Assembly: GCA_018661465.1 (NCBI GenBank)
Contig: JABJIC010000028.1
Location: forward strand, 62,001-126,000
Reading direction: 5' to 3'
Length of the DNA: 64,000 nucleotides
Origin: Gammaproteobacteria bacterium
GTDB lineage: Bacteria; Pseudomonadota; Gammaproteobacteria; Pseudomonadales; Pseudohongiellaceae
Under the pieces are notes generated by a model. It did not search any database. It had not been told where the DNA came from and saw only the letters and a program-made list of their open reading frames with translations. Made by a program: the position numbers and the translations under genes. Positions 1 to 64,000 of this stretch are shown here, piece after piece; within the stretch, counting starts at the first letter, position 1, and every line of letters begins with the position of its first letter.

Positions 1-53
1 ATTGCTGCCTGCTTGTTCTTAGATAGATTGCTCTTTGATATTTAACTTTTCTA

Positions 54-752
54 CTAATCATTTAAGAGTGCGTAGTTAACTGCCGCGCCGGCATGAATGG
101 CAGTAGTGTCGTACAGAGGAACTTCAGTATGCTTCTGTTTCACCAGCAAGGGGATTTCGGTACAACCAAGGATTATGCATTCTGCACCCTGCTTGCGCAG
201 GGAATCAATGATTTTTAGTACAAGCTCGCGGGACTCATCATTAATGATGCCCAGGCACAGTTCCTTATAGATAATGTCATGCATGACTTGTCTGTCGGCT
301 TCCTCAGGAGTGAGAACCTCAATGCCATGGTTTTCATGAAGCCGTTTCTTATAAAAATCTTGCTCCATGGTGAATCGAGTTCCGAGTAAACCAACTCGCT
401 TCATTTCGTCTTTAGACAATTGCTGAGCGGTGGCATCGGCAATATGTAGTAGCGGTATGGATACGCTGGAGCCAATTTCGTCAGCCACCTTATGCATAGT
501 GTTAGTACATATGAGCAGAAAATCTGCTCCAGCGGCTTCCACGGATTTTGCGGCATCACCCAGAAGGGACGCTGTTTCCTGCCAGCCACCCTGTCGCTGA
601 AGTTTTTCGATTTCATCGAAATCTACGCTGTACATGGCGATCTTTGCCGAGTGAAGACCGCCCAGATTTTGTTTGATTCCTTCGTTAATCAAATTGTAAT
701 AAGTGCTGGTGGATTCCCAGCTCATTCCGCCGATCAAGCCGATGGTTTTCAT
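54..752 (-). CDS. Aspartate/glutamate racemase family protein
   Basis: A PLP-independent amino-acid racemase of the Asp/Glu racemase superfamily (YgeA/RacX type), 232 residues, the normal length. The N-terminus Met-Lys-Thr-Ile-Gly-Leu-Ile-Gly-Gly-Met-Ser-Trp-Glu-Ser-Thr is typical. The two catalytic cysteines are present: Cys82 in LLICTNTMHK and Cys197 in IILGCTEIP. No signal peptide is visible, so it is cytoplasmic. The start codon lies 32 bases after the stop of the upstream TAXI binding-protein gene on the same strand, so the two are probably co-transcribed. This suggests that the imported ligand is an acidic or related amino acid, which is an inference. Family members interconvert D/L-aspartate, glutamate or broader amino acids; the substrate cannot be read from sequence. 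Family assignment is firm. Confidence 0.9.
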   Translation of the reverse strand: MKTIGLIGGMSWESTSTYYNLINEGIKQNLGGLHSAKIAMYSVDFDEIEKLQRQGGWQETASLLGDAAKSVEAAGADFLLICTNTMHKVADEIGSSVSIPLLHIADATAQQLSKDEMKRVGLLGTRFTMEQDFYKKRLHENHGIEVLTPEEADRQVMHDIIYKELCLGIINDESRELVLKIIDSLRKQGAECIILGCTEIPLLVKQKHTEVPLYDTTAIHAGAAVNYALLND

Positions 753-784
753 TGTGATTTAGCCTTTGTCAAAAACTGTTTTCT

Positions 785-1774
785 TCAAAATAGATGATCG
801 GGTATGTCGATCTGTCTTTCCTGATAGTACCTGAGAGCGCCGGGGTGCAGTGGTATGGGGTTTCCCTTCAGAGCGTCTTCAATCGACATTTGCTTGGTTG
901 CGCTGTGAATTTCCTGCAAGGTGGCAAGATTATCCCAGAGTAGGCGGGTAAGTTGATAGACAATTTCTTCGGGAACATCATCTCGAACAACAAATACATT
1001 GGGACTTGATGCGGTGGTAACTACTTCGTCCTGATAGGGGTAGGTTCCAGGTGCCAGATCATAAAAATCCCATAAGGGGTATTGCGCATTCACTGCATCC
1101 ATTTCTTGCTGAGAAAAATTCAGTACTCTCATGCGCCCGGCTAGCTGGGCGTATGCCTGGGTGATTGATGTTACCGGTGCTCCGGCAGGAACATTCATTC
1201 CTACTATGTTGCCGTCCTGAAGTGCACTGGCACTTGCTCCATACCCCATGTAGGCAAGATTAAATTTATTGGCATAGTCGATGCCAAGGGCATCCAATAT
1301 AAAGGCGCCGGTTTGTTCTGCACCTGAATTTCTCATGCCAAGAACATATCTTTCACCATCTAGATTATTCAGGTCGCTGAGGGTGCCATCCGTTACCAGT
1401 TCATTTAGTAATACGAAGTGTTCAACATTTGGCCACATGGCGCTGATGCTGCGCAGATGGGACTGGGGGTTGCGGATTGGTCCTTCGCCGTCCCAGGCCC
1501 AGGCTGCGAAAATCCCAAGAATTAGGCCGAACTGTGCCTGGTTATCCCGTAATAATTTAATATTTTCCATGGAGCCCGCGGAGCTAATTGCAGTGAGCGC
1601 GAAGGGGCTCTCTTCGGTGGCTGTGACCAGAGTAGACAGTGCAACACCCACCGGATAATAGGTGCCGCCGGTTGTGCCAGTGGTTAAGACATAGGTTCTG
1701 CGCACGCCGGCCTGATCAGAGCATGCGCTGAGGCTTAGAACTAGAATGGAAAGAATCAGAAAGTTACGCAACAA
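785..1774 (-). CDS. TAXI-family TRAP transporter solute-binding lipoprotein
   Basis: An extracytoplasmic substrate-binding protein of the TAXI subfamily of TRAP transporters, 329 residues. It begins with a lipoprotein signal (LSILVLSLSAC, lipobox Cys18) and continues with the characteristic TTGTTGGTYYPVG motif near residues 31-43. In other bacteria TAXI proteins bind glutamate or other carboxylates and deliver them to a fused DctQM permease. No TRAP permease lies in this window, so the permease must be elsewhere or off the left edge. It is followed after 32 bases by an Asp/Glu racemase on the same strand. The C-terminus (NPIPLHPGALRYY) matches the family. Function as binding protein is firm; ligand unknown. 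Confidence 0.9.
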   Translation of the reverse strand: MLRNFLILSILVLSLSACSDQAGVRRTYVLTTGTTGGTYYPVGVALSTLVTATEESPFALTAISSAGSMENIKLLRDNQAQFGLILGIFAAWAWDGEGPIRNPQSHLRSISAMWPNVEHFVLLNELVTDGTLSDLNNLDGERYVLGMRNSGAEQTGAFILDALGIDYANKFNLAYMGYGASASALQDGNIVGMNVPAGAPVTSITQAYAQLAGRMRVLNFSQQEMDAVNAQYPLWDFYDLAPGTYPYQDEVVTTASSPNVFVVRDDVPEEIVYQLTRLLWDNLATLQEIHSATKQMSIEDALKGNPIPLHPGALRYYQERQIDIPDHLF

Positions 1775-1870
1775 ACCTGAGCTTCTTTTAAAAATTACAC
1801 ATGCCTCAGTCTACAATGCATGCTGAACTGGGGCTATGTGCAATTGTTCTTCTAGGTTTCAAGATTCTTG

Positions 1871-2971
1871 TTAACAAGAGCCTGACATTGAGCTTATCCA
1901 CTGTCGAATCAGGGCAACGCCTTCGGTATGAATTAACGAGCGGCCTAACTCGGGCATCATCTCATCAGGTTTGCTGGACTCCATTCTGTATACCAGAATT
2001 GAATGGTCTGGATCTGAAGGAACAATACTGTATTGCAAATCTCCTGCGCCACCCCCTGCAGCTACTGGCGGTTTGCATAGGCCCATGGAAACATCTATGT
2101 CAGAGGAGCCATCAAGAAACAGGCCGGAAGTGTCTGCGGCACCTTCAGGGTTGTGGCAATGAGCACAATGAATGTTCAAATACGCTAGGGCTCTGTCTTC
2201 GAGACTGGCGGATTCGTCTCTCCAGGATATAGTCCCTTGGTCTGCGGGTTGTGCGTTTAGCCAGCCTTTCTCCAAAATGGTGCTTGTCTGTATTCCAAAA
2301 TCACCACGGGCATCGGAAATGGGTGAAGACAGTTGGCTGGCTATAATGCCTAGTGGTTTCATTTCGCCATCCGGATGATCGGTAGTATGGCAACCTGAAC
2401 ATTGATTTTCATTCGGCACAAAATACATGAAGTCCAGATCTTCATTTTCAGTTTGGAGACTGACTGAGGTGCTGGTTCCTGCTACTCGCAAAAACGCCTC
2501 GGTCTGTTCTTCGTTCCATACATAGGGGAAAGCATCCCAGCCATTTTGCCGATGTACCAGTAAACGGGTCTCGAGCAGTTGGTGGTCGCCTAAGGCTATG
2601 TGTTCGTTTCCGGGGTCAGTGACTTTTACTAGTTGACCCTGGCCATTGCGAGGGTAGTAAAAAGTTTTGCTGATAACGGTTCCCACGGGATATTGAATTT
2701 CCTCGTCTACCAGCTCTGCTTGCAGGCCTTGAGGAATCCAGAGGGTACGCATCTTGTGAGCGTAATCGGTAAATAGTTGATTAGATGGGTGCAGTACCAG
2801 GCTGGCTTCGCTAGGAGTAAGTTCTTCGGTGGAAAGGTCAAACAGTTGCCAGTCGGAAAGGCGCAAGGGTCGCTCCGACTCATGGAATATCGGTGCGGGT
2901 TCTGAGCAGGCAGCAATTAAGATCAAAAGAGCGCCCGCCAAGACAGGCAGGCGCATATGGTGAGTTCTCAT
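1871..2971 (-). CDS. Cytochrome c-like lipoprotein (SO_2930/HNE_0200 family)
   Basis: An exported lipoprotein of 366 residues (ALLILIAACSEP, lipobox Cys near residue 22) with two heme c or heme c-like sites: CSGCH around residue 191 and CAHCH around residue 269. From memory it matches the family called SO_2930 or HNE_0200, which recurs next to a parallel beta-helix protein. That partner is the upstream gene here, and the two overlap by four bases (ATGA at 2968-2971), so they are translationally coupled. The spacing of the two CxxCH motifs and the absence of other redox motifs fit a periplasmic or outer-membrane-facing diheme electron carrier. The physiological role is not established. Family call fairly firm, function uncertain. 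Confidence 0.8.
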   Translation of the reverse strand: MRTHHMRLPVLAGALLILIAACSEPAPIFHESERPLRLSDWQLFDLSTEELTPSEASLVLHPSNQLFTDYAHKMRTLWIPQGLQAELVDEEIQYPVGTVISKTFYYPRNGQGQLVKVTDPGNEHIALGDHQLLETRLLVHRQNGWDAFPYVWNEEQTEAFLRVAGTSTSVSLQTENEDLDFMYFVPNENQCSGCHTTDHPDGEMKPLGIIASQLSSPISDARGDFGIQTSTILEKGWLNAQPADQGTISWRDESASLEDRALAYLNIHCAHCHNPEGAADTSGLFLDGSSDIDVSMGLCKPPVAAGGGAGDLQYSIVPSDPDHSILVYRMESSKPDEMMPELGRSLIHTEGVALIRQWISSMSGSC

Positions 2972-4176
2972 TGCGAAGCGGAGCTAAGAGAAATAACAGA
3001 AAGACTTGGCAGGCTGCACTGATGTACCGAGCTGTCGAAAGAAGGTTCCGCGAAACCATTAGCAGCATCAAGATTTACAAAGCTTGCGCCGCCGTTGTTT
3101 GCAATGCATAGAATTTCTTCTGGCTGCTTGCCTGGAACTACCATGCCGTCCCAAACGATGTCTGGAATGGCCTGTCCGGTTGCTTCTTTGAGCATGTTCA
3201 GCGGTTCTGAGTCCGGGTTCTGACCACCGTTACTGAATTGATTGTCATGAATGTATATGGATTCAGGGAAGGGGTCGTAGTTGGGGTCATCATAGGGAAT
3301 TTCATTGATTAAATAGCTAACTACTAGAGCATGGGCAGTCTGGTTATCGGCAAAATTGTTACCGAAGACTTCGATGCTGTCGTTGGCCAGGACCATTAAG
3401 CCTGTTCCGGCTGGAACGCTACCGACGATATTACCCTCAGGGGCAAAATTTTCTGTGTTGTTGTTAAAAATTTCATTGTCGAATACACGGGTATTACGGC
3501 CGCCCTGCACTGGGAGGTTTGGTAAATCGAATACCAGGATGCCGCCGGTGTTGTTAGTTGCAATGTTGTCGTGGACATCGGCGAAAGTGGAGTTCTCTAT
3601 TTCGATTCCGGCTACATTGTATTCCGCACGTGAATTGCGAACGACGATTTGAGTAGATTGGCCTACATAGATTCCAGCATCTGAAGCGCCTATAGCAACG
3701 GATCCGTCGATTAGCACGTTCTCGGTTTGAACAGGATAAATTCCGTATGCGCCATTTGTTGTTAATGGCCCTGCAGTCCATTCCGTTCTAACTCTGCGAA
3801 TTACCACATTTGTGCTTTCGTTTATTTTTAATGCATCGCCAACGGTATCTTCGATGGCTAGATCCTCAATAACAAAGTCGTCGGCACTAACTAGTAAGCC
3901 TTCAGCTCCTTGAATTTGATTCTTGAAGGAGAGAATGGAGGTGTCCATTCCTTCGCCTCTGATTGTGACACCTGGCACGTTAAGAGAAAGGCTGCGAGTC
4001 ATCTGATGGGTGCCGGCAGGGATATTAATCACGTCCCCTGGCTGAGCCTTGATAAGCTGTTCTTGTAGTGATTCTTCGAAGCTAAGCTCAGGCATTGCAG
4101 GCTCTTCTGAGCCGCAACTGGCGAGTAATAAGCTAAAGATGCTAATGCCTATTAGTCTCTGTGTATTTATTTTCAT
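2968..4176 (-). CDS. Parallel beta-helix repeat lipoprotein
   Basis: An exported 402-residue protein with a lipoprotein signal (ISIFSLLLASCGSEE, lipobox Cys21). The body consists of right-handed parallel beta-helix repeats: runs such as NVVIRRVRTEW, NVLIDGSVAIG, QIVVRNSRAEYN, GIEIENSTFADV and HDNIATNNTGGILVF. It resembles the beta-helix family that recurs beside the diheme cytochrome family encoded immediately downstream; the two genes overlap by four bases. Beta-helix proteins of this kind are often carbohydrate-active or surface structural proteins. I see no clear polysaccharide lyase or pectinase active-site signature, so an enzymatic role should not be assumed. Confidence 0.8.
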   Translation of the reverse strand: MKINTQRLIGISIFSLLLASCGSEEPAMPELSFEESLQEQLIKAQPGDVINIPAGTHQMTRSLSLNVPGVTIRGEGMDTSILSFKNQIQGAEGLLVSADDFVIEDLAIEDTVGDALKINESTNVVIRRVRTEWTAGPLTTNGAYGIYPVQTENVLIDGSVAIGASDAGIYVGQSTQIVVRNSRAEYNVAGIEIENSTFADVHDNIATNNTGGILVFDLPNLPVQGGRNTRVFDNEIFNNNTENFAPEGNIVGSVPAGTGLMVLANDSIEVFGNNFADNQTAHALVVSYLINEIPYDDPNYDPFPESIYIHDNQFSNGGQNPDSEPLNMLKEATGQAIPDIVWDGMVVPGKQPEEILCIANNGGASFVNLDAANGFAEPSFDSSVHQCSLPSLSVISLSSASQ

Positions 4177-4324
4177 GAGTCCATACCCCCTATGGCTGTG
4201 CTGTAACTTCAGTTACGGCTAAGCGCGGAAGTATATATTTGTTTACCTGGGTGGACAATCCATCTCGCTTTGGAAAGCAGGATTTTATGCAGAAGCTGCT
4301 GCGATAGAGCTGCCTAGGGGGCAC

Positions 4325-4361
4325 AAAAAAGGGCGACTCCCAGTGGAGTCGCCCTTTTTTT
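4325..4361 (-). terminator. Rho-independent terminator (bidirectional) after cupin gene
   Basis: A perfect 10-base stem (4331-4340 pairing with 4345-4354) closes a CAGT tetraloop. It is flanked by an A-run at 4325-4330 and a T-run at 4355-4361, so it can work on either strand. It lies 20 bases past the cupin stop codon on the minus strand and also insulates the beta-helix gene. Confidence 0.9.
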
Positions 4362-4381
4362 GATTGCTATCAAACCGCTGT

Positions 4382-4843
4382 CTAGGGGCGAAGTCGCATG
4401 CCGTGATATTGCTCGTCGGTTACCGGGTCGAGCCAGTCAACAGTGCCTTCGTAAATGGTTAACTGATGGGCATCGGTTTCAGGATGGGCACCATGCCAGT
4501 GCTCAATATCCGGGCCAGTCCACCAAGGCTCGCCTGGATGAATTTCTTGAATAGTCTGCCCGCGAACCTGGTGCAGCCCGACTCCTTCCTCAATCATTAG
4601 TAATTGTCCCCAGGTATGGGTGTGCCAGGATGAGCGCACGCCAGCAGGGAAGAGTATGCGGATGCTAGTCATATCAGGTGCTTGACTGACTTGAGGAGCG
4701 CCGCCCTGGAAATTACTGGATTGAGCCGAAGACTGACTCATCTGTAATCCGAGTACTGCTCCGACTACTGCTAGTGCCGCGCCAACTGAAGTAATCATTC
4801 CGCTAATTGATTTTTTCTGCCTTGTCTTGCTGCTGTCGGTCAT
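4382..4843 (-). CDS. Membrane-anchored cupin-domain protein
   Basis: A 153-residue protein with an N-terminal hydrophobic segment (about residues 14-35, an anchor or uncleaved signal) and a single cupin beta-barrel. Predicted metal ligands of the cupin are visible: His74 and His76 in SSWHTHTWGQ, Gln80 nearby, and His115 or His117 in IEHWHGAHP. The fold resembles quercetinase-like or carboxymuconolactone-associated small cupins. It is transcribed divergently from the cytochrome c/PQQ cluster and may share its control region at 4844-5179. Substrate unknown. It is a single-gene unit closed by a strong terminator. Confidence 0.8.
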   Translation of the reverse strand: MTDSSKTRQKKSISGMITSVGAALAVVGAVLGLQMSQSSAQSSNFQGGAPQVSQAPDMTSIRILFPAGVRSSWHTHTWGQLLMIEEGVGLHQVRGQTIQEIHPGEPWWTGPDIEHWHGAHPETDAHQLTIYEGTVDWLDPVTDEQYHGMRLRP

Positions 4844-5179
4844 TTTCTTCTCCGTGGTTCAATTATTCTAATTATGTTGTTAGTTCTGAATACGGTTTTT
4901 GTTAGCCAAAATCAGCTAAGCATTTATCTGGTATACAAATAAACCAAGCACCTTCGAATGTCAATGAAAGCGGGGTAATCATTGGCTGTTGTTGTTTATT
5001 AAGCGACTAACTTGTCGCTTAATTGAGATATTGATTGAGTGGAGTATTGAGTAGTCTATTGTTAGTATGAATCAGCGATTTTTGTGCCACTATCGTCATT
5101 GGTACAGTTAAGAGTACATGCTGAAAATTGAATACGAAATTTCAAAAGATCAAAAACAAATCAAAAAGCAGATCAAGAA
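4844..5179. promoter_or_regulatory. Divergent intergenic control region
   Basis: This is a 336-base gap between the divergent cupin and cytochrome c genes. It is AT-rich and contains a perfect inverted repeat (4998-5023). A possible promoter toward the plus strand, TTGAGT (5035-5040) and TATTGT (5057-5062) with 16-base spacing, lies just downstream of the repeat. I see no coding potential in it. Confidence 0.45.
4998..5023. promoter_or_regulatory. Perfect inverted repeat, candidate operator
   Basis: The two 10-base arms ATTAAGCGAC and GTCGCTTAAT are separated by six bases. There is no T-run, so it is not a terminator. Its position between two divergent genes and directly upstream of a possible -35 element suggests a dimeric regulator site. 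The regulator is unknown. Confidence 0.5.
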
Positions 5180-5995
5180 ATGAAGCTTTATAATAAGAAG
5201 AAAAAAATACACAAGCCATTGTTTATAAAAGTAATATTTAGTATTTTTCTGCTGTTGTCAGTTGGACTTTCAAGTTCAGCCTTCGCGCAGCGGAATAATC
5301 CACTGGAGTTCGATCCGAGAGCGCCTCAAGCAGGTGGACTTATCTTCAGAGCCCAATGTGCTACCTGTCATGGAGCAGATGCCAGAGGAATCAGTACGAT
5401 TGATGCGCCGGATCTAACTCTGATCTGGACCCGTAGCGAAACTACCGATAGCAGTGTGTTCGATATAATTCAGCAGGGAGTTTCCGGCAGTATAATGCCT
5501 CCCCATGGCTTTCCTGACACAGAAATATGGATGCTGGTGAGTTATCTTCGAAGTGTTGCTGTAGGGGGTTCGGTTGAAGCCTTTGAAGGCAATTCCAATC
5601 GTGGACAGCAGCTATTTACGGAGAACTGTTCTCAGTGTCATCGAGCTCAGGGTTTCGGTGGTAGTTTGGGCCCAAGTTTAAATAGTATTACTTCACGACG
5701 AACACAGTCTTCACTTAAAAATTCTGTACGTGCGCCCAGTTCTGCAATTTCGAGACGATTTAAACCTATTGAGATAGTTACTTCCGCTGGGGAGTCTGTA
5801 ACTGGAATACTGAAAGGTGAAGATGCTTTTTCCATTCAAATCATGGATAGCTATCAACAGCTTCGAGCCTTTGAGAAGAATGGCATAACAAATGTACGTA
5901 GAGACCTGCCTTCTCTTATGCCGGTCTTCGACCAGGCCAGCCTCAGTGATTCAGAACTGGATGACATTCTGAGCTTTCTCAATCTCTCTCGTTAA
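5180..5995 (+). CDS. Secreted diheme cytochrome c
   Basis: An exported protein of 271 residues with a signal peptide (a Lys-rich start, a hydrophobic core around residues 15-33, cleavage after AFA). It has two cytochrome c domains: CATCH at Cys60-His64 and CSQCH at Cys150-His154. Likely axial methionines lie in IMPPHGFPD (first domain) and LMPVFDQA (second). It sits 16 bases before a PQQ dehydrogenase gene, so it most likely takes electrons from that quinoprotein, as in other PQQ-alcohol dehydrogenase/cytochrome pairs; the partner assignment is an inference from adjacency. The stretch between the second heme motif and the C-terminal helix (residues 165-250) resembles the insertion found in PQQ-dehydrogenase-associated cytochromes. 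Confidence 0.88.
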   Translation: MKLYNKKKKIHKPLFIKVIFSIFLLLSVGLSSSAFAQRNNPLEFDPRAPQAGGLIFRAQCATCHGADARGISTIDAPDLTLIWTRSETTDSSVFDIIQQGVSGSIMPPHGFPDTEIWMLVSYLRSVAVGGSVEAFEGNSNRGQQLFTENCSQCHRAQGFGGSLGPSLNSITSRRTQSSLKNSVRAPSSAISRRFKPIEIVTSAGESVTGILKGEDAFSIQIMDSYQQLRAFEKNGITNVRRDLPSLMPVFDQASLSDSELDDILSFLNLSR

Positions 5996-6011
5996 CTCAG
6001 GTTTTGAACTT

Positions 6012-7661
6012 ATGAAACACGCAAGATTTTTTATTCGTCCTCTTCATCTGCGGTCTTTGCATGCATTAGTTGCGGGGCTATGTCTGCTTGGCTTAACTGA
6101 AATGAGCTTAGCCCAAGACAGCAGCGGGCCGAGTTATGAGGAAATCGCCGCTGGATTTGCAGACCCAACTCGTTGGTTAACTTATTCGGGAGACTACAGC
6201 GGAAAACGTCATAGCCCATTGACGCAGATCACTTTGGAAAATGTGAAGAACCTCAGGCCTGAATGGACTTTTCAGACTGGCACCACAACCAGAGGTCGAG
6301 GTTTTGAAACTTCGCCATTGGTCGACAACGGAGTGCTCTATGTTACCGGGTCCAATAATTATGCATGGGCGATAGATGCCCGTAGCGGCCGCCGCTTTTG
6401 GCAGTATAGGCGTAATCTTCCCAATGATCTGACCTATGGTGCCAGCGCTCCAGTGAACCGAGGTTTCGGCATGCTGGGGGATCAACTATTCATGGCCACA
6501 CTGGATGCGCATCTGTTGTCATTTGATAGACGTTCAGGGGATCTACTCTGGGATATCGAGCTGGCAGATTATCGACAAGGATATTCGGCAACTCTGGCTC
6601 CCTTAATTGTGAAAGATAAGGTAATTGTTGGGATTTCAGGCGGGGAGTACGCCACTCGAGGATTTATCGACGCCTTTGATCCAGAAACAGGTGAGAGGCT
6701 CTGGCGTTTTAATACCATCCCGGGCCCAGGCGAACCTGGTAGTGAAACCTGGCCCGATGATCCAGACATATTGGCGCGGGGCGGCGGTGGAACCTGGATG
6801 AATGGCAGCTATGATCCTGAGCTGAACCTGATCTATTGGGGAGTGGGTAACCCGAACCCTGACTACTACGGTGATTCTCGTCCCGGAGACAATCTCTATT
6901 CCAACTCTTTAGTTGCTCTGGACGCAGATACCGGCGAGCTTCGGTGGCATTATCAGTTTACGCCCCATGATCTAAATGACTGGGACTCCAATCATATGCC
7001 GGTTCTAGCGGATGTGGATTGGCACGGTGAGCAGCGCTCCGTAGTGATGGTTGGCAATCGTAATGGCTTCTTCTATGTGCTCGATCGAATAACCGGGGAA
7101 TTACTGTTAGGAACACCTTTCACTGCAACCAGTTGGGCTCGAGAGCTCGATGACGATGGCAGACCTATAGTGCTAAACGATGGCAGTGAGGGCTGTGTGC
7201 CTGACCCTTGGGGAAGCACCAATTTCATGCCTCCCTCCTACTATCCGGAGCTGGGGCTGTTTTACCTCACAGCGAGGGAAACCTGTGCGACCTTTGTTCC
7301 CGAGGAGCCTCAGCTGGTTCCGGGGCAGGCTTCATTCGGTGGCGTGATATTTATCGATGAGGAGCCAAGCTACGGTGCGCTCAGAGCGCTGGATATTGAG
7401 ACTGGTGATCTCGAATGGGAATTTACCTATCCCTCACCTACATTTGGTGGAGTAATGACTACAGCTTCAGGTCTGGTTTTTGCCGGAGACCACGAGGGTA
7501 ATTTCATGGCTTTCAATGCTCGGACAGGTGAGAATCTATGGCATTATCAGACTGGTTCCCGAATCTGGGGAGCGGCAGCAGTGACACATATGCTGGATGG
7601 TCGCCAATATGTACTGATAGCAGCAGGTACTACGCTTACGGCGTTTGCTCTGCCGGAATAA
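6012..7661 (+). CDS. PQQ-dependent dehydrogenase (quinoprotein, alcohol dehydrogenase type)
   Basis: A 549-residue secreted eight-bladed propeller (signal peptide ending LTEMSLAQ). Family hallmarks: SGDYSGKRHSPLTQI near the N-terminus, repeated tryptophan-docking blade motifs (LDADTGELRWHYQ, LDRITGELL, LDIETGDLEWEF, FNARTGENLWHYQ) and the active-site region GNPNPDYYGD followed by HDLNDWDSNH, which carries the presumed catalytic Asp. The vicinal Cys-Cys ring found under PQQ in many methanol and ethanol dehydrogenases is absent; only isolated cysteines occur. There is no heme c domain in the protein, so electrons must leave through a separate cytochrome, plausibly the product of the gene 16 bases upstream. 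Substrate unknown. Confidence 0.92.
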   Translation: MKHARFFIRPLHLRSLHALVAGLCLLGLTEMSLAQDSSGPSYEEIAAGFADPTRWLTYSGDYSGKRHSPLTQITLENVKNLRPEWTFQTGTTTRGRGFETSPLVDNGVLYVTGSNNYAWAIDARSGRRFWQYRRNLPNDLTYGASAPVNRGFGMLGDQLFMATLDAHLLSFDRRSGDLLWDIELADYRQGYSATLAPLIVKDKVIVGISGGEYATRGFIDAFDPETGERLWRFNTIPGPGEPGSETWPDDPDILARGGGGTWMNGSYDPELNLIYWGVGNPNPDYYGDSRPGDNLYSNSLVALDADTGELRWHYQFTPHDLNDWDSNHMPVLADVDWHGEQRSVVMVGNRNGFFYVLDRITGELLLGTPFTATSWARELDDDGRPIVLNDGSEGCVPDPWGSTNFMPPSYYPELGLFYLTARETCATFVPEEPQLVPGQASFGGVIFIDEEPSYGALRALDIETGDLEWEFTYPSPTFGGVMTTASGLVFAGDHEGNFMAFNARTGENLWHYQTGSRIWGAAAVTHMLDGRQYVLIAAGTTLTAFALPE

Positions 7662-7868
7662 GCCTCAGACATGGACTTTGAGCGATTTGGCTCATATTCT
7701 TCAAGGCTGAATTGTAAGATTATGTGATTTGTGGGTGAAAATGCCCTAGAACCGTAAGAATTTGCGCTAAACTCTGAGCACTCATTAGCAGAAAGCCTAT
7801 AGATTCTCTGCTTCAGACTTATAAGCTAAAGATCAAAAAATAAGAACGAACTTCCTGGAGGAAAAACA

Positions 7869-9335
7869 ATGCTAGCCAGAAAACTTCTTTCACTTCTCTC
7901 AATTGCCGGGCTTGCGTTCCCTGTATTGGTTTTCGCACAGGCTCACGATGCCAGCATCGCTAACCACCAGCCTCATTATTATGACGCTGCAGATTTCGAT
8001 ATCGATTCTGCCAACGTCAACTATGCTGATCATATAGCCCCCATTTTGCAGCGCAGCTGCCAGAGCTGTCACCGGCCAGGTGGCGGTGGGCCGATGTCAT
8101 TACTGACATACGATCAGGTTCGTCCATGGGCCCCAGTCATCATGTATCGAACTGCTATTCGAGACCGCATGGGAGCCATGCCTCCATTCTTTGTTGAGAA
8201 GGACATGGGTATCGATGGCTTTAAAGATGACTATTCTTTGTCTGATGTGGAATTAGCTCTGATTCAGGCTTGGACAAATAACGGTGCTCTCAGAGGTAAC
8301 CCTGACAATGAGCCCGAGCCACTTCAGTTTAGTGATGGCATCGATTGGGCTCTTGGCGAGCCGGAGCTGATTCTACGCTCCAGCGATCAAACCCGACCTG
8401 CGATTGGTCCGGACTGGTGGGGTGACATAGGTCTTGTGCCAACGGGCTTAACCGAAGACCGTTATGTAAAATCTGTCGAAGTTCGTGAAGTGAATAACAT
8501 TCCTGTTGAAGAAAGCACGAGCACAGTGGGCGGGCGTTACGTCTTTCATCATATGACCTACAGCAGTGGCATATTGAATGAGGATGGCACCGCAATTGAC
8601 CCTTCCACTCGAGTGAGCTGGCCTATTCATGAGATAGGCCGCAACGCGGATATCTTTTCCGAGAAGGCTGGTCGCTTATTGGCAGCAGGTTCCGCACTGC
8701 ATCTGGGCGCTGCCCATATGCATTCAAATGGTCGTGAAACAACTGGCCACCTGGAATTTGGCATTACCTTCTTTCCTCGAGGTTATGAGCCTGAATACAG
8801 GCATAACGGACCTCGAACAGGTAATGGCATCGATCTGGATATCGTGCCGAACAAGGCAGGACAGGAAGTACATAACTATGTGGTGTTACAGCAGCACACC
8901 AAGATTATGGCCTTTGAGCCGCACTTGCATGCGCCTGGTGTGCGCATGTGTCTGGAAGCAATCTGGGGACATAACAACTTCACCCTTAACTGTGTTGGCT
9001 ACGACCATAATTGGGTGAAGCAATATGTGTACGAGGACGATAAGGCTCCGCTTCTTCCGAAAGGTACCATATTGCACACTATAGCCTACATGGATACTAC
9101 TGCTGCCAATCCTAATCTTGCCGATGCTCGAAACTGGGGCGGTGCTGGACGTCGTTCGGTTTCCAATATGTTTATCGATCTGGGTTATTCAGTTAACCTA
9201 ACAGAAGAGCAATTTCAGGCGGAGATGGCGAGCCGTCGAGCGTTAATGGAAGATAGAAATGATTATGATCCGGGCTGTCCGCTTTGCTGGGCGCCGGAGC
9301 CTGTTTATTCCAATGTTGCACAGGGAAATGATTAA
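7869..9335 (+). CDS. Cytochrome c fused to a PHM-like copper monooxygenase domain
   Basis: A secreted 488-residue protein with a signal peptide (cleavage after VFAQA). An N-terminal heme c site, CQSCH (Cys64-His68), is followed by a domain whose His/Met positions follow peptidylglycine alpha-hydroxylating monooxygenase: His227-His228 in YVFHHMTYSS, His278 in ALHLGAA, His352 and His354 in PHLHAPGV, and Met434 in SVSNMFIDLGY. Spacings (50, 74 and 80 residues) parallel PHM (64, 70 and 70). Copper type II monooxygenases use two coppers, O2 and a reductant to hydroxylate C-H bonds; here the heme domain could supply electrons. The next gene starts 2 bases later, so the two are coupled. A GGAGG-like Shine-Dalgarno precedes the ATG. 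Substrate unknown; the copper assignment is by pattern, not alignment. Confidence 0.75.
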   Translation: MLARKLLSLLSIAGLAFPVLVFAQAHDASIANHQPHYYDAADFDIDSANVNYADHIAPILQRSCQSCHRPGGGGPMSLLTYDQVRPWAPVIMYRTAIRDRMGAMPPFFVEKDMGIDGFKDDYSLSDVELALIQAWTNNGALRGNPDNEPEPLQFSDGIDWALGEPELILRSSDQTRPAIGPDWWGDIGLVPTGLTEDRYVKSVEVREVNNIPVEESTSTVGGRYVFHHMTYSSGILNEDGTAIDPSTRVSWPIHEIGRNADIFSEKAGRLLAAGSALHLGAAHMHSNGRETTGHLEFGITFFPRGYEPEYRHNGPRTGNGIDLDIVPNKAGQEVHNYVVLQQHTKIMAFEPHLHAPGVRMCLEAIWGHNNFTLNCVGYDHNWVKQYVYEDDKAPLLPKGTILHTIAYMDTTAANPNLADARNWGGAGRRSVSNMFIDLGYSVNLTEEQFQAEMASRRALMEDRNDYDPGCPLCWAPEPVYSNVAQGND

Positions 9336-9337
9336 GC

Positions 9338-10333
9338 ATGAAAAGCGTTAAGCAGTTAATTTCCGAATATTTGATGGCCCCGGCATTGTTAGTGATGGTA
9401 ATGCTGGTGTTGTTGATGAGTGCCTCTGTTGCAAATGCCCAAGGGCGATTTATGCAGCGCACTGGTGAAATCACTTCTCCAGCCTATGAAGGCTGGTGGC
9501 CCGCAGACGATGGTGGCTACACTTTGTTCTTCGGCTATATGAATTCCAATTGGGAACAGGAGTTCGATGTCCCAATTGGCTCGAGCAACTATTTTAGTAT
9601 CGTGGAATCGGGTGAATTGGATGATCTTGGGGCAGACGGCTATGATTTTTCCCAATCAGATCAGGGTCAGCCCACTCATTTTTACCCTCGACGCAATCCA
9701 TTCTTGTTTACCATTGATGTGCCAGCGGATTTCGGTACTGATGAGGTGGTGTGGACTCTGGTTACTCAGGGCCATCTGGCGCGAGCTTACGGTTCACTCA
9801 AGGCAGACTATCGCATCGATCCTCAGGTGATTTCTACCGAGGTTGGCGGTTCATTTGGTTCTCTCGATGATCGCTTGCGAACTAATATTCCGCCAGAGTT
9901 GCGAGTAGAAGGAGAGTCATTTCGTTCAGCACGTGTTGGTCAATCAATGGACTTAGCTGTTATCGCCAATGATCCCGATAATTTGCCAGCACGTTCAAAT
10001 CGAGCAGTTCCCAGCACGCCGGACCGGATATATCGACCACCTTCATCGATAACAGCCCAGTCCGGTCCCGGACTGCGTTTTTCATGGACTATTTATCGCG
10101 GCCCTGCAGATAGAGCCACGTTTAATCCAGTTCAGATGAAGACCTACACAGATACTCGTGTCTACGCTAATTCTCCTTGGTCACCTCCCTTCACTATCCC
10201 GGAAGTGCCTGAAAATAATCGCTGGGAAAGCACGGTAACTTTCGATGAACCTGGTGAATATGTATTGCGCGGCATAGCCAGTGATGGCTCGATGTTCACC
10301 TACCGAAATGTAACGGTAACAGTTACTCGCTAG
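9338..10333 (+). CDS. Conserved secreted protein, companion of the monooxygenase
   Basis: A 331-residue exported protein (hydrophobic N-terminus with cleavage after VANA). It starts two bases after the stop of the PHM-like gene, so the two are almost certainly made together. Distinctive conserved-looking stretches are YTLFFGYMNSNWEQE, DQGQPTHFYPRRN and VVWTLVTQGH. I recognise this as a recurring secreted family of unknown function in bacteria rich in such enzymes. The C-terminal part (about residues 255-330) looks like an all-beta, immunoglobulin-like domain (VTFDEPGEYVLRGIASDG). No catalytic motif is apparent; a substrate-binding or structural role is possible. Confidence 0.75.
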   Translation: MKSVKQLISEYLMAPALLVMVMLVLLMSASVANAQGRFMQRTGEITSPAYEGWWPADDGGYTLFFGYMNSNWEQEFDVPIGSSNYFSIVESGELDDLGADGYDFSQSDQGQPTHFYPRRNPFLFTIDVPADFGTDEVVWTLVTQGHLARAYGSLKADYRIDPQVISTEVGGSFGSLDDRLRTNIPPELRVEGESFRSARVGQSMDLAVIANDPDNLPARSNRAVPSTPDRIYRPPSSITAQSGPGLRFSWTIYRGPADRATFNPVQMKTYTDTRVYANSPWSPPFTIPEVPENNRWESTVTFDEPGEYVLRGIASDGSMFTYRNVTVTVTR

Positions 10334-10348
10334 TACGAGGAATTTCAT

Positions 10349-10384
10349 AAAAAGGCGGTGTTGGGTTCGACACTGCCTTTTTAT
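10349..10384 (+). terminator. Rho-independent terminator
   Basis: An 11-base stem with a single G-T mismatch (10351-10361 with 10370-10380) closes an 8-base loop and runs into a short T tract. It begins about 15 bases after the stop of the monooxygenase companion gene and ends that transcription unit. Confidence 0.75.
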
Positions 10385-10597
10385 TGAGTAGGATTCCTCT
10401 CCATCCCGGAATCACATAGGGTTAATCGAGTTGCCCCTAGGCTTCTTGGTCTGCATTCCTTGCTCTGTTGGTCAGAGTAGCTTATCTCTTAAGCTCATTG
10501 AAATTATTTGTATTGTCTTCCGGTCTGATGATTAACTGGAGGTCGCTTACTGCTGTTGCGATCCTTATAACACTAGTTCTGCGGGGGAATCAGACTA

Positions 10598-12031
10598 ATG
10601 CGCATAATGAAAGAATCGAGCATATGGAGCCAGGCTTTTCGTTACCTTCTGCTTAGTGGTTTTTTGCTTCAGGGAGCGGTTTCTTACGGGCAGCAAGCAA
10701 CTCTCAGTGGAGACACATTGAGTCTTCCTGTAGTTCAGGTGGGGGATCAGGTTTTTCGTGTAAGTCTCACTCTGGTAACTGGCACCGATCCATTGCAGTT
10801 TCAATTTTCCAGTGCTGATGAGTTAACAGATGCTGACATATCAGAAGCCAGTACTTTTAGCGGCGCAACACTTTCCGTGCCAAGCATAATTGCCGGCGGA
10901 GTTTCTTACTGGGCAGAATTTACGCTGATAAGTGAAGCCCCTGTTCTATTTTCACTAGCAGGCGGTGGAGTAATAGCCGACGGGGGAGGTTCCAGCTGTA
11001 TGCGCCCGGAACCTGATCCCAGCAATGGCATAGATAACCCACTGGTTATTGCCAATGTTTCGGTGCCTGCGGCAGAGATTATCCAAGGGGCGGCAGGTCC
11101 CGATGCAATTCCTGCAATTGAGTTTCCTTTATTTACTCAGGATTTTGATTCAACGGGAATTCAACAAAACGAATTGGTAGTAGGTGTAAAAATTGGTGAT
11201 GAGGTGCGTGCCTATCCCCACGAGGTCCTCGATTGGCATGAAGTAATCAACGAGCAATTTCAGTTTGAAGGACAGGAGCAGGCTTTTACTTTGAGCTATT
11301 GTCCTTTGACGGGCTCGGCAATGATGTGGAAAGGATTTTCCGAAGCGACTGACAAGACATTTGGTACATCCGGCTTCCTCTATAATTCCAATCTCGTCAT
11401 GTATGATCGAGAGACCCAAACACTGTGGTCTCAGATGCTCGAGCAGGGAATTGCGGGACCGGATATTTTGCGCATTCCAGAGAAATTCCAGGTTGTTGAG
11501 ACTACCTGGGGAACCTGGTCAGCGATGTATCCCGAAACTACTTTGCTCACGAGTAATACCGGTTTTAGCAGGCCTTATGGATCTTACCCCTATGGCAATT
11601 TCAGACAGGATAACTCTCTGCTATTTGAGGTGGACAATTTGTTGGATGACCGCCTCCACAGAAAGGAAAGAGTTCTAGGTATTACTGTAGGCCAGGCGTC
11701 CAAAGTTTACCCGATAAGCCGTTTCCCCGCGGCAATTACCACTATTAATGAGCGAGTAGGAGATATGGACATAGTGGCAACCGGAAGTTCCAATCAAAAC
11801 TTTGGTGTTGCCTTTAATCGTCAGTTGGAAGATTGCACAGTTTTGGATTTTACACCTGTCGAAAATCAATTGCCTGTAGTGATGCAGGACAATGAGGGCA
11901 ATCAGTGGGATGTATTTGGAACGGCCGTTACTGGGCCACGGACAGGAACGCAGTTGCAGAAGACCAATTCATTCGTCGCTTACTGGTACGCCTGGACAGC
12001 TTTCTTTCCAGGGGCAGAAATACAGCCATGA
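10598..12031 (+). CDS. Secreted DUF3179 domain protein
   Basis: A 477-residue exported protein with an N-terminal signal (FLLQGAVSYGQQA). Residues about 30-115 form a repetitive beta-rich leader with paired phrases (SLPVVQVGDQVFRVSLTL and SVPSIIAGGVSYWAEFTL). The DUF3179 domain follows from about residue 150, with its hallmarks GVKIGDEVRAYPHEVLDWHE, SYCPLTGSAMMW, TSGFLYNSNLVMYDRETQ and WSQM. The conserved Cys in SYCPLTG is present. DUF3179 has no established function. The downstream gene overlaps by four bases (ATGA, 12028-12031). A GGGGGAA Shine-Dalgarno supports the start. Confidence 0.85.
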   Translation: MRIMKESSIWSQAFRYLLLSGFLLQGAVSYGQQATLSGDTLSLPVVQVGDQVFRVSLTLVTGTDPLQFQFSSADELTDADISEASTFSGATLSVPSIIAGGVSYWAEFTLISEAPVLFSLAGGGVIADGGGSSCMRPEPDPSNGIDNPLVIANVSVPAAEIIQGAAGPDAIPAIEFPLFTQDFDSTGIQQNELVVGVKIGDEVRAYPHEVLDWHEVINEQFQFEGQEQAFTLSYCPLTGSAMMWKGFSEATDKTFGTSGFLYNSNLVMYDRETQTLWSQMLEQGIAGPDILRIPEKFQVVETTWGTWSAMYPETTLLTSNTGFSRPYGSYPYGNFRQDNSLLFEVDNLLDDRLHRKERVLGITVGQASKVYPISRFPAAITTINERVGDMDIVATGSSNQNFGVAFNRQLEDCTVLDFTPVENQLPVVMQDNEGNQWDVFGTAVTGPRTGTQLQKTNSFVAYWYAWTAFFPGAEIQP

Positions 12032-12969
12032 AGACTGTTATGAAAACTATCCTGATATCGCTAAGTTTGTTTGTGTTACAGATGGCATCCACAAGTAGCA
12101 GCTTTGCGGCGACTTGTAGTTGTGCCGGAGTGCCGCTATTAAGCGCTATGGATACTTCCTCCACTCAGCCTGGAGATCTCTACCTGAATTACAGCACAGA
12201 AATTCACGAGATGAGTGACCTCGTTCAAGGTAGCGACGAGATCAGGGATGAGACTGGCTTGTCCAGATCTTCAGTATCCCAGGTAATCTCAGCCAGTTAT
12301 GGACTAGCTGACAAATGGACGGTTTCAGGTCTTATATCTTATATCGAGCATGAACGTAGCGTTGGTATCAGCGCATTTAGTAAAAATTCATCTTCAGGGC
12401 TGGGGGATGGAGTATTGCTATTACGCTATACGCCTTTCTACATAACTCCTTTCTCCCGCCATGAACTTAGTTTCGGCGCTGGGGCGAGGCTGCCCATAGG
12501 TAAAGATGATGATGGTGGCCTTTTTACTCTGTCGGAAGATATGCAGCCCAGTAGCGGGTCTGTGGGTGAGATATATTGGAGCAGCTATAGCTACGCGTTC
12601 AACCAAGCTGCTACCGTACAGTTCAATGTGTCAGCAAACTACACAATAAACGATGATGAGAACAGCAGGAAATATGTCTTTGGTGATGAAATAAATTTCG
12701 CCCTCGGAATCAGTCAGAATATTGGTAGCAAATTTGCTTATTCAGCGGGTCTTCGATATCGACAAACTACTGCTGACGAGAGGAACAGCTTTGAAATCCC
12801 AAATACGGGAGGGAAGTGGTTGGATTTTGTACCTGGGGTTCAATATATATTCAATGATAAATTGAGTGTCGGCGTATCGGGCCGAGTACCACTGGTCAGA
12901 GATCTCGATGGTGTTCTGCAATTCACAACAAGTTATTCATATGCGGTAAATCTCAGCTATGCTTTCTAA
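12028..12969 (+). CDS. Outer-membrane beta-barrel (porin/transporter-like) protein
   Basis: A 313-residue exported protein. The start at 12028 (ATG overlapping the upstream stop) is preferred over the longer frame from 11905 because the signal peptide (KTILISLSLFVLQMASTSSSFAA) begins there. The mature N-terminus carries a Cys-x-Cys-Ala-Gly motif (CSCAGVPLLSAMD). The remainder alternates short amphipathic beta strands and turns and ends in aromatic YAVNLSYAF, a terminal Phe typical of outer-membrane barrels. The next gene overlaps by 11 bases. The order DUF3179, barrel, TlpA-like suggests a coupled envelope unit. What passes through or binds to it is unknown. Confidence 0.75.
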   Translation: MKTVMKTILISLSLFVLQMASTSSSFAATCSCAGVPLLSAMDTSSTQPGDLYLNYSTEIHEMSDLVQGSDEIRDETGLSRSSVSQVISASYGLADKWTVSGLISYIEHERSVGISAFSKNSSSGLGDGVLLLRYTPFYITPFSRHELSFGAGARLPIGKDDDGGLFTLSEDMQPSSGSVGEIYWSSYSYAFNQAATVQFNVSANYTINDDENSRKYVFGDEINFALGISQNIGSKFAYSAGLRYRQTTADERNSFEIPNTGGKWLDFVPGVQYIFNDKLSVGVSGRVPLVRDLDGVLQFTTSYSYAVNLSYAF

Positions 12970-13453
12970 AACATTTCTTTGTATCTGCGCTTCTTTTCTA
13001 CTGACCTTGCCTGCTCTTGCCCAGGAAGAAGGTGAATTGGCGATTGATTTTAGTGGAATTGAATTAACTAGAGGAGATACCATCACTCTGTCCGATTATC
13101 GAGGGAGAGTGGTCTTCGTGGATTTCTGGGCATCATGGTGTCTTCCTTGTTTAGTATCTTTGCCTGCCTATGAAAAGATACGCAATGAGCTGGGTACAGA
13201 ACAGTTCGAAATCATTGCCATTAACGTGGATGAGAATACCGAAGACGGATTGGAGTTTCTTGAGGACAATCCAGTATCCTATCCCGTGATCGCTGATCCT
13301 GAAGGTGAAATTGGCATACCCTATAAAGTTCGCAGTCTACCGGTTTCTTATTTGATCGATCAGCAGGGCGAAGTTGTAGCTTCTTATCGGAGTTTCAGTC
13401 CGGGCGATGAGGTAGAATTGAAGAGACAAATTCAATCTCTATTCCTGCCTTAG
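12959..13453 (+). CDS. TlpA-like periplasmic thioredoxin-fold oxidoreductase
   Basis: A 164-residue exported thioredoxin-fold protein of the TlpA/ResA type. The signal peptide (LCICASFLLTLPALAQ) precedes an AhpC/TSA-like domain. The redox motif is Trp-Cys-Leu-Pro-Cys (Cys61, Cys64) within FWASWCLPCLVSLP, and the cis-Pro loop is SLPVSYLID. Such proteins reduce disulfides in the periplasm, often of apocytochromes or copper-site proteins. Given several cytochromes c and a copper enzyme in this cluster, a role in their maturation is plausible but inferred. It overlaps the barrel gene by 11 bases, implying coupled translation. Confidence 0.88.
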   Translation: MLSKTFLCICASFLLTLPALAQEEGELAIDFSGIELTRGDTITLSDYRGRVVFVDFWASWCLPCLVSLPAYEKIRNELGTEQFEIIAINVDENTEDGLEFLEDNPVSYPVIADPEGEIGIPYKVRSLPVSYLIDQQGEVVASYRSFSPGDEVELKRQIQSLFLP

Positions 13454-13625
13454 GTTTTTTCTGAATTAAGCTCACCTGATTACCTCAAGCTCCTTCCCTC
13501 TCGTTGCTTCTCTATTCATTGCAATAGCCAATCTACTGTTTTAATCTGCAATGCCTGTTCAGATTTGTATCTGCCAGTTCAGGTATTAACAAGGCTGGCT
13601 TATATCCTAATGGAGTTCAATCCTG

Positions 13626-14708
13626 ATGAATAATCACAGACACAATATCCCAATGACTCTGATCTCTCTGCTGAGTGGCTTCGCTGTATTAGCATTCTCA
13701 ACTGTGGCCCTCGCACAATTGGAGCCGATAAATGTCCGGCCTAATCCGTTTTCTTCCGTTGATGGTTGGGTGAACCTTCCGGCCGCCAGAGAATGGGGGT
13801 CTACGGCGGGCGTGGATATCGACCCCGATGGCAGACATCTCTGGGCGATAGATCGATGTGGATCAAATAGCTGCGCAGGATCAAACCTGGATCCCATTCT
13901 CAAGATAGATCCTGAAGGCAATGTGGTTGCTGCCATTGGTGGTGGCCTTATGTTGTTTCCCCACGGTTTGCATGTGGACCGAGATGGCAATATTTGGGTG
14001 ACCGATGGTCAGGGACCTGATCCCTCTAATCCCAATACAAATGGCATGGGTCATGCGGTATACAAATTGAGCCCAGAGGGAGAGCTCTTGTTGACCTTGG
14101 GGCAGCCCGGAGTGGCAGGTGATGGTAGCGATGCCTTGCTCGAAACACCATGTGATGTCGTCACCGATGCAGATGGCAATATCTATGTGGGTGATGGTCA
14201 CAGCGGTCAGAACGAAAATGCGACACCTGACACTGTAGCCAGAATCGTAAAATTCGATCGCAATGGAAACATGATTAAATATTGGGGAGGGTGGGGTTCC
14301 AATGCCGGCCAATTAAAGACTCCACACGCTCTGGATATAGATTCACGGAATCGCTTGATCGTTGGTGATCGTGGTAATAACCGCTTACAGATTTTTGATC
14401 TAAACGGAAACTATATAGGTGAATTCAAGTCTTTCAGCCGACCAAGTGGCATCTACATTACTGATGACGACACAATTTATGTGGCGGATTCGGAGTCCGA
14501 GTTTGATGATACGAGAAACCCGGGTTGGCATGCAGGGATCCGGGTTGGCAGTTTGCTGGATGGCATTGTGGATTACTTCATTGATGGAACCGTAGAAGCT
14601 TACCCCGAAGGATCTAATCCAGAAGGAGTTGCTGTTGATTCTTCAGGCAATGTTTTTGGCGCAGTAGTTTCCGGCGGTGGTGCCATGGTGAAATCCTCGA
14701 GACGTTAA
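13626..14708 (+). CDS. Secreted NHL six-bladed propeller, PAL-like
   Basis: A 360-residue exported NHL-repeat beta-propeller (signal ending TVALAQ) resembling peptidyl-alpha-hydroxyglycine alpha-amidating lyase (PAL). Motif comparison from memory of rat PAL: Arg77 in AIDRCG corresponds to Arg533, His113 in LFPHGLHVD to the zinc ligand His585, His234 in TPHALDID to His690, and Arg249 in GDRGNNR to Arg706. However, the catalytic Tyr654 position is His192 (DGHSGQ), and the third zinc ligand His786 is Glu333 (SNPEGVAVD). It may therefore have altered chemistry or be non-catalytic. It lies 4.3 kb downstream of the PHM-like gene, after a terminator and a 172-base gap, so it probably has its own promoter. 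Confidence 0.75.
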   Translation: MNNHRHNIPMTLISLLSGFAVLAFSTVALAQLEPINVRPNPFSSVDGWVNLPAAREWGSTAGVDIDPDGRHLWAIDRCGSNSCAGSNLDPILKIDPEGNVVAAIGGGLMLFPHGLHVDRDGNIWVTDGQGPDPSNPNTNGMGHAVYKLSPEGELLLTLGQPGVAGDGSDALLETPCDVVTDADGNIYVGDGHSGQNENATPDTVARIVKFDRNGNMIKYWGGWGSNAGQLKTPHALDIDSRNRLIVGDRGNNRLQIFDLNGNYIGEFKSFSRPSGIYITDDDTIYVADSESEFDDTRNPGWHAGIRVGSLLDGIVDYFIDGTVEAYPEGSNPEGVAVDSSGNVFGAVVSGGGAMVKSSRR

Positions 14709-14759
14709 AAAAAGATCAGTGGCGAGTGATTTGGAAAATATTCAGGGAGAAATTTTAGT

Positions 14760-15155
14760 ATGAAATTAACAAAAGGGTTTAGAGAATTGGTGGCTGAGGC
14801 TGAAAGTGAAATCAATTCCTTGGATACTCATTCGGTTGATTCGAAGTTGCAGTCAGGAGGGAGTGGCTTACTTCTTGTCGACCTTCGTGATGTAAGAGAA
14901 GTAAAGCGAGAGGGGAAAATCTCTGGCTCCATCCATATACCCCGCGGAATGCTCGAATTCTGGATTGATCCTGAGAGTCCTTACTACCGTAAGGAATTTG
15001 ATGATGCCCAGGAGATAATCCTTTACTGCAATAAGGGATGGCGCTCAGCGCTGGCGGCACAAAGCCTGAAGAGAATGGGGGTGGAGAATGTGTCTCATAT
15101 GGCTGGGGGCATGGAATTATGGGTCAAAGAGATAGGCCGTATAGAGGAAAATTAG
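14760..15155 (+). CDS. Rhodanese-like domain protein
   Basis: A 131-residue single-domain rhodanese. The active-site loop Cys-Asn-Lys-Gly-Trp-Arg-Ser starts at Cys90 (IILYCNKGWRSALAA), and the acidic DLRDVREV motif lies at about residues 41-48. No signal peptide is visible, so it is cytoplasmic unless carried by a partner. Rhodaneses transfer sulfane sulfur or act as sulfur carriers. It starts 51 bases after the PAL-like gene on the same strand, with an AGGGAG Shine-Dalgarno. Its role in the cluster is unknown. Confidence 0.85.
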   Translation: MKLTKGFRELVAEAESEINSLDTHSVDSKLQSGGSGLLLVDLRDVREVKREGKISGSIHIPRGMLEFWIDPESPYYRKEFDDAQEIILYCNKGWRSALAAQSLKRMGVENVSHMAGGMELWVKEIGRIEEN

Positions 15156-15227
15156 CCTCTACCCTAGACGCTGGCACTGCACTCTGGCTATGATGTCCCG
15201 ACTTCCCAAGCTCAGAGATTCACAGTC

Positions 15228-16319
15228 ATGAAATCAAGAATAAGCCACGGTCCACTTCATTCCGACGCTATCGACCATACTAAACGCTCCCTTCTTAAGG
15301 CCTTACCGGCTTTCGCTCTGGCTCCAACAGTATTTGCTCAGGGCAGCAATTCTCCAATTCAAGTAAGGAAACTCCATAGCTTCGGCCTCAGAGTGTCTGA
15401 TGTCGATCGTTCCCTCAAGTTTTATCAGGACATATTTGGCTGCTCAATACAGTCCCGGCAAGGGGACACTGTATGCTTGCAAATTGGCGACGGGCCAAGA
15501 TTTTTCTCACTTTCACCAATGCGTTCAGGCGAGCAGCCTGGATTTAGTCATGTTGGGTTGAGTGTTGAGGATTTTGACTTAAATGCTGTCAGTGATCAGC
15601 TCGCTGCATTTGGCATTGAGCCAACAAATCGAGCAGGTCCGCGTCAGGCTTCTTTGGATGTTGCACTGCGCTCTTGGGTTTCCACTCGAGGAGAGGATAG
15701 GGGGGGCGCATCCTCAGGGACGCAGGAATTGTTTTTTGCTGATATTGAAGGGTTGATATATCAATTGTCACCGGAAGATCATTGCGGCGGCAGTGGCGCC
15801 ACTGGCTCGCTATGCCAAGCTGTGGAGCCTGCTCCCGATTCTGGCCTTTTTCGTACTATCGACCTAAATCATTTTACTAACTTCTTAGCAAATAATGGGC
15901 GCGCGAATCAATTTTATACACGGATTTTCGGGAAATCTTATCAAGCTTATCAAGGGCCAACTTCCCCTATCGTAGGTGTTGGTGATGGCAAGCAATTTCT
16001 TATGTATGTTGGCGGCTCTCAGGAAGGAGCACCAACGAATCCTGGAAGAGTCGATCACGTAAGCCTCTCGATTACAGATTTTGATGTCGCTGACATACTT
16101 GCCAAGCTAACAGGCTATGGCTTGTCTGCGAGAGCAGATGGTGAAACCGACCCACTGCAACATTGGGTTAGCATGCGCATGCCTAATCGTGGCGGTATCG
16201 AAGGGGGCACTCCGGAAGTGTATTTTTCTGATCCGGATGGCATACGAATTCAGGTGCAAGATGATAGTTACTGCGGTGGTGGTGGTTATCTTGGAGATGA
16301 TTGCTCAGCTCCGGTTTAA
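15228..16319 (+). CDS. Exported VOC (glyoxalase/dioxygenase-fold) protein
   Basis: A 363-residue protein with two VOC modules: about residues 45-180 (KLHSFGLRVSDVDRSLKFYQD) and about 210-350 (DLNHFTNFLANNGRANQFYTRIFG). The start KRSLLKALPAFALAPTVFAQG looks like an export signal with a single Arg and a preceding Lys, so Sec or a weak Tat signal. The VOC fold includes extradiol dioxygenases and glyoxalases, and metal ligands are usually His/Glu; candidates are His53 or His214 and Glu in the GTPEVYFSDPDG strand. An exported VOC protein is unusual and fits the extracytoplasmic theme of this cluster. Substrate unknown. Confidence 0.78.
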   Translation: MKSRISHGPLHSDAIDHTKRSLLKALPAFALAPTVFAQGSNSPIQVRKLHSFGLRVSDVDRSLKFYQDIFGCSIQSRQGDTVCLQIGDGPRFFSLSPMRSGEQPGFSHVGLSVEDFDLNAVSDQLAAFGIEPTNRAGPRQASLDVALRSWVSTRGEDRGGASSGTQELFFADIEGLIYQLSPEDHCGGSGATGSLCQAVEPAPDSGLFRTIDLNHFTNFLANNGRANQFYTRIFGKSYQAYQGPTSPIVGVGDGKQFLMYVGGSQEGAPTNPGRVDHVSLSITDFDVADILAKLTGYGLSARADGETDPLQHWVSMRMPNRGGIEGGTPEVYFSDPDGIRIQVQDDSYCGGGGYLGDDCSAPV

Positions 16320-16360
16320 TACTCTATTTACATTATCTACTTAAGAAAGAAGGAAGAAGT

Positions 16361-17380
16361 ATGGAACACAGATATATCGGTACCAGTGGATTGCGAGTCA
16401 GTCCTATATGTATGGGAACCATGAGTTTCGGCACTTGGAGTGACAAAAAGGAAAGTTTCAAAATATTGGATACGGCTTATGAGCGTGGAATTAATTTCTT
16501 CGATACCGCTGAAGTATATCCAGTACCACCCACAGCTGAATTAGCGGGCGTCACCGAACAGATATTCGGCGAATGGATTAAGACTCGTCCCCGCGACTCT
16601 TTGATTATTGCCACTAAAGTTGCCGGGGCGGCATCGGGTTGGTTTGTGCCACCTATTCGTCATGGTCTCACTGCTATCGACAGGTTTCATATCGAAACAG
16701 CTGTAGAGGGTTCTCTACGAAGAATGGGTCTGGATTATATCGATCTGTACCAGGTTCATTGGCCTGACACTATCGTCCCCATGGAGGAATCCATGGAGGC
16801 ACTGGACCGGCTCGTGCAATCTGGAAAGGTTCGTTACCTGGGGACATCTAACGAGAATGCGTATGGCCTGACCAAGAGCAATACCATTGCTCATTACGAA
16901 GGGCTTACCAGGTTTCAGTCGATTCAGAATAATTTCTCATTGCTGAACAGACGCTTTCTCGATGAGTTGGCCATAGTATGTCAGCGCGAGAAGATTTCCT
17001 TGTTGCCATATTCTCCTATTGGTGGAGGAGTACTCAGCGGGAAATACAATGGAGATAAAGCTCCTGATAATTCCCGGTTCGGTGACTATATGGCTGAAAA
17101 CAATCCGCGTCAGGCAGCCATGGCTTCTCGCTTCGTGAATGAAGGAACTTTGGCATCAACGGCTAAATACATGGAGATTGCAAAGGAAGCTGGAATGTCA
17201 CCCGTAACGCTAGCGACAGCCTGGAGTATGAACTTCGACTTTGTGGCATCTACCATGATTGGCGCCAGAACTGCTGATCAACTGGATGATTCCCTTGCTG
17301 CACTGGACGTTACTCTAACTGACGAAATAATGAAGCAATGTGATGAAGTACATAGCCAGCATCTCTACCCAATGGGCTAG
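16361..17380 (+). CDS. Tas-like aldo/keto reductase
   Basis: A 339-residue NADPH-dependent aldo/keto reductase closely resembling E. coli Tas. Shared features are the start MEHRYIGTSGLRVSPICMGTMSFG, AEVYPVPP with the catalytic Tyr, ATKV with the catalytic Lys and YQVHWP with the catalytic His. The start at 16361, preceded by AGGAAG, is preferred over the longer frame from 16301. It is cytoplasmic with no signal peptide. It starts 41 bases after the VOC gene and its 3' end overlaps the next gene by 38 bases. Physiological substrate unknown. Confidence 0.9.
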   Translation: MEHRYIGTSGLRVSPICMGTMSFGTWSDKKESFKILDTAYERGINFFDTAEVYPVPPTAELAGVTEQIFGEWIKTRPRDSLIIATKVAGAASGWFVPPIRHGLTAIDRFHIETAVEGSLRRMGLDYIDLYQVHWPDTIVPMEESMEALDRLVQSGKVRYLGTSNENAYGLTKSNTIAHYEGLTRFQSIQNNFSLLNRRFLDELAIVCQREKISLLPYSPIGGGVLSGKYNGDKAPDNSRFGDYMAENNPRQAAMASRFVNEGTLASTAKYMEIAKEAGMSPVTLATAWSMNFDFVASTMIGARTADQLDDSLAALDVTLTDEIMKQCDEVHSQHLYPMG

Positions 17381-18182
17381 TATTTTCAGTTTGCTCTTCG
17401 CTTCAGCAGCGATTCAAGCCGAGACGGTTCATATCTCCCATTGTATGGGGGCGTGTCCCGTCTCGAATGCTAATTCGTTAAACGACGACTCTATTGAAAT
17501 CGTAGTTCGCCACCTCTTCGCAGCAGCTGTCAATAAAAATAATGGTCAGGCTCAGTGGCTGGCCTATAAAGTCATGCCGGATTCCGTTGGTGTAGCTTCG
17601 CTTCTTCCTCGGCGCTGGTTGCTTGATCGTCTAATGACAGCTAGTTCACAATTGGAGGCGGAAGCGGAAGGGGGTTTGCGGGTCATCGAGCCAGAATTCC
17701 TCAATGAAGAGGAAAATAGTTACCTCACCAGTGAAATACAATTTGATTCTGATGATCGCGGTCGCCTCGTACCTATGTCCAGCTTTGCGGGCACTCCGTA
17801 TTGGGATGAATTGAATTATTTGAGCAACATGGCACCGTTACCTGAGTTTTTAAGGTTGGGTTCCTGGTCTCGGCTGGATATGGCAGTTAATGAATATTCT
17901 CAGCGAGGGGTAGAGGTTTTTGTCGTGAGCGGGCCAATCATGGCTGCTGACGCTGGCTCGGGTTTATCACTGCCGCCGCAGGCATACTTCAAATTGATTT
18001 CCAATATGGACTCATACAGTGCCTTTATTTTTAGAGAGGACACAGCGCAGCATGCTGAATATTGTGAACAACGTGTAACAATTGAAGAACTGGAAAGACG
18101 AACGGGCTTGCAATTTTTCCCTGATATGCAAGTGCCATCACCTCAGGGTTTGGGCGAAGAAATAGTTTGCGATTCATTCTAG
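17343..18182 (+). CDS. Secreted degenerate DNA/RNA non-specific endonuclease homologue
   Basis: An exported protein of 279 residues (signal FSLLFASAAIQAE). The mature N-terminus SHCMGACPVSN matches the Cys-x3-Cys-Pro start of Serratia nuclease, and later YLSNMAPL and VVSGPI fit the NUC1/EndoG fold. The catalytic motif Asp-Arg-Gly-His is here Asp-Arg-Gly-Arg (near residues 138-141; codon CGC at 17772-17774), and the Mg-binding Asn that precedes the Trp is replaced (RLGSWSRLD). It is therefore probably a pseudo-nuclease retained for binding. It overlaps the aldo/keto reductase gene by 38 bases. An alternative GTG start lies one codon upstream at 17340. Confidence 0.8.
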   Translation: MKYIASISTQWASIFSLLFASAAIQAETVHISHCMGACPVSNANSLNDDSIEIVVRHLFAAAVNKNNGQAQWLAYKVMPDSVGVASLLPRRWLLDRLMTASSQLEAEAEGGLRVIEPEFLNEEENSYLTSEIQFDSDDRGRLVPMSSFAGTPYWDELNYLSNMAPLPEFLRLGSWSRLDMAVNEYSQRGVEVFVVSGPIMAADAGSGLSLPPQAYFKLISNMDSYSAFIFREDTAQHAEYCEQRVTIEELERRTGLQFFPDMQVPSPQGLGEEIVCDSF

Positions 18183-18230
18183 CTAATGAGTTCGCCATGA
18201 ATATTGAGATAGAAGCAGGAGCTTAGGAAG

Positions 18231-18917
18231 ATGGATTTCGTATTTACGCCGCCAGCAATTCCCGCTGTACCGATAAGCGGCTGTGAGACTTTGTTTCCGG
18301 TCCATAGAATTTATTGTGTGGGCAGAAATTACAGTGATCATGTAAAAGAAATGGGTGGCGACCCCAAGAAAGAGCCACCTGTTTTTTTTAGCAAGCCGGC
18401 CTCTGCTATCGTTACTGACAATCAGAATATTCCCTATCCCCAGGCAACCAATGACCTGCATCATGAAGTGGAACTAGTAATAGCGCTGTCTTCCGGTGGT
18501 AAGAATATCTTATTGGAAAGCGCTGAGGACTGCGTTTTCGGCTACGCGGTGGGTATAGACTTTACGCGCAGAGATTTGCAGGCGATCGCCAAGAGCAACG
18601 GCAGGCCGTGGGATGTAGCCAAAGGTTTTGATGATTCGGCTCCTATTTCTGCAATAAAGCCAGTCTCTGAGTGCTCGCTTAATGCATCCACAGAGATTTC
18701 ATTGGAAGTTAATGGGGCTGTGCGCCAACAAGCAACGCTCGGCGAAATGATCTGGAGTATTCCTGAAATAATATGTGCGCTTTCGAAGTTCTATGAGCTT
18801 AAAGCAGGAGATCTTATCTACACCGGAACTCCAGCTGGAGTTGCCGCTGTGGGTGCAGGAGACAGCCTGCAGGCTTCTCTGCAAGGAGTCGCTGAATTGA
18901 AATTTGAATTGAGTTGA
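18231..18917 (+). CDS. Fumarylacetoacetate hydrolase (FAH) family protein
   Basis: A 228-residue FAH-superfamily enzyme. Motifs: IYCVGRNYSDHVKEMG at about residues 26-41, the metal-binding acidic residues in LHHEVELVIALS (Glu-Val-Glu) near residue 83, GYAVGIDFTRRDLQ, and GDLIYTGTPAGV near the C-terminus. Family members hydrolyse or decarboxylate acyl-pyruvates and related 2-oxo acids. It is cytoplasmic. It is followed after 7 bases by an SLC13 transporter, suggesting uptake of an organic acid processed by this enzyme, which is an inference. An AGGAG lies upstream of the ATG. Substrate unknown. Confidence 0.9.
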   Translation: MDFVFTPPAIPAVPISGCETLFPVHRIYCVGRNYSDHVKEMGGDPKKEPPVFFSKPASAIVTDNQNIPYPQATNDLHHEVELVIALSSGGKNILLESAEDCVFGYAVGIDFTRRDLQAIAKSNGRPWDVAKGFDDSAPISAIKPVSECSLNASTEISLEVNGAVRQQATLGEMIWSIPEIICALSKFYELKAGDLIYTGTPAGVAAVGAGDSLQASLQGVAELKFELS

Positions 18918-18924
18918 GGATTTC

Positions 18925-20700
18925 ATGACGGGGCAACAAACAACTCTGCTGGTCATACTTTTTGCTCTTCTGGTGATGTTGGTGTGGGGGCGATACAGAT
19001 ACGACATCGTTGCACTAGGTGCGCTATTTGTAGCTGGTTTCTTTGGCTTGGTACCCCAGGCTGAATTATTTTCCGGATTTGGTAATCCGGCTACCATAAC
19101 GGTAGTTCTAGTGCTTATTGTAAGTTCTGGGTTAACGAAATCAGGAGCCGTTGATTTTGTTACCAAGACGATTGAGCCCTTATCCTCCCAGCCCTATCTT
19201 CATATCGCTGTTTTAACATTCCTTGCCGCATTTCTTTCCATGTTTATGAATAACGTGGGAGCTCTAGCCTTATTGATGCCGATAGCAATACAGTCAACTA
19301 CCAAAGCTGGCCGGCCACCTGCAACGGTTCTAATGCCTTTGTCATTCGGGTCTATTTTAGGTGGTCTGGTTACTATGATAGGTACACCTCCTAATATTTT
19401 AATAGCCAATTATCGACAAGAAGTGACCGGTGAAGCATTCAGCATGTTTGATTTTTCACCTGTTGGTGGAGGTATAGCCTTCTGTGGAATTGTATTCATG
19501 CTAGTTGTAGGTTGGAAGTTGGTGAAGGTGCGCAAGCAGACAGCTGGCCTGGAATTGTTTGACGTAGAGAAATACTTATTTGAGCTAAAGATCACAGAGG
19601 AAACTGAGTTACTGGGTAAGAAGGTAGGAGAGCTCAAAGATCTTTTGGCTGAAGGGAAGATGGATCTCCTCTCCATGGTTCATAAACAACAAAAACTACC
19701 TGTAGTTCATCGTTATCACACGCTAGCCAAGAATGATTTATTAATGTTGCAGGGCTCCCATGAGGACATCGATAATTTCGCTACCACTCATAACTTGCAA
19801 ATGCTTTCTGCGGAGAATGCGAGAAAGGAAATTCTTTACTCCGAAGATTCTCAAGTGGCTGAAGTCGTGGTGACTCCGAATTCCAATGTCGCTGGTCGGA
19901 CACCGTCCCAAATTAGATTCAATCGTAGATACGATATTAACTTATTGGCGGCATCACGTTCAGGCACGCCCCATCGCAATCGACTCCGTGACTTCGAAAT
20001 AAAAGTCGGTGATGTTTTACTTCTTCACGGAGAGGAAGAAGCCTTGCAAGATGCGATTCTGAAAATGGAATGCTATCCGCTTGCCAAACGTGATTTGGGA
20101 TTCGGCAAAGCTAAGAAGGCTGTACCTGCAGTGCTCAGTTTTGTTCTAGCTATCGCTGCTGCTGCTGTAGGGTTCATATCCATACAGCTAGCTCTTGGTA
20201 TTGCTACAGTGGTCATGGCGGTTACTAATATCGTGCCGGTTCGAGAATTTTATGATGGCGTTGATTGGCCTGTTGTCATTCTCCTAGGGGCAATGATCCC
20301 TCTCGGTGCTGCCTTGGAAACTACAGGAACAACGACGTTGCTGGTGGATGGAATTCTAGATGTCACCGGGGACATGTCCCCGGTCTTGATTCTTGCTGTG
20401 ATATTGATTGTTACCATGACAGTTTCTGATGTGCTCAATAATGCGGCAACCGCTATTCTTATGGCTCCAATAGCCTACAACATCGCCTTAGCCTTACAAC
20501 TAAACCCGGATACCTTTCTCATGGCAGTCGCTATAGGGGCATCTTGTGCTTTCCTCACCCCTATAGGTCATCAGAATAATGCGTTAATTATGGGGCCCGG
20601 GGGATACAAATTTGGTGACTACTGGCGTATGGGCTTACCTCTAGAGATTGTAATTGTAACGGTTGCCTTGCCATTGCTCCTCCTATTTTGGCCTCTCTAA
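18925..20700 (+). CDS. SLC13-family permease with RCK_C domains
   Basis: A 591-residue inner-membrane transporter of the divalent anion:Na+ symporter (SLC13/CitT-like) family. Multiple hydrophobic segments lie at both ends, with two TrkA-C (RCK_C) domains in the central cytoplasmic insertion (about residues 205-375; phrases VAGRTPSQIRFNRRYDINLLAA and DFEIKVGDVLLLHG). The paired SNT-like family motifs appear as MIGTPPNILIAN (residues about 151-162) and PIGHQNNALIMGPGG. Substrates are typically sulfate or dicarboxylates. The 7-base gap to the FAH gene indicates co-expression. Ligand specificity cannot be read. Confidence 0.9.
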   Translation: MTGQQTTLLVILFALLVMLVWGRYRYDIVALGALFVAGFFGLVPQAELFSGFGNPATITVVLVLIVSSGLTKSGAVDFVTKTIEPLSSQPYLHIAVLTFLAAFLSMFMNNVGALALLMPIAIQSTTKAGRPPATVLMPLSFGSILGGLVTMIGTPPNILIANYRQEVTGEAFSMFDFSPVGGGIAFCGIVFMLVVGWKLVKVRKQTAGLELFDVEKYLFELKITEETELLGKKVGELKDLLAEGKMDLLSMVHKQQKLPVVHRYHTLAKNDLLMLQGSHEDIDNFATTHNLQMLSAENARKEILYSEDSQVAEVVVTPNSNVAGRTPSQIRFNRRYDINLLAASRSGTPHRNRLRDFEIKVGDVLLLHGEEEALQDAILKMECYPLAKRDLGFGKAKKAVPAVLSFVLAIAAAAVGFISIQLALGIATVVMAVTNIVPVREFYDGVDWPVVILLGAMIPLGAALETTGTTTLLVDGILDVTGDMSPVLILAVILIVTMTVSDVLNNAATAILMAPIAYNIALALQLNPDTFLMAVAIGASCAFLTPIGHQNNALIMGPGGYKFGDYWRMGLPLEIVIVTVALPLLLLFWPL

Positions 20701-20798
20701 ATCAGCTGCTACGCTTCGCAAGCATGATGGTGGCTGCATGTGCTAATATTTCATTCTATTAGTGGTATCAATCGGCGGCCTCAAGCGGTGGAAGATTA

Positions 20799-22241
20799 AT
20801 GCGAGTCAATTGGAAAACTTATAATTCTGGCAAGTTTTACGATGAGATAATCAGTAGTCCTGGTTATGCTCGTAAACCTGCACGTGGATTGGCAAGCTAC
20901 CTTCGTTCCCTTACTCATGAAGAGCTTCTTCAAAAAAAGACTGCTGCTGAGCTGGCAATTAAGACCATGGGGATTTCTTTCACGGTATACAGTGACGGGG
21001 AGAACATAGATCGAGAGTGGCCGTTCGATATTATTCCCAGAGTAATCGCCGAGAAGGAGTGGAATCACACCAGTTTGGGATTGAAGCAGCGGTTGAGAGC
21101 TCTCAATTGTTTTATCCATGATGTATATAACGATCAGAAAATATTTAAAGACAAACTAATTCCCAAAGAGCTAATTCTCAATTCCGGTAACTTCAGAAAA
21201 GAGTGCGTTGGAATCAAGCCCCGTTTTGATACCTGGGCTCATATCTGCGGAACAGATTTAATTCGAGACCATACCGGTGAGTTTTTCGTACTCGAAGATA
21301 ATCTTAGGGTGCCATCCGGCGTGTCCTATATGCTGGAGAATAGACGAGTTACCAAGCGTGTTTTTCCAGAACTATTTGAGAACTACAATATTCAGCCAGT
21401 CACTGAATATCCAGATCAGCTGTTCGACATGCTTTCTGCAATTTCTCCCGAGCCAAAAGAATTTCCAGAGATAGTAGTGCTAACTCCAGGAGTTTATAAC
21501 TCAGCTTATTTCGAACATTCCTATCTTGCTCAGAGAATGGGTGCTGAACTGGTGGAAGGTGGAGATCTGGTTGTTGAGAAAGACAGGGTCTTCATGAAGA
21601 CTGTCGATGGATTGTCCCAGGTGGATGTAATATACAGACGAATTGATGATCTGTTTCTTGATCCTTCTGTGTTTAACAAAGAATCAGTGTTAGGTGTTAG
21701 CGGCCTTTTTAAAGCTTGGGTAAAAGGCAATGTCGCATTAGCGAATGCTCCGGGTGCGGGAGTTGCTGATGACAAGATTATTTACACCTATGTGCCTCAA
21801 TTCATAAAATATTATCTTGGTGAAGAGCCTATTCTTCCCAATGTCCCCAGCTACCTCTGCATCGATAAGGTACAGCGTCAACACGTTCTGGAAAATCTCG
21901 ATAAACTGGTTGTGAAACCAGCCAATGAGTCCGGAGGCTACGGTATGTTGATTGGTCCTCAGGCCAGCAAGAAAGAGCTGGAAGAGTTCGCTCGTCGAAT
22001 AAAGGCCGATCCAAGGAATTACATGGCCCAGCCACTTATATCTCTTTCCACCGTACCTATTTTGGGTGACAGAATAGTGGAACCAAGACACGTTGATTTG
22101 AGACCTTTCGTCTTGCAGGCAGATAAGTCCTATGTAACGGCAGGCGGCTTAACGCGAGTTGCAATGGTCAAGGGTAGTTATATTGTAAATTCCTCACAGG
22201 GTGGCGGTAGTAAAGACACCTGGATAGTAGGGGACTCATAG
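20799..22241 (+). CDS. Circularly permuted ATP-grasp type 2 protein (Anbu locus)
   Basis: A 480-residue circularly permuted ATP-grasp enzyme (COG2308/DUF404-DUF407). Hallmarks: HDVYNDQKIF, VLEDNLRVPSGVSYMLENR, DVIYRRIDDLFLD, VKPANESGGYGM and SLSTVPIL. ATP-grasp enzymes couple ATP to peptide-like bond formation, and in Anbu operons this protein with the alpha-E protein is thought to make or ligate a peptide tag. That idea comes from genomic context, not from biochemistry. The next gene starts 4 bases after its stop. Confidence 0.9.
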   Translation: MRVNWKTYNSGKFYDEIISSPGYARKPARGLASYLRSLTHEELLQKKTAAELAIKTMGISFTVYSDGENIDREWPFDIIPRVIAEKEWNHTSLGLKQRLRALNCFIHDVYNDQKIFKDKLIPKELILNSGNFRKECVGIKPRFDTWAHICGTDLIRDHTGEFFVLEDNLRVPSGVSYMLENRRVTKRVFPELFENYNIQPVTEYPDQLFDMLSAISPEPKEFPEIVVLTPGVYNSAYFEHSYLAQRMGAELVEGGDLVVEKDRVFMKTVDGLSQVDVIYRRIDDLFLDPSVFNKESVLGVSGLFKAWVKGNVALANAPGAGVADDKIIYTYVPQFIKYYLGEEPILPNVPSYLCIDKVQRQHVLENLDKLVVKPANESGGYGMLIGPQASKKELEEFARRIKADPRNYMAQPLISLSTVPILGDRIVEPRHVDLRPFVLQADKSYVTAGGLTRVAMVKGSYIVNSSQGGGSKDTWIVGDS

Positions 22242-22245
22242 AACT

Positions 22246-23193
22246 ATGTTATCTAGAGTTGCAGAGAGAGTTTACTGGCAGGCACGATATCTGGAACGTG
22301 CCGAAAATACCGCACGGCTATTGAACGTGTTTTCTACATTGCTGCTGGATCTACCGACTGGTACCAAGCTCGGTTGGCGGTCATTGGTTGAGATTACCGG
22401 CGGTGAAGAGGCATTTGATGCTCGATACAAGCAGGCGGTAGAGCGTAGTGTAGTTAAATTCTTGCTGGCAGAGAACAATGGTTCTTCCATTCTTGATATG
22501 TTGGCGCATACCCGTGAGAACGCTCGAACTACTCGGGAGATTATGCCCTCCGAAGCTTTTGAGAAAATTAATGAGCTTTACTATTTTGCCAAGGAAAATG
22601 CATCCTCGGGAATTTCTCGCGGACCGCGCCACGAATTATTAGAGGCCATTATTTCGTCCTGTCAGCAAATTTCAGGCTTGATGGCAGGAACCATGTCCAG
22701 GGGAGCCGCATATAGTTTTGTGCGGCTGGGTCGAAGTCTTGAGCGCGCAGACATGACTACGCGAATCGTCGACGTGGGCTCCTTTAATCTGCTTTCCTCG
22801 ATTTCTAAATCAAAAGATCAGGCCGCCGCGGATGAGCCATATGACAATATCCTATGGATGAACGTACTTCGGTCTCAAAGTGCCTATCAGATGTACAGAC
22901 AACATGTGAAACATCGAGTCAACGGTGAAGATGTAGTCACTTTCCTGCTTAGAGACGAAGAGTTTCCTCGTTCGGTGACCCACAACCTGATTACCATCAC
23001 CAAGGTTCTTCATAAGTTGCCTAATCAAGAGAAGGTGTCAAAGCAGGTGGAAAAAACCTTGCGTATCGTTGGTCGAGGGAAGCTTGGGAAGCTCATGGAT
23101 GAGGGGCTTCTGGAATACATCGATGATCTACAGTTAGAAATAGCCTCCGTACATAAGAAAGTCGCAGACACCTGGTTTTTACCTAACAAATAA
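22246..23193 (+). CDS. Alpha-E (DUF403) domain protein (Anbu locus)
   Basis: A 315-residue all-helical alpha-E protein (COG2307). The N-terminus MLSRVAERVYWQARYLERAEN is diagnostic, and the pattern LGRSLERADMTTRIVDV follows at about residues 163-179. This family nearly always accompanies the circularly permuted ATP-grasp; here the genes are separated by 4 bases. Biochemical role unknown. The downstream zincin gene starts 3 bases after its stop, making a tight three-gene unit. Confidence 0.9.
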   Translation: MLSRVAERVYWQARYLERAENTARLLNVFSTLLLDLPTGTKLGWRSLVEITGGEEAFDARYKQAVERSVVKFLLAENNGSSILDMLAHTRENARTTREIMPSEAFEKINELYYFAKENASSGISRGPRHELLEAIISSCQQISGLMAGTMSRGAAYSFVRLGRSLERADMTTRIVDVGSFNLLSSISKSKDQAAADEPYDNILWMNVLRSQSAYQMYRQHVKHRVNGEDVVTFLLRDEEFPRSVTHNLITITKVLHKLPNQEKVSKQVEKTLRIVGRGKLGKLMDEGLLEYIDDLQLEIASVHKKVADTWFLPNK

Positions 23194-23196
23194 TAT

Positions 23197-24183
23197 ATGA
23201 AAAACTTTCGCTGCAATTGTGGTCAGACACTGTTCTTTGAGAATACCAGTTGTCTGAATTGCAACAATCAAGTCGGATTTGATCCAGAGTCGATGGAGAT
23301 GTATTCCGATGACGCTTTGATGGCCGAGCCATCCAGACAATTCTGTAAAAACTCTTCCGATTACAATGTTTGTAACTGGTTTGTCACTGATGAGGACTCT
23401 GCATATTGCATGTCCTGTAGTCTCAATCACACCATCCCCAATTTACTTAGGCCGGAAAGAAGGCGTTGGTGGAAGAGCCTGGAGCATGCCAAGCGTCGTC
23501 TTATCTATTCACTACTTTCTCTCGGTCTTCCACTGAAAGGCAAGAAAGAGGACCCTTTGGGCATGGCGTTTAGTTTTATTGAAGATAAACGTTCCAATCC
23601 CCAGGTGTTCGAAGACCATGTAAACACAGGTCATTTCGATGGGCATATTACAGTAAATATAGCTGAAGCCGACCAAGTCACTTTGGAGAAAGCCAGGGCA
23701 TTCTCCGGGGAATTGTACCGAACCCTGCTAGGGCATTTGCGTCACGAAAGCGGCCATTACTATTTTTCCAAGCTCATCAATACCGATGAGAAGCTGGCTC
23801 AGTTTCGCGAATTGTTCGGGGACGAATCAAAAGACTATGATCAGGCGCTGAAGGACTACTATGCGAATAAGGGCAAGACAGCCAAGGATCCGGCTATGGT
23901 CAGTCATTATGCGCAATCTCACCCTTGGGAGGACTGGGCCGAAGTATGGTCACATTACCTGCACATGGTAGATACACTTGATACAGCTGCAGCGTTCGAT
24001 CAGCAGTTGGGTGCAGGTCATCTGGATGATATCGAGGAAACTCTTCAGAAATGGTCACAGCTGACTATCATGCTCAATAGTCTTAACCGGAGTATGGGGC
24101 TGGAAGATGCTTACCCCTTCGTACTCTCAGATCAGGCTTTTACGAAGCTCCGTTTCGTTCACGGCTTGATTTATCCCAGTTAG
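23197..24183 (+). CDS. Putative zinc-ribbon metallopeptidase (Anbu locus)
   Basis: A 328-residue protein with two four-Cys zinc ribbons (Cys6, Cys8, Cys19, Cys22 and Cys50, Cys59, Cys71, Cys74) followed by a zincin domain. The catalytic HExxH is His183-Glu-Ser-Gly-His187 (RHESGHYYF), and a gluzincin-like third-ligand region is PWEDWAEVWSHY, with Glu245 or Glu249. It lies 3 bases after the alpha-E gene and converges on the Anbu gene with a 44-base overlap of 3' ends. I recognise it as the putative zinc-binding peptidase family (DUF2248-like). Peptidase activity is predicted, not shown. Confidence 0.82.
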   Translation: MKNFRCNCGQTLFFENTSCLNCNNQVGFDPESMEMYSDDALMAEPSRQFCKNSSDYNVCNWFVTDEDSAYCMSCSLNHTIPNLLRPERRRWWKSLEHAKRRLIYSLLSLGLPLKGKKEDPLGMAFSFIEDKRSNPQVFEDHVNTGHFDGHITVNIAEADQVTLEKARAFSGELYRTLLGHLRHESGHYYFSKLINTDEKLAQFRELFGDESKDYDQALKDYYANKGKTAKDPAMVSHYAQSHPWEDWAEVWSHYLHMVDTLDTAAAFDQQLGAGHLDDIEETLQKWSQLTIMLNSLNRSMGLEDAYPFVLSDQAFTKLRFVHGLIYPS

Positions 24184-24898
24184 TTGCCCAGGAAAGCGGG
24201 GGCATCTGACGGAAGGCATCCTTGAGAAGCTTGTCCCAGGATTTCTTCAGATCACGTAAAAACTCACTGTCCTCTTCGAAGCGATGATAATTATCAATAA
24301 CGAGGCTGCCATTCTTGTAGATAGTGGTCTCTATTGGTGGTCCGACGCTAAGGTTACTTCTCAGAGTTGAGTCCATAGAAACCAGGGCGCACATGGCGCA
24401 TGTGTCCAGGTCTAATTCCGGGGTGAGGATTCTGTCCAGAATTGGTGAGCCATACTTACTCTCGCCTATCTGTAGATAGGGAGTGTCAGCGGATGTTTCA
24501 ATATGATTACCTTCTGGATAGACCAGTAACAGGCGAGGGGTGCTGGCTCCGATTTGACCGCCGATGATAAAGCTGGCCTCAAATTTTTTGCCTTCTACGG
24601 TTCGTTTTTCCTGCTGCTCTCTACTTATATCTCCCAGATAATCAGCGGCATCATCAATAGTTTCGACATTCAGCAAATTGACTTCGGTATTCTGGCGAAT
24701 GTCGGTTTTGATCTTTGCAATTGCGGCCTGGCTAGTGGCCAGATTGCCAGCGGTAAGAATGACCAGCTGTCGTTCACCATCGATACCGAAGTTGAACATC
24801 TTGCTATAGGTTGAAACCTTGTCGATACCGGCATTAGTACGGGAATCGGAGCAGAAAATAAGCCCTGCATCCACAGCGATGGCTACACAATATGTCAT
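24140..24898 (-). CDS. Anbu-type proteasome-homologue protease
   Basis: An NTN-hydrolase fold protein of the Anbu (ancestral beta-subunit) family. The start at 24898 gives Met-Thr-Tyr-Cys-Val-Ala as N-terminus, so removal of Met exposes the nucleophilic Thr, as expected for Anbu; the longer frame (to 24934) adds 12 residues that would block this. The hallmark GLIFCSDSRTNAGIDKVSTY is at residues about 12-31. Length 252 residues. It is transcribed toward the ATP-grasp/alpha-E/zincin unit and overlaps the zincin 3' end by 44 bases, so antisense pairing of the transcripts is possible. Substrate unknown. Confidence 0.9.
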   Translation of the reverse strand: MTYCVAIAVDAGLIFCSDSRTNAGIDKVSTYSKMFNFGIDGERQLVILTAGNLATSQAAIAKIKTDIRQNTEVNLLNVETIDDAADYLGDISREQQEKRTVEGKKFEASFIIGGQIGASTPRLLLVYPEGNHIETSADTPYLQIGESKYGSPILDRILTPELDLDTCAMCALVSMDSTLRSNLSVGPPIETTIYKNGSLVIDNYHRFEEDSEFLRDLKKSWDKLLKDAFRQMPPLSWATNWDKSSRERNGAS

Positions 24899-25107
24899 TT
24901 TTTGATTATTCGAGTAAAACGAGCGACCAATCATACCCTATGTATGTTGAATACTTAATAGCGCTTTTAGAGATTGTTTGAGGTGATGAAAAAACCTTAT
25001 TTTAAGGCTGCTATTGGGGAAGGAGCCGCCGAAAAACGGCCCCTGTGGGGCATATCTGAGGACTATTATGATGCGTCTCTACTTAAGCCAATACAGCGGG
25101 CTGAGTA

Positions 25108-25335
25108 TTATTCCATGCTGTCGAGCATTTCGTCCAAATCATCATAGTCGAATTCATGGTCGATGCGTTTGCTGTCCATACGCTCTTCGATGCGTCGTCG
25201 TAATGCAGTGATATTGCCACTGGGCTTAGCGCTAATGTTAATACTCTCTTCAGAGTCTTCATCCTGCATAATAGCTGTGGAATCAAAGAACTCTTTAGCA
25301 TCTTCCAGTGAGTCATCCCAATTCTTTTCTTTCAT
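25108..25335 (-). CDS. Small acidic protein, PA3496-like
   Basis: A small protein of 75 residues, starting at 25335 where an AGAGAG Shine-Dalgarno is well placed; a longer frame starts at 25368. It is strongly acidic (KNWDDSLEDAKEFFDS, DYDDLDEMLDSME) with a short basic helix ALRRRIEERMDSKR. This arrangement, RRRIE-x-x-x-x-KR then an acidic tail, resembles the PA3496 family of small proteobacterial proteins of unknown function, sometimes annotated as envelope-integrity proteins. Identification is by pattern and is not firm. A 172-base gap precedes it on the left side. Confidence 0.5.
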   Translation of the reverse strand: MKEKNWDDSLEDAKEFFDSTAIMQDEDSEESINISAKPSGNITALRRRIEERMDSKRIDHEFDYDDLDEMLDSME

Positions 25336-25519
25336 GGCGATTCTCTCTTCCGATATCTGCATAAACACCTACATGAATAAGTGCCCTCATAAATGCTTAT
25401 CGTTAGACAGGCGTAAAACCTTCAGGAAAAACTAAGAAAATATTGGAGAAATGTGACGCTAGTCCTCCAGGGAATAGCTTGAGTTGATAGTGCTCAGTAA
25501 GTGCGGTGTTTACAGGGAC

Positions 25520-27256
25520 CTATGCTAGAGATAAGCCGAGGGATTCGATGGTTTTCTTTCTGAGTTCCTTCTTGGCAATCTTGCCTGTTGCGATGCGGGG
25601 TAGCTGCTCGTATTGGAAGAACATGCGTTCAGGTATTTTGAATGCAGCGATGCGAGATTGAAGAAAAGCCTGCAGTTTATGGCTGTCCAGAGAGTTGTCT
25701 GATTTGATCATTATTGAGGCGCAAACTATTTCACCCAAGCGGTCATCGGGAATACCATAGACTGAAACTTCATTAACGTCAGGATGCTCAGTGATTGCAT
25801 ACTCCACCTCGGCACAGCCAATGTTCTCACCGCCTCGTATTACTATGTCCTTGGCTCGGTCCAGAATAATCAGGAAGCCCAGGTCATCCTGCTTTCCGAT
25901 ATCACCGGTACGAAACCAGCCGTCTTTGATTACCTCAGCGGTTGCCTCAGGATTATTCCAATAGCCCTTCATGACTGTAGGGCCCTTGATACAGATTTCG
26001 CCTATTTCCCCAAGACTCAATTCATTGTCTTGTTCATCTACGATTTTTACGGAAGTGACAGGTGGTGTAGGTCGACCCGTGCTATCCGGTCTGGAGGCGT
26101 AAAATTTGCCGGAAATAATTGCACCGATAGCATTGGTTTCAGTTAAGCCATAACCTAGCCCGGGAATAGCTTTGTCCGGGAATTTTTCCATGATCATATT
26201 CAGGTGTTCGGGTGGTCGTGGGGCGCCTCCACTTTGCACTCCTCGGAGACTGCTGATATCCGTTGAATCAAAATTGGGTGATTGCATCAGCTCCCAAGCC
26301 ATAGTGGGTACGCCATGAAAAACAGAAATGCGCTCCTCTTCGATCAGCTTGAGTGCAACTTCGGCATCCCATTTGTACATCATGACAAATTTGCGCAGAT
26401 AGACGAAGCTGGCGAGGAATTGGGCATGACTACCGGTGACATGAAACAGAGGAACATTGGCTAAGAGGGCTGGATCAAATTCGGGATTTTCTTCTACTAA
26501 TTCCGGCCGTAGAATTTCGTTGATTTCCTTAACAAACTTCCAGGTGTAGAGAGCGCTGATAATACTGCGGTGACTGGAGAGCACACCTTTTGGCATTCCG
26601 GTGGATCCAGAAGTGTACATGATCGTGGCATTGTCATCGGCCTTGACGCCAATTCTTTCCACTTCCTCATCACTGAGCGGCTCAACAGATTTTGCTAGCT
26701 CGTAAAATTCAGGGAACACGGTTTCCAACTCCGGTTTGATTTGAACAATCTCGACGTTCAGTTCCCCGAGAAAAGGTTCGAGTAAGGAGAGTCTTGCCGG
26801 ATCTATAAATATCAGTTTGCTGCCACTGTCATTGAGCCCATATTTAAGCTCAGGGCCTTTCCACCAGGAATTCATTGGTACAACTATGGCACCCATGAGA
26901 GAGATGGCCATGTAACTGATACACCATTCCGGAGAATTTCGAGCGCACACAGCTACACTGTCTCCGGGCTTCACCTGAAATTGTTCAAGTAACACCCGTG
27001 CCATGCGGCGAGCTAGATCGAAAGCTTCTTCGAATGAGAATCTTTCGTTTTGATAGACAAGAAAATCTTTATCCCCCGCCACCAGACCCTTTCTATACAG
27101 CTCGCCAAGGTTTTCAGGAATGTTTTTAAAAACATCCAGTTCCAATCCGGCTATTGTGGCGGTTTCGGTTTCATACTCGGAACCCACTGCCTTGTGATCT
27201 GCAGCGATGGTCTTGAGTTTTTCAAGATCTTGAAGGATTTGTTCGTCTGTTAACAT
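25520..27256 (-). CDS. AMP-binding acyl-CoA synthetase
   Basis: A 578-residue ANL-superfamily adenylate-forming enzyme. Motifs: P-loop TIMYTSGSTGMPKGV (about residues 209-223), GYGLTETNA, the adenylate-binding DGWFRTGDIG (about 434-443) and the C-terminal Lys region RIATGKIAKKEL. The catalytic Lys lies in GKIAKK. Homologues activate fatty or other carboxylic acids as CoA thioesters. The gene follows an MDR oxidoreductase gene after 13 bases, so both are probably one unit of lipid or acyl metabolism. Chain-length preference cannot be read. Confidence 0.92.
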   Translation of the reverse strand: MLTDEQILQDLEKLKTIAADHKAVGSEYETETATIAGLELDVFKNIPENLGELYRKGLVAGDKDFLVYQNERFSFEEAFDLARRMARVLLEQFQVKPGDSVAVCARNSPEWCISYMAISLMGAIVVPMNSWWKGPELKYGLNDSGSKLIFIDPARLSLLEPFLGELNVEIVQIKPELETVFPEFYELAKSVEPLSDEEVERIGVKADDNATIMYTSGSTGMPKGVLSSHRSIISALYTWKFVKEINEILRPELVEENPEFDPALLANVPLFHVTGSHAQFLASFVYLRKFVMMYKWDAEVALKLIEEERISVFHGVPTMAWELMQSPNFDSTDISSLRGVQSGGAPRPPEHLNMIMEKFPDKAIPGLGYGLTETNAIGAIISGKFYASRPDSTGRPTPPVTSVKIVDEQDNELSLGEIGEICIKGPTVMKGYWNNPEATAEVIKDGWFRTGDIGKQDDLGFLIILDRAKDIVIRGGENIGCAEVEYAITEHPDVNEVSVYGIPDDRLGEIVCASIMIKSDNSLDSHKLQAFLQSRIAAFKIPERMFFQYEQLPRIATGKIAKKELRKKTIESLGLSLA

Positions 27257-27269
27257 AAAGCGACTTCTG

Positions 27270-28256
27270 TTAATTCTCTGCTTTCATTTCCAGAGTTACT
27301 TTGCCCATCACACGGCGTTCAGTAAATACATTAAATGCATCCACGTAATCGCTCATGGCAAATGACTCGGTAATTATGGGTTTAAGGCTGCCGTCGTCAT
27401 ACATGCTTAGCAGTTCTGTAAAATTTTTCTCATATTCTTCCGGTTCTTCTTTTCGAAATCGCCCCAGGAATACACCGACCATAGATGATCCTTTTAGCAG
27501 GGCCAGATTTGCCTTGTGCTCCGGTATTCTTCCACTGGCAAAACCAATCACCAATAGTCTTCCGTTCCAAGCAATACATCTGCAGCTCTGATCGAAGAGA
27601 TCTCCGCCTACGGGGTCGTAAATCACGTCTGCCCCGTTCCCATTCGTAAGTTCTTTTACCTTTTCTTTTAATTCTCCATCACCATAATTCAGTAAGGCAT
27701 CAGGTTTAAGCGCATTAACAAAATCCAGTTTTTCGTCGGAGCTGGCTGCAGCAATCACTTTTGCTCCCATTAGCTTGCCCAATTCAACAGCAGCCAAACC
27801 TACGCCGCCACTGGCGCCAAGAACCAGTAGTGTCTCCCCGGCTTTTAGAAGGCCGCGTTGCTTTAGTGCGTAATATGAAGTGGTATAGACCATTGCGAAG
27901 CTGGCTGCGGTTTTGAAGTCCATACTGTCGGGTATTTTTCGCAAGCCTTCAGCCTTCACCACAACCTGTTCGGCAAGACCTCCGATTCCTGGGGTGGCCA
28001 TAACCCGATCACCCACAGCAAAGCCTTCGAGACCTGATCCCACTGAGCGAATCACGCCGCCGACTTCCGAGCCCGGTGTAAACGGCATGGGGGGTTGAAA
28101 CTGGTACTTCCCCTGTATTTGTAATCCATCTGGGAAATTCAGTGAGGCGGCATAAACCTCTACAACAGCTTCCTTTTCACCTGCAACCGGATCGTCTATT
28201 TCTTCCAGTGTCAGGTTTTCAGCAGGACCATGTGACTTACAGACTATGGCTCTCAT
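27270..28256 (-). CDS. NADPH:quinone oxidoreductase family (MDR) protein
   Basis: A 328-residue medium-chain dehydrogenase/reductase of the quinone-oxidoreductase type without structural zinc cysteines. The start at 28256 (AGAGG upstream) gives MRAIVCKSHGPAENLTLEEI, a typical family N-terminus; a longer frame from 28289 adds 11 residues. The nucleotide-binding motif is GASGGVGLAAVELGKLMGAKV at about residues 147-167. It is the first gene of a two-gene unit with the acyl-CoA synthetase. Substrate is unknown; enoyl or quinone reduction is typical. Confidence 0.9.
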   Translation of the reverse strand: MRAIVCKSHGPAENLTLEEIDDPVAGEKEAVVEVYAASLNFPDGLQIQGKYQFQPPMPFTPGSEVGGVIRSVGSGLEGFAVGDRVMATPGIGGLAEQVVVKAEGLRKIPDSMDFKTAASFAMVYTTSYYALKQRGLLKAGETLLVLGASGGVGLAAVELGKLMGAKVIAAASSDEKLDFVNALKPDALLNYGDGELKEKVKELTNGNGADVIYDPVGGDLFDQSCRCIAWNGRLLVIGFASGRIPEHKANLALLKGSSMVGVFLGRFRKEEPEEYEKNFTELLSMYDDGSLKPIITESFAMSDYVDAFNVFTERRVMGKVTLEMKAEN

Positions 28257-28489
28257 GTATAACCTCTTCTTTAACGAAGGCGGATTCAATCATGAATAAT
28301 GCCTAACTTCAATTTTCATGCTGTTCGCCAATATTGTTTCCACGGCCAGTACTTGTTGTAGATGAGTAGTAGCCAAGTTGTTGCTGCGTAATTAAACAAG
28401 TATATTAAATGCCGCTACCAGCGAGCTAGAATAAGCGAACTCAACTCTATATCCTTGCTAAACCCTATTGATAGATCGTGATACCCAGC

Positions 28490-29344
28490 ATGAACGAAAC
28501 TCAGCGACAGGAATACCTGAAAACCATGGGAATACAGAGCTATTTCCCTCGTGTGGTATTGCCTGGCGCCAAACCTTCTCCCGAATATGACTTCGACGAA
28601 ACGCCTGATTCAGATGAACCATCACTCTCTGCAATAGCGTCTGCGGTTAAGCGACCTGTCGAAAATGTCTCAGATTCAAAGGGGAGCAGTGCATCGTCTG
28701 GCAATTCCGTGCTGGATGAATTGCGAGCAGGGGCAACTACCTCCAGAAAACCAGCAATCAGCCCCGAAAAAGAAGATCTGACAGTGCAAAGTGGCAGTGC
28801 TGGAAGAGATTCGACTACAGATGAGGCTCTCGATAAGGAGGGTTCCACGGAGGAGGCTGCCGAACTTCGATTTAGCTTGAATTACTACAAGATTACACCA
28901 ACCCTGGCGCTGGTTAACGAAGTACCCCACCAAAATGCTTCCAATCAAGATGCCCAGATCATGGCATTGATGAAGGCCATTTTGTTGGCACTCTCTATTG
29001 ATGTAGAGGTATCCGACCTTCGAGCAGAGAATTTTTCCTGGCCCCTGTCTGCCGATCTGGATCTTGACAGCAACTCCGCAGAATTAGCGTCAAAGGCCTT
29101 ATCCGGGTTTATGCAGATGCGCCAGCACAAAGATCAATTTGGTGATTTGCTGGTATTTGCAGCTCGTTCTGAGGAGTTGATCCTTGGGGAGGATTCCAGC
29201 CTGCGGGATTTTAAGTCAGCTTGCGAAAGTTTTAATCTTACAGTGACAAAATCTCTACACAGTATGCTTGTTCACCCAGCTTTGAAAAAAGAAGTGTGGC
29301 AGGATTTACAGCCGCTGCGTAGAAGACTCGCCGAATCAGAATAA
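28490..29344 (+). CDS. HolD-like (DNA polymerase III psi subunit-like) protein with long insertion
   Basis: A 284-residue protein starting at ATG 28490; a GTG at 28478 is an alternative. It lies 4 bases before rimI, the place holD occupies in E. coli and relatives. Its N-terminus QEYLKTMGIQSYFPR resembles the HolD start (LQQLGITQWSLRR). The C-terminal half follows the HolD layout (ALVNEVPHQNAS, ALMKAILLALSI, EVWQDLQPLRRRL). Between them lies an approximately 95-residue acidic, Ser-rich linker absent from E. coli psi. I infer a divergent psi subunit, but sequence similarity is weak. It shows no signal peptide. Confidence 0.5.
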   Translation: MNETQRQEYLKTMGIQSYFPRVVLPGAKPSPEYDFDETPDSDEPSLSAIASAVKRPVENVSDSKGSSASSGNSVLDELRAGATTSRKPAISPEKEDLTVQSGSAGRDSTTDEALDKEGSTEEAAELRFSLNYYKITPTLALVNEVPHQNASNQDAQIMALMKAILLALSIDVEVSDLRAENFSWPLSADLDLDSNSAELASKALSGFMQMRQHKDQFGDLLVFAARSEELILGEDSSLRDFKSACESFNLTVTKSLHSMLVHPALKKEVWQDLQPLRRRLAESE

Positions 29345-29348
29345 GATC

Positions 29349-29837
29349 ATGCTTTCGAATATTCAACCACCTCTTCAACCACCTACAGATTTTTTTGCAC
29401 GAACTATGCGCAGTAGTGATCTGGATATTGTTGCTGCTAATGAATCTGCAGCGTATGAGCATCCATGGACCAAGAGAATATTCGTCGATTGTATGCGTTC
29501 TGGTTATCAAAATTGGGTTCTGGCCAATAAGCAATCCATTGCAGCCCACGGTGTAATGTCCGTTGCGATCGGCGAGTGCCATTTGCTTACGCTCTGTGTT
29601 CATCCGGACTATCAGCGCCGCGGTTATGGCAGAAAGTTGTTCAATTTGATGCTGGATCGAGCTTGCAAGCTGGAAGCCGAAGTTTGTTTTCTCGAGGTAA
29701 GACTTTCGAATATACCCGCGATAGATTTGTATCGTTCTATGGGGTTTAGGCAGATCGGAGAGAGAAAGAATTACTACCCTAGCGCAGAAGGCAAAGAAGA
29801 TGCCCTGATCATGTCCAGAGAGTTGCCATTGCCCTGA
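29349..29837 (+). CDS. rimI: Ribosomal protein S18-alanine N-acetyltransferase
   Basis: A 162-residue GNAT enzyme. The acetyl-CoA binding motif is Arg-Arg-Gly-Tyr-Gly-Arg in HPDYQRRGYGRKLFN (about residues 86-100), and the C-terminal region has EVRLSNIPAIDLYRSMGF, typical of RimI. It acetylates the N-terminal Ala of ribosomal protein S18. The neighbouring HolD-like gene 4 bases upstream supports the identity. It ends at 29837 with the convergent membrane-protein gene ending at 29838, so no intergenic base separates them. Confidence 0.88.
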   Translation: MLSNIQPPLQPPTDFFARTMRSSDLDIVAANESAAYEHPWTKRIFVDCMRSGYQNWVLANKQSIAAHGVMSVAIGECHLLTLCVHPDYQRRGYGRKLFNLMLDRACKLEAEVCFLEVRLSNIPAIDLYRSMGFRQIGERKNYYPSAEGKEDALIMSRELPLP

Positions 29838-30068
29838 TTAGTCTTTTGCTGCGAAAATTTTCCGTATAAGAGTGAATATACCGGCAATGGTAACTGCTAT
29901 TATCATAATGCCGAGCAACATAAGCAGAACCCCAAAAAGGATGTTGAGAATTTCTTCTCTCGGAATATCCTGCCACATCGCCAAGCCCCACAAGCAGGTA
30001 GCGCCAATGACGATGCCGGCAATTACTGCCGAAGTCTTCTTGCGAACATTGAGTAAACCGAAAATCAA
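29838..30068 (-). CDS. Small two-TM membrane protein
   Basis: A 76-residue protein with two hydrophobic segments (about residues 14-34 and 43-65), a loop WQDIPREEILN and a basic C-terminus (RKIFAAKD). It is encoded with a four-base overlap (30065-30068) after the topoisomerase-type zinc-finger gene, so the two are translationally coupled. I do not recognise the family and see no functional motif. It is a likely real gene because of the overlap and normal composition. Confidence 0.6.
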   Translation of the reverse strand: MIFGLLNVRKKTSAVIAGIVIGATCLWGLAMWQDIPREEILNILFGVLLMLLGIMIIAVTIAGIFTLIRKIFAAKD

Positions 30069-30517
30069 ATCAGGGGCCTGTTGTCCTTATCGGGATAGCT
30101 GGCAGTACACTCAGGGTATTCACTACAACCCCAGAAAACACCGTTCTTGCCTTCCCGTTTAACCAATAGATGTCCACATTGACCACAGCGGTGTCCCTCC
30201 TCAGGAATACCATCTACATCCTGCAATGTCACCTTGCAGCCTTTAGAATAACCGCTGCAGAACCAGTAATTGCCTTTTTCTTTCTCCGCACGAACCATCC
30301 TTCTGGTGCAGACAGGGCATCGATAGTGCTCATCAACTTCCTTGGAGGGCTTTCCGTTTAGGTCATTCATGGTAGCTCTGCATTCCGGAAATCCGGTGCA
30401 GCCCCAGAACGGACCCATTTTACCGTCAATCCTGCGCAATGGTTTTTTGCAGCTAGGACAGAAATGGTGTCTTTCTTCGCTCTGAGGTTTCTCTTCTTCA
30501 GTCATGTCTTTAGCCAT
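30065..30517 (-). CDS. Topoisomerase-type C4 zinc-finger protein
   Basis: A 150-residue protein made almost entirely of three consecutive topoisomerase I type C4 zinc fingers: CPSCKKPLRRI...FWGCTGFPEC, CPVCTRRMVRA...WFCSGYSKGC and CGQCGHLLVKR...FWGCSEYPEC. Such fingers bind single-stranded DNA in TopA, and stand-alone versions (YrdD-like) occur in Proteobacteria without a known role. No topoisomerase catalytic domain is present. The next gene (a small membrane protein) overlaps by 4 bases. Confidence 0.85.
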   Translation of the reverse strand: MAKDMTEEEKPQSEERHHFCPSCKKPLRRIDGKMGPFWGCTGFPECRATMNDLNGKPSKEVDEHYRCPVCTRRMVRAEKEKGNYWFCSGYSKGCKVTLQDVDGIPEEGHRCGQCGHLLVKREGKNGVFWGCSEYPECTASYPDKDNRPLI

Positions 30518-30608
30518 GGCTTGGCGGCCTTGTGCTGTACACTCTAGTTCTAGACCTGTGATCCGATCTTGTCAATATTCTCGGTTACCAGAGTTAATCT
30601 CATCGGCT

Positions 30609-31685
30609 CTACTGCTGGAGGATTTCCTCGATTGATTTGATCAAAGCGGAGTTTTCTTCTGGGCTGCCTATTGAGATGCGTAACTTATCCCGCAGACGAT
30701 TTTGATCGAAATAACGCACCAGAATGTTTTTGTTTTTCAGTTGTTCATAAAGAGCTTCTGCCCCGATTGATTCGGGAACCTGACACAATAGAAAATTGGC
30801 CTGACTAGAAATGCAGCTCAAGCCGAGAGTATTCAATTTTTCGCCCAAGCTATTTCTGGATTGCCGCACATCATTCCATGTCTGTCTGGAATAAATCACT
30901 GATCTTAGAGCTGCGCTAGCCAGTTGTTGAGAGATGTGATCGGTATTATAGCTATCGCGAGTCTTGAACATCATCGGATCGATCAATTCCCTTGCTGCAA
31001 TACCGTAACCGAATCGCAATCCAGCAAGGGAGTATCCTTTGCTCAGGCTTCGAAGAAGCAAAATGTTCTTGTGCTCTGAGATTAGAGGAATGGAATCATA
31101 GTTCTGCTCGGGATCGATAAAGTCCACATAGGCTTCATCGATAATCAGTACGCCAGGAAACTTGCTGGCCAGTTCTGAAAAATAGGAAACCGGTAGCAAA
31201 GATCCTGAAGGAGCATGGGGGTTTACTACGATGGCCATTTTAGCGCCGCTATTGATTAGCCGTTCAGCAAAATCAGCAGGCATTGACCAGTCATCTTCTA
31301 AAGGAATCTCCTCAATCTTGCAGCCATGAATCTCGGCAAGAACTGGATAGAGGGAATAGCTGGGGCTTGTTATAGCAATACTCTGATCGATCTCCACAAA
31401 AGTGGTGAGCGCCAATCTTAATAATTCATCTCCGCCGTTGGTGGGAAGAATATTCTCTGGCTTTACTCCATGAAGTCTGGCGGCTTCTTGTCTGAAGTCA
31501 TTGGCCATAGGGGAAGGGTAGCGCCGCAAGTCTTTTACGGCGATAGCTTGCAATGCTGCATTCACTTCAGGGCTAGCTGGGTAGGGGTTCTCATTGGTGT
31601 TCAACTTAATGAGCCCTGGCTCAGCACTTTGCTCGCCAGGTGTATAGCCTTTCATTTTTTCAATGTTCGAGCGTTCGAGGGACAT
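30609..31685 (-). CDS. hisC: Histidinol-phosphate aminotransferase
   Basis: A 358-residue fold-type I PLP aminotransferase of the HisC family. The N-terminal signature IKLNTNENPYPASPEV and DEAYVDF (the Asp binding the pyridine nitrogen) are visible, and the PLP Lys is in LLLRSLSKGYSLAGLRFGY (about residues 210-228). It converts imidazole-acetol phosphate to histidinol phosphate with glutamate; similar enzymes may also act on aromatic amino acids. It is not located in a histidine operon here, so the gene may be a second copy or the pathway may be dispersed. Confidence 0.87.
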   Translation of the reverse strand: MSLERSNIEKMKGYTPGEQSAEPGLIKLNTNENPYPASPEVNAALQAIAVKDLRRYPSPMANDFRQEAARLHGVKPENILPTNGGDELLRLALTTFVEIDQSIAITSPSYSLYPVLAEIHGCKIEEIPLEDDWSMPADFAERLINSGAKMAIVVNPHAPSGSLLPVSYFSELASKFPGVLIIDEAYVDFIDPEQNYDSIPLISEHKNILLLRSLSKGYSLAGLRFGYGIAARELIDPMMFKTRDSYNTDHISQQLASAALRSVIYSRQTWNDVRQSRNSLGEKLNTLGLSCISSQANFLLCQVPESIGAEALYEQLKNKNILVRYFDQNRLRDKLRISIGSPEENSALIKSIEEILQQ

Positions 31686-31879
31686 GATCTTTACTTTTTG
31701 AGTATTGAATGATGATGGCTTGGAGTATCTAGACCTGTTTGTTCAGGAAAATTTACTGCAAGTGCTTCAGAACTATTGCTTCAAAATAGGAAAAACCGAG
31801 CGTATAAACCAAGCTCTTCGCTAAGAGTTAAAGACAGAAAGTGAAGGGTAAAGGGTATTTGCCTTGGCAGCAAGGATGC

Positions 31880-32689
31880 TTAGGGGGGTAAGTAAGTTGT
31901 CAGGCGATTTTTCCACCCTTGAATCCAGCGCTGTTCTCTTCGTTCAGTCGGGGCGTTGGCTACTCGCCGTTCGAGTACTTCAGCTGCCGATCTCACAAAT
32001 GCATCCAGAGCTTCACCCTCTTTCATCTGCTGAAGCACTTGCACAAGTCCCCATCCCTGACCCCGGTATCGCTCAGTGATTTTCGTCCCCGACCCTTTAA
32101 AATGCACATAGTCTATCAAGGCGTACACTCCATAAGGACTGCTGCTGTTTGCTAAAGTATAGAAACGGGATTCGAGTATGCTTGCCTCATCCGTGCTCAA
32201 GGAGCTAAAAAGAGAGGGTAGTGATTGCTGCATTCGCTGCACGATAAAACCGACCTGAATTTCTGTGCTGTCGGCGAGAAAATGTCTTAGTTCGGTCATA
32301 GCTTGACTGTCGAAATTTTGATAGAACTCATTGCGAGATCTCCAAGGAGAATCTATCACTGCCAGTTCCGAGAGCCACTGGGGAAGGGGGTAATTTTCCT
32401 GTCTATAATATTCTATTAGTGCCGGAAAACTTTCCTCGAAAATCTCATCTTGCCCGGCTTGGTACCATATGAAATGTCCAATGCCGAGGGAGGGAAAGTC
32501 TTCTCCTTCATTCCAGCTGGTGAGACATTCAAACTGAGAAGCACACTCATTGGCAAAAACTCTTTCTCCCAACCATTGCAGATCATTGTGAGAAAATGCG
32601 GGAAGTTCTCCATAAGTCAGGGGAATAAGAGTCATTTGTAGGCAGAATAAGCACAAAAACCGGTTGAAACTGATTGAATTTGCTGGCAT
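31880..32689 (-). CDS. Exported protein of unknown function, lysozyme-like local motif
   Basis: A 269-residue protein with a signal peptide (RFLCLFCLQMTLIPLTYGE). The N-terminal part contains a paired Cys region and FPSLGIGHFIWYQ (about residues 68-80) after a Glu in FANECASQFE, loosely like the Glu...Gly-Ile-Gly arrangement of phage-type lysozymes. The rest is helical (FYQNFDSQAMTELRHFLAD; YVHFKGSGTKITERYRGQGWGLVQVLQQM). I recognise it only as a conserved gammaproteobacterial hypothetical. A muramidase-like role is a guess. It has no obvious operon partner. Confidence 0.6.
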   Translation of the reverse strand: MPANSISFNRFLCLFCLQMTLIPLTYGELPAFSHNDLQWLGERVFANECASQFECLTSWNEGEDFPSLGIGHFIWYQAGQDEIFEESFPALIEYYRQENYPLPQWLSELAVIDSPWRSRNEFYQNFDSQAMTELRHFLADSTEIQVGFIVQRMQQSLPSLFSSLSTDEASILESRFYTLANSSSPYGVYALIDYVHFKGSGTKITERYRGQGWGLVQVLQQMKEGEALDAFVRSAAEVLERRVANAPTERREQRWIQGWKNRLTTYLPP

Positions 32690-32844
32690 TTTTAGGACTT
32701 TCTGGTGTGGGCGGTCTATTTAGCTGTTATAGCTTTATCGGCCACAAGCTCGGATTCCGTGGGGTTCGCGAAAAATTGACGGATTTGGAGAAATGAGGCT
32801 TAGAAGCTGCTTATTTGCTGAGCTTGCCGTAGAATAATCGAATT

Positions 32845-34608
32845 ATGACAGACGCAGTATCCACAGACGATGTAGTACTAGATAACGACCCTGCTCCAGC
32901 GCCAGCTCCGGAGCAGCACGATGAATTTGTTGCGAATTTGTCGAAAATCTATCAACGACTGAAATACAGTAAAAAATTGGCTGCTGCCATGAAGGAGGTC
33001 GAGCAAGATTTGCTGGACTTGCTCGGAGTACGTCTTTTCACTATTTGGCAGTCCGTGGACAACGGAAAAGAAATTCTTGCCAGCATTCGTGGTGGCGATC
33101 CGGAAGACGACGATTCAATTGAAATTCGTGTTCCATTCAGTACGACTTCTCTTGCAGGTTATGTCGCTCTCAGTCAGCGTTCACTGATTATCAAAGATGT
33201 TTGTAACAGCGAAGAGCTGACAGACATTCATCCACGCCTCCAGTTCGATAGCAGTTTCACTGAAGCCAAAGGCTGGAAAGTGAAATCACAGATTGTTGTG
33301 CCCATTAAAGATGAGATTCTTTTAGGTGTTATGCAGCTGATTAATTTCGAAGGCGATCGGGATTTTACTAAAAAAGATTTGAAGCACGCGATGATGGTCA
33401 GTCAGATGTTGGCCAAGCAGTTTCGCTCGTCACTTCAAAGTACTCAGGGACCTTTTGATTATCTTGTACAAAAGAGCAAAATCTCCAGTGTTGAACTTGA
33501 GGATTTAACAACCAAAGTTTCCCTGTACGGCGGGTCCACCACTCGTACATTGATGGAAGATTACAATATCGAGGCTGACGAAATCGGTAAATCTTTGGAA
33601 CACTATTACCGTGTTCCTTATATGAAATACGATAGCGAACATGAATTGCCACTCGAACTTTTGGAAAATATTGGTATCAGCTATTTGCGCAGCAACCTGT
33701 GGCTACCTGTAGCGGGTGATAAGGAAGAGGCGGTCATACTTATCGATGACCCTTCAGATTATCAACGCATCATGGAAATTCAGGGTGTAGTTAATGCGCG
33801 AAATTACGTATTTCGTGTCGGATTACCTGAACATATCATACAGTTCCTCAGGGGAGACTCTGATGCGGATATGGAGGCAGGTTTTGACGACGTATTCTCT
33901 GCTCTCGATGAGCAGGGTGGTATCGAGATTGAAACCGGCAGCGATGAAGATGATGAAGACGAAGGCCTCGCTGCAACCTCGGGAATAATTCAGCTGGTAA
34001 ATCGAATTATCACTGAGTCAGATCGACTAGGTGCATCGGATATTCACATAGAACCAGGTAAGGACGAATCTCCTGGTGGCGTAAGAATCCGAGTTGATGG
34101 TATTTGTCGCGTCTTGCTAAATGTCCCCAAGGAACATTGTGCGGCACTGATTGCCCGTATCAAGGTAATCTCCAGATTGAATATCGCGGAAAAGCGATTG
34201 CCTCAGGATGGTAAGTGTAAGCTCAAGATTCGAGGTAAAAAAGTAGAACTGCGTGTTGCCACTGTGCCAACGGTACAGGGTGAAAGTGCGGTACTGCGTA
34301 TTCTGGCAGCTGGTTCCGCGCTGCCTCTGGAAAAGCTGAATCTGACCCGCCTAATTACGAAAAAATTATTGAGCGTTCGTCTCACCCACATGGGTTGTTC
34401 CTGGTGGTTGGGCCCACAGGCTCGGGTAAGACCACTACCTTGCACGCGGTTCTTGGCCATATTAATAAACCAGAGCGTAAGATATGGACGGCAGAAGATC
34501 CGGTGGAGATTACTCAACCCGGACTGCAGCAAGTTCAAATGCTACCGAAAATTGATTTCACCTTCGCCACCGCTATGCGCGCCTTTCTCCGTGCTGACCC
34601 TGATGTGA
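32845..34608 (+). CDS. N-terminal part of a frameshifted GAF-GspE/PilB-type ATPase
   Basis: This is the front half of a secretion/type IV pilus-like ATPase, in frame only to about residue 501. It carries an N-terminal GAF domain (about residues 25-195, with LLGVMQLINFEGDRDF), then a T2SSE N-domain-like region (LEDLTTKVSLYGGSTTRTLMEDYNI), then the start of the hexameric ATPase core (SDIHIEPG, RIRVDGICR, RLNIAEKRLPQDG). From about base 34348 the frame is wrong and the last roughly 86 residues are noise; the true continuation is in another frame and ends at 35165. A single missing base in the CCC run at 34346-34348 would explain it. GspE/PulE-type ATPases drive pseudopilus or pilus assembly; no T2SS or pil partner genes are seen here. 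Confidence 0.75.
   Translation: MTDAVSTDDVVLDNDPAPAPAPEQHDEFVANLSKIYQRLKYSKKLAAAMKEVEQDLLDLLGVRLFTIWQSVDNGKEILASIRGGDPEDDDSIEIRVPFSTTSLAGYVALSQRSLIIKDVCNSEELTDIHPRLQFDSSFTEAKGWKVKSQIVVPIKDEILLGVMQLINFEGDRDFTKKDLKHAMMVSQMLAKQFRSSLQSTQGPFDYLVQKSKISSVELEDLTTKVSLYGGSTTRTLMEDYNIEADEIGKSLEHYYRVPYMKYDSEHELPLELLENIGISYLRSNLWLPVAGDKEEAVILIDDPSDYQRIMEIQGVVNARNYVFRVGLPEHIIQFLRGDSDADMEAGFDDVFSALDEQGGIEIETGSDEDDEDEGLAATSGIIQLVNRIITESDRLGASDIHIEPGKDESPGGVRIRVDGICRVLLNVPKEHCAALIARIKVISRLNIAEKRLPQDGKCKLKIRGKKVELRVATVPTVQGESAVLRILAAGSALPLEKLNLTRLITKKLLSVRLTHMGCSWWLGPQARVRPLPCTRFLAILINQSVRYGRQKIRWRLLNPDCSKFKCYRKLISPSPPLCAPFSVLTLM
34346..34348 (+). other. Frameshift site in the GspE/PilB-type gene
   Basis: Adding one C to this C-run restores the codons for Pro-Pro-Asn-Tyr-Glu-Lys leading into LFLVVGPTGSGKTTT, which is what the family requires. 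It is either a sequencing error in a short homopolymer or a genuine one-base deletion. Confidence 0.75.
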
Positions 34609-35165
34609 TTCTAATTGGTGAGATGCGTGACCACGAAACCGCCAGTATTGGTGTTGAAGCGTCGCTAACGGGTCACCTTGTATTGTCTACTTTGCACACC
34701 AACTCAGCTCCTGAGACCATTACGCGTTTGCTTGATTTGGGATTAGACCCGGTAAACTTCTCTGACGCATTGCTGGGAGTTTTGGCGCAACGTTTGATGA
34801 GAACTCTGTGTCCGAAGTGTAAAGCGCCGTACAAGCCGCCTCAGAAAGAACTCGACCATCTGGTGGATGCCTATGGCGAGGAAGACTTTAAGACATTGAA
34901 TATCGATCTCGACACTGTTGAGTTGATGGGTCCAGTGGGTTGTACTGATTGTGGTGATACTGGTTACAAAGGTCGAACTGGTATTCATGAATTGTTAATT
35001 GGCACCAATGAACTGCAGGCATTGATTTACAAAAAGGCTGAGCTCGCCTTGATTCGAGAACAAGCCCTGTCTGATGGTATGCGCACCATGAAACAAGATG
35101 GAATTGAAAAAATCTTCGCGGGCCTCACTGATTACATTCAGCTGCTTCGTGTAGTTGCAGAATAG
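34395..35165 (+). CDS. C-terminal part of the frameshifted GspE/PilB-type ATPase
   Basis: This is the catalytic half of the same ATPase. The first ATG in frame is at 34395, but the frame is open from about 34351 (Pro-Asn-Tyr-Glu-Lys). Walker A is GPTGSGKTTT, the Asp box is TAEDPVEI, Walker B is DPDVILIGEMRD, and the His box is GHLVLSTLHTN. The four-Cys zinc motif CPKC...CTDCG near the end is intact. If the deletion is real, this half might be translated alone by reinitiation but would lack the N-terminal regulatory domains. The 3' end carries a 16-base tandem duplication that includes the stop codon. Confidence 0.78.
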   Translation: MFLVVGPTGSGKTTTLHAVLGHINKPERKIWTAEDPVEITQPGLQQVQMLPKIDFTFATAMRAFLRADPDVILIGEMRDHETASIGVEASLTGHLVLSTLHTNSAPETITRLLDLGLDPVNFSDALLGVLAQRLMRTLCPKCKAPYKPPQKELDHLVDAYGEEDFKTLNIDLDTVELMGPVGCTDCGDTGYKGRTGIHELLIGTNELQALIYKKAELALIREQALSDGMRTMKQDGIEKIFAGLTDYIQLLRVVAE

Positions 35166-35185
35166 ATTAGTTGCAGAATAGATTA
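35154..35185 (+). repeat. 16-base perfect tandem duplication covering the stop codon
   Basis: The unit GTTGCAGAATAGATTA occurs at 35154-35169 and 35170-35185, and a degraded third copy follows (GTCCCAGAATAAG). The first copy contains the TAG stop of the ATPase gene, so the second copy supplies a spare stop in the same frame offset. Confidence 0.85.
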
Positions 35186-35456
35186 GTCCCAGAATAAGTC
35201 CCCCGCAGAACAGTTTAGAATCCTTTCTTTTTCCCACTAACTTCAAGATATAAATTTATTGTGCCCTGTTAATGTCGGTTGGCGCACAATCAGAGCGTGA
35301 ACCAGTTCATGCTTTATTGCCCACTTTCCCTTCGAAGCCGTATTCCATTCTATAGTCAGTTCTCAGCTTTTTGCGAATGACCATTAGTTGAAATAAATGA
35401 TCCGCAGTAAACGAAGAGACGCTCCGAGCGTTGTACTTTTCAATAAGAGGTGATTT

Positions 35457-35780
35457 ATGGAATTGAATAAGAATAGATTTAGGCTCCTGGCCTACGGTGT
35501 AGTTGTTTTCATTACCCTGGGAATAGCTATAGCCAATGAAACGCTGTCCAGGTTTGGGCTGGAAAATAACTATATTGTTGTTTTTTCATTAGCTCTAATC
35601 CTTGCTGCTTTAATGCTAAGCAAAAATTTCTTTATGTTGATGATAATTATCGTCGGGGTTATTGCTATGAACCTGCCCGATACCACACTCGTTAACTATC
35701 ATCTTGATCGCGATGTGCTATTGGCGGCAATTTGCGCCTTCATATTGGTGCCATCGGTATACGCACTCTTTGGCAAGTAA
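35457..35780 (+). CDS. Small three- to four-TM membrane protein
   Basis: A 107-residue hydrophobic protein with membrane segments at about residues 9-27, 37-51, 54-72 and 86-105. An AAGAGGTG Shine-Dalgarno sits 5 bases before the ATG at 35457. I do not recognise the family and see no catalytic motif. It is preceded by a 291-base gap with no gene and followed by the 732-base AT-rich gap. Its promoter is likely in the preceding gap. Confidence 0.6.
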   Translation: MELNKNRFRLLAYGVVVFITLGIAIANETLSRFGLENNYIVVFSLALILAALMLSKNFFMLMIIIVGVIAMNLPDTTLVNYHLDRDVLLAAICAFILVPSVYALFGK

Positions 35781-36512
35781 GCCCCTTAAGTCATTAGTCA
35801 GCTCCGAAAGAATAGACAGGCTGCAACGGCAGCCTCCGTTCTCCGCATTTATTCTCCTGTTCCATACTCGTTTGAGCCCAATAGCTAGCTTGGAGTAAAT
35901 CTCCTACCCAGAGCACCGCTGGGTGCAAACAGGGCCCCCTAGTTGCAAAATCAACCTGAAGTATCGGGGCTTGGTAGCTGTGACCGCCCGGGCTGAAAAA
36001 ATGCTTTAAGAACGAACGGTATTGCAGCTCAAAAAACTTCAATAAAAACAGTAATAAACAGCGCTTCTAATATTTGAAATTACGTTTTCCTCGATAATTT
36101 ATGCACATAAATCACGGTGTGGTCATAATACCCTTAAAAACAGCAGGTTTTATTTGAATACAAACGTTCCAAAACATGTAACATACTGATAATCATGAAA
36201 TTATCTCATTGATTAAAATTTAGTCAATTTGTAAGGATTTTACGTAATTTCATGCTTTGGGGGGAGGATCGAGGATTTATACACTGACTTATCCACAGAT
36301 TCTGTGGAAAAAATCTTACAGTAATTGGCTTTCCAAAATTCCTGCTTACTCAATGGCTTAACAGTAGTACTTTGATAATGTCTGAGCTGTCAATCCTAAG
36401 TGCTTGTGTTTTACCCTGGCTTGGTAGTTTGGAATAGCTGTTGGATTAAGATTCAGCGGCTGGTCAGATTGTGCTATATTGTCACTCACAGTTCTGTATT
36501 AGCATTGAATAA
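35781..36512. other. 732-base non-coding gap, AT-rich, with DnaA-box-like sites
   Basis: No convincing ORF. The first 280 bases have some hairpin potential (6-base stem ACCCAG/CTGGGT around 35914-35932) but match no RNA family I know. From about 36040 to 36320 it becomes strongly AT-rich and contains sites fitting TTWTNCACA: TTATGCACA (36099-36107), TTATCCACA (36289-36297) and TTTTCCACA on the minus strand (36303-36311). The last two form an inverted pair. This may be a DnaA-controlled region or an origin-like element. Confidence 0.5.
36289..36311. promoter_or_regulatory. Inverted pair of DnaA-box-like sites
   Basis: TTATCCACA (36289-36297, plus strand, exact E. coli consensus) faces TTTTCCACA on the minus strand (36303-36311). 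The overlapping palindrome has 8-base arms TCCACAGA/TCTGTGGA around one central base. No dnaA, gidA or similar gene is adjacent. Confidence 0.5.
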
Positions 36513-37148
36513 ATGATTGAGCTTACCGCCGAAATACCTTTTTTGTGGCGCCTGAGTGCGGAGAGTAGTGAAGGCTACTGTTCTGTCACTATGGTTGTCC
36601 CTTGTCCCCCCGACACGGAAATAAAAGACCTCACTATTGAGACCAGTGTTTTAAGCTTGTCTTCCGATAGTACGCGCTCTGAAAAAGAAGAAACCCTTGA
36701 GTGGAATCAGGAAGATATCAGTTTGTTCCTGAAACTGGTGAATCAAAAACAGCTGCGCAAGAAGAAGTTAATTTCAGACACAGTTCGTGTTGATCTCACT
36801 GATCCCGATATTATTGAAATCATTCACATCGTCGCTGCAGCAGGATTTGGTGTCGCGTTTACATCTTATGGTTTGTTAAAACAGACCAGTGCGAACTACC
36901 CTATATATCGCTGTGATGTAGGATCGCTTGCCTCCTTAAATACTGTTGTAGGTTTCAAGCCATGTATTGTCGTGGATATGGAAGATGACGATGTGGTGTG
37001 TGTATTGCTTGAAGATATCGACGTTCATGCAATTGATGAATACGATCAATTGAGCAGACATGATTTATTATTAGTGAAGGCTGCAGACATCCTTCACCCG
37101 GAGTTTGCTGAAAGCAAAGCCCGACCCGAAAACGCAGTCCTGCACTAG
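36513..37148 (+). CDS. Hypothetical protein, cytoplasmic
   Basis: A 211-residue protein with no signal peptide or membrane segment. It has an N-terminal beta-rich part (residues 1-65), a charged linker (DSTRSEKEETLEWNQEDISLFLKLVNQKQLRKKK) and a C-terminal part with VDMEDDDVVCVLLEDIDVHAIDEYDQLSRHDLLLVKA. I recognise no family. It is a plausible single gene with an AT-rich upstream region and no clear Shine-Dalgarno. It converges on the acyl-CoA dehydrogenase gene. Confidence 0.6.
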   Translation: MIELTAEIPFLWRLSAESSEGYCSVTMVVPCPPDTEIKDLTIETSVLSLSSDSTRSEKEETLEWNQEDISLFLKLVNQKQLRKKKLISDTVRVDLTDPDIIEIIHIVAAAGFGVAFTSYGLLKQTSANYPIYRCDVGSLASLNTVVGFKPCIVVDMEDDDVVCVLLEDIDVHAIDEYDQLSRHDLLLVKAADILHPEFAESKARPENAVLH

Positions 37149-37196
37149 TTCATTCCCGCTTCTCTAGTTTGATTTTAGTGAATTTACTTATAAGGT

Positions 37197-38360
37197 TTAT
37201 TTCGCTCTTTGGTTGAAGCGTCTGCCTACCAACGCAGAAGTGATATTAACTTTCTGAATATCGATAGCTCCTCCGGCAATCCCCCAACCCCAAGCGTCAC
37301 GTAATTTTTGCTCAAGTGGAAATTCTTTAGAATAACCATAACCACCCATCAATTGCATGGCTTTGCCAGTAACTTCGCGCACAGTTTCATTGGCAAAACA
37401 TTTTGCAATTGACGATTCACCGATAGAAGGAAGTCCCTTCTCTGCATTTACCACTGCTCGATAGAGAAGGAGGCGGGCAGCTTCCAGTTTCATTTTCATT
37501 TCAGCGATTTGAATTTGCACACCTTGAAAATCCACCAGAGACTTACCAAACTGCTCTCTCTCCTGAACGTAGTTCAGTACATAGTCGAAAGCGGACTGAG
37601 CAACTGCAAGGGACATTGTAGTGTTGCCGCAGCGCTCGAGGTCGAATGCGTCCATGAGCTTGCCAAAGCCACCAGCGGGGACCAGAATGTTTTCAGTGGG
37701 TACTTCTACATTATCGAAATACATATCTGCACTATAGACGCCGCGAAAGCCCATATGGTGATCGCGTTTGCCAAAACTAAAACCCTCCGTGCCCTTGTCT
37801 ACCAATACGGCGCCAATACCCTTAGCGCCGGAAATTCCATCCATTCGGCAATAAACAATGTAGCATTCTGAATGGCCAGCACCCGAACACCAGCGCTTGG
37901 TTCCATTGAGAATTACCTTGTCCCCTTCAATCTTTGCTTGTGTCGTCAGATCGGTAAGTGCAGAACCGGCATTGGGTTCAGACATTGATACGGCCACAAC
38001 AATATCTCCGGAGCAAACCCGGGGCAGGATTTTCTGTCGCATGGTCTCGCTGCCAAAGTGAGCGACGGCCAGGCTAGGGCCAAAACAGGATTCGAAAATA
38101 GGGAAGGCAACCGCGATGGAAATTTTTGCAATTTCTTCGAGTACGATTACGGCGTCGAGATGACTCATGCCTGCGCCACCGTATTTCGAATCAAGGTTTA
38201 CGCCGAGGTAGCCGAGTTCGCCATAACGCTTTCTTAATTCGAGAGAAGGAGCCTCGTCGCTCTCTTCTATTTGCCGGGCAATATCCGGCAATTCTTTTTG
38301 GGCAAACTGTCGAACTGAATTCTGCAGTGCCTGCTGTTCTTCAGACAGGATAAAGTCCAT
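37197..38360 (-). CDS. Acyl-CoA dehydrogenase
   Basis: A 387-residue flavoprotein. The start at 38360 (AAGGAG upstream) gives MDFILSEEQQALQNSV, the typical family N-terminus; the longer frame to 38426 adds 22 unlikely residues. FAD-binding motifs: VAVSMSEPNAGSALTDL (about residues 120-136) and QFGKSLVDFQGVQ (about 269-281). The usual catalytic Glu in IYEGT near the C-terminus is replaced (WGIAGGAIDIQ), while LERCG (about residue 244) has a Glu at the position used by isovaleryl-CoA and long-chain enzymes. The first step of beta-oxidation or branched-chain degradation is likely. It appears monocistronic. Confidence 0.88.
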   Translation of the reverse strand: MDFILSEEQQALQNSVRQFAQKELPDIARQIEESDEAPSLELRKRYGELGYLGVNLDSKYGGAGMSHLDAVIVLEEIAKISIAVAFPIFESCFGPSLAVAHFGSETMRQKILPRVCSGDIVVAVSMSEPNAGSALTDLTTQAKIEGDKVILNGTKRWCSGAGHSECYIVYCRMDGISGAKGIGAVLVDKGTEGFSFGKRDHHMGFRGVYSADMYFDNVEVPTENILVPAGGFGKLMDAFDLERCGNTTMSLAVAQSAFDYVLNYVQEREQFGKSLVDFQGVQIQIAEMKMKLEAARLLLYRAVVNAEKGLPSIGESSIAKCFANETVREVTGKAMQLMGGYGYSKEFPLEQKLRDAWGWGIAGGAIDIQKVNITSALVGRRFNQRAK

Positions 38361-38706
38361 CAAAGAGCTCCTTATGGAATCTGTTTCTAACGGGACCCAT
38401 TGTAGTGCAAAGCCCTCGCCAGCCATAGGCTAATCAGCATTGAGCAGCCATGGATTCGACATGGTTGCGTTTGCTCGCTTGGCTTCGAGGGTTTTCCGGT
38501 TTATCTCTGATCAGCTCAGTTCTGAGCTCGCAGAATCAGCATTGATTTTCTCCAGTGATAGTCGTAGTCTCGTTAGCAGAAATTCTCAACAAGAAGAACA
38601 AAAACGACCGCTTTCCAGAGGTATCCTCTGGATTTAGTTCTACTAATTAGACGTGGGCATTAAGCCGTCGCCCACCTCCCCAAAACTGAACCAGGGAGAT
38701 AACACT
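38361..38706. promoter_or_regulatory. 346-base divergent gap, no feature identified
   Basis: The gap lies between the minus-strand acyl-CoA dehydrogenase and the plus-strand molybdenum hydroxylase operon. It must contain both promoters, but I see no clear -35/-10 pair, terminator or conserved RNA. Confidence 0.3.
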
Positions 38707-39297
38707 GTGAATCCTAAAATAACGCGAAGGCGTTTCATTAAAGGGGTTATTTACTCCGCTGCCGCAGCTGTGCCGGGTGCTGGATACTATGTGGCTACCG
38801 CCGCCAGCAGCCGACCTGCTGGAGCCGTTGAGCGACTAATCTCGATCAACGTTAACGGTCGCACCCGTCGAGTTGATGTGCTGCCACAGGAAACACTGAC
38901 ACACACCTTGCGCTACCGTCTTAATCTGACCGGCACAAAACTGGCCTGTAATCGGGGCGAGTGTGGAGCCTGCACAGTGATGATCAATGATGTCGCTAAC
39001 TATTCCTGCTCGGTGCTGACTCAGCAAGTTAAGGGTAAACAGATCACCACAGTAGAAGGCCTGAGAGCAGCGGACGGGACCTTGCATCCGGTTCAGCAAG
39101 CCTTTATTGAGGAGTTGAGCCCGCAATGCGGTTTCTGCACTCCAGGGCAAGTGGTTTCAGCGGCAGCCTTGCTGATAGCCAACCCCAACCCCACCAGAGA
39201 AGAAGCGCGACAAGGTTTGTCCGGTAATCTCTGCCGTTGTGGAGCCTATGATCACTATTTGAATGGCGTGATGCGCGCTGCGGAGCTTATCGCATGA
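38707..39297 (+). CDS. Molybdenum hydroxylase 2Fe-2S subunit, Tat-exported
   Basis: A 196-residue 2Fe-2S subunit of a xanthine dehydrogenase/aldehyde oxidoreductase. A GTG start at 38707 with AGGGAG upstream is preferred over a GTG at 38653. A Tat signal is present (ITRRRFIKGVIYSAAAAVPG). Cluster ligands: CNRGECGACTVMI with a later Cys (YSC) for the plant-type cluster, and CGFCTPG plus LCRCGAY for the second. The Tat signal implies a periplasmic enzyme assembled in the cytoplasm and exported with its partners, like PaoABC. It overlaps the large subunit by 4 bases. Confidence 0.9.
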   Translation: MNPKITRRRFIKGVIYSAAAAVPGAGYYVATAASSRPAGAVERLISINVNGRTRRVDVLPQETLTHTLRYRLNLTGTKLACNRGECGACTVMINDVANYSCSVLTQQVKGKQITTVEGLRAADGTLHPVQQAFIEELSPQCGFCTPGQVVSAAALLIANPNPTREEARQGLSGNLCRCGAYDHYLNGVMRAAELIA

Positions 39298-41726
39298 CTT
39301 TTATGCACATTGGAAAAGATTTCGTACCACCTGATGTTGAAGGCAAAGTCACCGGCGATGCAAAATATGCTGAGGATTTTCGCCGTGAAGGCATGGTCTT
39401 CGCGCGGCTACTAACCAGCCCAATGCCCAGTGCCAGAATTGTCAGTATCGATGCATCTGCTGCTCTCAGAATGGATGGAGTGGTCGGTATTATTACCGCC
39501 GATGATCTACCTCCTTCTGCTCCGCCAGCGAATCCAATGCTGGCCAGTGAATATGTCACTTATATAGGCCAGCCAATTCTTGCGATTGCTGCGATATCTG
39601 AACACATCGCAGAAAATGCGCTTGCGCAGATTAATGTCCAATTCGAACGTCGGGATTTTGTAGTCGATCCACTGGACAGTCTTGTGGAGGGTGGCCCTGA
39701 TGCCTATCCGGAAGGCAATGCCATGGTGCTCACTGCGCCGGAAGGTGATGAGAACACAGCTTTAGTGGGCAGGATTCAGCCAGTTAAGTGGAAGGCGGAA
39801 GAGATCGCCAAGTTTCGTCGTGGTGAGGAGCCTGATGGAGACTTTACGGCTGGGTGGGAATACGGCGAGCTTGAGGCCGAGTTTGCCCAGTGTGATGTGA
39901 TCGTTGAAGAATCATTCGTTACCGCAGGTACTCCACACCAGTGTATGGAGCCACGCACCAGTATGGTGTATTGGGAAAACGGAAAATGTTATTTCCATGC
40001 TTCCACCCAAAGTCAGAGCTCGGTGAATAATGGGCTTGCAGCGATGTTGGGAATAGACCCGGCAGACCTCTGTGTTATTAACGAAAACACCGGAGGAGGG
40101 TTTGGATCCAAAGGCACCAGCTATCCAACCATGGGCATATCGGGAAATCTGTCCCGTTTGTTAAATCGTCCGGTTCAGCTTCGCATTACTCGTGAAGAAG
40201 AATTCTATATCGGTATTGGCAGGCCAGGAATGCAGGGCTGGATCAAGACTGGTCTTAAAGCAGACGGAACCGTTGCTGCCGTTGATTTGATTATCGTAAG
40301 TGATGGTGGGCCAACGGGACAAAACAGCGCCTCATCTTCCGCCGGGCATATCTCAGTGTTGTTCCAGCCCGCTGCAATGCGTTTACGCAATATTCCAATA
40401 TTCACCAATACAGCGCCTCGTGGCGCCCAACGCGGCCCAGGTCAAAATGAGATGGCTGCCGTATTGGCTCCAATCATGGATAAGGCAGCAAACCAGCTGG
40501 GTATGGACAGGGTCGAGTTCCGGCGCCTGAATGCTCCTAATAGTGACTCCGGAATTTATGAAGCTCAAGGGCCGGTAACTAGTGCCTTCATGGCGCAGGC
40601 TATCGACAAGGGAGCGACGATGTTTGACTGGCAAAACAAGGTCAACACACCTCGTCGAAGAGGAAATAAGCTTGTAGGCATAGGCGTCGGTCAGGGTTAT
40701 CACGGTGCTGGCGGTTACGGTTATGACGGTCTGGTTCGCATTCATCCAGATGGAAAGATCGAGATTCATAGCGGGGTCGGAAACCTCGGAACTTATTCGT
40801 ATGCGTCAACTTCGCGAACCGTTGCGGAAGTGTTGCAGTGCGATTGGGATAATTGCCAGATTACCCATGCACGAACCGACAGACATTTACCCCATAGTTC
40901 AGTGCAGGGAGGGAGTAATACTATCTTCACTCACAGTCGTGCCAATTATGCGGCGGCCATGGATGCACTCACTAAATTGAAAGAGATCGCGGCTGGCGAA
41001 TTCGGCGGCTCAGTGGACGACTACAGCATTGGTGATGAGAGAGTTTTTAGAACCGATGATTCCACAACGGGAATGACTTACGCCGAAGCTGCGCAGAAAG
41101 CTATTGAACTAGGTGGCCGTTACAGTGGCGCAGAATTTCCGGACGATATTAACCCAATCACCCAGCGTGCCGTTGCAGGTATTGCTGGAACTGGTTTAGT
41201 CGGAGTCGCCAAAGATAATCTGGAAAGGAAGGGTACACCTCCTGGGCAGATTGTAGGATTCGTTGAAATCGAGATCGATGTCGACACTGGAAAGATTGAA
41301 GTGATGGACTACGTAGCAGTCGCTGACTGCGGCACCATCATGCATCCTCAGGGATTTTCTCAGCAGATGAATGGTGGCGGAGTTTGGGGAATCGGCATGG
41401 CAGCCTATGAGCGTCACGTCTACGATCCACAAAATGGTTTGCCGGCAAATGTAGGTCTCTATCAGAGTAAATTACCTTCCATGCTCGATGTGCCAGCGAA
41501 CATGGCAACTGCGGCGGCTGACATACCCGATCCTTTTAATCCCATGGGAGGAAGGGGAATCGGAGAGCCTTCTCAGGGGTGTGCGGTAGCGGCCATGACC
41601 AGTGCTATTGCCGATGCGCTTGACGGACATCTGTTTAATCGGGTCCCTGTAACACCTGATATGGTTGTGAATCACTTGGCAGGGAACACTGTCAATTCGG
41701 TTCCACTTAAACTCAATACATTCTAG
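39294..41726 (+). CDS. Molybdenum hydroxylase large (Mo-cofactor) subunit
   Basis: An 810-residue molybdopterin-binding subunit of the xanthine oxidase family. Motifs: GKDFVPPDVEGKVTGDAKYAED, GGGFGSKG (Mo-cofactor loop, about residues 265-272), GAQRGPGQNE, and the C-terminal catalytic Glu in GGRGIGEPSQGC (about residues 754-765). Its start overlaps the 2Fe-2S gene by 4 bases (ATGA). Such enzymes oxidise aldehydes, purines or N-heterocycles with water. The substrate cannot be read. It has no signal of its own, which fits co-export with the Tat-bearing small subunit. Confidence 0.92.
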   Translation: MTFMHIGKDFVPPDVEGKVTGDAKYAEDFRREGMVFARLLTSPMPSARIVSIDASAALRMDGVVGIITADDLPPSAPPANPMLASEYVTYIGQPILAIAAISEHIAENALAQINVQFERRDFVVDPLDSLVEGGPDAYPEGNAMVLTAPEGDENTALVGRIQPVKWKAEEIAKFRRGEEPDGDFTAGWEYGELEAEFAQCDVIVEESFVTAGTPHQCMEPRTSMVYWENGKCYFHASTQSQSSVNNGLAAMLGIDPADLCVINENTGGGFGSKGTSYPTMGISGNLSRLLNRPVQLRITREEEFYIGIGRPGMQGWIKTGLKADGTVAAVDLIIVSDGGPTGQNSASSSAGHISVLFQPAAMRLRNIPIFTNTAPRGAQRGPGQNEMAAVLAPIMDKAANQLGMDRVEFRRLNAPNSDSGIYEAQGPVTSAFMAQAIDKGATMFDWQNKVNTPRRRGNKLVGIGVGQGYHGAGGYGYDGLVRIHPDGKIEIHSGVGNLGTYSYASTSRTVAEVLQCDWDNCQITHARTDRHLPHSSVQGGSNTIFTHSRANYAAAMDALTKLKEIAAGEFGGSVDDYSIGDERVFRTDDSTTGMTYAEAAQKAIELGGRYSGAEFPDDINPITQRAVAGIAGTGLVGVAKDNLERKGTPPGQIVGFVEIEIDVDTGKIEVMDYVAVADCGTIMHPQGFSQQMNGGGVWGIGMAAYERHVYDPQNGLPANVGLYQSKLPSMLDVPANMATAAADIPDPFNPMGGRGIGEPSQGCAVAAMTSAIADALDGHLFNRVPVTPDMVVNHLAGNTVNSVPLKLNTF

Positions 41727-41736
41727 GGAGATTGCA

Positions 41737-42729
41737 ATGTCATCTCATGACGTCATGCCAGATATGGATTTGTACCAGCCGGTGCAAGTTGAAGACGCAA
41801 TCTCTTTGGCCGCTCGCCTTGGCGACCGAGCCTGGTTATTAGGTGGAGGCCAGGATACTTATGGCTGGTTGAAAGATCGTGCCAAGACCACAGAGGCTTT
41901 GATTGATTTAAATGGAATCGAATCACTTCGCGGCGTAAGGGAAACGGAGGATGGGATCGAGATCGGTGCTCTCACTACACTAACCGAGATAGCGACTAAT
42001 CCTCTTATTAATGAGAACTACAGTTTGTTGTCGCAAGCGGCAGGCAGAGTAGCCAGCTTGCAGATTAGAAATATCGGAACCCTCGGCGGAAATGTCAGTC
42101 AGGATGTACGCTGTTGGTATTACCGCCGTGGGCTGGATTGTTATCGCGCAGGCGGAAATCTTTGCTACGCGGATACGCCTGAGGGCATGAATCGGGAACA
42201 TGCCCTGTTTGGCGCCAGTCGTTGTGTGGCAGTGAACCCATCGGACACTGCGCCTGCTCTGGTGGCGCTGGAAGCCAGCATGGTTATCAACGGCGACGAA
42301 GGTGAGCGTATCCTTGCCGCCGAAGATTATTTCGTTGGCCCCGCGATCGATATTGAGAGCACAACGGCGCTTCGTGAAGGCGAGATACTAACGGCTGTTC
42401 GTATTCCATCGACTTGGGCGAACGCCACGTTCTATTTTGAGAAGGTTGCTGATCGCAACGTTTGGGATTTTGCCCTGGTAAGTATGGCTGTTGCGATGAA
42501 AGTCTCAGGCAATACTATTGAGGATTCTCGTTTTGTTTGTGGAGCTGTGGAGTGTAAGCCGAGGCGCTTACTGGAGATTGAGGCAGCGGTGAATGGACGC
42601 TCCCATGATGGCGCTTCCGCCGAGTCAATCGCGGCTACTGCCAGTGCAGGCGCTCGCAGCCTGGCTCACAATCAATACAAGATGCCATTAATGAATAATT
42701 TGGTGAAACGGGCAATCGAGTCCGTTTAG
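41737..42729 (+). CDS. Molybdenum hydroxylase FAD subunit
   Basis: A 330-residue FAD-binding subunit (CO dehydrogenase/xanthine dehydrogenase M type). FAD motifs are LLGGGQDTYGWLKDR (about residues 34-48) and QIRNIGTLGGNVSQD (about 109-123). The segment CWYYRRGLDCYRAGGNLC (four-Cys-type insertion, with a later ASRC) resembles the extra 4Fe-4S site of PaoB and 4-hydroxybenzoyl-CoA reductase. It follows the large subunit by 10 bases. The gene order 2Fe-2S, Mo, FAD differs from E. coli paoABC (2Fe-2S, FAD, Mo). Confidence 0.9.
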   Translation: MSSHDVMPDMDLYQPVQVEDAISLAARLGDRAWLLGGGQDTYGWLKDRAKTTEALIDLNGIESLRGVRETEDGIEIGALTTLTEIATNPLINENYSLLSQAAGRVASLQIRNIGTLGGNVSQDVRCWYYRRGLDCYRAGGNLCYADTPEGMNREHALFGASRCVAVNPSDTAPALVALEASMVINGDEGERILAAEDYFVGPAIDIESTTALREGEILTAVRIPSTWANATFYFEKVADRNVWDFALVSMAVAMKVSGNTIEDSRFVCGAVECKPRRLLEIEAAVNGRSHDGASAESIAATASAGARSLAHNQYKMPLMNNLVKRAIESV

Positions 42730-42850
42730 CCTAACCCTGTCGCAGGGCGCTGATTTAGCTCTGCGTCTAATTCTTCTTCAGCTCTGCTCCTGACAGGCTT
42801 CAGCAGGGTGAATGCACGTCTCCCTTTTTTACCCTTTAGAGCCTCACAGC

Positions 42851-42859
42851 TGCTATAAT
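42851..42859 (+). promoter_or_regulatory. Extended -10 promoter for prfC
   Basis: TGC-TATAAT (TATAAT at 42854-42859) is an exact sigma-70 extended -10 element, 79 bases before the prfC start. No strong -35 hexamer is visible, which an extended -10 can compensate for. Confidence 0.5.
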
Positions 42860-42938
42860 CGCGCCGTTTTTTGAACACACCCATCCAAAAAATCTCAATC
42901 AGGCAAAAAGGTCTTATTAAGGCTTTTTACTTAGGACT

Positions 42939-45678
<2,740 letters not shown>

Positions 45679-45748
45679 TAATCCCCAATATGGATAACTA
45701 TGCGGGCCAGAAACAACACTGTGACCCTCCTTATATAGAGAATAATCA

Positions 45749-46075
45749 ATGAACTTACTATTTCCAGTGGCCTACGCTCAAGAAGCGGGTGGTGAACCTT
45801 CCCTAACTTATAACCTGATCCTGTTCGGCGGTATGTTTCTGCTGTTCTATCTGATCCTGTGGCGTCCGCAGTCAAAGCGAGCCAAGGAGCATAAAGATCT
45901 GGTAACCGAAATCTCCAAGGGTGATGAAGTGATGACCTCAGGCGGCATTCTTGGAAAGGTCACCAAAGTTGGTGAAGACTATATGACGGTTGAAGTTTCT
46001 GAAGGGGTTGAATTAAAAGTTCAGAAATCATCAGTTGCAGCAGCTCTACCTAAAGGAACTATTAAGCAAATCTAG
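45749..46075 (+). CDS. yajC: Preprotein translocase auxiliary subunit YajC
   Basis: A 108-residue single-span membrane protein. One hydrophobic helix at about residues 21-40 (YNLILFGGMFLLFYLILWRPQ) is followed by the YajC core (KGDEVMTSGGILGKVTKVGED). YajC associates with SecDF to assist protein export. It is 65 bases before secD. Confidence 0.95.
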   Translation: MNLLFPVAYAQEAGGEPSLTYNLILFGGMFLLFYLILWRPQSKRAKEHKDLVTEISKGDEVMTSGGILGKVTKVGEDYMTVEVSEGVELKVQKSSVAAALPKGTIKQI

Positions 46076-46140
46076 TTTCTTTCTCGCTGTCGGTTGAGTC
46101 GACTGGTGAGTAAGAACTAAATAAGCTGGCAGACTTTTAT

Positions 46141-48015
46141 ATGTTAAATCGATATCCGCTTTGGAAAAACCTTCTGGTCCTACTCGTTGTGATTCTGGGA
46201 TTTCTATATTCCCTTCCGAATCTATATCCCGACGATCCGGCTCTACAAATTTCCCATGAATCCCTGGAGTTGACCGAAGGAGATACGCCGGTAATAACAA
46301 CCGCGCTCGAAGCAGCGCAGGTTGAATTTTTTGGTGAAGAAAACTCCGATGGATCTGTGCTTGTACGTCTTGGCAGTTTGGAAGATCAGCTTCGTGCAAA
46401 GACAGCGATAGAAAATGCTCTTACAGACGACTATATCGTTGCGCTTAATCTCGCAGCAACTACACCAAGCTGGATGCAGGCCATTGGTGCTGGCAAGATG
46501 AATCTTGGTCTTGATCTTCAGGGTGGAGTTCACTTTCTTATGGAAGTGGATATGGATGCGGCCATCGAGCGCCGCATGCAGGACAACCAAAGCAATGTAA
46601 GAACTATCCTTCGCGAGGAACGAATTCGCAGTCGCGGTTTGAATATAGTCGACAGCTCCCATCTGGAAGTGCGATTCGCCACAGAAGAGGCGAGAAGGCA
46701 AGGACGTTCCGCATTGATCGATAGTTTTCCTGAATTACAGTTCCAGAATCGCGATGCGGAAGGTGTTTTTATTCTCGATATGAGGATGTCAGCGGATGTA
46801 ATGTTGCAGATTCAAAGAGATACTTTGCAGGCTAATAGAACCACTCTCCTAAATAGAGTAGATGCCTTGGGAGTTTCTGAGCCGACTGTTCAGCAACAAG
46901 GTTCAGATAGAATTGTTGTTGAATTGCCAGGTGTTCAAGACCCTGCTCAGGCTATTCGAATTTTGCAGAGGATCGCTACGCTGGAATTTCATCTGGAAGC
47001 CGAGTTAGGTTCCCCAAGTCTTTCCTACGAGAATTATATTTATGACGGCATTTCAGTCAATGTTGATAACGATGTGATTTTGCAAGGTGACAGAGTAAGC
47101 AATGCTGTTTCGTCACTTGATCAGAATGGTTTGCCTCAGGTTATTTTGAACCTCGATGGTCAGGGTGGAAATCAGATTAATCGTATATCTCGCGACAATG
47201 TTGGCCGTCTCATGGATGTGCTTTTAATCGAGACCAAATCACGAACCATTGTCACTCTCGATGCCGAAGGCAATGAAGTAGAAGAAACCGAATTCTATGA
47301 AGATAAGCGCTTGATCATGCATGCGGTTATTCGCAGCGCGTTAGGTCGGCAATTCAGTATCACCGGTCTGGATCCTCGCGAAGCAAATGATTTGGCATTG
47401 CTTATCAGGTCTGGCTCTCTTGCGGCGCCGATGACGATTGTAGAGCAATCCGTAATTGGGCCCAGCATGGGTCGGGAAAACCTCGAACAGGGTATTCTTG
47501 GTGTACAGGTGGCAGCAACATTGGTCGTACTCTTCATGCTTGCCTATTACCGCGTATTTGGCTTAGCAGCTAATGCGGCGCTGATCATGAACATTCTACT
47601 AATTTTTGCAATTATGTCTTCCATTCTGCCAGCGACTCTGACGCTTCCGGGTATCGTAGGTATCGTATTAACAGTGGGCATGGCAGTGGATGCTAATGTG
47701 CTGATTTTTACTCGTATCAGGGAAGAACTTGCGCTCGGGGTGCCTCCACAACAGGCAATCGATGCTGGTTACAATAGAGCCTTCACCACAATTTTAGATG
47801 CAAACCTGACAACTTTTCTTGTGGCTGCCGTGCTGTACACCATCGGCACAGGGCCGGTTAAGGGCTTCGCCATAACATTGATGATAGGCATCATGACTTC
47901 TATGTTTACGGCAATCGTAGGTACCAGGGCGATAGTCAATCTAATATACGGTGGTCGCAATGTTGAGACCATATCCATCGGTGCCCAGAAAAGGATAAAA
48001 GAAGTCGAAGCCTGA
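46141..48015 (+). CDS. secD: Protein translocase subunit SecD
   Basis: A 624-residue RND-type subunit. An N-terminal helix (NLLVLLVVILGFLYSLPNL) is followed by the periplasmic P1 domain (GLDLQGGVHFLMEVD, about residues 121-135) and five C-terminal membrane spans with TLPGIVGIVLTVGMAVDANVL and FTRIREE. SecDF uses the proton gradient to pull secreted proteins from SecYEG. Its length matches E. coli SecD (615). secF follows after 25 bases. Confidence 0.97.
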   Translation: MLNRYPLWKNLLVLLVVILGFLYSLPNLYPDDPALQISHESLELTEGDTPVITTALEAAQVEFFGEENSDGSVLVRLGSLEDQLRAKTAIENALTDDYIVALNLAATTPSWMQAIGAGKMNLGLDLQGGVHFLMEVDMDAAIERRMQDNQSNVRTILREERIRSRGLNIVDSSHLEVRFATEEARRQGRSALIDSFPELQFQNRDAEGVFILDMRMSADVMLQIQRDTLQANRTTLLNRVDALGVSEPTVQQQGSDRIVVELPGVQDPAQAIRILQRIATLEFHLEAELGSPSLSYENYIYDGISVNVDNDVILQGDRVSNAVSSLDQNGLPQVILNLDGQGGNQINRISRDNVGRLMDVLLIETKSRTIVTLDAEGNEVEETEFYEDKRLIMHAVIRSALGRQFSITGLDPREANDLALLIRSGSLAAPMTIVEQSVIGPSMGRENLEQGILGVQVAATLVVLFMLAYYRVFGLAANAALIMNILLIFAIMSSILPATLTLPGIVGIVLTVGMAVDANVLIFTRIREELALGVPPQQAIDAGYNRAFTTILDANLTTFLVAAVLYTIGTGPVKGFAITLMIGIMTSMFTAIVGTRAIVNLIYGGRNVETISIGAQKRIKEVEA

Positions 48016-48040
48016 TTTATCGGGTAGTGATGAAAAGCTT

Positions 48041-48988
48041 ATGTTAAATAAAGAAATTGATTTTATGGGTATTCGCAAGCCGGCGGCAATTGTCTCCGCC
48101 ATATTAGTGCTTGTGTCGATTATTTCCCTGGCAACACTGTCGCTAGAACTAGGTCTAGATTTTACCAGTGGTACCTCTGTAAGGCTTACCTATTCTGAAT
48201 CGATAGATCTTGGTGAAGTTAACAGTGCACTAAGTGGTAATGGTTATGAAGATGCAGTTGTAGTTACTTTCGGTTCCGATCGTGAGATTCGCGTACTTCT
48301 GCCTGTAGATGAGACTGTTGCCATAGAGAATCAGGCTGCACAGGCGGCTGAAGTTGGAGAAACAATCGCGGCGATGCTTCGCGAAAATAGCAGCAGCGAG
48401 ATCACTCTCGAGGGCTCAGACTATGTGAGTGCCAAAGTAGGTGAAGAGCTTGCTGAGCAGGGCGGCTTGGGTATGCTGGTGGCCCTGGGAATCATCATGG
48501 TGTATATCGCCGTGCGCTTTCAATTCAAATTCTCAATGGGAGCCGTGGTAGCACTTGCTCATGACCTAATAATCACGCTGGGGATTTTCTCTATAACTGG
48601 GATGGAGTTTAATCTCAATACCCTGGCAGCACTGCTGGCTATCATCGGATACTCCTTAAACGATACCATCGTGGTGTCGGATCGCATCAGAGAAAATTTT
48701 CGGAGATTGCGTAAAGGTTCACCACTTGAGATGGTAAATATTTCCCTCAACCAGACCCTAAGCCGAACTTTGATCACTTCTTTAACTACCTTGTTGGTAT
48801 TGTTCTCCATCCTGTTTATTGGTGGAGAGTCTACTCAGGGATTTGCCATTGCCTTGATCATCGGCGTAGTGATTGGAACCTATTCATCTATCTATATTGC
48901 CTCTAATGTCATCCTCTATATGAATGTGACTCGCGAAGACCTTATGATCCCAGTCAAAGAAGGTACTGAGCTGGACGACACTCCCTAA
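48041..48988 (+). CDS. secF: Protein translocase subunit SecF
   Basis: A 315-residue partner of SecD with six membrane spans. Motifs: IDFMGIRKPA near the N-terminus, LGLDFTSGTSVRL, and LLAIIGYSLNDTIVVSDRIREN (about residues 197-218). It completes the yajC-secD-secF operon. A stem-loop at 48996-49015 follows the stop. Confidence 0.97.
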   Translation: MLNKEIDFMGIRKPAAIVSAILVLVSIISLATLSLELGLDFTSGTSVRLTYSESIDLGEVNSALSGNGYEDAVVVTFGSDREIRVLLPVDETVAIENQAAQAAEVGETIAAMLRENSSSEITLEGSDYVSAKVGEELAEQGGLGMLVALGIIMVYIAVRFQFKFSMGAVVALAHDLIITLGIFSITGMEFNLNTLAALLAIIGYSLNDTIVVSDRIRENFRRLRKGSPLEMVNISLNQTLSRTLITSLTTLLVLFSILFIGGESTQGFAIALIIGVVIGTYSSIYIASNVILYMNVTREDLMIPVKEGTELDDTP

Positions 48989-48995
48989 GATCCCC

Positions 48996-49015
48996 GCGCA
49001 TTACTCCGAATGCGC
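48996..49015 (+). terminator. Stem-loop after secF, possible weak terminator
   Basis: Perfect 7-base arms (48996-49002 and 49009-49015) flank a 6-base loop, 8 bases after the secF stop codon. No T-run follows directly, so efficiency is uncertain. Confidence 0.45.
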
Positions 49016-49141
49016 TACTGTTCTCGAAATCTTTTGATTTACCGTTGCTGAAGATTAATTAGCACTTGGCGATATAGCTCATTATTGCTATGTTCTAGCC
49101 CGTCTAAACCAATTTGTGCTCAGGAGCTAATCTTCGGATTT

Positions 49142-51430
49142 ATGCAAGGCTGTATGTTCAGAATACTGAAACCAGAAAGGCTCATATTCGGTTTGCTTCT
49201 TCTCTTGAGCGGATCGGCTCTTGCTCAGGATCCTGCGCTGTTTCCCCGACCTCCAGAATTGGAGCCTGCTATTGGCTTCTGGGTTAGGGTTTATACCGAA
49301 GTTGACACCCGAAGTGGCTTTCTCCACGACTCTCAACATCTCTCCGTTATCTATAAAGCCTTGCCGTTGAACCGTGGTGATATCGAATCTAATCGAACCC
49401 GCATCCAGCAAGAATTACAGGTACTGGCATCCGGAAAGCGGGATGATCTCACCCAATCTCAACAAGACGTGCTGGCCCTGTGGCCTGAAAATGTCAGCAA
49501 CCAAACTTTACGTACGGCGGCTTCCAATGTCCGCTGGCAACTAGGTCAGTCGGATCGTTTTCTTGGTGGCTTGCAACGTTCAGGAGCCTACCGCCAGCAT
49601 ATCAACCAGGTAGTTCGGGAGAAGGGCTTGCCAATAGAGCTCGGCGTATTACCTCATGTGGAATCTTCATTTAATCCAGGCGCATTCTCCAGTGCCTCGG
49701 CGGCGGGGATGTGGCAGTTCACAAGGGCGACAGGGCAGAGATTTATGCGCATCGATCATATTGTCGATGAGAGGATGGATCCCTATTTGGCCAGTAGTGC
49801 AGCAATGAGCCTGCTGGAATATAACCTAAGCGTTTTGGGTACATGGCCTTTGGCACTGACAGCATACAATCATGGGGCTGGTGGAATCGCCAGAGCTGTT
49901 CGCGATACCAAGACTACTGATATTGAAACCATCATTGCCACTTACAAGGGTAGGGCCTTCGGCTTTGCTTCTCGAAATTTTTACCCCCAGTTTCTTGCTG
50001 TGTTACAAGTGGAAAACAATGCTCGACAATATTTTGGCGATATTCGATTAAACCCTGCTCCGGACTTCAGGGAGGTCGAGACTGACTCCTATATCGATGC
50101 CGAAGTATTTGCCTCATCTGTCGGTATAAGCCTAGAGCAACTACGTGATGATAATCGAGCATTACGCCCCGTGGTCTGGGAAGGAAATAAACGAATTCCT
50201 AAAGGGTTTACCATGAAGGTGCGGCGAGAAGCTGTACCGGAGGGCAATTTGTTAGCCCTGATTTCCGATGATTTCAAATTTCCAATTCAAACACCCGATA
50301 TTGCTTATGTGGTTGAGCGTGGGGATAGTCTGTCGGTAATCGCTAGTCGCTTTAATACCTCTGTCGGGCAATTGGTATCTCTGAATCAGCTTGCCAGTCG
50401 CAATCGAATTGCGATCGGTCAAAGATTACTTCTTCCTCAGGACAATAGTTCTCCAGGGACTCCGGGCGGGTCTCCACAGTCAGCACCAAGTGATGGTATT
50501 TATTCAGTTCGTCGAGGTGATACGGTTTCATTGATTGCCGCGAGATACGGTGTTACCGAACAAGCCCTTTTAGGCGTGAATGGATTGCAGGACCCCCACC
50601 TCATTTACCCCGGCCAGCAATTAACTCTACCTGGGTTTGAAAGCAGTACTGTGCAACTGGCGGCCGCTGATATTAGTCAGCCACCTACTTCCGCTGAGCA
50701 GGAGCCTGCAGCGGCGCTTATTACAGAAACGCCTGCCGTAGCTCTTGCAGAGACTATTGAGGAAACTATTCTAGAAACGCCTCAAGCAGATACCGTCAGC
50801 AACGAGCCTGTACCTGCAGAGCCAATTGAAAGCTCAGTTGCACTTGCCTTGAACGAGCAGTCGCTGCCACCTGCAGCTGTCTTGCCTGATAATCAGGAAT
50901 TGGATTCGGACGTGACTGAAGAAGAGGGCGAGGCAGTCGCTCTTGATCCAGCGCTGGATGTTGCTCAAAGTAACGAACAATTAGCCGAAGCCCTGTCAGC
51001 AGATCCTTCCGACTACACAGTGGCCAGTAACAACTCAGTAGAAATTCAGGCGTCTGAAACCCTTGGTCACTATGCCGACTGGCTGGGAATTCGAGCCTGG
51101 GACGTCAGACGTTTAAACAGTATGCAATTCAGGGACCCGGTAATTATCGGTGATCGGTTAAAGCTCGATTTTTCCAAGGTTAATATTGCGGAATTTGAAT
51201 TGAAGCGAAGAGAATTTCATTCAGGATTGCAGACTGAATTTTTTGCGAACTATCGAATTCAAGATGTGCAAGAGTATACGGTGAGACGAAATGACAATAT
51301 CGGTACTATTGCCAGAAATCGATATTCCACTCCTATCTGGTTGTTACGACAATATAATCCAGTAATAGATTTCGGCCGCATTCAAATTGGCGAGAAAATA
51401 ATATTCCCCCTTTTAGAAGAAGTTAATTAG
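49142..51430 (+). CDS. mltD: Membrane-bound lytic murein transglycosylase D with LysM repeats
   Basis: A murein lytic transglycosylase of 762 residues with the start at 49142; a TTG at 49085 and an ATG at 49154 are alternatives. Signal peptide (RLIFGLLLLLSGSALAQ). The SLT domain has the catalytic Glu in GVLPHVESSFNPGAF and the motif AAGMWQF. LysM modules: AYVVERGDSLSVIASRF, YSVRRGDTVSLIAARYG, a divergent one near ETLGHYADWLG, and a last one EYTVRRNDNIGTIARNRY. A Pro/Glu-rich linker separates them. It cleaves glycan strands to 1,6-anhydro products. The 3' end is duplicated downstream (51431-51487). Confidence 0.92.
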   Translation: MQGCMFRILKPERLIFGLLLLLSGSALAQDPALFPRPPELEPAIGFWVRVYTEVDTRSGFLHDSQHLSVIYKALPLNRGDIESNRTRIQQELQVLASGKRDDLTQSQQDVLALWPENVSNQTLRTAASNVRWQLGQSDRFLGGLQRSGAYRQHINQVVREKGLPIELGVLPHVESSFNPGAFSSASAAGMWQFTRATGQRFMRIDHIVDERMDPYLASSAAMSLLEYNLSVLGTWPLALTAYNHGAGGIARAVRDTKTTDIETIIATYKGRAFGFASRNFYPQFLAVLQVENNARQYFGDIRLNPAPDFREVETDSYIDAEVFASSVGISLEQLRDDNRALRPVVWEGNKRIPKGFTMKVRREAVPEGNLLALISDDFKFPIQTPDIAYVVERGDSLSVIASRFNTSVGQLVSLNQLASRNRIAIGQRLLLPQDNSSPGTPGGSPQSAPSDGIYSVRRGDTVSLIAARYGVTEQALLGVNGLQDPHLIYPGQQLTLPGFESSTVQLAAADISQPPTSAEQEPAAALITETPAVALAETIEETILETPQADTVSNEPVPAEPIESSVALALNEQSLPPAAVLPDNQELDSDVTEEEGEAVALDPALDVAQSNEQLAEALSADPSDYTVASNNSVEIQASETLGHYADWLGIRAWDVRRLNSMQFRDPVIIGDRLKLDFSKVNIAEFELKRREFHSGLQTEFFANYRIQDVQEYTVRRNDNIGTIARNRYSTPIWLLRQYNPVIDFGRIQIGEKIIFPLLEEVN

Positions 51431-51487
51431 CCGCACCTTCAAATTGGTCAGAAAACAAATCCCTATCTGCTCGAAGAAGTTAATTAG
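51376..51487 (+). repeat. Imperfect tandem duplication of the mltD 3' end including its stop codon
   Basis: Copy 1 at 51376-51430 is the last codons of mltD with TAG; copy 2 at 51431-51487 follows directly and repeats the CCGCA...TTCAAATTGG...GAAGAAGTTAATTAG pattern with scattered changes and small indels. Confidence 0.8.
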
Positions 51488-51491
51488 CTAG

Positions 51492-51511
51492 TCTTTGTTT
51501 GCAAACAAAGA
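51492..51511. terminator. 20-base perfect palindrome between convergent genes
   Basis: TCTTTGTTTGCAAACAAAGA reads the same on both strands and lies in the short gap between mltD and the convergent mannosyltransferase gene. A hairpin terminator is possible, but no T-run follows; a protein-binding site is an alternative. Confidence 0.45.
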
Positions 51512-52693
51512 TTAAATCCCTGAGTTGCGATCATTAGCTGCAATCATGTTTTCAATTAGTGATTGATAGCGCTGACGAAGTGATTCCTGTTCGTAGTCCT
51601 CAAGCTCAGCCTTCGGCAATTTTCCATTAGAATTAATAATGTCCAGCCACAGCCTTAGTCGCTTTACTATCTCCAATGCCGAAGCCCTGTCATTGTCTCC
51701 GCGCTGATAGAGAAATTTTTCATCAAGATATTCCGGGTACACCAGATCGTTCGGCGTCAATGGGGTGCAGCCCATTGTGCAGGCCTCCTGAATAGCCAGG
51801 CCTTGAAAATCATGAAGTGCGGTGGAGAGCACTACATCACAGCTGCCTTGCAAAGTCTGATATTTCCCTACGTCGTCGACGAAACCGAATTCAGCGGCAC
51901 TCAGCCCAAGCTTTTGTTCATGCTGCCTGAGTAAAATACTTATCTCTGAAAATTCCACGGGTTGTTCGCGAAATCCTTCGCCAACTATATGAATTTTGAT
52001 CGGCAGAGACTGATCGGTAATCATTTTTATGACTTCTAATAGCAGGCCAGGGCCTTTGTCATATTCCCAACGGTGGTTCCAGAGTAATTCGAGTACTGGC
52101 TTGCCTGTTGCTGCGGGTTTTATTGCGTTTTCTTTTGTCAGACATTCTCTGGGGTTTGTCTCCAGGCTTAGAGGAACTCCAATCACCTTGCTTGATTCCA
52201 GTTTTTCGAGAATGGATTTAGGTAGCTTATCCGGCAATTTTTTTATGAGACTTCTGGCTCCTTCTAGAAAACTTTCCTGATTGAAGCGAGAATTAAAAAC
52301 AATTTCATCACAACACAGCGCAGAATAAAGCGGAACCAGTTGATGCTCGATGTTTTCCACTCGCTGCTGTGCCATGGGATAGAGAAACTGGTTTTCATGA
52401 AAGTAAACAATGCTTGGTATGTGTGCCAATTCAGGGAGGAAGCCTCTCAAGCTGCTGAGATCTACCATGGAAGTAGCGATTAACAGATCGTAATTCTGTT
52501 TTAAAGTTTCGGCTTCCTTGTGCGCCCAAATCAAACTGTTTCCACGAATTTTCCAATTGAAATTTCTCGGGGCCAAGACCAGTTGCGTCCACTGATATTC
52601 AGGAAGAAGTTTTTCCAGACGTGTGCGCCATGCTCTGTGGCTGGCAGCATCATAAGCTGAAAGCAGCAGTATTCTTTTCTTGTCTGTTCTCAT
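51512..52693 (-). CDS. Queuosine-tRNA mannosyltransferase homologue (GTDC1/QTMAN-like)
   Basis: A 393-residue glycosyltransferase resembling vertebrate GTDC1, the tRNA-queuosine alpha-mannosyltransferase. Shared elements: ILLLSAYDAASHRAWRTRL, VYFHENQFLYP, VFNSRFNQESFL, then the GT-B C-terminal half LLWNHRWEYDKGP and AIQEACTMGCTPL. The start at 52693 (ATG) is preferred over a TTG at 52711. With tgt in the same window it may modify queuosine, but the bacterial substrate is inferred from similarity only. It is divergent from the GST gene. Confidence 0.82.
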   Translation of the reverse strand: MRTDKKRILLLSAYDAASHRAWRTRLEKLLPEYQWTQLVLAPRNFNWKIRGNSLIWAHKEAETLKQNYDLLIATSMVDLSSLRGFLPELAHIPSIVYFHENQFLYPMAQQRVENIEHQLVPLYSALCCDEIVFNSRFNQESFLEGARSLIKKLPDKLPKSILEKLESSKVIGVPLSLETNPRECLTKENAIKPAATGKPVLELLWNHRWEYDKGPGLLLEVIKMITDQSLPIKIHIVGEGFREQPVEFSEISILLRQHEQKLGLSAAEFGFVDDVGKYQTLQGSCDVVLSTALHDFQGLAIQEACTMGCTPLTPNDLVYPEYLDEKFLYQRGDNDRASALEIVKRLRLWLDIINSNGKLPKAELEDYEQESLRQRYQSLIENMIAANDRNSGI

Positions 52694-52812
52694 TTCAACT
52701 CGCAACTGCAAGAGATTTCAACTTTTGCAAAACAACAATCAACAATGTAAGTTCAGGGCTCACTTCTGCCACCCAAACGTGGATTGGGAGCTCCAAACTC
52801 AAAAGGATAGAT

Positions 52813-53439
52813 ATGAGTATCAAATTGTACGGCATGACATACAGTAACTACTACAATATGGTGAAAGCAGCCATGATTGAGAAAGGCATAGAATATGAGG
52901 AAGTTCATGTCTTACCAAATCAGGAAGCGGACTTTCTAAGCCACAGTCCAATGGGGAAGGTGCCTTGTCTTGAAACCGATCAGGGCTTTTTAACAGAATC
53001 CGGTGTCATGCTTGACTACATTGAAGCCATTGGTACCGGTGCTTCGCTTTATCCGGCTGATGCCTGGCAAAAGGCAAAGGCGCAAGAATTGATTCGCTAT
53101 CTTGAACTGTATATAGAATTACCGGGTCGACGACTCTATGGTGATGTTTTCTTCGAGAAGCCCGCCCCTGACTCAGTGAAGGCTGATGTAAAAGCAGCGC
53201 TGGAGAAAGGTTTTACCGCTCTCGCAAAGATCGCTAAATATGACCCCTGGCTGGCAGGAAAAGATTTTGGATATGCTGATTTATATTTTCTCTATTCGGT
53301 AAGCGTGGTGGCCAGAGTTTGCAGGGCCACATGGGATTGGAATGTAATGGAACAGTATCCGGAAATGAAGGATTTGATAGCTCGGATCAAGGAAAGAGAT
53401 TCGGTGAAGAAAGTCACCGAGGATCAAGCTGCCGGTTAA
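52813..53439 (+). CDS. Glutathione S-transferase family protein
   Basis: A 208-residue GST. N-terminal thioredoxin fold MSIKLYGMTYSNYYNMVKAAM with the glutathione-binding Pro in GKVPCLETD and the acidic-Ser motif TESGVMLDYIEA (about residues 60-71). The all-alpha C-terminal domain follows (DPWLAGKDFGYADLYFLYS). The start at 52813 has AAGGA upstream; longer frames upstream overlap the divergent gene. Conjugation or reduction substrate unknown. Confidence 0.88.
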   Translation: MSIKLYGMTYSNYYNMVKAAMIEKGIEYEEVHVLPNQEADFLSHSPMGKVPCLETDQGFLTESGVMLDYIEAIGTGASLYPADAWQKAKAQELIRYLELYIELPGRRLYGDVFFEKPAPDSVKADVKAALEKGFTALAKIAKYDPWLAGKDFGYADLYFLYSVSVVARVCRATWDWNVMEQYPEMKDLIARIKERDSVKKVTEDQAAG

Positions 53440-53510
53440 ATTCAGCAAGCTTGACCCTGGGCTATCTATCTAACAGTTTATCTAATTAAACGTTCAATCC
53501 TAAATCAGGA

Positions 53511-54383
53511 CTAACGATGGGGGGTTCTTTCAAGAATCCCCGCATTTGAGCTCATGTCGAGGATGGTTTCGATATTTTCCTCTATGTCTTCGACACTGGC
53601 GCCCAGCCCAAGATCCACTCCCACATTTTCTCGCACGTCGGCAGAATAATAGCGTCCACCTGCGGCCTGAATGATGCGTCCATTAGGCGCCTTGTCTGAG
53701 CAAAGAAACACCACTGCAGGCGTTACCAGTTCCGGTGCAAGGCGTTCTGCGCTGTCTTCAAAGCCGGGCAATTCCACTGTCATTCTAGTGGCGGCTATAG
53801 GTGCAATGGAGTTGGTGAATACATTGTACTTCGCGCCTTCAAATCTAAGGGTGTTCATGAATCCCACCAGTCCCAGTTTTGCAGCACCGTAGTTAGCTTG
53901 ACCAAAATTACCAAAAAGCCCCGAGGTTGATGTGGTCATTACTATGCGACCGTATTGCTGCTCCACCATAATTGGCCAGATACATTTAGTGGTGTTGAGG
54001 CTTCCGGTTAGATGGACATCGATAACGGCATGCCAATTATCCAGCTCCAGTTTGGAGAAGGTCTTGTCTCGAAGAATTCCCGCATTGTTAACCAGAATAT
54101 CGATGCGGCCCCACTTGCTCATGACCTCATCCACCATAGACTGGACGGCTTCTAGATCAGTTACCGATGCGCCATTGGATATAGCTTCGCCACCTGCCGC
54201 GCGAATTTCTTCGGCCACCTGTTCTGCAGCACTGGTAGAGCCGCCGCTGCCATCCACTGAACCGCCTAGGTCATTTACAACTACTTTTGCTCCCCGTCGG
54301 CCGAGCTCCAGTGCATGTTGTCTGCCGAGTCCGCCACCGGCTCCAGTTACTATCGCTACTCTATCTTTGAAATCAATACTCAT
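53511..54383 (-). CDS. SDR-family 3-hydroxyacyl-CoA dehydrogenase-like protein
   Basis: A 290-residue short-chain dehydrogenase. Cofactor motif VTGAGGGLGRQHALELGRRG (residues about 13-32), catalytic Ser in TTSTSGLFG and the Tyr-x3-Lys pair in NYGAAKLG (Tyr and Lys around residues 164-168). The N-terminal VVVNDLGGSVDGSGGST insertion is typical of the SDR domain of multifunctional enzyme type 2 (17-beta-HSD4), which oxidises 3-hydroxyacyl-CoA. It fits the other acyl-CoA genes in this window. Substrate inferred from family. Confidence 0.88.
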   Translation of the reverse strand: MSIDFKDRVAIVTGAGGGLGRQHALELGRRGAKVVVNDLGGSVDGSGGSTSAAEQVAEEIRAAGGEAISNGASVTDLEAVQSMVDEVMSKWGRIDILVNNAGILRDKTFSKLELDNWHAVIDVHLTGSLNTTKCIWPIMVEQQYGRIVMTTSTSGLFGNFGQANYGAAKLGLVGFMNTLRFEGAKYNVFTNSIAPIAATRMTVELPGFEDSAERLAPELVTPAVVFLCSDKAPNGRIIQAAGGRYYSADVRENVGVDLGLGASVEDIEENIETILDMSSNAGILERTPHR

Positions 54384-54579
54384 TGCTTATCCTCTTGTAG
54401 TGTCTGGCTTTACTTCTGGTAAAAAACTGGCTGGATTCTATGTCGATGCTTGTCAGTCTGCAATGGATTCTCTTAAATCTGCAGTTTCTTTGTCCTCAAT
54501 TTAATTCAATCAAGGGGTTATTAGTGCCTCATTTAGTTATCATGGTGACTATCCGAGAATTTAGCAGAAATAGGTGCGT

Positions 54580-55161
54580 ATGAGTGAGATGGAGCCGGTA
54601 CCGGCAGCTACAGTAGTACTGATTCGAGAGACTCAATCTGAATTAGAGGTACTCCTGCTTCGCCGCAATTCGGCTTTGGTATTTCATGGTGGTCACTGGG
54701 TATTTCCTGGAGGCCGAATCGACCAGGGCGATTTTTCAGAAGATGAAGCGGGGCTGGAATATCCGGCGGCAGTGAGGGCTGCTGTTCGCGAAACCAAAGA
54801 GGAGGCAGGAATTGAGATTGATGCTGATCGCCTGATTCATACAGCACACTGGACTACTCCGCCCAAGCTCGCCAGACGGTTCAGCACCTGGTTCTTTATA
54901 TGCCCGATCACCGAGCCTGTTTCGGTGATGGTTGATAACGATGAAATTCTCGAACATCGCTGGATAAGCCCAAAAGATGCACTGGAAGAGGCGGCCCGGG
55001 AAGTCATTGTGCTGCCGAGACCTACGTCCGTTACCTTGAAGGATCTACAGCATCACTCCAGCCTGGATCAGTTACATGCTGAGCTGGCTAAGGGAAATAT
55101 CCATGTCTTCCCGGAAGACTCCTCATATTATCGTCCGGCGGAGATGGGTTGTCCGGACTAA
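54580..55161 (+). CDS. NUDIX hydrolase
   Basis: A 193-residue NUDIX protein with the long-loop (NUDT19-like) Nudix box: GGRIDQGDFS, then AAVRAAVRETKEEAGIEI (REx2EE core near residues 71-85 of the fold). The ATG at 54580 is chosen over a GTG at 54574. NUDIX enzymes hydrolyse nucleoside-diphosphate-linked compounds; the long-loop group often includes CoA diphosphatases, which is a family-level guess here. Confidence 0.85.
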   Translation: MSEMEPVPAATVVLIRETQSELEVLLLRRNSALVFHGGHWVFPGGRIDQGDFSEDEAGLEYPAAVRAAVRETKEEAGIEIDADRLIHTAHWTTPPKLARRFSTWFFICPITEPVSVMVDNDEILEHRWISPKDALEEAAREVIVLPRPTSVTLKDLQHHSSLDQLHAELAKGNIHVFPEDSSYYRPAEMGCPD

Positions 55162-55238
55162 AAAGAGGCTTTTTGGAGCTATTTTCATGGCGTGAACGGC
55201 CATTTTTCAGGCCATCTGATCTCAGAGCATGTTTGTCC

Positions 55239-55256
55239 GCTTTGCTGCCGCAAAGC
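55239..55256 (+). repeat. Perfect inverted repeat downstream of the NUDIX gene
   Basis: GCTTTGC and GCAAAGC flank TGCC. It may be an RNA hairpin ending the NUDIX transcript, but there is no T-run. Confidence 0.35.
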
Positions 55257-55346
55257 TCTTGCGTTACCGGCACACTTAATGGGATAGTTAAGCGTCTATG
55301 GCTGAAACAATCCGCCTTCGCGCAGGGTCATCTAAGTCAGGATTTA

Positions 55347-55365
55347 TCGAGGTCTGGGACCTCGA
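55347..55365 (+). repeat. Perfect inverted repeat upstream of the DUF4175 operon
   Basis: TCGAGGTC and GACCTCGA flank TGG, 82 bases before the DUF4175 start. Candidate operator or 5' leader hairpin. Confidence 0.4.
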
Positions 55366-55446
55366 ATTCAGAAAATCTGGACATTTAAAGCAGGGTATTT
55401 AGAAGCCTAAGCAAGTCATAATATTACATTAGCCAGAAGAGCCTCT

Positions 55447-58400
55447 ATGTCGTCTCCCACTTTCGATAGTTTAAGAGAAACGCTTAAAAACCTTCGTCGC
55501 CGACGAAGCCGCCTGTTTTTTCTGAAACAGTCTGGCTATTTCCTAATTTCACTGTCATTGATCGTACTGGTTTTCAGTGGCCTCTCTGCTTGGCTGGAAC
55601 TAAACAAGACAGCTACCACTGGGCTGTTTGCAGCTCTAATTGCTTCTCTGGCGGTGCTGCTCTGGCAAACCTCACGGCAATTGGGTCGTCGCCACACCGA
55701 CGATCGTCATCTTGCCCATTATGTAGAAGACCATATCCCCGACCTCGAACAGCGGCTGCTTACCTCATTAGAATTTAGCGAGGAAGATCTTGTCCATGGC
55801 AAAAAGGGTGTCTCTCAACAATTTATTCGTCAGCTCTGGCAGGATGCGCAAGAGCATGTTCAGCTGCAACAAGAGAATGTAGAGACCGTTACTCCGGCTC
55901 GAGCATCCTGGGTATCCCTATCATCGGCTGCTGCCGTTATGGCAGTGGTAGCTATCATCTTCATTAGCTCTGAAGCTATTTACACAGCGGGCAGCAGGCT
56001 GATATGGCCATTCGCCATTAGCGAACCAGTGACCGTGGTGGAAATACTCCCCGACATTGAAATCAGTGTGGAGCCTGGAAGTTTGGAAATGCAGCGTGGC
56101 GACAGCCTGACAATTGTAGCCCGGGTGAACAATGCGATTCCAGGCAGTATTAATTTGCGGCTTCAGAATGACAACGTTAACTGGCGTGATGTCACCATGA
56201 ATCGAGATGCCAGTGGCAGTGAATCAGGAACCTATAGTTATTACCTTCCTGCCCTTCAGGAAGACACTACTTATTACGTAACCTTTGATGAGCGCGGCGA
56301 GAATAATTCTCCTCAGTATCAGATTAGCCTCTTCGATCTGCCACAGGTGGAGCAGATTGATCTGGCCTTCGATTATCCAGACTACACAGGCATCGAAGAT
56401 CTCGAAGAAGAAAATAGCGGAGACATGGTGGTTCCTGAAGGAACCCGTGTCGATTTTGAAATCACTTTCAATAAAGCGATCGCCACCGCGAACATCGAAT
56501 TCGAAGAAAGTTTTCGTGCTGACGATGAAGAAGCGATAAACCCACAAGCTCCCTATTCAGATCTGCAACTGGACTTAGATGGTCTCATAGGTCGCGGCAG
56601 CTTCACGGTAAATCAGGATGGTGTCTATCGCATCATAGCGAAAGATTTCTCCGATATGGAAACCCGCAATCCGTTGGATTATTTCATTCGCTCCATCGAA
56701 GATACTCCGCCGGAGCTGGCTTTGAAGCGTCCTGGAAAAGATCAGGAAGTAATGCCTCTGGAAGAAGTAGTGCTGGAGATAGATGCCAGCGATGACTACG
56801 GGCTGAGCCAGTTTAACTTGAACTACAGTGTGGTTGGTTCAGATGAAGTATTGGTAGATTTTCTTCCGCAGCAAAATGTCAAAGATGCTTCGGGTAATGA
56901 GCTTATCTATCTGGAAGATCTCGAAGTAGAACCAGGGGATTTTGTTAGTTATTACCTGACTCTCGCAGACAACAACGGCCTTGCTGATCCCACCGAAGTA
57001 ATTTCTGATATCTACTTCTTGCAAGTAATTCCAACTGATCAGGAATTTCGTCGCTCTCAACAGGGTGGCGGTGGCGGTGGTGGTGGCGGAGGCGGCGGTG
57101 GTGGCGATAGCAGCGCTCTGGTTTCCATACAAAAAGATATTATCGCAGCAACCTGGAAGCTCAAAAATCGACAGAACAAGACTTCTGTCGACGATTTCAA
57201 TGCGGACGCAGAAATAATTTCAGAATCTCAGCGCGAAGCGACAGATCGAGCACGTCAATCTATTGATCGCTTGGCTGAGCGACTGAGCTTTTCAGACGAC
57301 AGCTATGATAGTGCGGTTGAAAATTTGTCTCTTGCTATTGATCAAATGAATTTTGCCGCAGATGAACTCGACAAACAGCAAGTCACTAGCGCGCTACAGC
57401 CAGAGCAGCTAGCGCTTCAATTTGTATTGAAGGCGGAAGCCAGTATCAATCGCACAGACATCTCCATGCAACAGCAAGGCGGTGGCGGTGGTGGTGGCGG
57501 AGGCGCTCAGCAAGAACGGGAAGACCTGCGCGAGTTGTTTGAAATGGAAATGGGACAACTTGAAAACCGTTACGAGACGCCTGATAGCGGTGGCGGTGGT
57601 GGCGGCGCGCAGAATAGCGAAGAAGCCAACAAGCTTGAAGAATTAGCCCGTCGTCAGGAAGGCTTAACTAGAGCTCAGCGAAATCTTGCTCGACGTGAAG
57701 ACCAGATGACAGAGGAGCAGAAACGTCGTGAGTTGGAACGCCTTCAGCGTCAGCAGGAACAATTAAGCAGGGAGGTACAGCAGCTAGCGCAGGAATTGTC
57801 TCGTGGGCAGCAGCAGTCGTCACAGTCTCAGCAATCGTCCCAGGCGTCTTCTGGCAGTCCATCACAATCCCAGTCACAGTCCTCCAGTAGTTCATCCTCA
57901 TCCGGTGGCCAGCAGCAACCACAGACTGCGCTGGAGCGGGCTGCCCAGCAAATGCAGGAAGCAGCAGAAAGCGATTCAGCCTCCATTGCCGCTGCACGTA
58001 GCCAGAAAGCATTGGAAAATTTGCGCGAGCAACAGCGTGAACTAAATCAGGAATCGGAGAGCTCGGTAAATCAGCTGGCCCAGAACCTTGGCCAGCGGGG
58101 GCAGGAACTCTTGCAACAGCAACGTCAACTTCAAGAAGCCTTGGAAGATGCCAACAGAGAACAAGGTTTAGGGCAGACCCGACAATCAGTTCGCGGCAAT
58201 GAAGACATGCAGGGATTGATCGAAGCGCAACAACAACAACAAAAAGATCTCGAAGAAATTGAAGATATGCTGAGAGCAATTATTGCCCGTGGTGATAATG
58301 ATGATCAGCGATTGATGTCCCAGGCTCAGGAAGCATCTCGTGCACTGCGGCCGATTCGGGAAGAGATGCAAACCAGTAACCGGGTTTTAAGAAACGGCAT

Positions 58401-59166
58401 GGTGAATCTCTCGGTGGACATTGAGCAGGAACTGGAAGGCGATATCGAAGAATTTGCCCAGAGTCTTGCGGCACTTAATCCTTCTCGTGCAGGTTCAGCA
58501 TCGGATCAAATTCAACAGGCTGCAAATGATGCTGCACGTCTACGAGAGCAAATAGAAAACCTTGAGCAACAGGCCTTGGCATTTAACGAAGCAAGCGAAG
58601 ATGGGAATGGTCAAGCCGGGGGTCAACCGGGAGACCAGCCAGGTCAGGGGGCTCCGTCGATTCGTGAGATGCGACAACAGCTAGCGCAGGGTCAACAATT
58701 AGCTCAACAGCTTCAGGATCAGATTCAGCAACAGGCTCAAGCCGGTGGCAATCAACCCGGCGGCAATCAGCCGGGTGGCCAAGCAGGGCAGCAACAGGGT
58801 CAACAAGCTGGAGGCAGACAACAGATTGGAGGCGGTGCTCGCGGAGATAGTGAGCAAGCAGGCAGGGGCGGAAGAGTTGATACTTCGGGAAATAATTCCC
58901 AAATAGGTAATGCCCGATCCATCCAGCAACAGCTGACTCAGCAAGACATAGAAGACTTCCTCAGTCAGCCGGATTTATTTCGACAATTACTACAGCCCAT
59001 TACCGAACTGGAAGGGGCTCTTCGTGCCCAGGCCGAACTGGATAATATTAATAACAAGCTTTATGCGTCAGTTGATGAAGACATACCGGATGAGTACAGA
59101 GATCTGGTTGAAGAATACTATCGTGTATTGTCAGAGAATCAGGGGTCAGCTGAAACGGCCCGGTAA
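55447..59166 (+). CDS. DUF4175 large membrane-anchored protein with Gly- and Gln-rich tracts
   Basis: A 1239-residue protein. N-terminal membrane helices at about residues 27-47, 54-72 and 156-176, then a large periplasmic or cytoplasmic beta-rich region (SVEPGSLEMQRGDSLTIVARV) matching the DUF4175 family. The C-terminal half is long coiled-coil and low-complexity: a 14-Gly run near residues 539-552, shorter Gly runs near 678 and 715, and a Gln/Ser-rich stretch near 775-820. DUF4175 proteins accompany MoxR/VWA-type gene groups; function unknown. The next gene starts 2 bases later. Low-complexity coding may be prone to length change. Confidence 0.82.
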   Translation: MSSPTFDSLRETLKNLRRRRSRLFFLKQSGYFLISLSLIVLVFSGLSAWLELNKTATTGLFAALIASLAVLLWQTSRQLGRRHTDDRHLAHYVEDHIPDLEQRLLTSLEFSEEDLVHGKKGVSQQFIRQLWQDAQEHVQLQQENVETVTPARASWVSLSSAAAVMAVVAIIFISSEAIYTAGSRLIWPFAISEPVTVVEILPDIEISVEPGSLEMQRGDSLTIVARVNNAIPGSINLRLQNDNVNWRDVTMNRDASGSESGTYSYYLPALQEDTTYYVTFDERGENNSPQYQISLFDLPQVEQIDLAFDYPDYTGIEDLEEENSGDMVVPEGTRVDFEITFNKAIATANIEFEESFRADDEEAINPQAPYSDLQLDLDGLIGRGSFTVNQDGVYRIIAKDFSDMETRNPLDYFIRSIEDTPPELALKRPGKDQEVMPLEEVVLEIDASDDYGLSQFNLNYSVVGSDEVLVDFLPQQNVKDASGNELIYLEDLEVEPGDFVSYYLTLADNNGLADPTEVISDIYFLQVIPTDQEFRRSQQGGGGGGGGGGGGGGDSSALVSIQKDIIAATWKLKNRQNKTSVDDFNADAEIISESQREATDRARQSIDRLAERLSFSDDSYDSAVENLSLAIDQMNFAADELDKQQVTSALQPEQLALQFVLKAEASINRTDISMQQQGGGGGGGGGAQQEREDLRELFEMEMGQLENRYETPDSGGGGGGAQNSEEANKLEELARRQEGLTRAQRNLARREDQMTEEQKRRELERLQRQQEQLSREVQQLAQELSRGQQQSSQSQQSSQASSGSPSQSQSQSSSSSSSSGGQQQPQTALERAAQQMQEAAESDSASIAAARSQKALENLREQQRELNQESESSVNQLAQNLGQRGQELLQQQRQLQEALEDANREQGLGQTRQSVRGNEDMQGLIEAQQQQQKDLEEIEDMLRAIIARGDNDDQRLMSQAQEASRALRPIREEMQTSNRVLRNGMVNLSVDIEQELEGDIEEFAQSLAALNPSRAGSASDQIQQAANDAARLREQIENLEQQALAFNEASEDGNGQAGGQPGDQPGQGAPSIREMRQQLAQGQQLAQQLQDQIQQQAQAGGNQPGGNQPGGQAGQQQGQQAGGRQQIGGGARGDSEQAGRGGRVDTSGNNSQIGNARSIQQQLTQQDIEDFLSQPDLFRQLLQPITELEGALRAQAELDNINNKLYASVDEDIPDEYRDLVEEYYRVLSENQGSAETAR

Positions 59167-59168
59167 AA

Positions 59169-61472
59169 ATGCAATACACTGAACCAAATCTTTTTTCCGC
59201 ACTTCAGCAAGGCACTTTAAGCTTTGCCTATGGTGTTAGTCCTTTCATATTTCTTTTCCTCTCAATTCTGATAGCGGTTGCGGTGTGGTTCACTTATCAG
59301 AAAACCACACGCCCCCTCAGTGTCGGCTGGAAATCCTATTTTGTGTCCTTGCGATCTGCAGTGCTAATAATACTGCTGTTTTGTTTGCTCAGGCCGGTGC
59401 TAAACATCATGCAGGTTTCCCCTCAGGAAACTTATCTAGGTGTTTTAATCGATGATTCCCAGAGCATGTCAATCGAAGATCTTGCAGGTGGGCAATCAAG
59501 ACAGGCCGCAGTGGAACAACAAATACTCACTGATGGAGTATTGGATGTTTTGGCGGAGTCATTTCAGATTCGTTCTTTCAGATTCGATAAAAATACCCAG
59601 CGTATAGCCGGTGTAGAAGATCTGACTGAAGAGGGGACAACATCTTCTATCGATCAGGCTCTTTCCTATGTGGATGACCAGCTCAATGGCTTGCCTTTAG
59701 GTGGGATCCTGGTGATCTCCGATGGTGCAGACAATAATGACGGTGATCCTATCTCCATTGCTCAGGAATTTGGCGCGCGCCAGATACCGATCTTCACCAT
59801 TGGTGTCGGTCAGGAAAATATTCCACAGGATATTGGTATCGTCGATGTAAGTGCCGCCAAGACGGTACTGGAAGGTTCAGTGTTCAGTGTTCAGGTGGCA
59901 GTGAATCATCAAGGCTACGAAGGACAGGAAGTTGAGCTAGCAATAATGGATGGAGACACTTCAGTTGCAAGTGAAGTGTTAACTTTAGGGGCGCCAGGTG
60001 TAACTCAAAGATATGATCTCGAGCTAACTCCGGAGCGGCCGGAACTTATCGTCTATGATCTAAGTGTTGAATTACAGAGCGATGAAATTATTGATGAGAA
60101 TAACCAATACAGCTTTCTTGTTGATAACACCGAAAAAGATGCACTGGATATTTTGTATCTGGAAGGGCACCCAAGAAACGAATACAAATTTATCAGGCGT
60201 GCCGTTGCTGGAGATAGTTCGCTCCGATTGGCAACTTATCTGCAAACCGGGCCTGAAAAATACTATCGTCAGGGTATTGAATCCCCTACAGAGTTAAGCA
60301 GTGGATTCCCCGAAGACAGAGAAGCTCTCTATCAATATGAAGCTATTGTGCTCGGTGATATCGAGCAGGATTTCTTTAATGACGATCAATTGCAGATGCT
60401 TGAAGATTTCGTGGCCGAACGCGGTGGTGGATTTCTAATGAGCGGCATGGTCGATGAAGAGTTTGTCGATACAGCCATTGCAGATATTCTTCCAATCACC
60501 TTGGTTGAAGAGAGTTTTCTTCCGGGGCATCTGCGCGGCGGCATCAGGCGGGGAGAGCATCCCACGGGAGAGCTGTTCTATCCACGGCTAACACGCAATG
60601 GTGAGTTTTCCCCCATTTTAAGATTGGCCGCCGATGATTCTGATAATTTCGCAGCATGGCGAGAATTACCTGAGCTACAAGGTGTTTATGTCACTGGACG
60701 TATTAAGCCCGGTGCTACTGTTTTACTGGAACACCCACTTTTGCAATACCAGAATCAAGCCCTGCCACTAATCGCTTCTCAACGTTATGGTTCCGGCCGC
60801 AGTATGTCTATAACTTCAGCCAGCACCTGGCGTTGGCAGATGATGCTGCCTTCTGCAGATGAATCTCATGAAACATTATGGCGACAGATGTTGCGATGGC
60901 TAGCTGTGTCGGCACCGGATCGCATCACCATAGAATTTGATAGAGAATTTTACAATGTTGGTGATGAGGTTAACGTTACCGCCACCGTGCTCAATGACGA
61001 ATATGAAGCAGATAACGATGCTACGGTGTGGATGCAAACCACCGATCCTCTTGCAGCTGTAATCGATACTCCAATGGAGTGGGATATAGAAGACGACGGT
61101 GTTTACAGAACCAGCTTTGTAGTGGAAGAAGAAGGAATATTCAGTTTGTTGGTAGATGTTGCCAGTGCGGCCGGTGAATCAAGCAGTGCCAGTCTGGAAA
61201 AACGTACAGCATTCGTAGTAACACCTTCGCTTCGGGAGTACACAAATGCAGAATTGGATAGCGGCCTACTAGCCAGGATAGCTGAAGCCAGTGGAGGCAG
61301 TTATTTTAGTCTTCAAGATGCTGATTCAGTTTCCGATGCAATTCAGTTCACTCCTAATGCTTATTCGGAAGAAGTTCAGATTGATCTTTGGGATAGACCC
61401 TGGATTTTAGCGCTTCTTATACTGCTGCTTTGCGTAGATTGGATGAGTCGACGAATAAGGGGATTGTCCTAA
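59169..61472 (+). CDS. VWA/GATase-like membrane protein
   Basis: A 767-residue protein with N-terminal membrane helices (about residues 23-41 and 62-80) and a C-terminal one (WILALLILLLCVDWM). A von Willebrand A domain has a MIDAS-type Asp95-x-Ser97-x-Ser99 (LIDDSQSMS). A later glutamine-amidotransferase-like region (LDILYLEGHPRNEYKFIRR) is seen at about residues 324-342. Such BatA/BatB-like proteins act in envelope stress or assembly systems with MoxR ATPases, but no MoxR lies in the window. The next gene overlaps by 1 base. Confidence 0.8.
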   Translation: MQYTEPNLFSALQQGTLSFAYGVSPFIFLFLSILIAVAVWFTYQKTTRPLSVGWKSYFVSLRSAVLIILLFCLLRPVLNIMQVSPQETYLGVLIDDSQSMSIEDLAGGQSRQAAVEQQILTDGVLDVLAESFQIRSFRFDKNTQRIAGVEDLTEEGTTSSIDQALSYVDDQLNGLPLGGILVISDGADNNDGDPISIAQEFGARQIPIFTIGVGQENIPQDIGIVDVSAAKTVLEGSVFSVQVAVNHQGYEGQEVELAIMDGDTSVASEVLTLGAPGVTQRYDLELTPERPELIVYDLSVELQSDEIIDENNQYSFLVDNTEKDALDILYLEGHPRNEYKFIRRAVAGDSSLRLATYLQTGPEKYYRQGIESPTELSSGFPEDREALYQYEAIVLGDIEQDFFNDDQLQMLEDFVAERGGGFLMSGMVDEEFVDTAIADILPITLVEESFLPGHLRGGIRRGEHPTGELFYPRLTRNGEFSPILRLAADDSDNFAAWRELPELQGVYVTGRIKPGATVLLEHPLLQYQNQALPLIASQRYGSGRSMSITSASTWRWQMMLPSADESHETLWRQMLRWLAVSAPDRITIEFDREFYNVGDEVNVTATVLNDEYEADNDATVWMQTTDPLAAVIDTPMEWDIEDDGVYRTSFVVEEEGIFSLLVDVASAAGESSSASLEKRTAFVVTPSLREYTNAELDSGLLARIAEASGGSYFSLQDADSVSDAIQFTPNAYSEEVQIDLWDRPWILALLILLLCVDWMSRRIRGLS

Positions 61473-62608
61473 TGGCTATTTCGACTTTTACTTCGATGTT
61501 ACTTCCCTCGAAGACTATTTCTCATCCGCTTGTTAAGAGGATGGTAGTTTCTATAGCAATTTGCTTTAGCCCCTTTCTTTCCGTGCAAACCCTTTTTGCA
61601 CAAGATCTTCTTGATCAAAAAACAGCGATTCAAGACGGCACCGAGGACTATGCCTATTTTCTTGACTCACCGGATTCAAATAAGTATGCAGTCATCATGG
61701 CGGGACCCACTGTCGGTGATGAAAGCAAGGCGAGATTTCAACAATGGGCATTTTCTCTTCACGATATTCTTGCAAGGGATTATGGCTATAGCTCGGATAC
61801 CATCATTCTGCTATTTGATCGCGGGGAGTCAGATAGTCCAGGCGCGGAGCGTATAGATGGACCGGTAAACCGAGCAGGTATCGAAGAACATCTTAGTGCT
61901 CTCGCTGCGGACGTTGATACCGGCGATCAGGTTACCTTATTCCTGATAGGCCACGGCTCAGGAGAAGAGGAAGAATCAAAATTCAATATTGTTGGACCCG
62001 ATATTACAGGTTATGAATTTTCACAATTGTTGGATCAATTTGTCCAACAAGATGTGGTTATCGTGAATACAACAAGTGCAAGCTATGGATTTTCTGCTTC
62101 CCTCTCTGCTGAGGGAAGAGTCGTCATTTCTTCAACACGTTCATCCAGTGAGAGATATGACCCAATCTTCTCTCGTTATTTTATCGAGGCTCTGGATGGC
62201 CGCAATGGGGATAGAGACAAGAATAATCGAGTCTCTATGTTAGAAGCATTTAATTATGCGAAAGATAATGTAGAGCAGTTTTACGAAGAACAAGGCAGGC
62301 TTGCGGCTGAACACGCAGGTTTGGATGATAACGGAGATGCTCTGTTTTCCTTGAACCCGACAATCGAAGAAATTGACGGAAGACTGGCTGAAATAGCCTA
62401 TATAGATTCTCTCAGCGTTAGTGATGAAGTTCTCTCGCCTCGAGCTCTTGAGCTTAAGTCAGAGATGCAGGACCTGGAGAGATCAGTATTTATTCTGCGC
62501 GGCAGAAAAGCCGATTTTCTGGAAGCCGATTACTGGCAGCAAATGGAAGAGTTGTTGATTGGATTGGCGAGAACGACAGGACAATATAATGAACAAATAT
62601 CTCAGTAG
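61472..62608 (+). CDS. Caspase/legumain-fold protein lacking the catalytic cysteine
   Basis: A 378-residue exported protein (signal VVSIAICFSPFLSVQTLFAQ). The start at 61472 overlaps the upstream stop by 1 base; the longer frame starts at 61430. The clan CD fold is indicated by KYAVIMAGPT, SSDTIILLFDRG and the catalytic-His strand LFLIGHGSG (His161). The strand expected to carry the catalytic Cys reads VVIVNTTSASYG (residues 195-206), with Thr/Ser instead. It could be a pseudo-protease or use another nucleophile. It is followed by a TPR gene that starts 20 bases before its stop. Confidence 0.7.
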   Translation: MAISTFTSMLLPSKTISHPLVKRMVVSIAICFSPFLSVQTLFAQDLLDQKTAIQDGTEDYAYFLDSPDSNKYAVIMAGPTVGDESKARFQQWAFSLHDILARDYGYSSDTIILLFDRGESDSPGAERIDGPVNRAGIEEHLSALAADVDTGDQVTLFLIGHGSGEEEESKFNIVGPDITGYEFSQLLDQFVQQDVVIVNTTSASYGFSASLSAEGRVVISSTRSSSERYDPIFSRYFIEALDGRNGDRDKNNRVSMLEAFNYAKDNVEQFYEEQGRLAAEHAGLDDNGDALFSLNPTIEEIDGRLAEIAYIDSLSVSDEVLSPRALELKSEMQDLERSVFILRGRKADFLEADYWQQMEELLIGLARTTGQYNEQISQ

Positions 62609-64000
62609 TAAATATTTGCGTCTATTAGCGGCCTCAGGGCTGTTTGCCATATTTCTGACGCCAGCTACTTTAACTGCGCAAGTTGCGCAGACTAATACTG
62701 GCGAGTCGGCTCTATTTCGAGGCGAGCAACTGCTTCTTACTGGCTCCTATGCAGCAGCAAGCGATATTTTTCAGATGGCTGACGGACTGGATCGCAATGA
62801 AGGGCTTGTGGGAGCCAGTCGTGCTTTCGCCATGATGGGCAATTATCAGGAAGCGATGAATGTGGTGGAAGCCGCAATCGAAGACGGAGATTATGCAAGC
62901 TCTCCCTTTCTTAGCACTCAGCTAGCGGAAATCAAACGAACAGTCGGTGAATCTGAAGAGGCGCTGAATATTCTACAGGCCGTAGTTCAGGGCCTTGGGG
63001 ATCCACCGGTTCGTACTTTGGTTCAATACGGCAGTGTGCTTAAGTTTCGAGGCGACAAGCAGGCATCACGACAAATACTTGGACAGGCAGTAGATCGCTA
63101 TAACGATGGCCTGGTGTTTAGTTCGGAAGATGTAGCTATGGTTGCTCTGGCGAGTTGGTTGATGGACAGCTTTCATGATGCCAACAGTCTGTTTAATGAA
63201 GCCACCAGGGCGAATCCAAATAATCTCGAAGCCCATGTACTGTGGGGTAATCTATTTCTCGAAAAATACAATGCCACCGATGCGGAGCGTTCCTATCAGG
63301 AAGCTCTGGACCTCAATAGCCGATACACCCCGGCGCTGGTTGGTATAGCCAGTGTAGTGGGGGACGAGCGAGCTCTTCAGAGAGCCTTGGCCATCAACCC
63401 GAATTATGTCCCTGCAATGGAGACCTATGCTCAGTTGCTGTTACTAAATGGTCGAGAGCAAGAGGCTCAGGATTATTTTACTCAGGCACTGGCTCTCAAT
63501 CCTGAATCATTGAAAACTCTAAGCACTCTTGCCTCTCAGGCAATGATGGAAGAGCAGTTTGAAGACTATGAACGCTATCTCGCTACTGTGGAAGGGTTTA
63601 GTCCAGGCAATCCTCAGTTCCTAGGCGATGTTGCAGACACCTTCGGTAAAAATTATCGCTTCGATGAAGCTGTGGAATTTGCCAGGGCATCCATTGATGC
63701 TGATCCTGAATACTGGCAGGGATATACGGTTCTGGGCGGCAATCTAATTCGTCTGGGTGAGGAAGACGAAGGCAGGAGAAATCTTGAGATCGGTTTTGAA
63801 AACGATCCCTTCAATGTAATGACCTCGAATATGCTTACGGTGTTCGACACTCTAGCCACTTATAGAACCCTGGAGAGTGAACACTTCAAGGTTCACATGA
63901 GTGATCACGATGCCGACATTCTTTGGCCCTATCTCGAGCCTCTGCTCGAAGAAGGTTGGGACACTCTTACCGAGAAATACGGTTTCGAACCCGAAGGCCC
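62589..64000 (+). CDS. TPR-repeat exported protein, 3' end cut by the window
   Basis: An open frame starts at ATG 62589, overlaps the previous gene by 20 bases and runs off the right edge. A signal peptide (RLLAASGLFAIFLTPATLTAQ) is followed by many TPR units (RGEQLLLTGSYAAASDIFQ, EAHVLWGNLFLEKYNATDAE, METYAQLLLLNGREQEAQDY, TLSTLASQAMMEEQFEDYE). The last visible part LESEHFKVHMSDHDADIL resembles the start of a peptidase MA-like domain, so the missing end may be a metallopeptidase. It completes the envelope operon. Because it is truncated, total length is unknown. Confidence 0.75.
   Translation, partial: MNKYLSSKYLRLLAASGLFAIFLTPATLTAQVAQTNTGESALFRGEQLLLTGSYAAASDIFQMADGLDRNEGLVGASRAFAMMGNYQEAMNVVEAAIEDGDYASSPFLSTQLAEIKRTVGESEEALNILQAVVQGLGDPPVRTLVQYGSVLKFRGDKQASRQILGQAVDRYNDGLVFSSEDVAMVALASWLMDSFHDANSLFNEATRANPNNLEAHVLWGNLFLEKYNATDAERSYQEALDLNSRYTPALVGIASVVGDERALQRALAINPNYVPAMETYAQLLLLNGREQEAQDYFTQALALNPESLKTLSTLASQAMMEEQFEDYERYLATVEGFSPGNPQFLGDVADTFGKNYRFDEAVEFARASIDADPEYWQGYTVLGGNLIRLGEEDEGRRNLEIGFENDPFNVMTSNMLTVFDTLATYRTLESEHFKVHMSDHDADILWPYLEPLLEEGWDTLTEKYGFEPEG

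Follow-up and report, generated by a model that had tools for sequence, protein, structure and literature searches.

The window, the whole stretch of 64,000 nucleotides of gammaproteobacterial DNA that was analysed, contains a run of redox genes on the + strand. Its central ORF (7869-9335, 488 aa) combines a heme c domain with a PHM-fold copper protein, presumed to be a monooxygenase. Genes for a diheme c-type cytochrome and a PQQ-type quinoprotein dehydrogenase lie upstream, and a gene for a partner protein starts 2 nt past its stop codon. Further downstream are encoded a DUF3179 protein (10598-12031; PF11376), an outer-membrane barrel (12028-12969; Phenol_MetA_deg at 32.4 bits, cut-off 22), a TlpA/ResA-like thioredoxin (12959-13453; family profile matches) and an NHL beta-propeller (13626-14708, 360 aa). 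The barrel start at 12028 was picked by eye; the ORF list has 11905. The initial annotation described these neighbours, the partner apart, as a redox cluster and placed the central and propeller ORFs 4.3 kb apart, and all of this was recovered here. The DUF3179, barrel and TlpA-like genes are variable cargo, found together in L029, L030 and L062 among 80 loci. Rhodanese and VOC-family genes (14760-16319, +; Pfam) flank the variable region, and 24 and 22 loci, respectively, have homologues of them no more than 7 kb from the partner gene. A promoter scan gave 15 promoter-like sites against 17.4 expected, which is chance level; the 15 terminator-like sites against 9.7 expected (sd 3.0) were not used in the interpretation.

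The ORF at 7869-9335 appears to encode a bacterial protein related to PHM and DBH, the copper hydroxylases of animals; it is fused to a cytochrome c, and its gene belongs to a set that recurs across loci. Conservation was read from an alignment of 56 rows (A2) and from the 18 PHM-like ORFs within the stretches taken from this genome, the window protein being counted in both. The heme c attachment motif CXXCH (C64-H68, 8058-8072) is present in all 18 own ORFs, with C67 and H68 in 56/56 rows and C64 in 55/56. Both copper ligand sets, assigned by sequence order and motif, are also present. The CuH-type set comprises H227 and H228 (8547-8552; PHM H107 and H108; 56/56 rows, 18/18 own ORFs) and H283 (8715-8717; PHM H172; 55/56 and 18/18), and the CuM-type set comprises H352 and H354 (8922-8930; PHM H242 and H244; 56/56 and 17/18) and M434 (9168-9170; PHM M314; 55/56 and 18/18). 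A C-terminal CPLC motif (C470 and C473, 9276-9287) occurs in 53/56 rows and 5/18 own ORFs. The PHM-like domain with its heme c fusion, as initially annotated, is supported: its copper and heme ligands are near-invariant, and structure prediction gave the two-domain fold of PHM and DBH. In Foldseek searches DBH and PHM chains ranked before any other fold, with human DBH (PDB 4zel) as the top match (E 1.3e-07). Across the PHM and DBH rows with E up to 0.001 the rmsd was 6.5-14.7 A, and residues 418-433, just ahead of M434, form a poorly modelled loop with pLDDT below 50.

Sequence profiles alone miss this kinship; the predicted link to PHM rests on the fold, the ligands and bridging paralogues. 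The window protein does not reach the gathering score of Pfam Cu2_monoox_C, which is a detection threshold and not a defining trait, and one of ten paralogues scanned exceeds that cut-off. Searches by phmmer, with a profile against the PDB and with a profile built from six paralogues, redoxin-type and others, returned no PHM match, and hhalign likewise gave none, its probabilities against a PHM fragment being 0.3 and 1.1 per cent. Identity to rat PHM (PDB 1phm, 1sdw, 6ala) is about 10%. Unlike PHM, the window protein carries a c-type heme domain, is accompanied by an Ig-like partner and lacks Arg240, Asn316 and Tyr318, which align with E350, I436 and L438. In PHM, Arg240 and Tyr318 hold the substrate carboxylate. 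E350 and L438 are each found in 53/56 rows, so the substrate residues of PHM proper are replaced almost throughout the alignment. PHM and DBH are known from animals, where they depend on ascorbate and show a puzzling long electron transfer between their two coppers. Where DBH has its DOMON domain, the window protein has the CXXCH cytochrome domain. The family is large: 8 to 45 matches were found per carrier genome examined among marine gammaproteobacteria, Acidobacteriota and Gemmatimonadota. In the open-access literature, preprints excluded, broad queries brought up nothing on cytochrome-fused bacterial PHM-like enzymes among the 20 records listed for each, and further queries yielded either no paper or two coral papers, which is no proof of their absence.

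The steadiest neighbour of the window-type hydroxylase, steadier than the propeller, is the partner gene (9338-10333, +, 331 aa). It lies directly downstream of the hydroxylase in 73 of the 74 window-type loci with room for it, and the sole miss, L097, carries a partner gene as well. Records with the pair are titled Gammaproteobacteria, Gemmatimonadota and Acidobacteria, among others. This gene was absent from the initial annotation. The partner belongs to no Pfam family and its model shows Ig-like beta domains; Foldseek returned generic Ig-like matches only, with a TM-score of 0.17-0.27 by query length and an rmsd of 13-24 A in 49/50 among the matches listed. Such generic matches imply no function. 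The hydroxylase and partner families are found in one and the same set of 25/38 genomes, but the propeller family has the identical split, so this co-occurrence has no discriminating power. In this genome the partner family stands beside PHM-like genes in 8/15 loci. No partner gene turned up next to the redoxin-type copies, apart from a single one in L016 that is shared by three of them.

Upstream of the hydroxylase, the diheme c-type cytochrome (5180-5995, +) has CXXCH motifs at residues 60 and 150 and matches Pfam Cytochrome_CBB3 and Cytochrom_C as well as TIGR02603 (86 bits, cut-off 68.15). The quinoprotein (6012-7661, +) matches TIGR03075 at 516.1 bits (cut-off 480.05), and its closest PDB relative is the quinoprotein ethanol dehydrogenase 6zcv. 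E212, W262, N280, D323 and D325, with codons within 6645-6986, and R350 further on align with the same letters of 6zcv; we take E212, N280, D323 and D325 to be metal and PQQ ligands and D325 to be the extra Asp that marks lanthanide types. The window quinoprotein keeps the metal and PQQ positions of the lanthanide and calcium PQQ alcohol dehydrogenases, D325 included, but has no vicinal cysteine pair. The cytochrome was found upstream in 39 of the 44 gammaproteobacterial loci with room for it and in 5/26 of the other set, and both upstream genes also occur in L078-L081 and L091, titled Gemmatimonadales, Gemmatimonadota or Longimicrobiales. Of the 37 gammaproteobacterial loci whose sequence extends 4 kb or more past the partner gene, 24 encode a TAXI-type binding protein and 23 a DctM permease of TRAP transporters; a TRAP permease was not found after the partner gene in the window, nor a TAXI-type binding-protein gene in any of 29 loci of the other set.

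The recurring gene set looks like an oxidation machine rather than a peptide-amidation system. We propose that the module is a periplasmic hydroxylase, fed by cytochrome c and coupled to alcohol oxidation and acid uptake, and we give this proposal an even chance of being correct. Gene order, predicted fold, ligand conservation and co-occurrence were directly observed, and from these we infer all of its chemistry. The core would be an extracytoplasmic two-protein oxygenase, made of the heme c/PHM-fold copper enzyme and its Ig-like partner, whose role in the pair is presumed. The two coppers would receive electrons from other cytochromes via the enzyme's own c heme, in place of ascorbate, and the copper pair would activate O2 to hydroxylate an aliphatic C-H bond of a small periplasmic substrate, the substrate class being likewise presumed. 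The resulting alcohol could be oxidised by the adjoining PQQ-type dehydrogenase, with the diheme cytochrome as the probable electron acceptor. In the presumed direction of flow, these electrons would either return to the hydroxylase, in a redox-balanced loop, or pass to a terminal oxidase. The acid product may be imported by the TAXI-type TRAP transporter that adjoins many related loci, and the PAL-like propeller and the DUF3179, barrel and TlpA genes would be optional extras.

The coupling to alcohol oxidation is open to a different reading. In it the hydroxylase is still fed by cytochrome and works with its Ig-like partner, but the quinoprotein and the diheme cytochrome transfer electrons as a unit of their own that happens to lie at the same locus, and the quinoprotein may have no PQQ. 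In its favour, the hydroxylase-partner pairs of the other set mostly lack an upstream quinoprotein (9/28 have one). Moreover, a search for pqqC gave no match in this genome and matches in 6/24 same-genus genomes, so PQQ would need to be imported or the quinoprotein would be empty; the 'acido-empty-quinoprotein group A' profile, TIGR04528, gives 528.8 bits, a little more than TIGR03075 but below its own cut-off of 650. Against this, the PQQ and metal positions E212, W262, N280, D323, D325 and R350 are identical in all 49 quinoprotein copies (the window plus 48 homologues above 900 bits), and a quinoprotein lies upstream in 41 of the 46 gammaproteobacterial loci with room and in some Gemmatimonadota loci. 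We regard a separate unit as rather unlikely, while taking it seriously. It is a good deal less probable that the PHM-fold domain is non-catalytic and serves as a copper-binding, sensing or storage domain on a cytochrome. One own ORF (L016:13815-15521) has lost the HxH pair H352/H354 while the other heme and ligand positions are kept in all 18, and the scaffold can therefore survive without a second copper site. Yet both copper sites and the heme are complete in 17/18 own ORFs and in nearly all 56 rows, a pattern that would be expected of a working enzyme.

The propeller bears on a further reading, put forward in the initial annotation, in which the two ORFs form a split PAM: the PHM-like protein would hydroxylate a glycine-extended peptide or an N-acylglycine, and the propeller would cleave the product as PAL does. 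The PHM fold of the hydroxylase model agrees with it, and rat PAL (PDB 3fvz) is the best PDB match over propeller residues 44-240. TRIM and Thin NHL domains, considered as nearest relatives, come top in full-length searches, where they outrank PAL because several repeat matches sum, but PAL is first over residues 44-240. H113 and H234 correspond to the PAL zinc histidines H585 and H690, and R77 and R249, invariant in 18 rows and in nine own propellers, may correspond to PAL Arg533 and Arg706, a match made by motif in stretches outside the PAL alignment. A window-type propeller is found at the hydroxylase locus in nine of the ten genomes possessing one, and may therefore be accessory to it. Unlike PAL, the propeller has His192 for the catalytic Tyr654 and Glu333 for the third zinc ligand, His786; it is PAL-like with an altered residue set. 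On the hydroxylase side, R240, N316 and Y318 of PHM are replaced, as described above. Co-occurrence at genome level speaks for the split PAM, with all three families (PHM-like, partner and propeller) present together in 25/38 genomes, but across loci there is no stable pair. On the same strand, a propeller lies downstream in 17 of the 37 gammaproteobacterial loci with more than 7 kb of sequence and was not found in the other 20; the 18 loci of the other set yielded none on that strand, and two of them, L080 and L091, carry a propeller on the opposite one. Only three of the 13 propellers of this genome have a PHM-like gene no more than 10 kb away, which is compatible with chance clustering (binomial P 0.10). 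A split PAM at this locus is thus unsupported by residues, linkage or clustering, and we consider it very unlikely and the least probable of the alternatives. The accompanying caution that the substrate might not be a glycine-extended peptide fits these results.

A second locus, on contig C32 of this genome (G000), is a lead and a better PHM/PAL candidate than the window pair. This branch has kept the PHM substrate residues, and the neighbouring propeller (C32:9184-10374) retains the PAL residue set in full; in searches with this propeller PAL ranks 13 (E 1.2e-07), behind TRIM/Thin NHL domains. C32-type clusters were sought at a threshold of 700 bits in 24 genomes, among which 16, this one included, belong to the genus. 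Thirteen genomes match, and 11 of these have a PHM-like gene within 10 kb; in the remaining two the match sits on a short contig (L119, 6.8 kb; L120, 12.7 kb). With second copies included, 14/19 regions have a PHM-like gene and none was found in L110, L111, L119, L120 and L124. Thirteen genomes whose records are titled Acidobacteria, Gemmatimonadota and relatives contributed 18 regions, several of them short stretches; a PHM-like gene was found only in L141, and a HupE/UreJ-like gene adjoins the propeller in six of them. L143, a Pseudohongiella record, has a C32-type cluster without a PHM-like gene. Since the PHM linkage is seen almost only in this lineage, the second locus as a true PAM remains a lead.

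More broadly, we tentatively suggest, with some doubt, that bacteria possess a large family of PHM-fold hydroxylases that work without ascorbate, carry their own c heme and form extracytoplasmic oxidation units. The window type would combine hydroxylase and partner with a loop of PQQ dehydrogenase and diheme cytochrome and with TRAP acid uptake, and the C32 branch would be an oxidative N-dealkylation cluster. Copy numbers suggest that some marine and soil bacterial lineages depend on such chemistry. Should these enzymes act on dissolved organic compounds, they would represent an aerobic route of carbon turnover so far unrecognised, shaped like the catabolic paralogue expansions proposed for SAR202. 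Profile-based annotation can miss PHM-fold hydroxylases, as the window protein, without a Pfam or NCBIfam copper-monooxygenase match, illustrates. Versions with a tethered heme c would allow electron delivery from a defined donor and could thus provide a direct handle on the long electron transfer of PHM and DBH. Copper monooxygenases coupled to PQQ dehydrogenases are known from pMMO with methanol dehydrogenase and from fungal PQQ dehydrogenase with LPMO, in which extracytoplasmic copper hydroxylation is likewise followed, or fed, by a quinoprotein and cytochrome. If the broader reading holds, the family would parallel methane monooxygenase plus methanol dehydrogenase, with a PHM fold and with dissolved organic matter as its target, and the window oxygenase would be set apart from the pMMO and LPMO couples by the PHM/DBH fold and by a heme c tethered to it.

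The window (contig C17, 62001-126000) encodes a run of plus-strand genes between positions 5180 and 14708, in the order diheme cytochrome c (5180-5995), quinoprotein (6012-7661), PHM-like protein (7869-9335), unnamed protein (9338-10333), DUF3179 protein, barrel protein, TlpA-like protein and NHL propeller (13626-14708). The source genome, a member of the Pseudohongiellaceae, is 3.26 Mb in size and 97.7% complete. Signal-peptide-like N-termini were judged by eye, without a tool. On the minus strand (1871-4176) lies a pair of lipoprotein-like genes, one with two CXXCH motifs and the other a right-handed beta helix that matches NosD.

The PHM-like protein has only a sub-threshold Pfam cytochrome match (24.4 bits against a cut-off of 27), and no NCBIfam match was found for it or for the product of 9338-10333. 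Its heme c residues are C64, C67 and H68, with M104 as a candidate sixth ligand. The copper ligand positions H227, H228, H283, H352, H354 and M434 correspond in the same order to H107, H108, H172, H242, H244 and M314 of PHM, of which H107, H108 and H172 form the first copper site, consistent with PDB entry titles (PHM numbers 240, 242, 244, 314, 316 and 318 were verified on PDB chain 5wm0). In an alignment of 56 sequences, whose members share 60-80% identity with the window protein except for three distant paralogues, each heme and copper position is conserved in 55 or 56 sequences. All ten positions are also intact in 17 of the 18 PHM-like ORFs of the source genome; in the remaining one (L016:13815-15521, on contig C33) the HxH copper pair is replaced by R and N and the other positions are retained. 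That paralogue adjoins two tandem intact copies. A C-terminal CPLC motif (window 9276-9287) is present in 53/56 aligned sequences and absent from 13 of the 18 ORFs. The initial annotation of a PHM-like gene with heme and six copper ligands, and of a propeller in the same redox cluster, is thus confirmed. Its further idea, that the two genes form a split PAM, is not supported: multiple sequence alignment shows that R240, N316 and Y318, which we take to be the substrate-carboxylate site of PHM, are replaced by E (53/56), I (52/56) and L (53/56), and the propeller differs from PAL at two positions, with H192 for Y654 and E333 for H786.

The top PDB match for propeller residues 44-240 is rat PAL (E 2.6e-13), and over these residues H113 aligns with H585, H192 with Y654 and H234 with H690 (numbering counted on 5wm0). 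The place of PAL H786 is taken by E333 and is His in two paralogous propellers with all PAL-type residues. The window propeller therefore retains two of the PAL zinc histidines and, judged by motif, probably both arginines, and lacks the catalytic tyrosine and the third histidine. Alignment of 18 propellers shows no variation at R77, H113, H192, H234, R249 or E333, and the H192/E333 combination is common to seven of nine propellers examined from the source genome.

To place the locus in context, 80 loci that carry a gene related to the PHM-like one were compared, the best 80 of at least 544. All belong to records titled as metagenome-assembled genomes, which are gammaproteobacterial, Gemmatimonadota or Acidobacteriota apart from a single one labelled Cyanobacteria. 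Of these loci, 51 (L029-L077, L088, L101) were grouped as the gamma set and the remaining 29, among them the gamma record L083, as the other set. Among these best 80, 17 of the 37 gamma loci that offer over 7 kb, and none of 18 others, have a same-strand propeller further 3', which argues against a PHM-propeller pairing as split PAM. The steady companion of the window-type hydroxylase is instead the adjoining gene 9338-10333, which begins 2 nt past the hydroxylase stop codon and has a homologue directly 3' in 73 of the 74 loci where over 600 nt were available; L097, scored as the miss, has a homologue too, with its ORF start called far upstream. The partner has no Pfam match, and its predicted model (pLDDT 80.4) is Ig-like, with no specific structural match beyond that generic fold. 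Hydroxylase and partner are present in the same 25 and absent from the same 13 of 38 genomes, but this does not discriminate, since the propeller family at E 1e-30 splits identically. Among genus genomes, the window-type propeller (at least 693 bits; next match 472) occurs in 10/25, in nine of them no more than 8 kb from the window-type partner gene, and that partner gene occurs in 21/25 (one as a fragment), so that the propeller depends on the locus and not the reverse. Of the 13 propellers in the source genome, three have a PHM-like gene within 10 kb (binomial P 0.10). In 8 of that genome's 15 loci the partner family adjoins PHM-like genes; it was not recognised among 18 tested neighbours at the rest of these loci and at others. 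The partner therefore goes with the window type and nearer relatives rather than with the family as a whole.

A better PHM/PAL candidate than the window pair is a locus on C32, another contig of the source genome (L019:5620-18332). Its propeller (L019:9184-10377) has an intact PAL-type R/H/Y/H/R/H set, as have all 25 aligned members, and is flanked by two redoxin-heme-PHM genes, one on either side. One type of these carries R and Y at the R240/Y318 positions (13/13 intact aligned members), the other G and F (nine aligned). Neighbouring genes encode a HupE/UreJ-like protein, an endonuclease, an amidohydrolase and a penicillin-amidase-like protein. Of the 13 genus genomes in which a match exceeds 700 bits, 11 have a PHM-like gene within 10 kb of the propeller, and in the other two the propeller sits on short contigs. 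Two observations count against a general pair. L143, from a record titled Pseudohongiella, carries a C32-type cluster that includes no PHM-like gene, and of 18 stretches, drawn from 13 genomes of other phyla and each with at least one propeller copy with the complete residue set, L141 alone has a PHM-like gene. The C32 propeller profile matched at E 1e-50 in 17/17 genomes searched, and on sequence alone PAL is not the nearest relative of these propellers. In six of the 18 stretches (L128, L129, L130, L132, L135 and L138) a HupE/UreJ-like membrane protein gene adjoins PAL-complete propellers, and L135:1-6641 contains five PAL-like propeller ORFs in a row, of which three, but not the other two, keep the full residue set.

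The PHM-like family is expanded in this lineage. The 18 ORFs of the source genome, six with a redoxin-like N-terminal domain, come from stretches around its 21 matches, and the 24 same-genus genomes range from 11 to 32 matches. A genome from each of 13 other families of the order was searched as well, and none gave a match; 4/185 sampled genomes of the class, source genome included, matched at E 1e-20. All 17 genomes reached through the loci, picked as carriers and three of them gammaproteobacterial, have 8 to 45 matches. These are upper counts, as a single gene may split into multiple matches. Paralogue expansions of catabolic enzymes have been proposed for SAR202 (PMC10444878, PMC5395668, PMC6946804). 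PMC8371827 describes the HTCC2089 and Pseudohongiellaceae genera as little studied; it discusses their monooxygenases, labelled mostly cytochrome P450.

Upstream of the hydroxylase, again among the best 80 of at least 544 loci, a quinoprotein is found in 41/46 gamma loci with room and 9/28 of the other set, and a diheme cytochrome in 39/44 and 5/26, respectively. The window quinoprotein clears TIGR03075, and its nearest PDB relative is quinoprotein ethanol dehydrogenase (6zcv). E212, N280, W262, D323, D325 and R350 are conserved in 49/49 copies (the window and 48 above 900 bits); no vicinal cysteine pair is present. The PQQ-type quinoprotein at 6012-7661 looks intact although pqqC was not found in the source genome; pqqC was found in 6/24 same-genus genomes. 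Downstream, in the same sample, 37 gamma loci extend 4 kb or more past the partner; a TAXI-type binding-protein gene is present in 24 of these (immediately next in 21) and in 0/29 of the other set, and a DctM permease in 23 of the 37; one representative of each transporter gene cluster was identified by Pfam. In the window no such TRAP transporter follows the partner gene, and a different TAXI-type solute-binding lipoprotein gene lies near the module (785-1774, minus strand; NMT1_3, 294 bits). TRAP transporters are described as carrying bioorganic acids (PMC10942642).

The locus is better described as a recurring oxidation module, in which a cytochrome-linked PHM-fold protein is accompanied by an uncharacterised partner, than as a split PAM. 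Our best reading is an oxidation scheme in which every chemical step is predicted: copper hydroxylation would take place outside the cytoplasm with electrons supplied via the tethered heme of the PHM-like protein, the quinoprotein would oxidise the resulting alcohol, and the acid would be taken up into the cell. An attractive feature of the scheme is its electron balance, as hydroxylation would consume two electrons and alcohol oxidation would release two. The proposed hydroxylase-quinoprotein loop would resemble the coupling that has been considered between particulate methane monooxygenase and methanol dehydrogenase.
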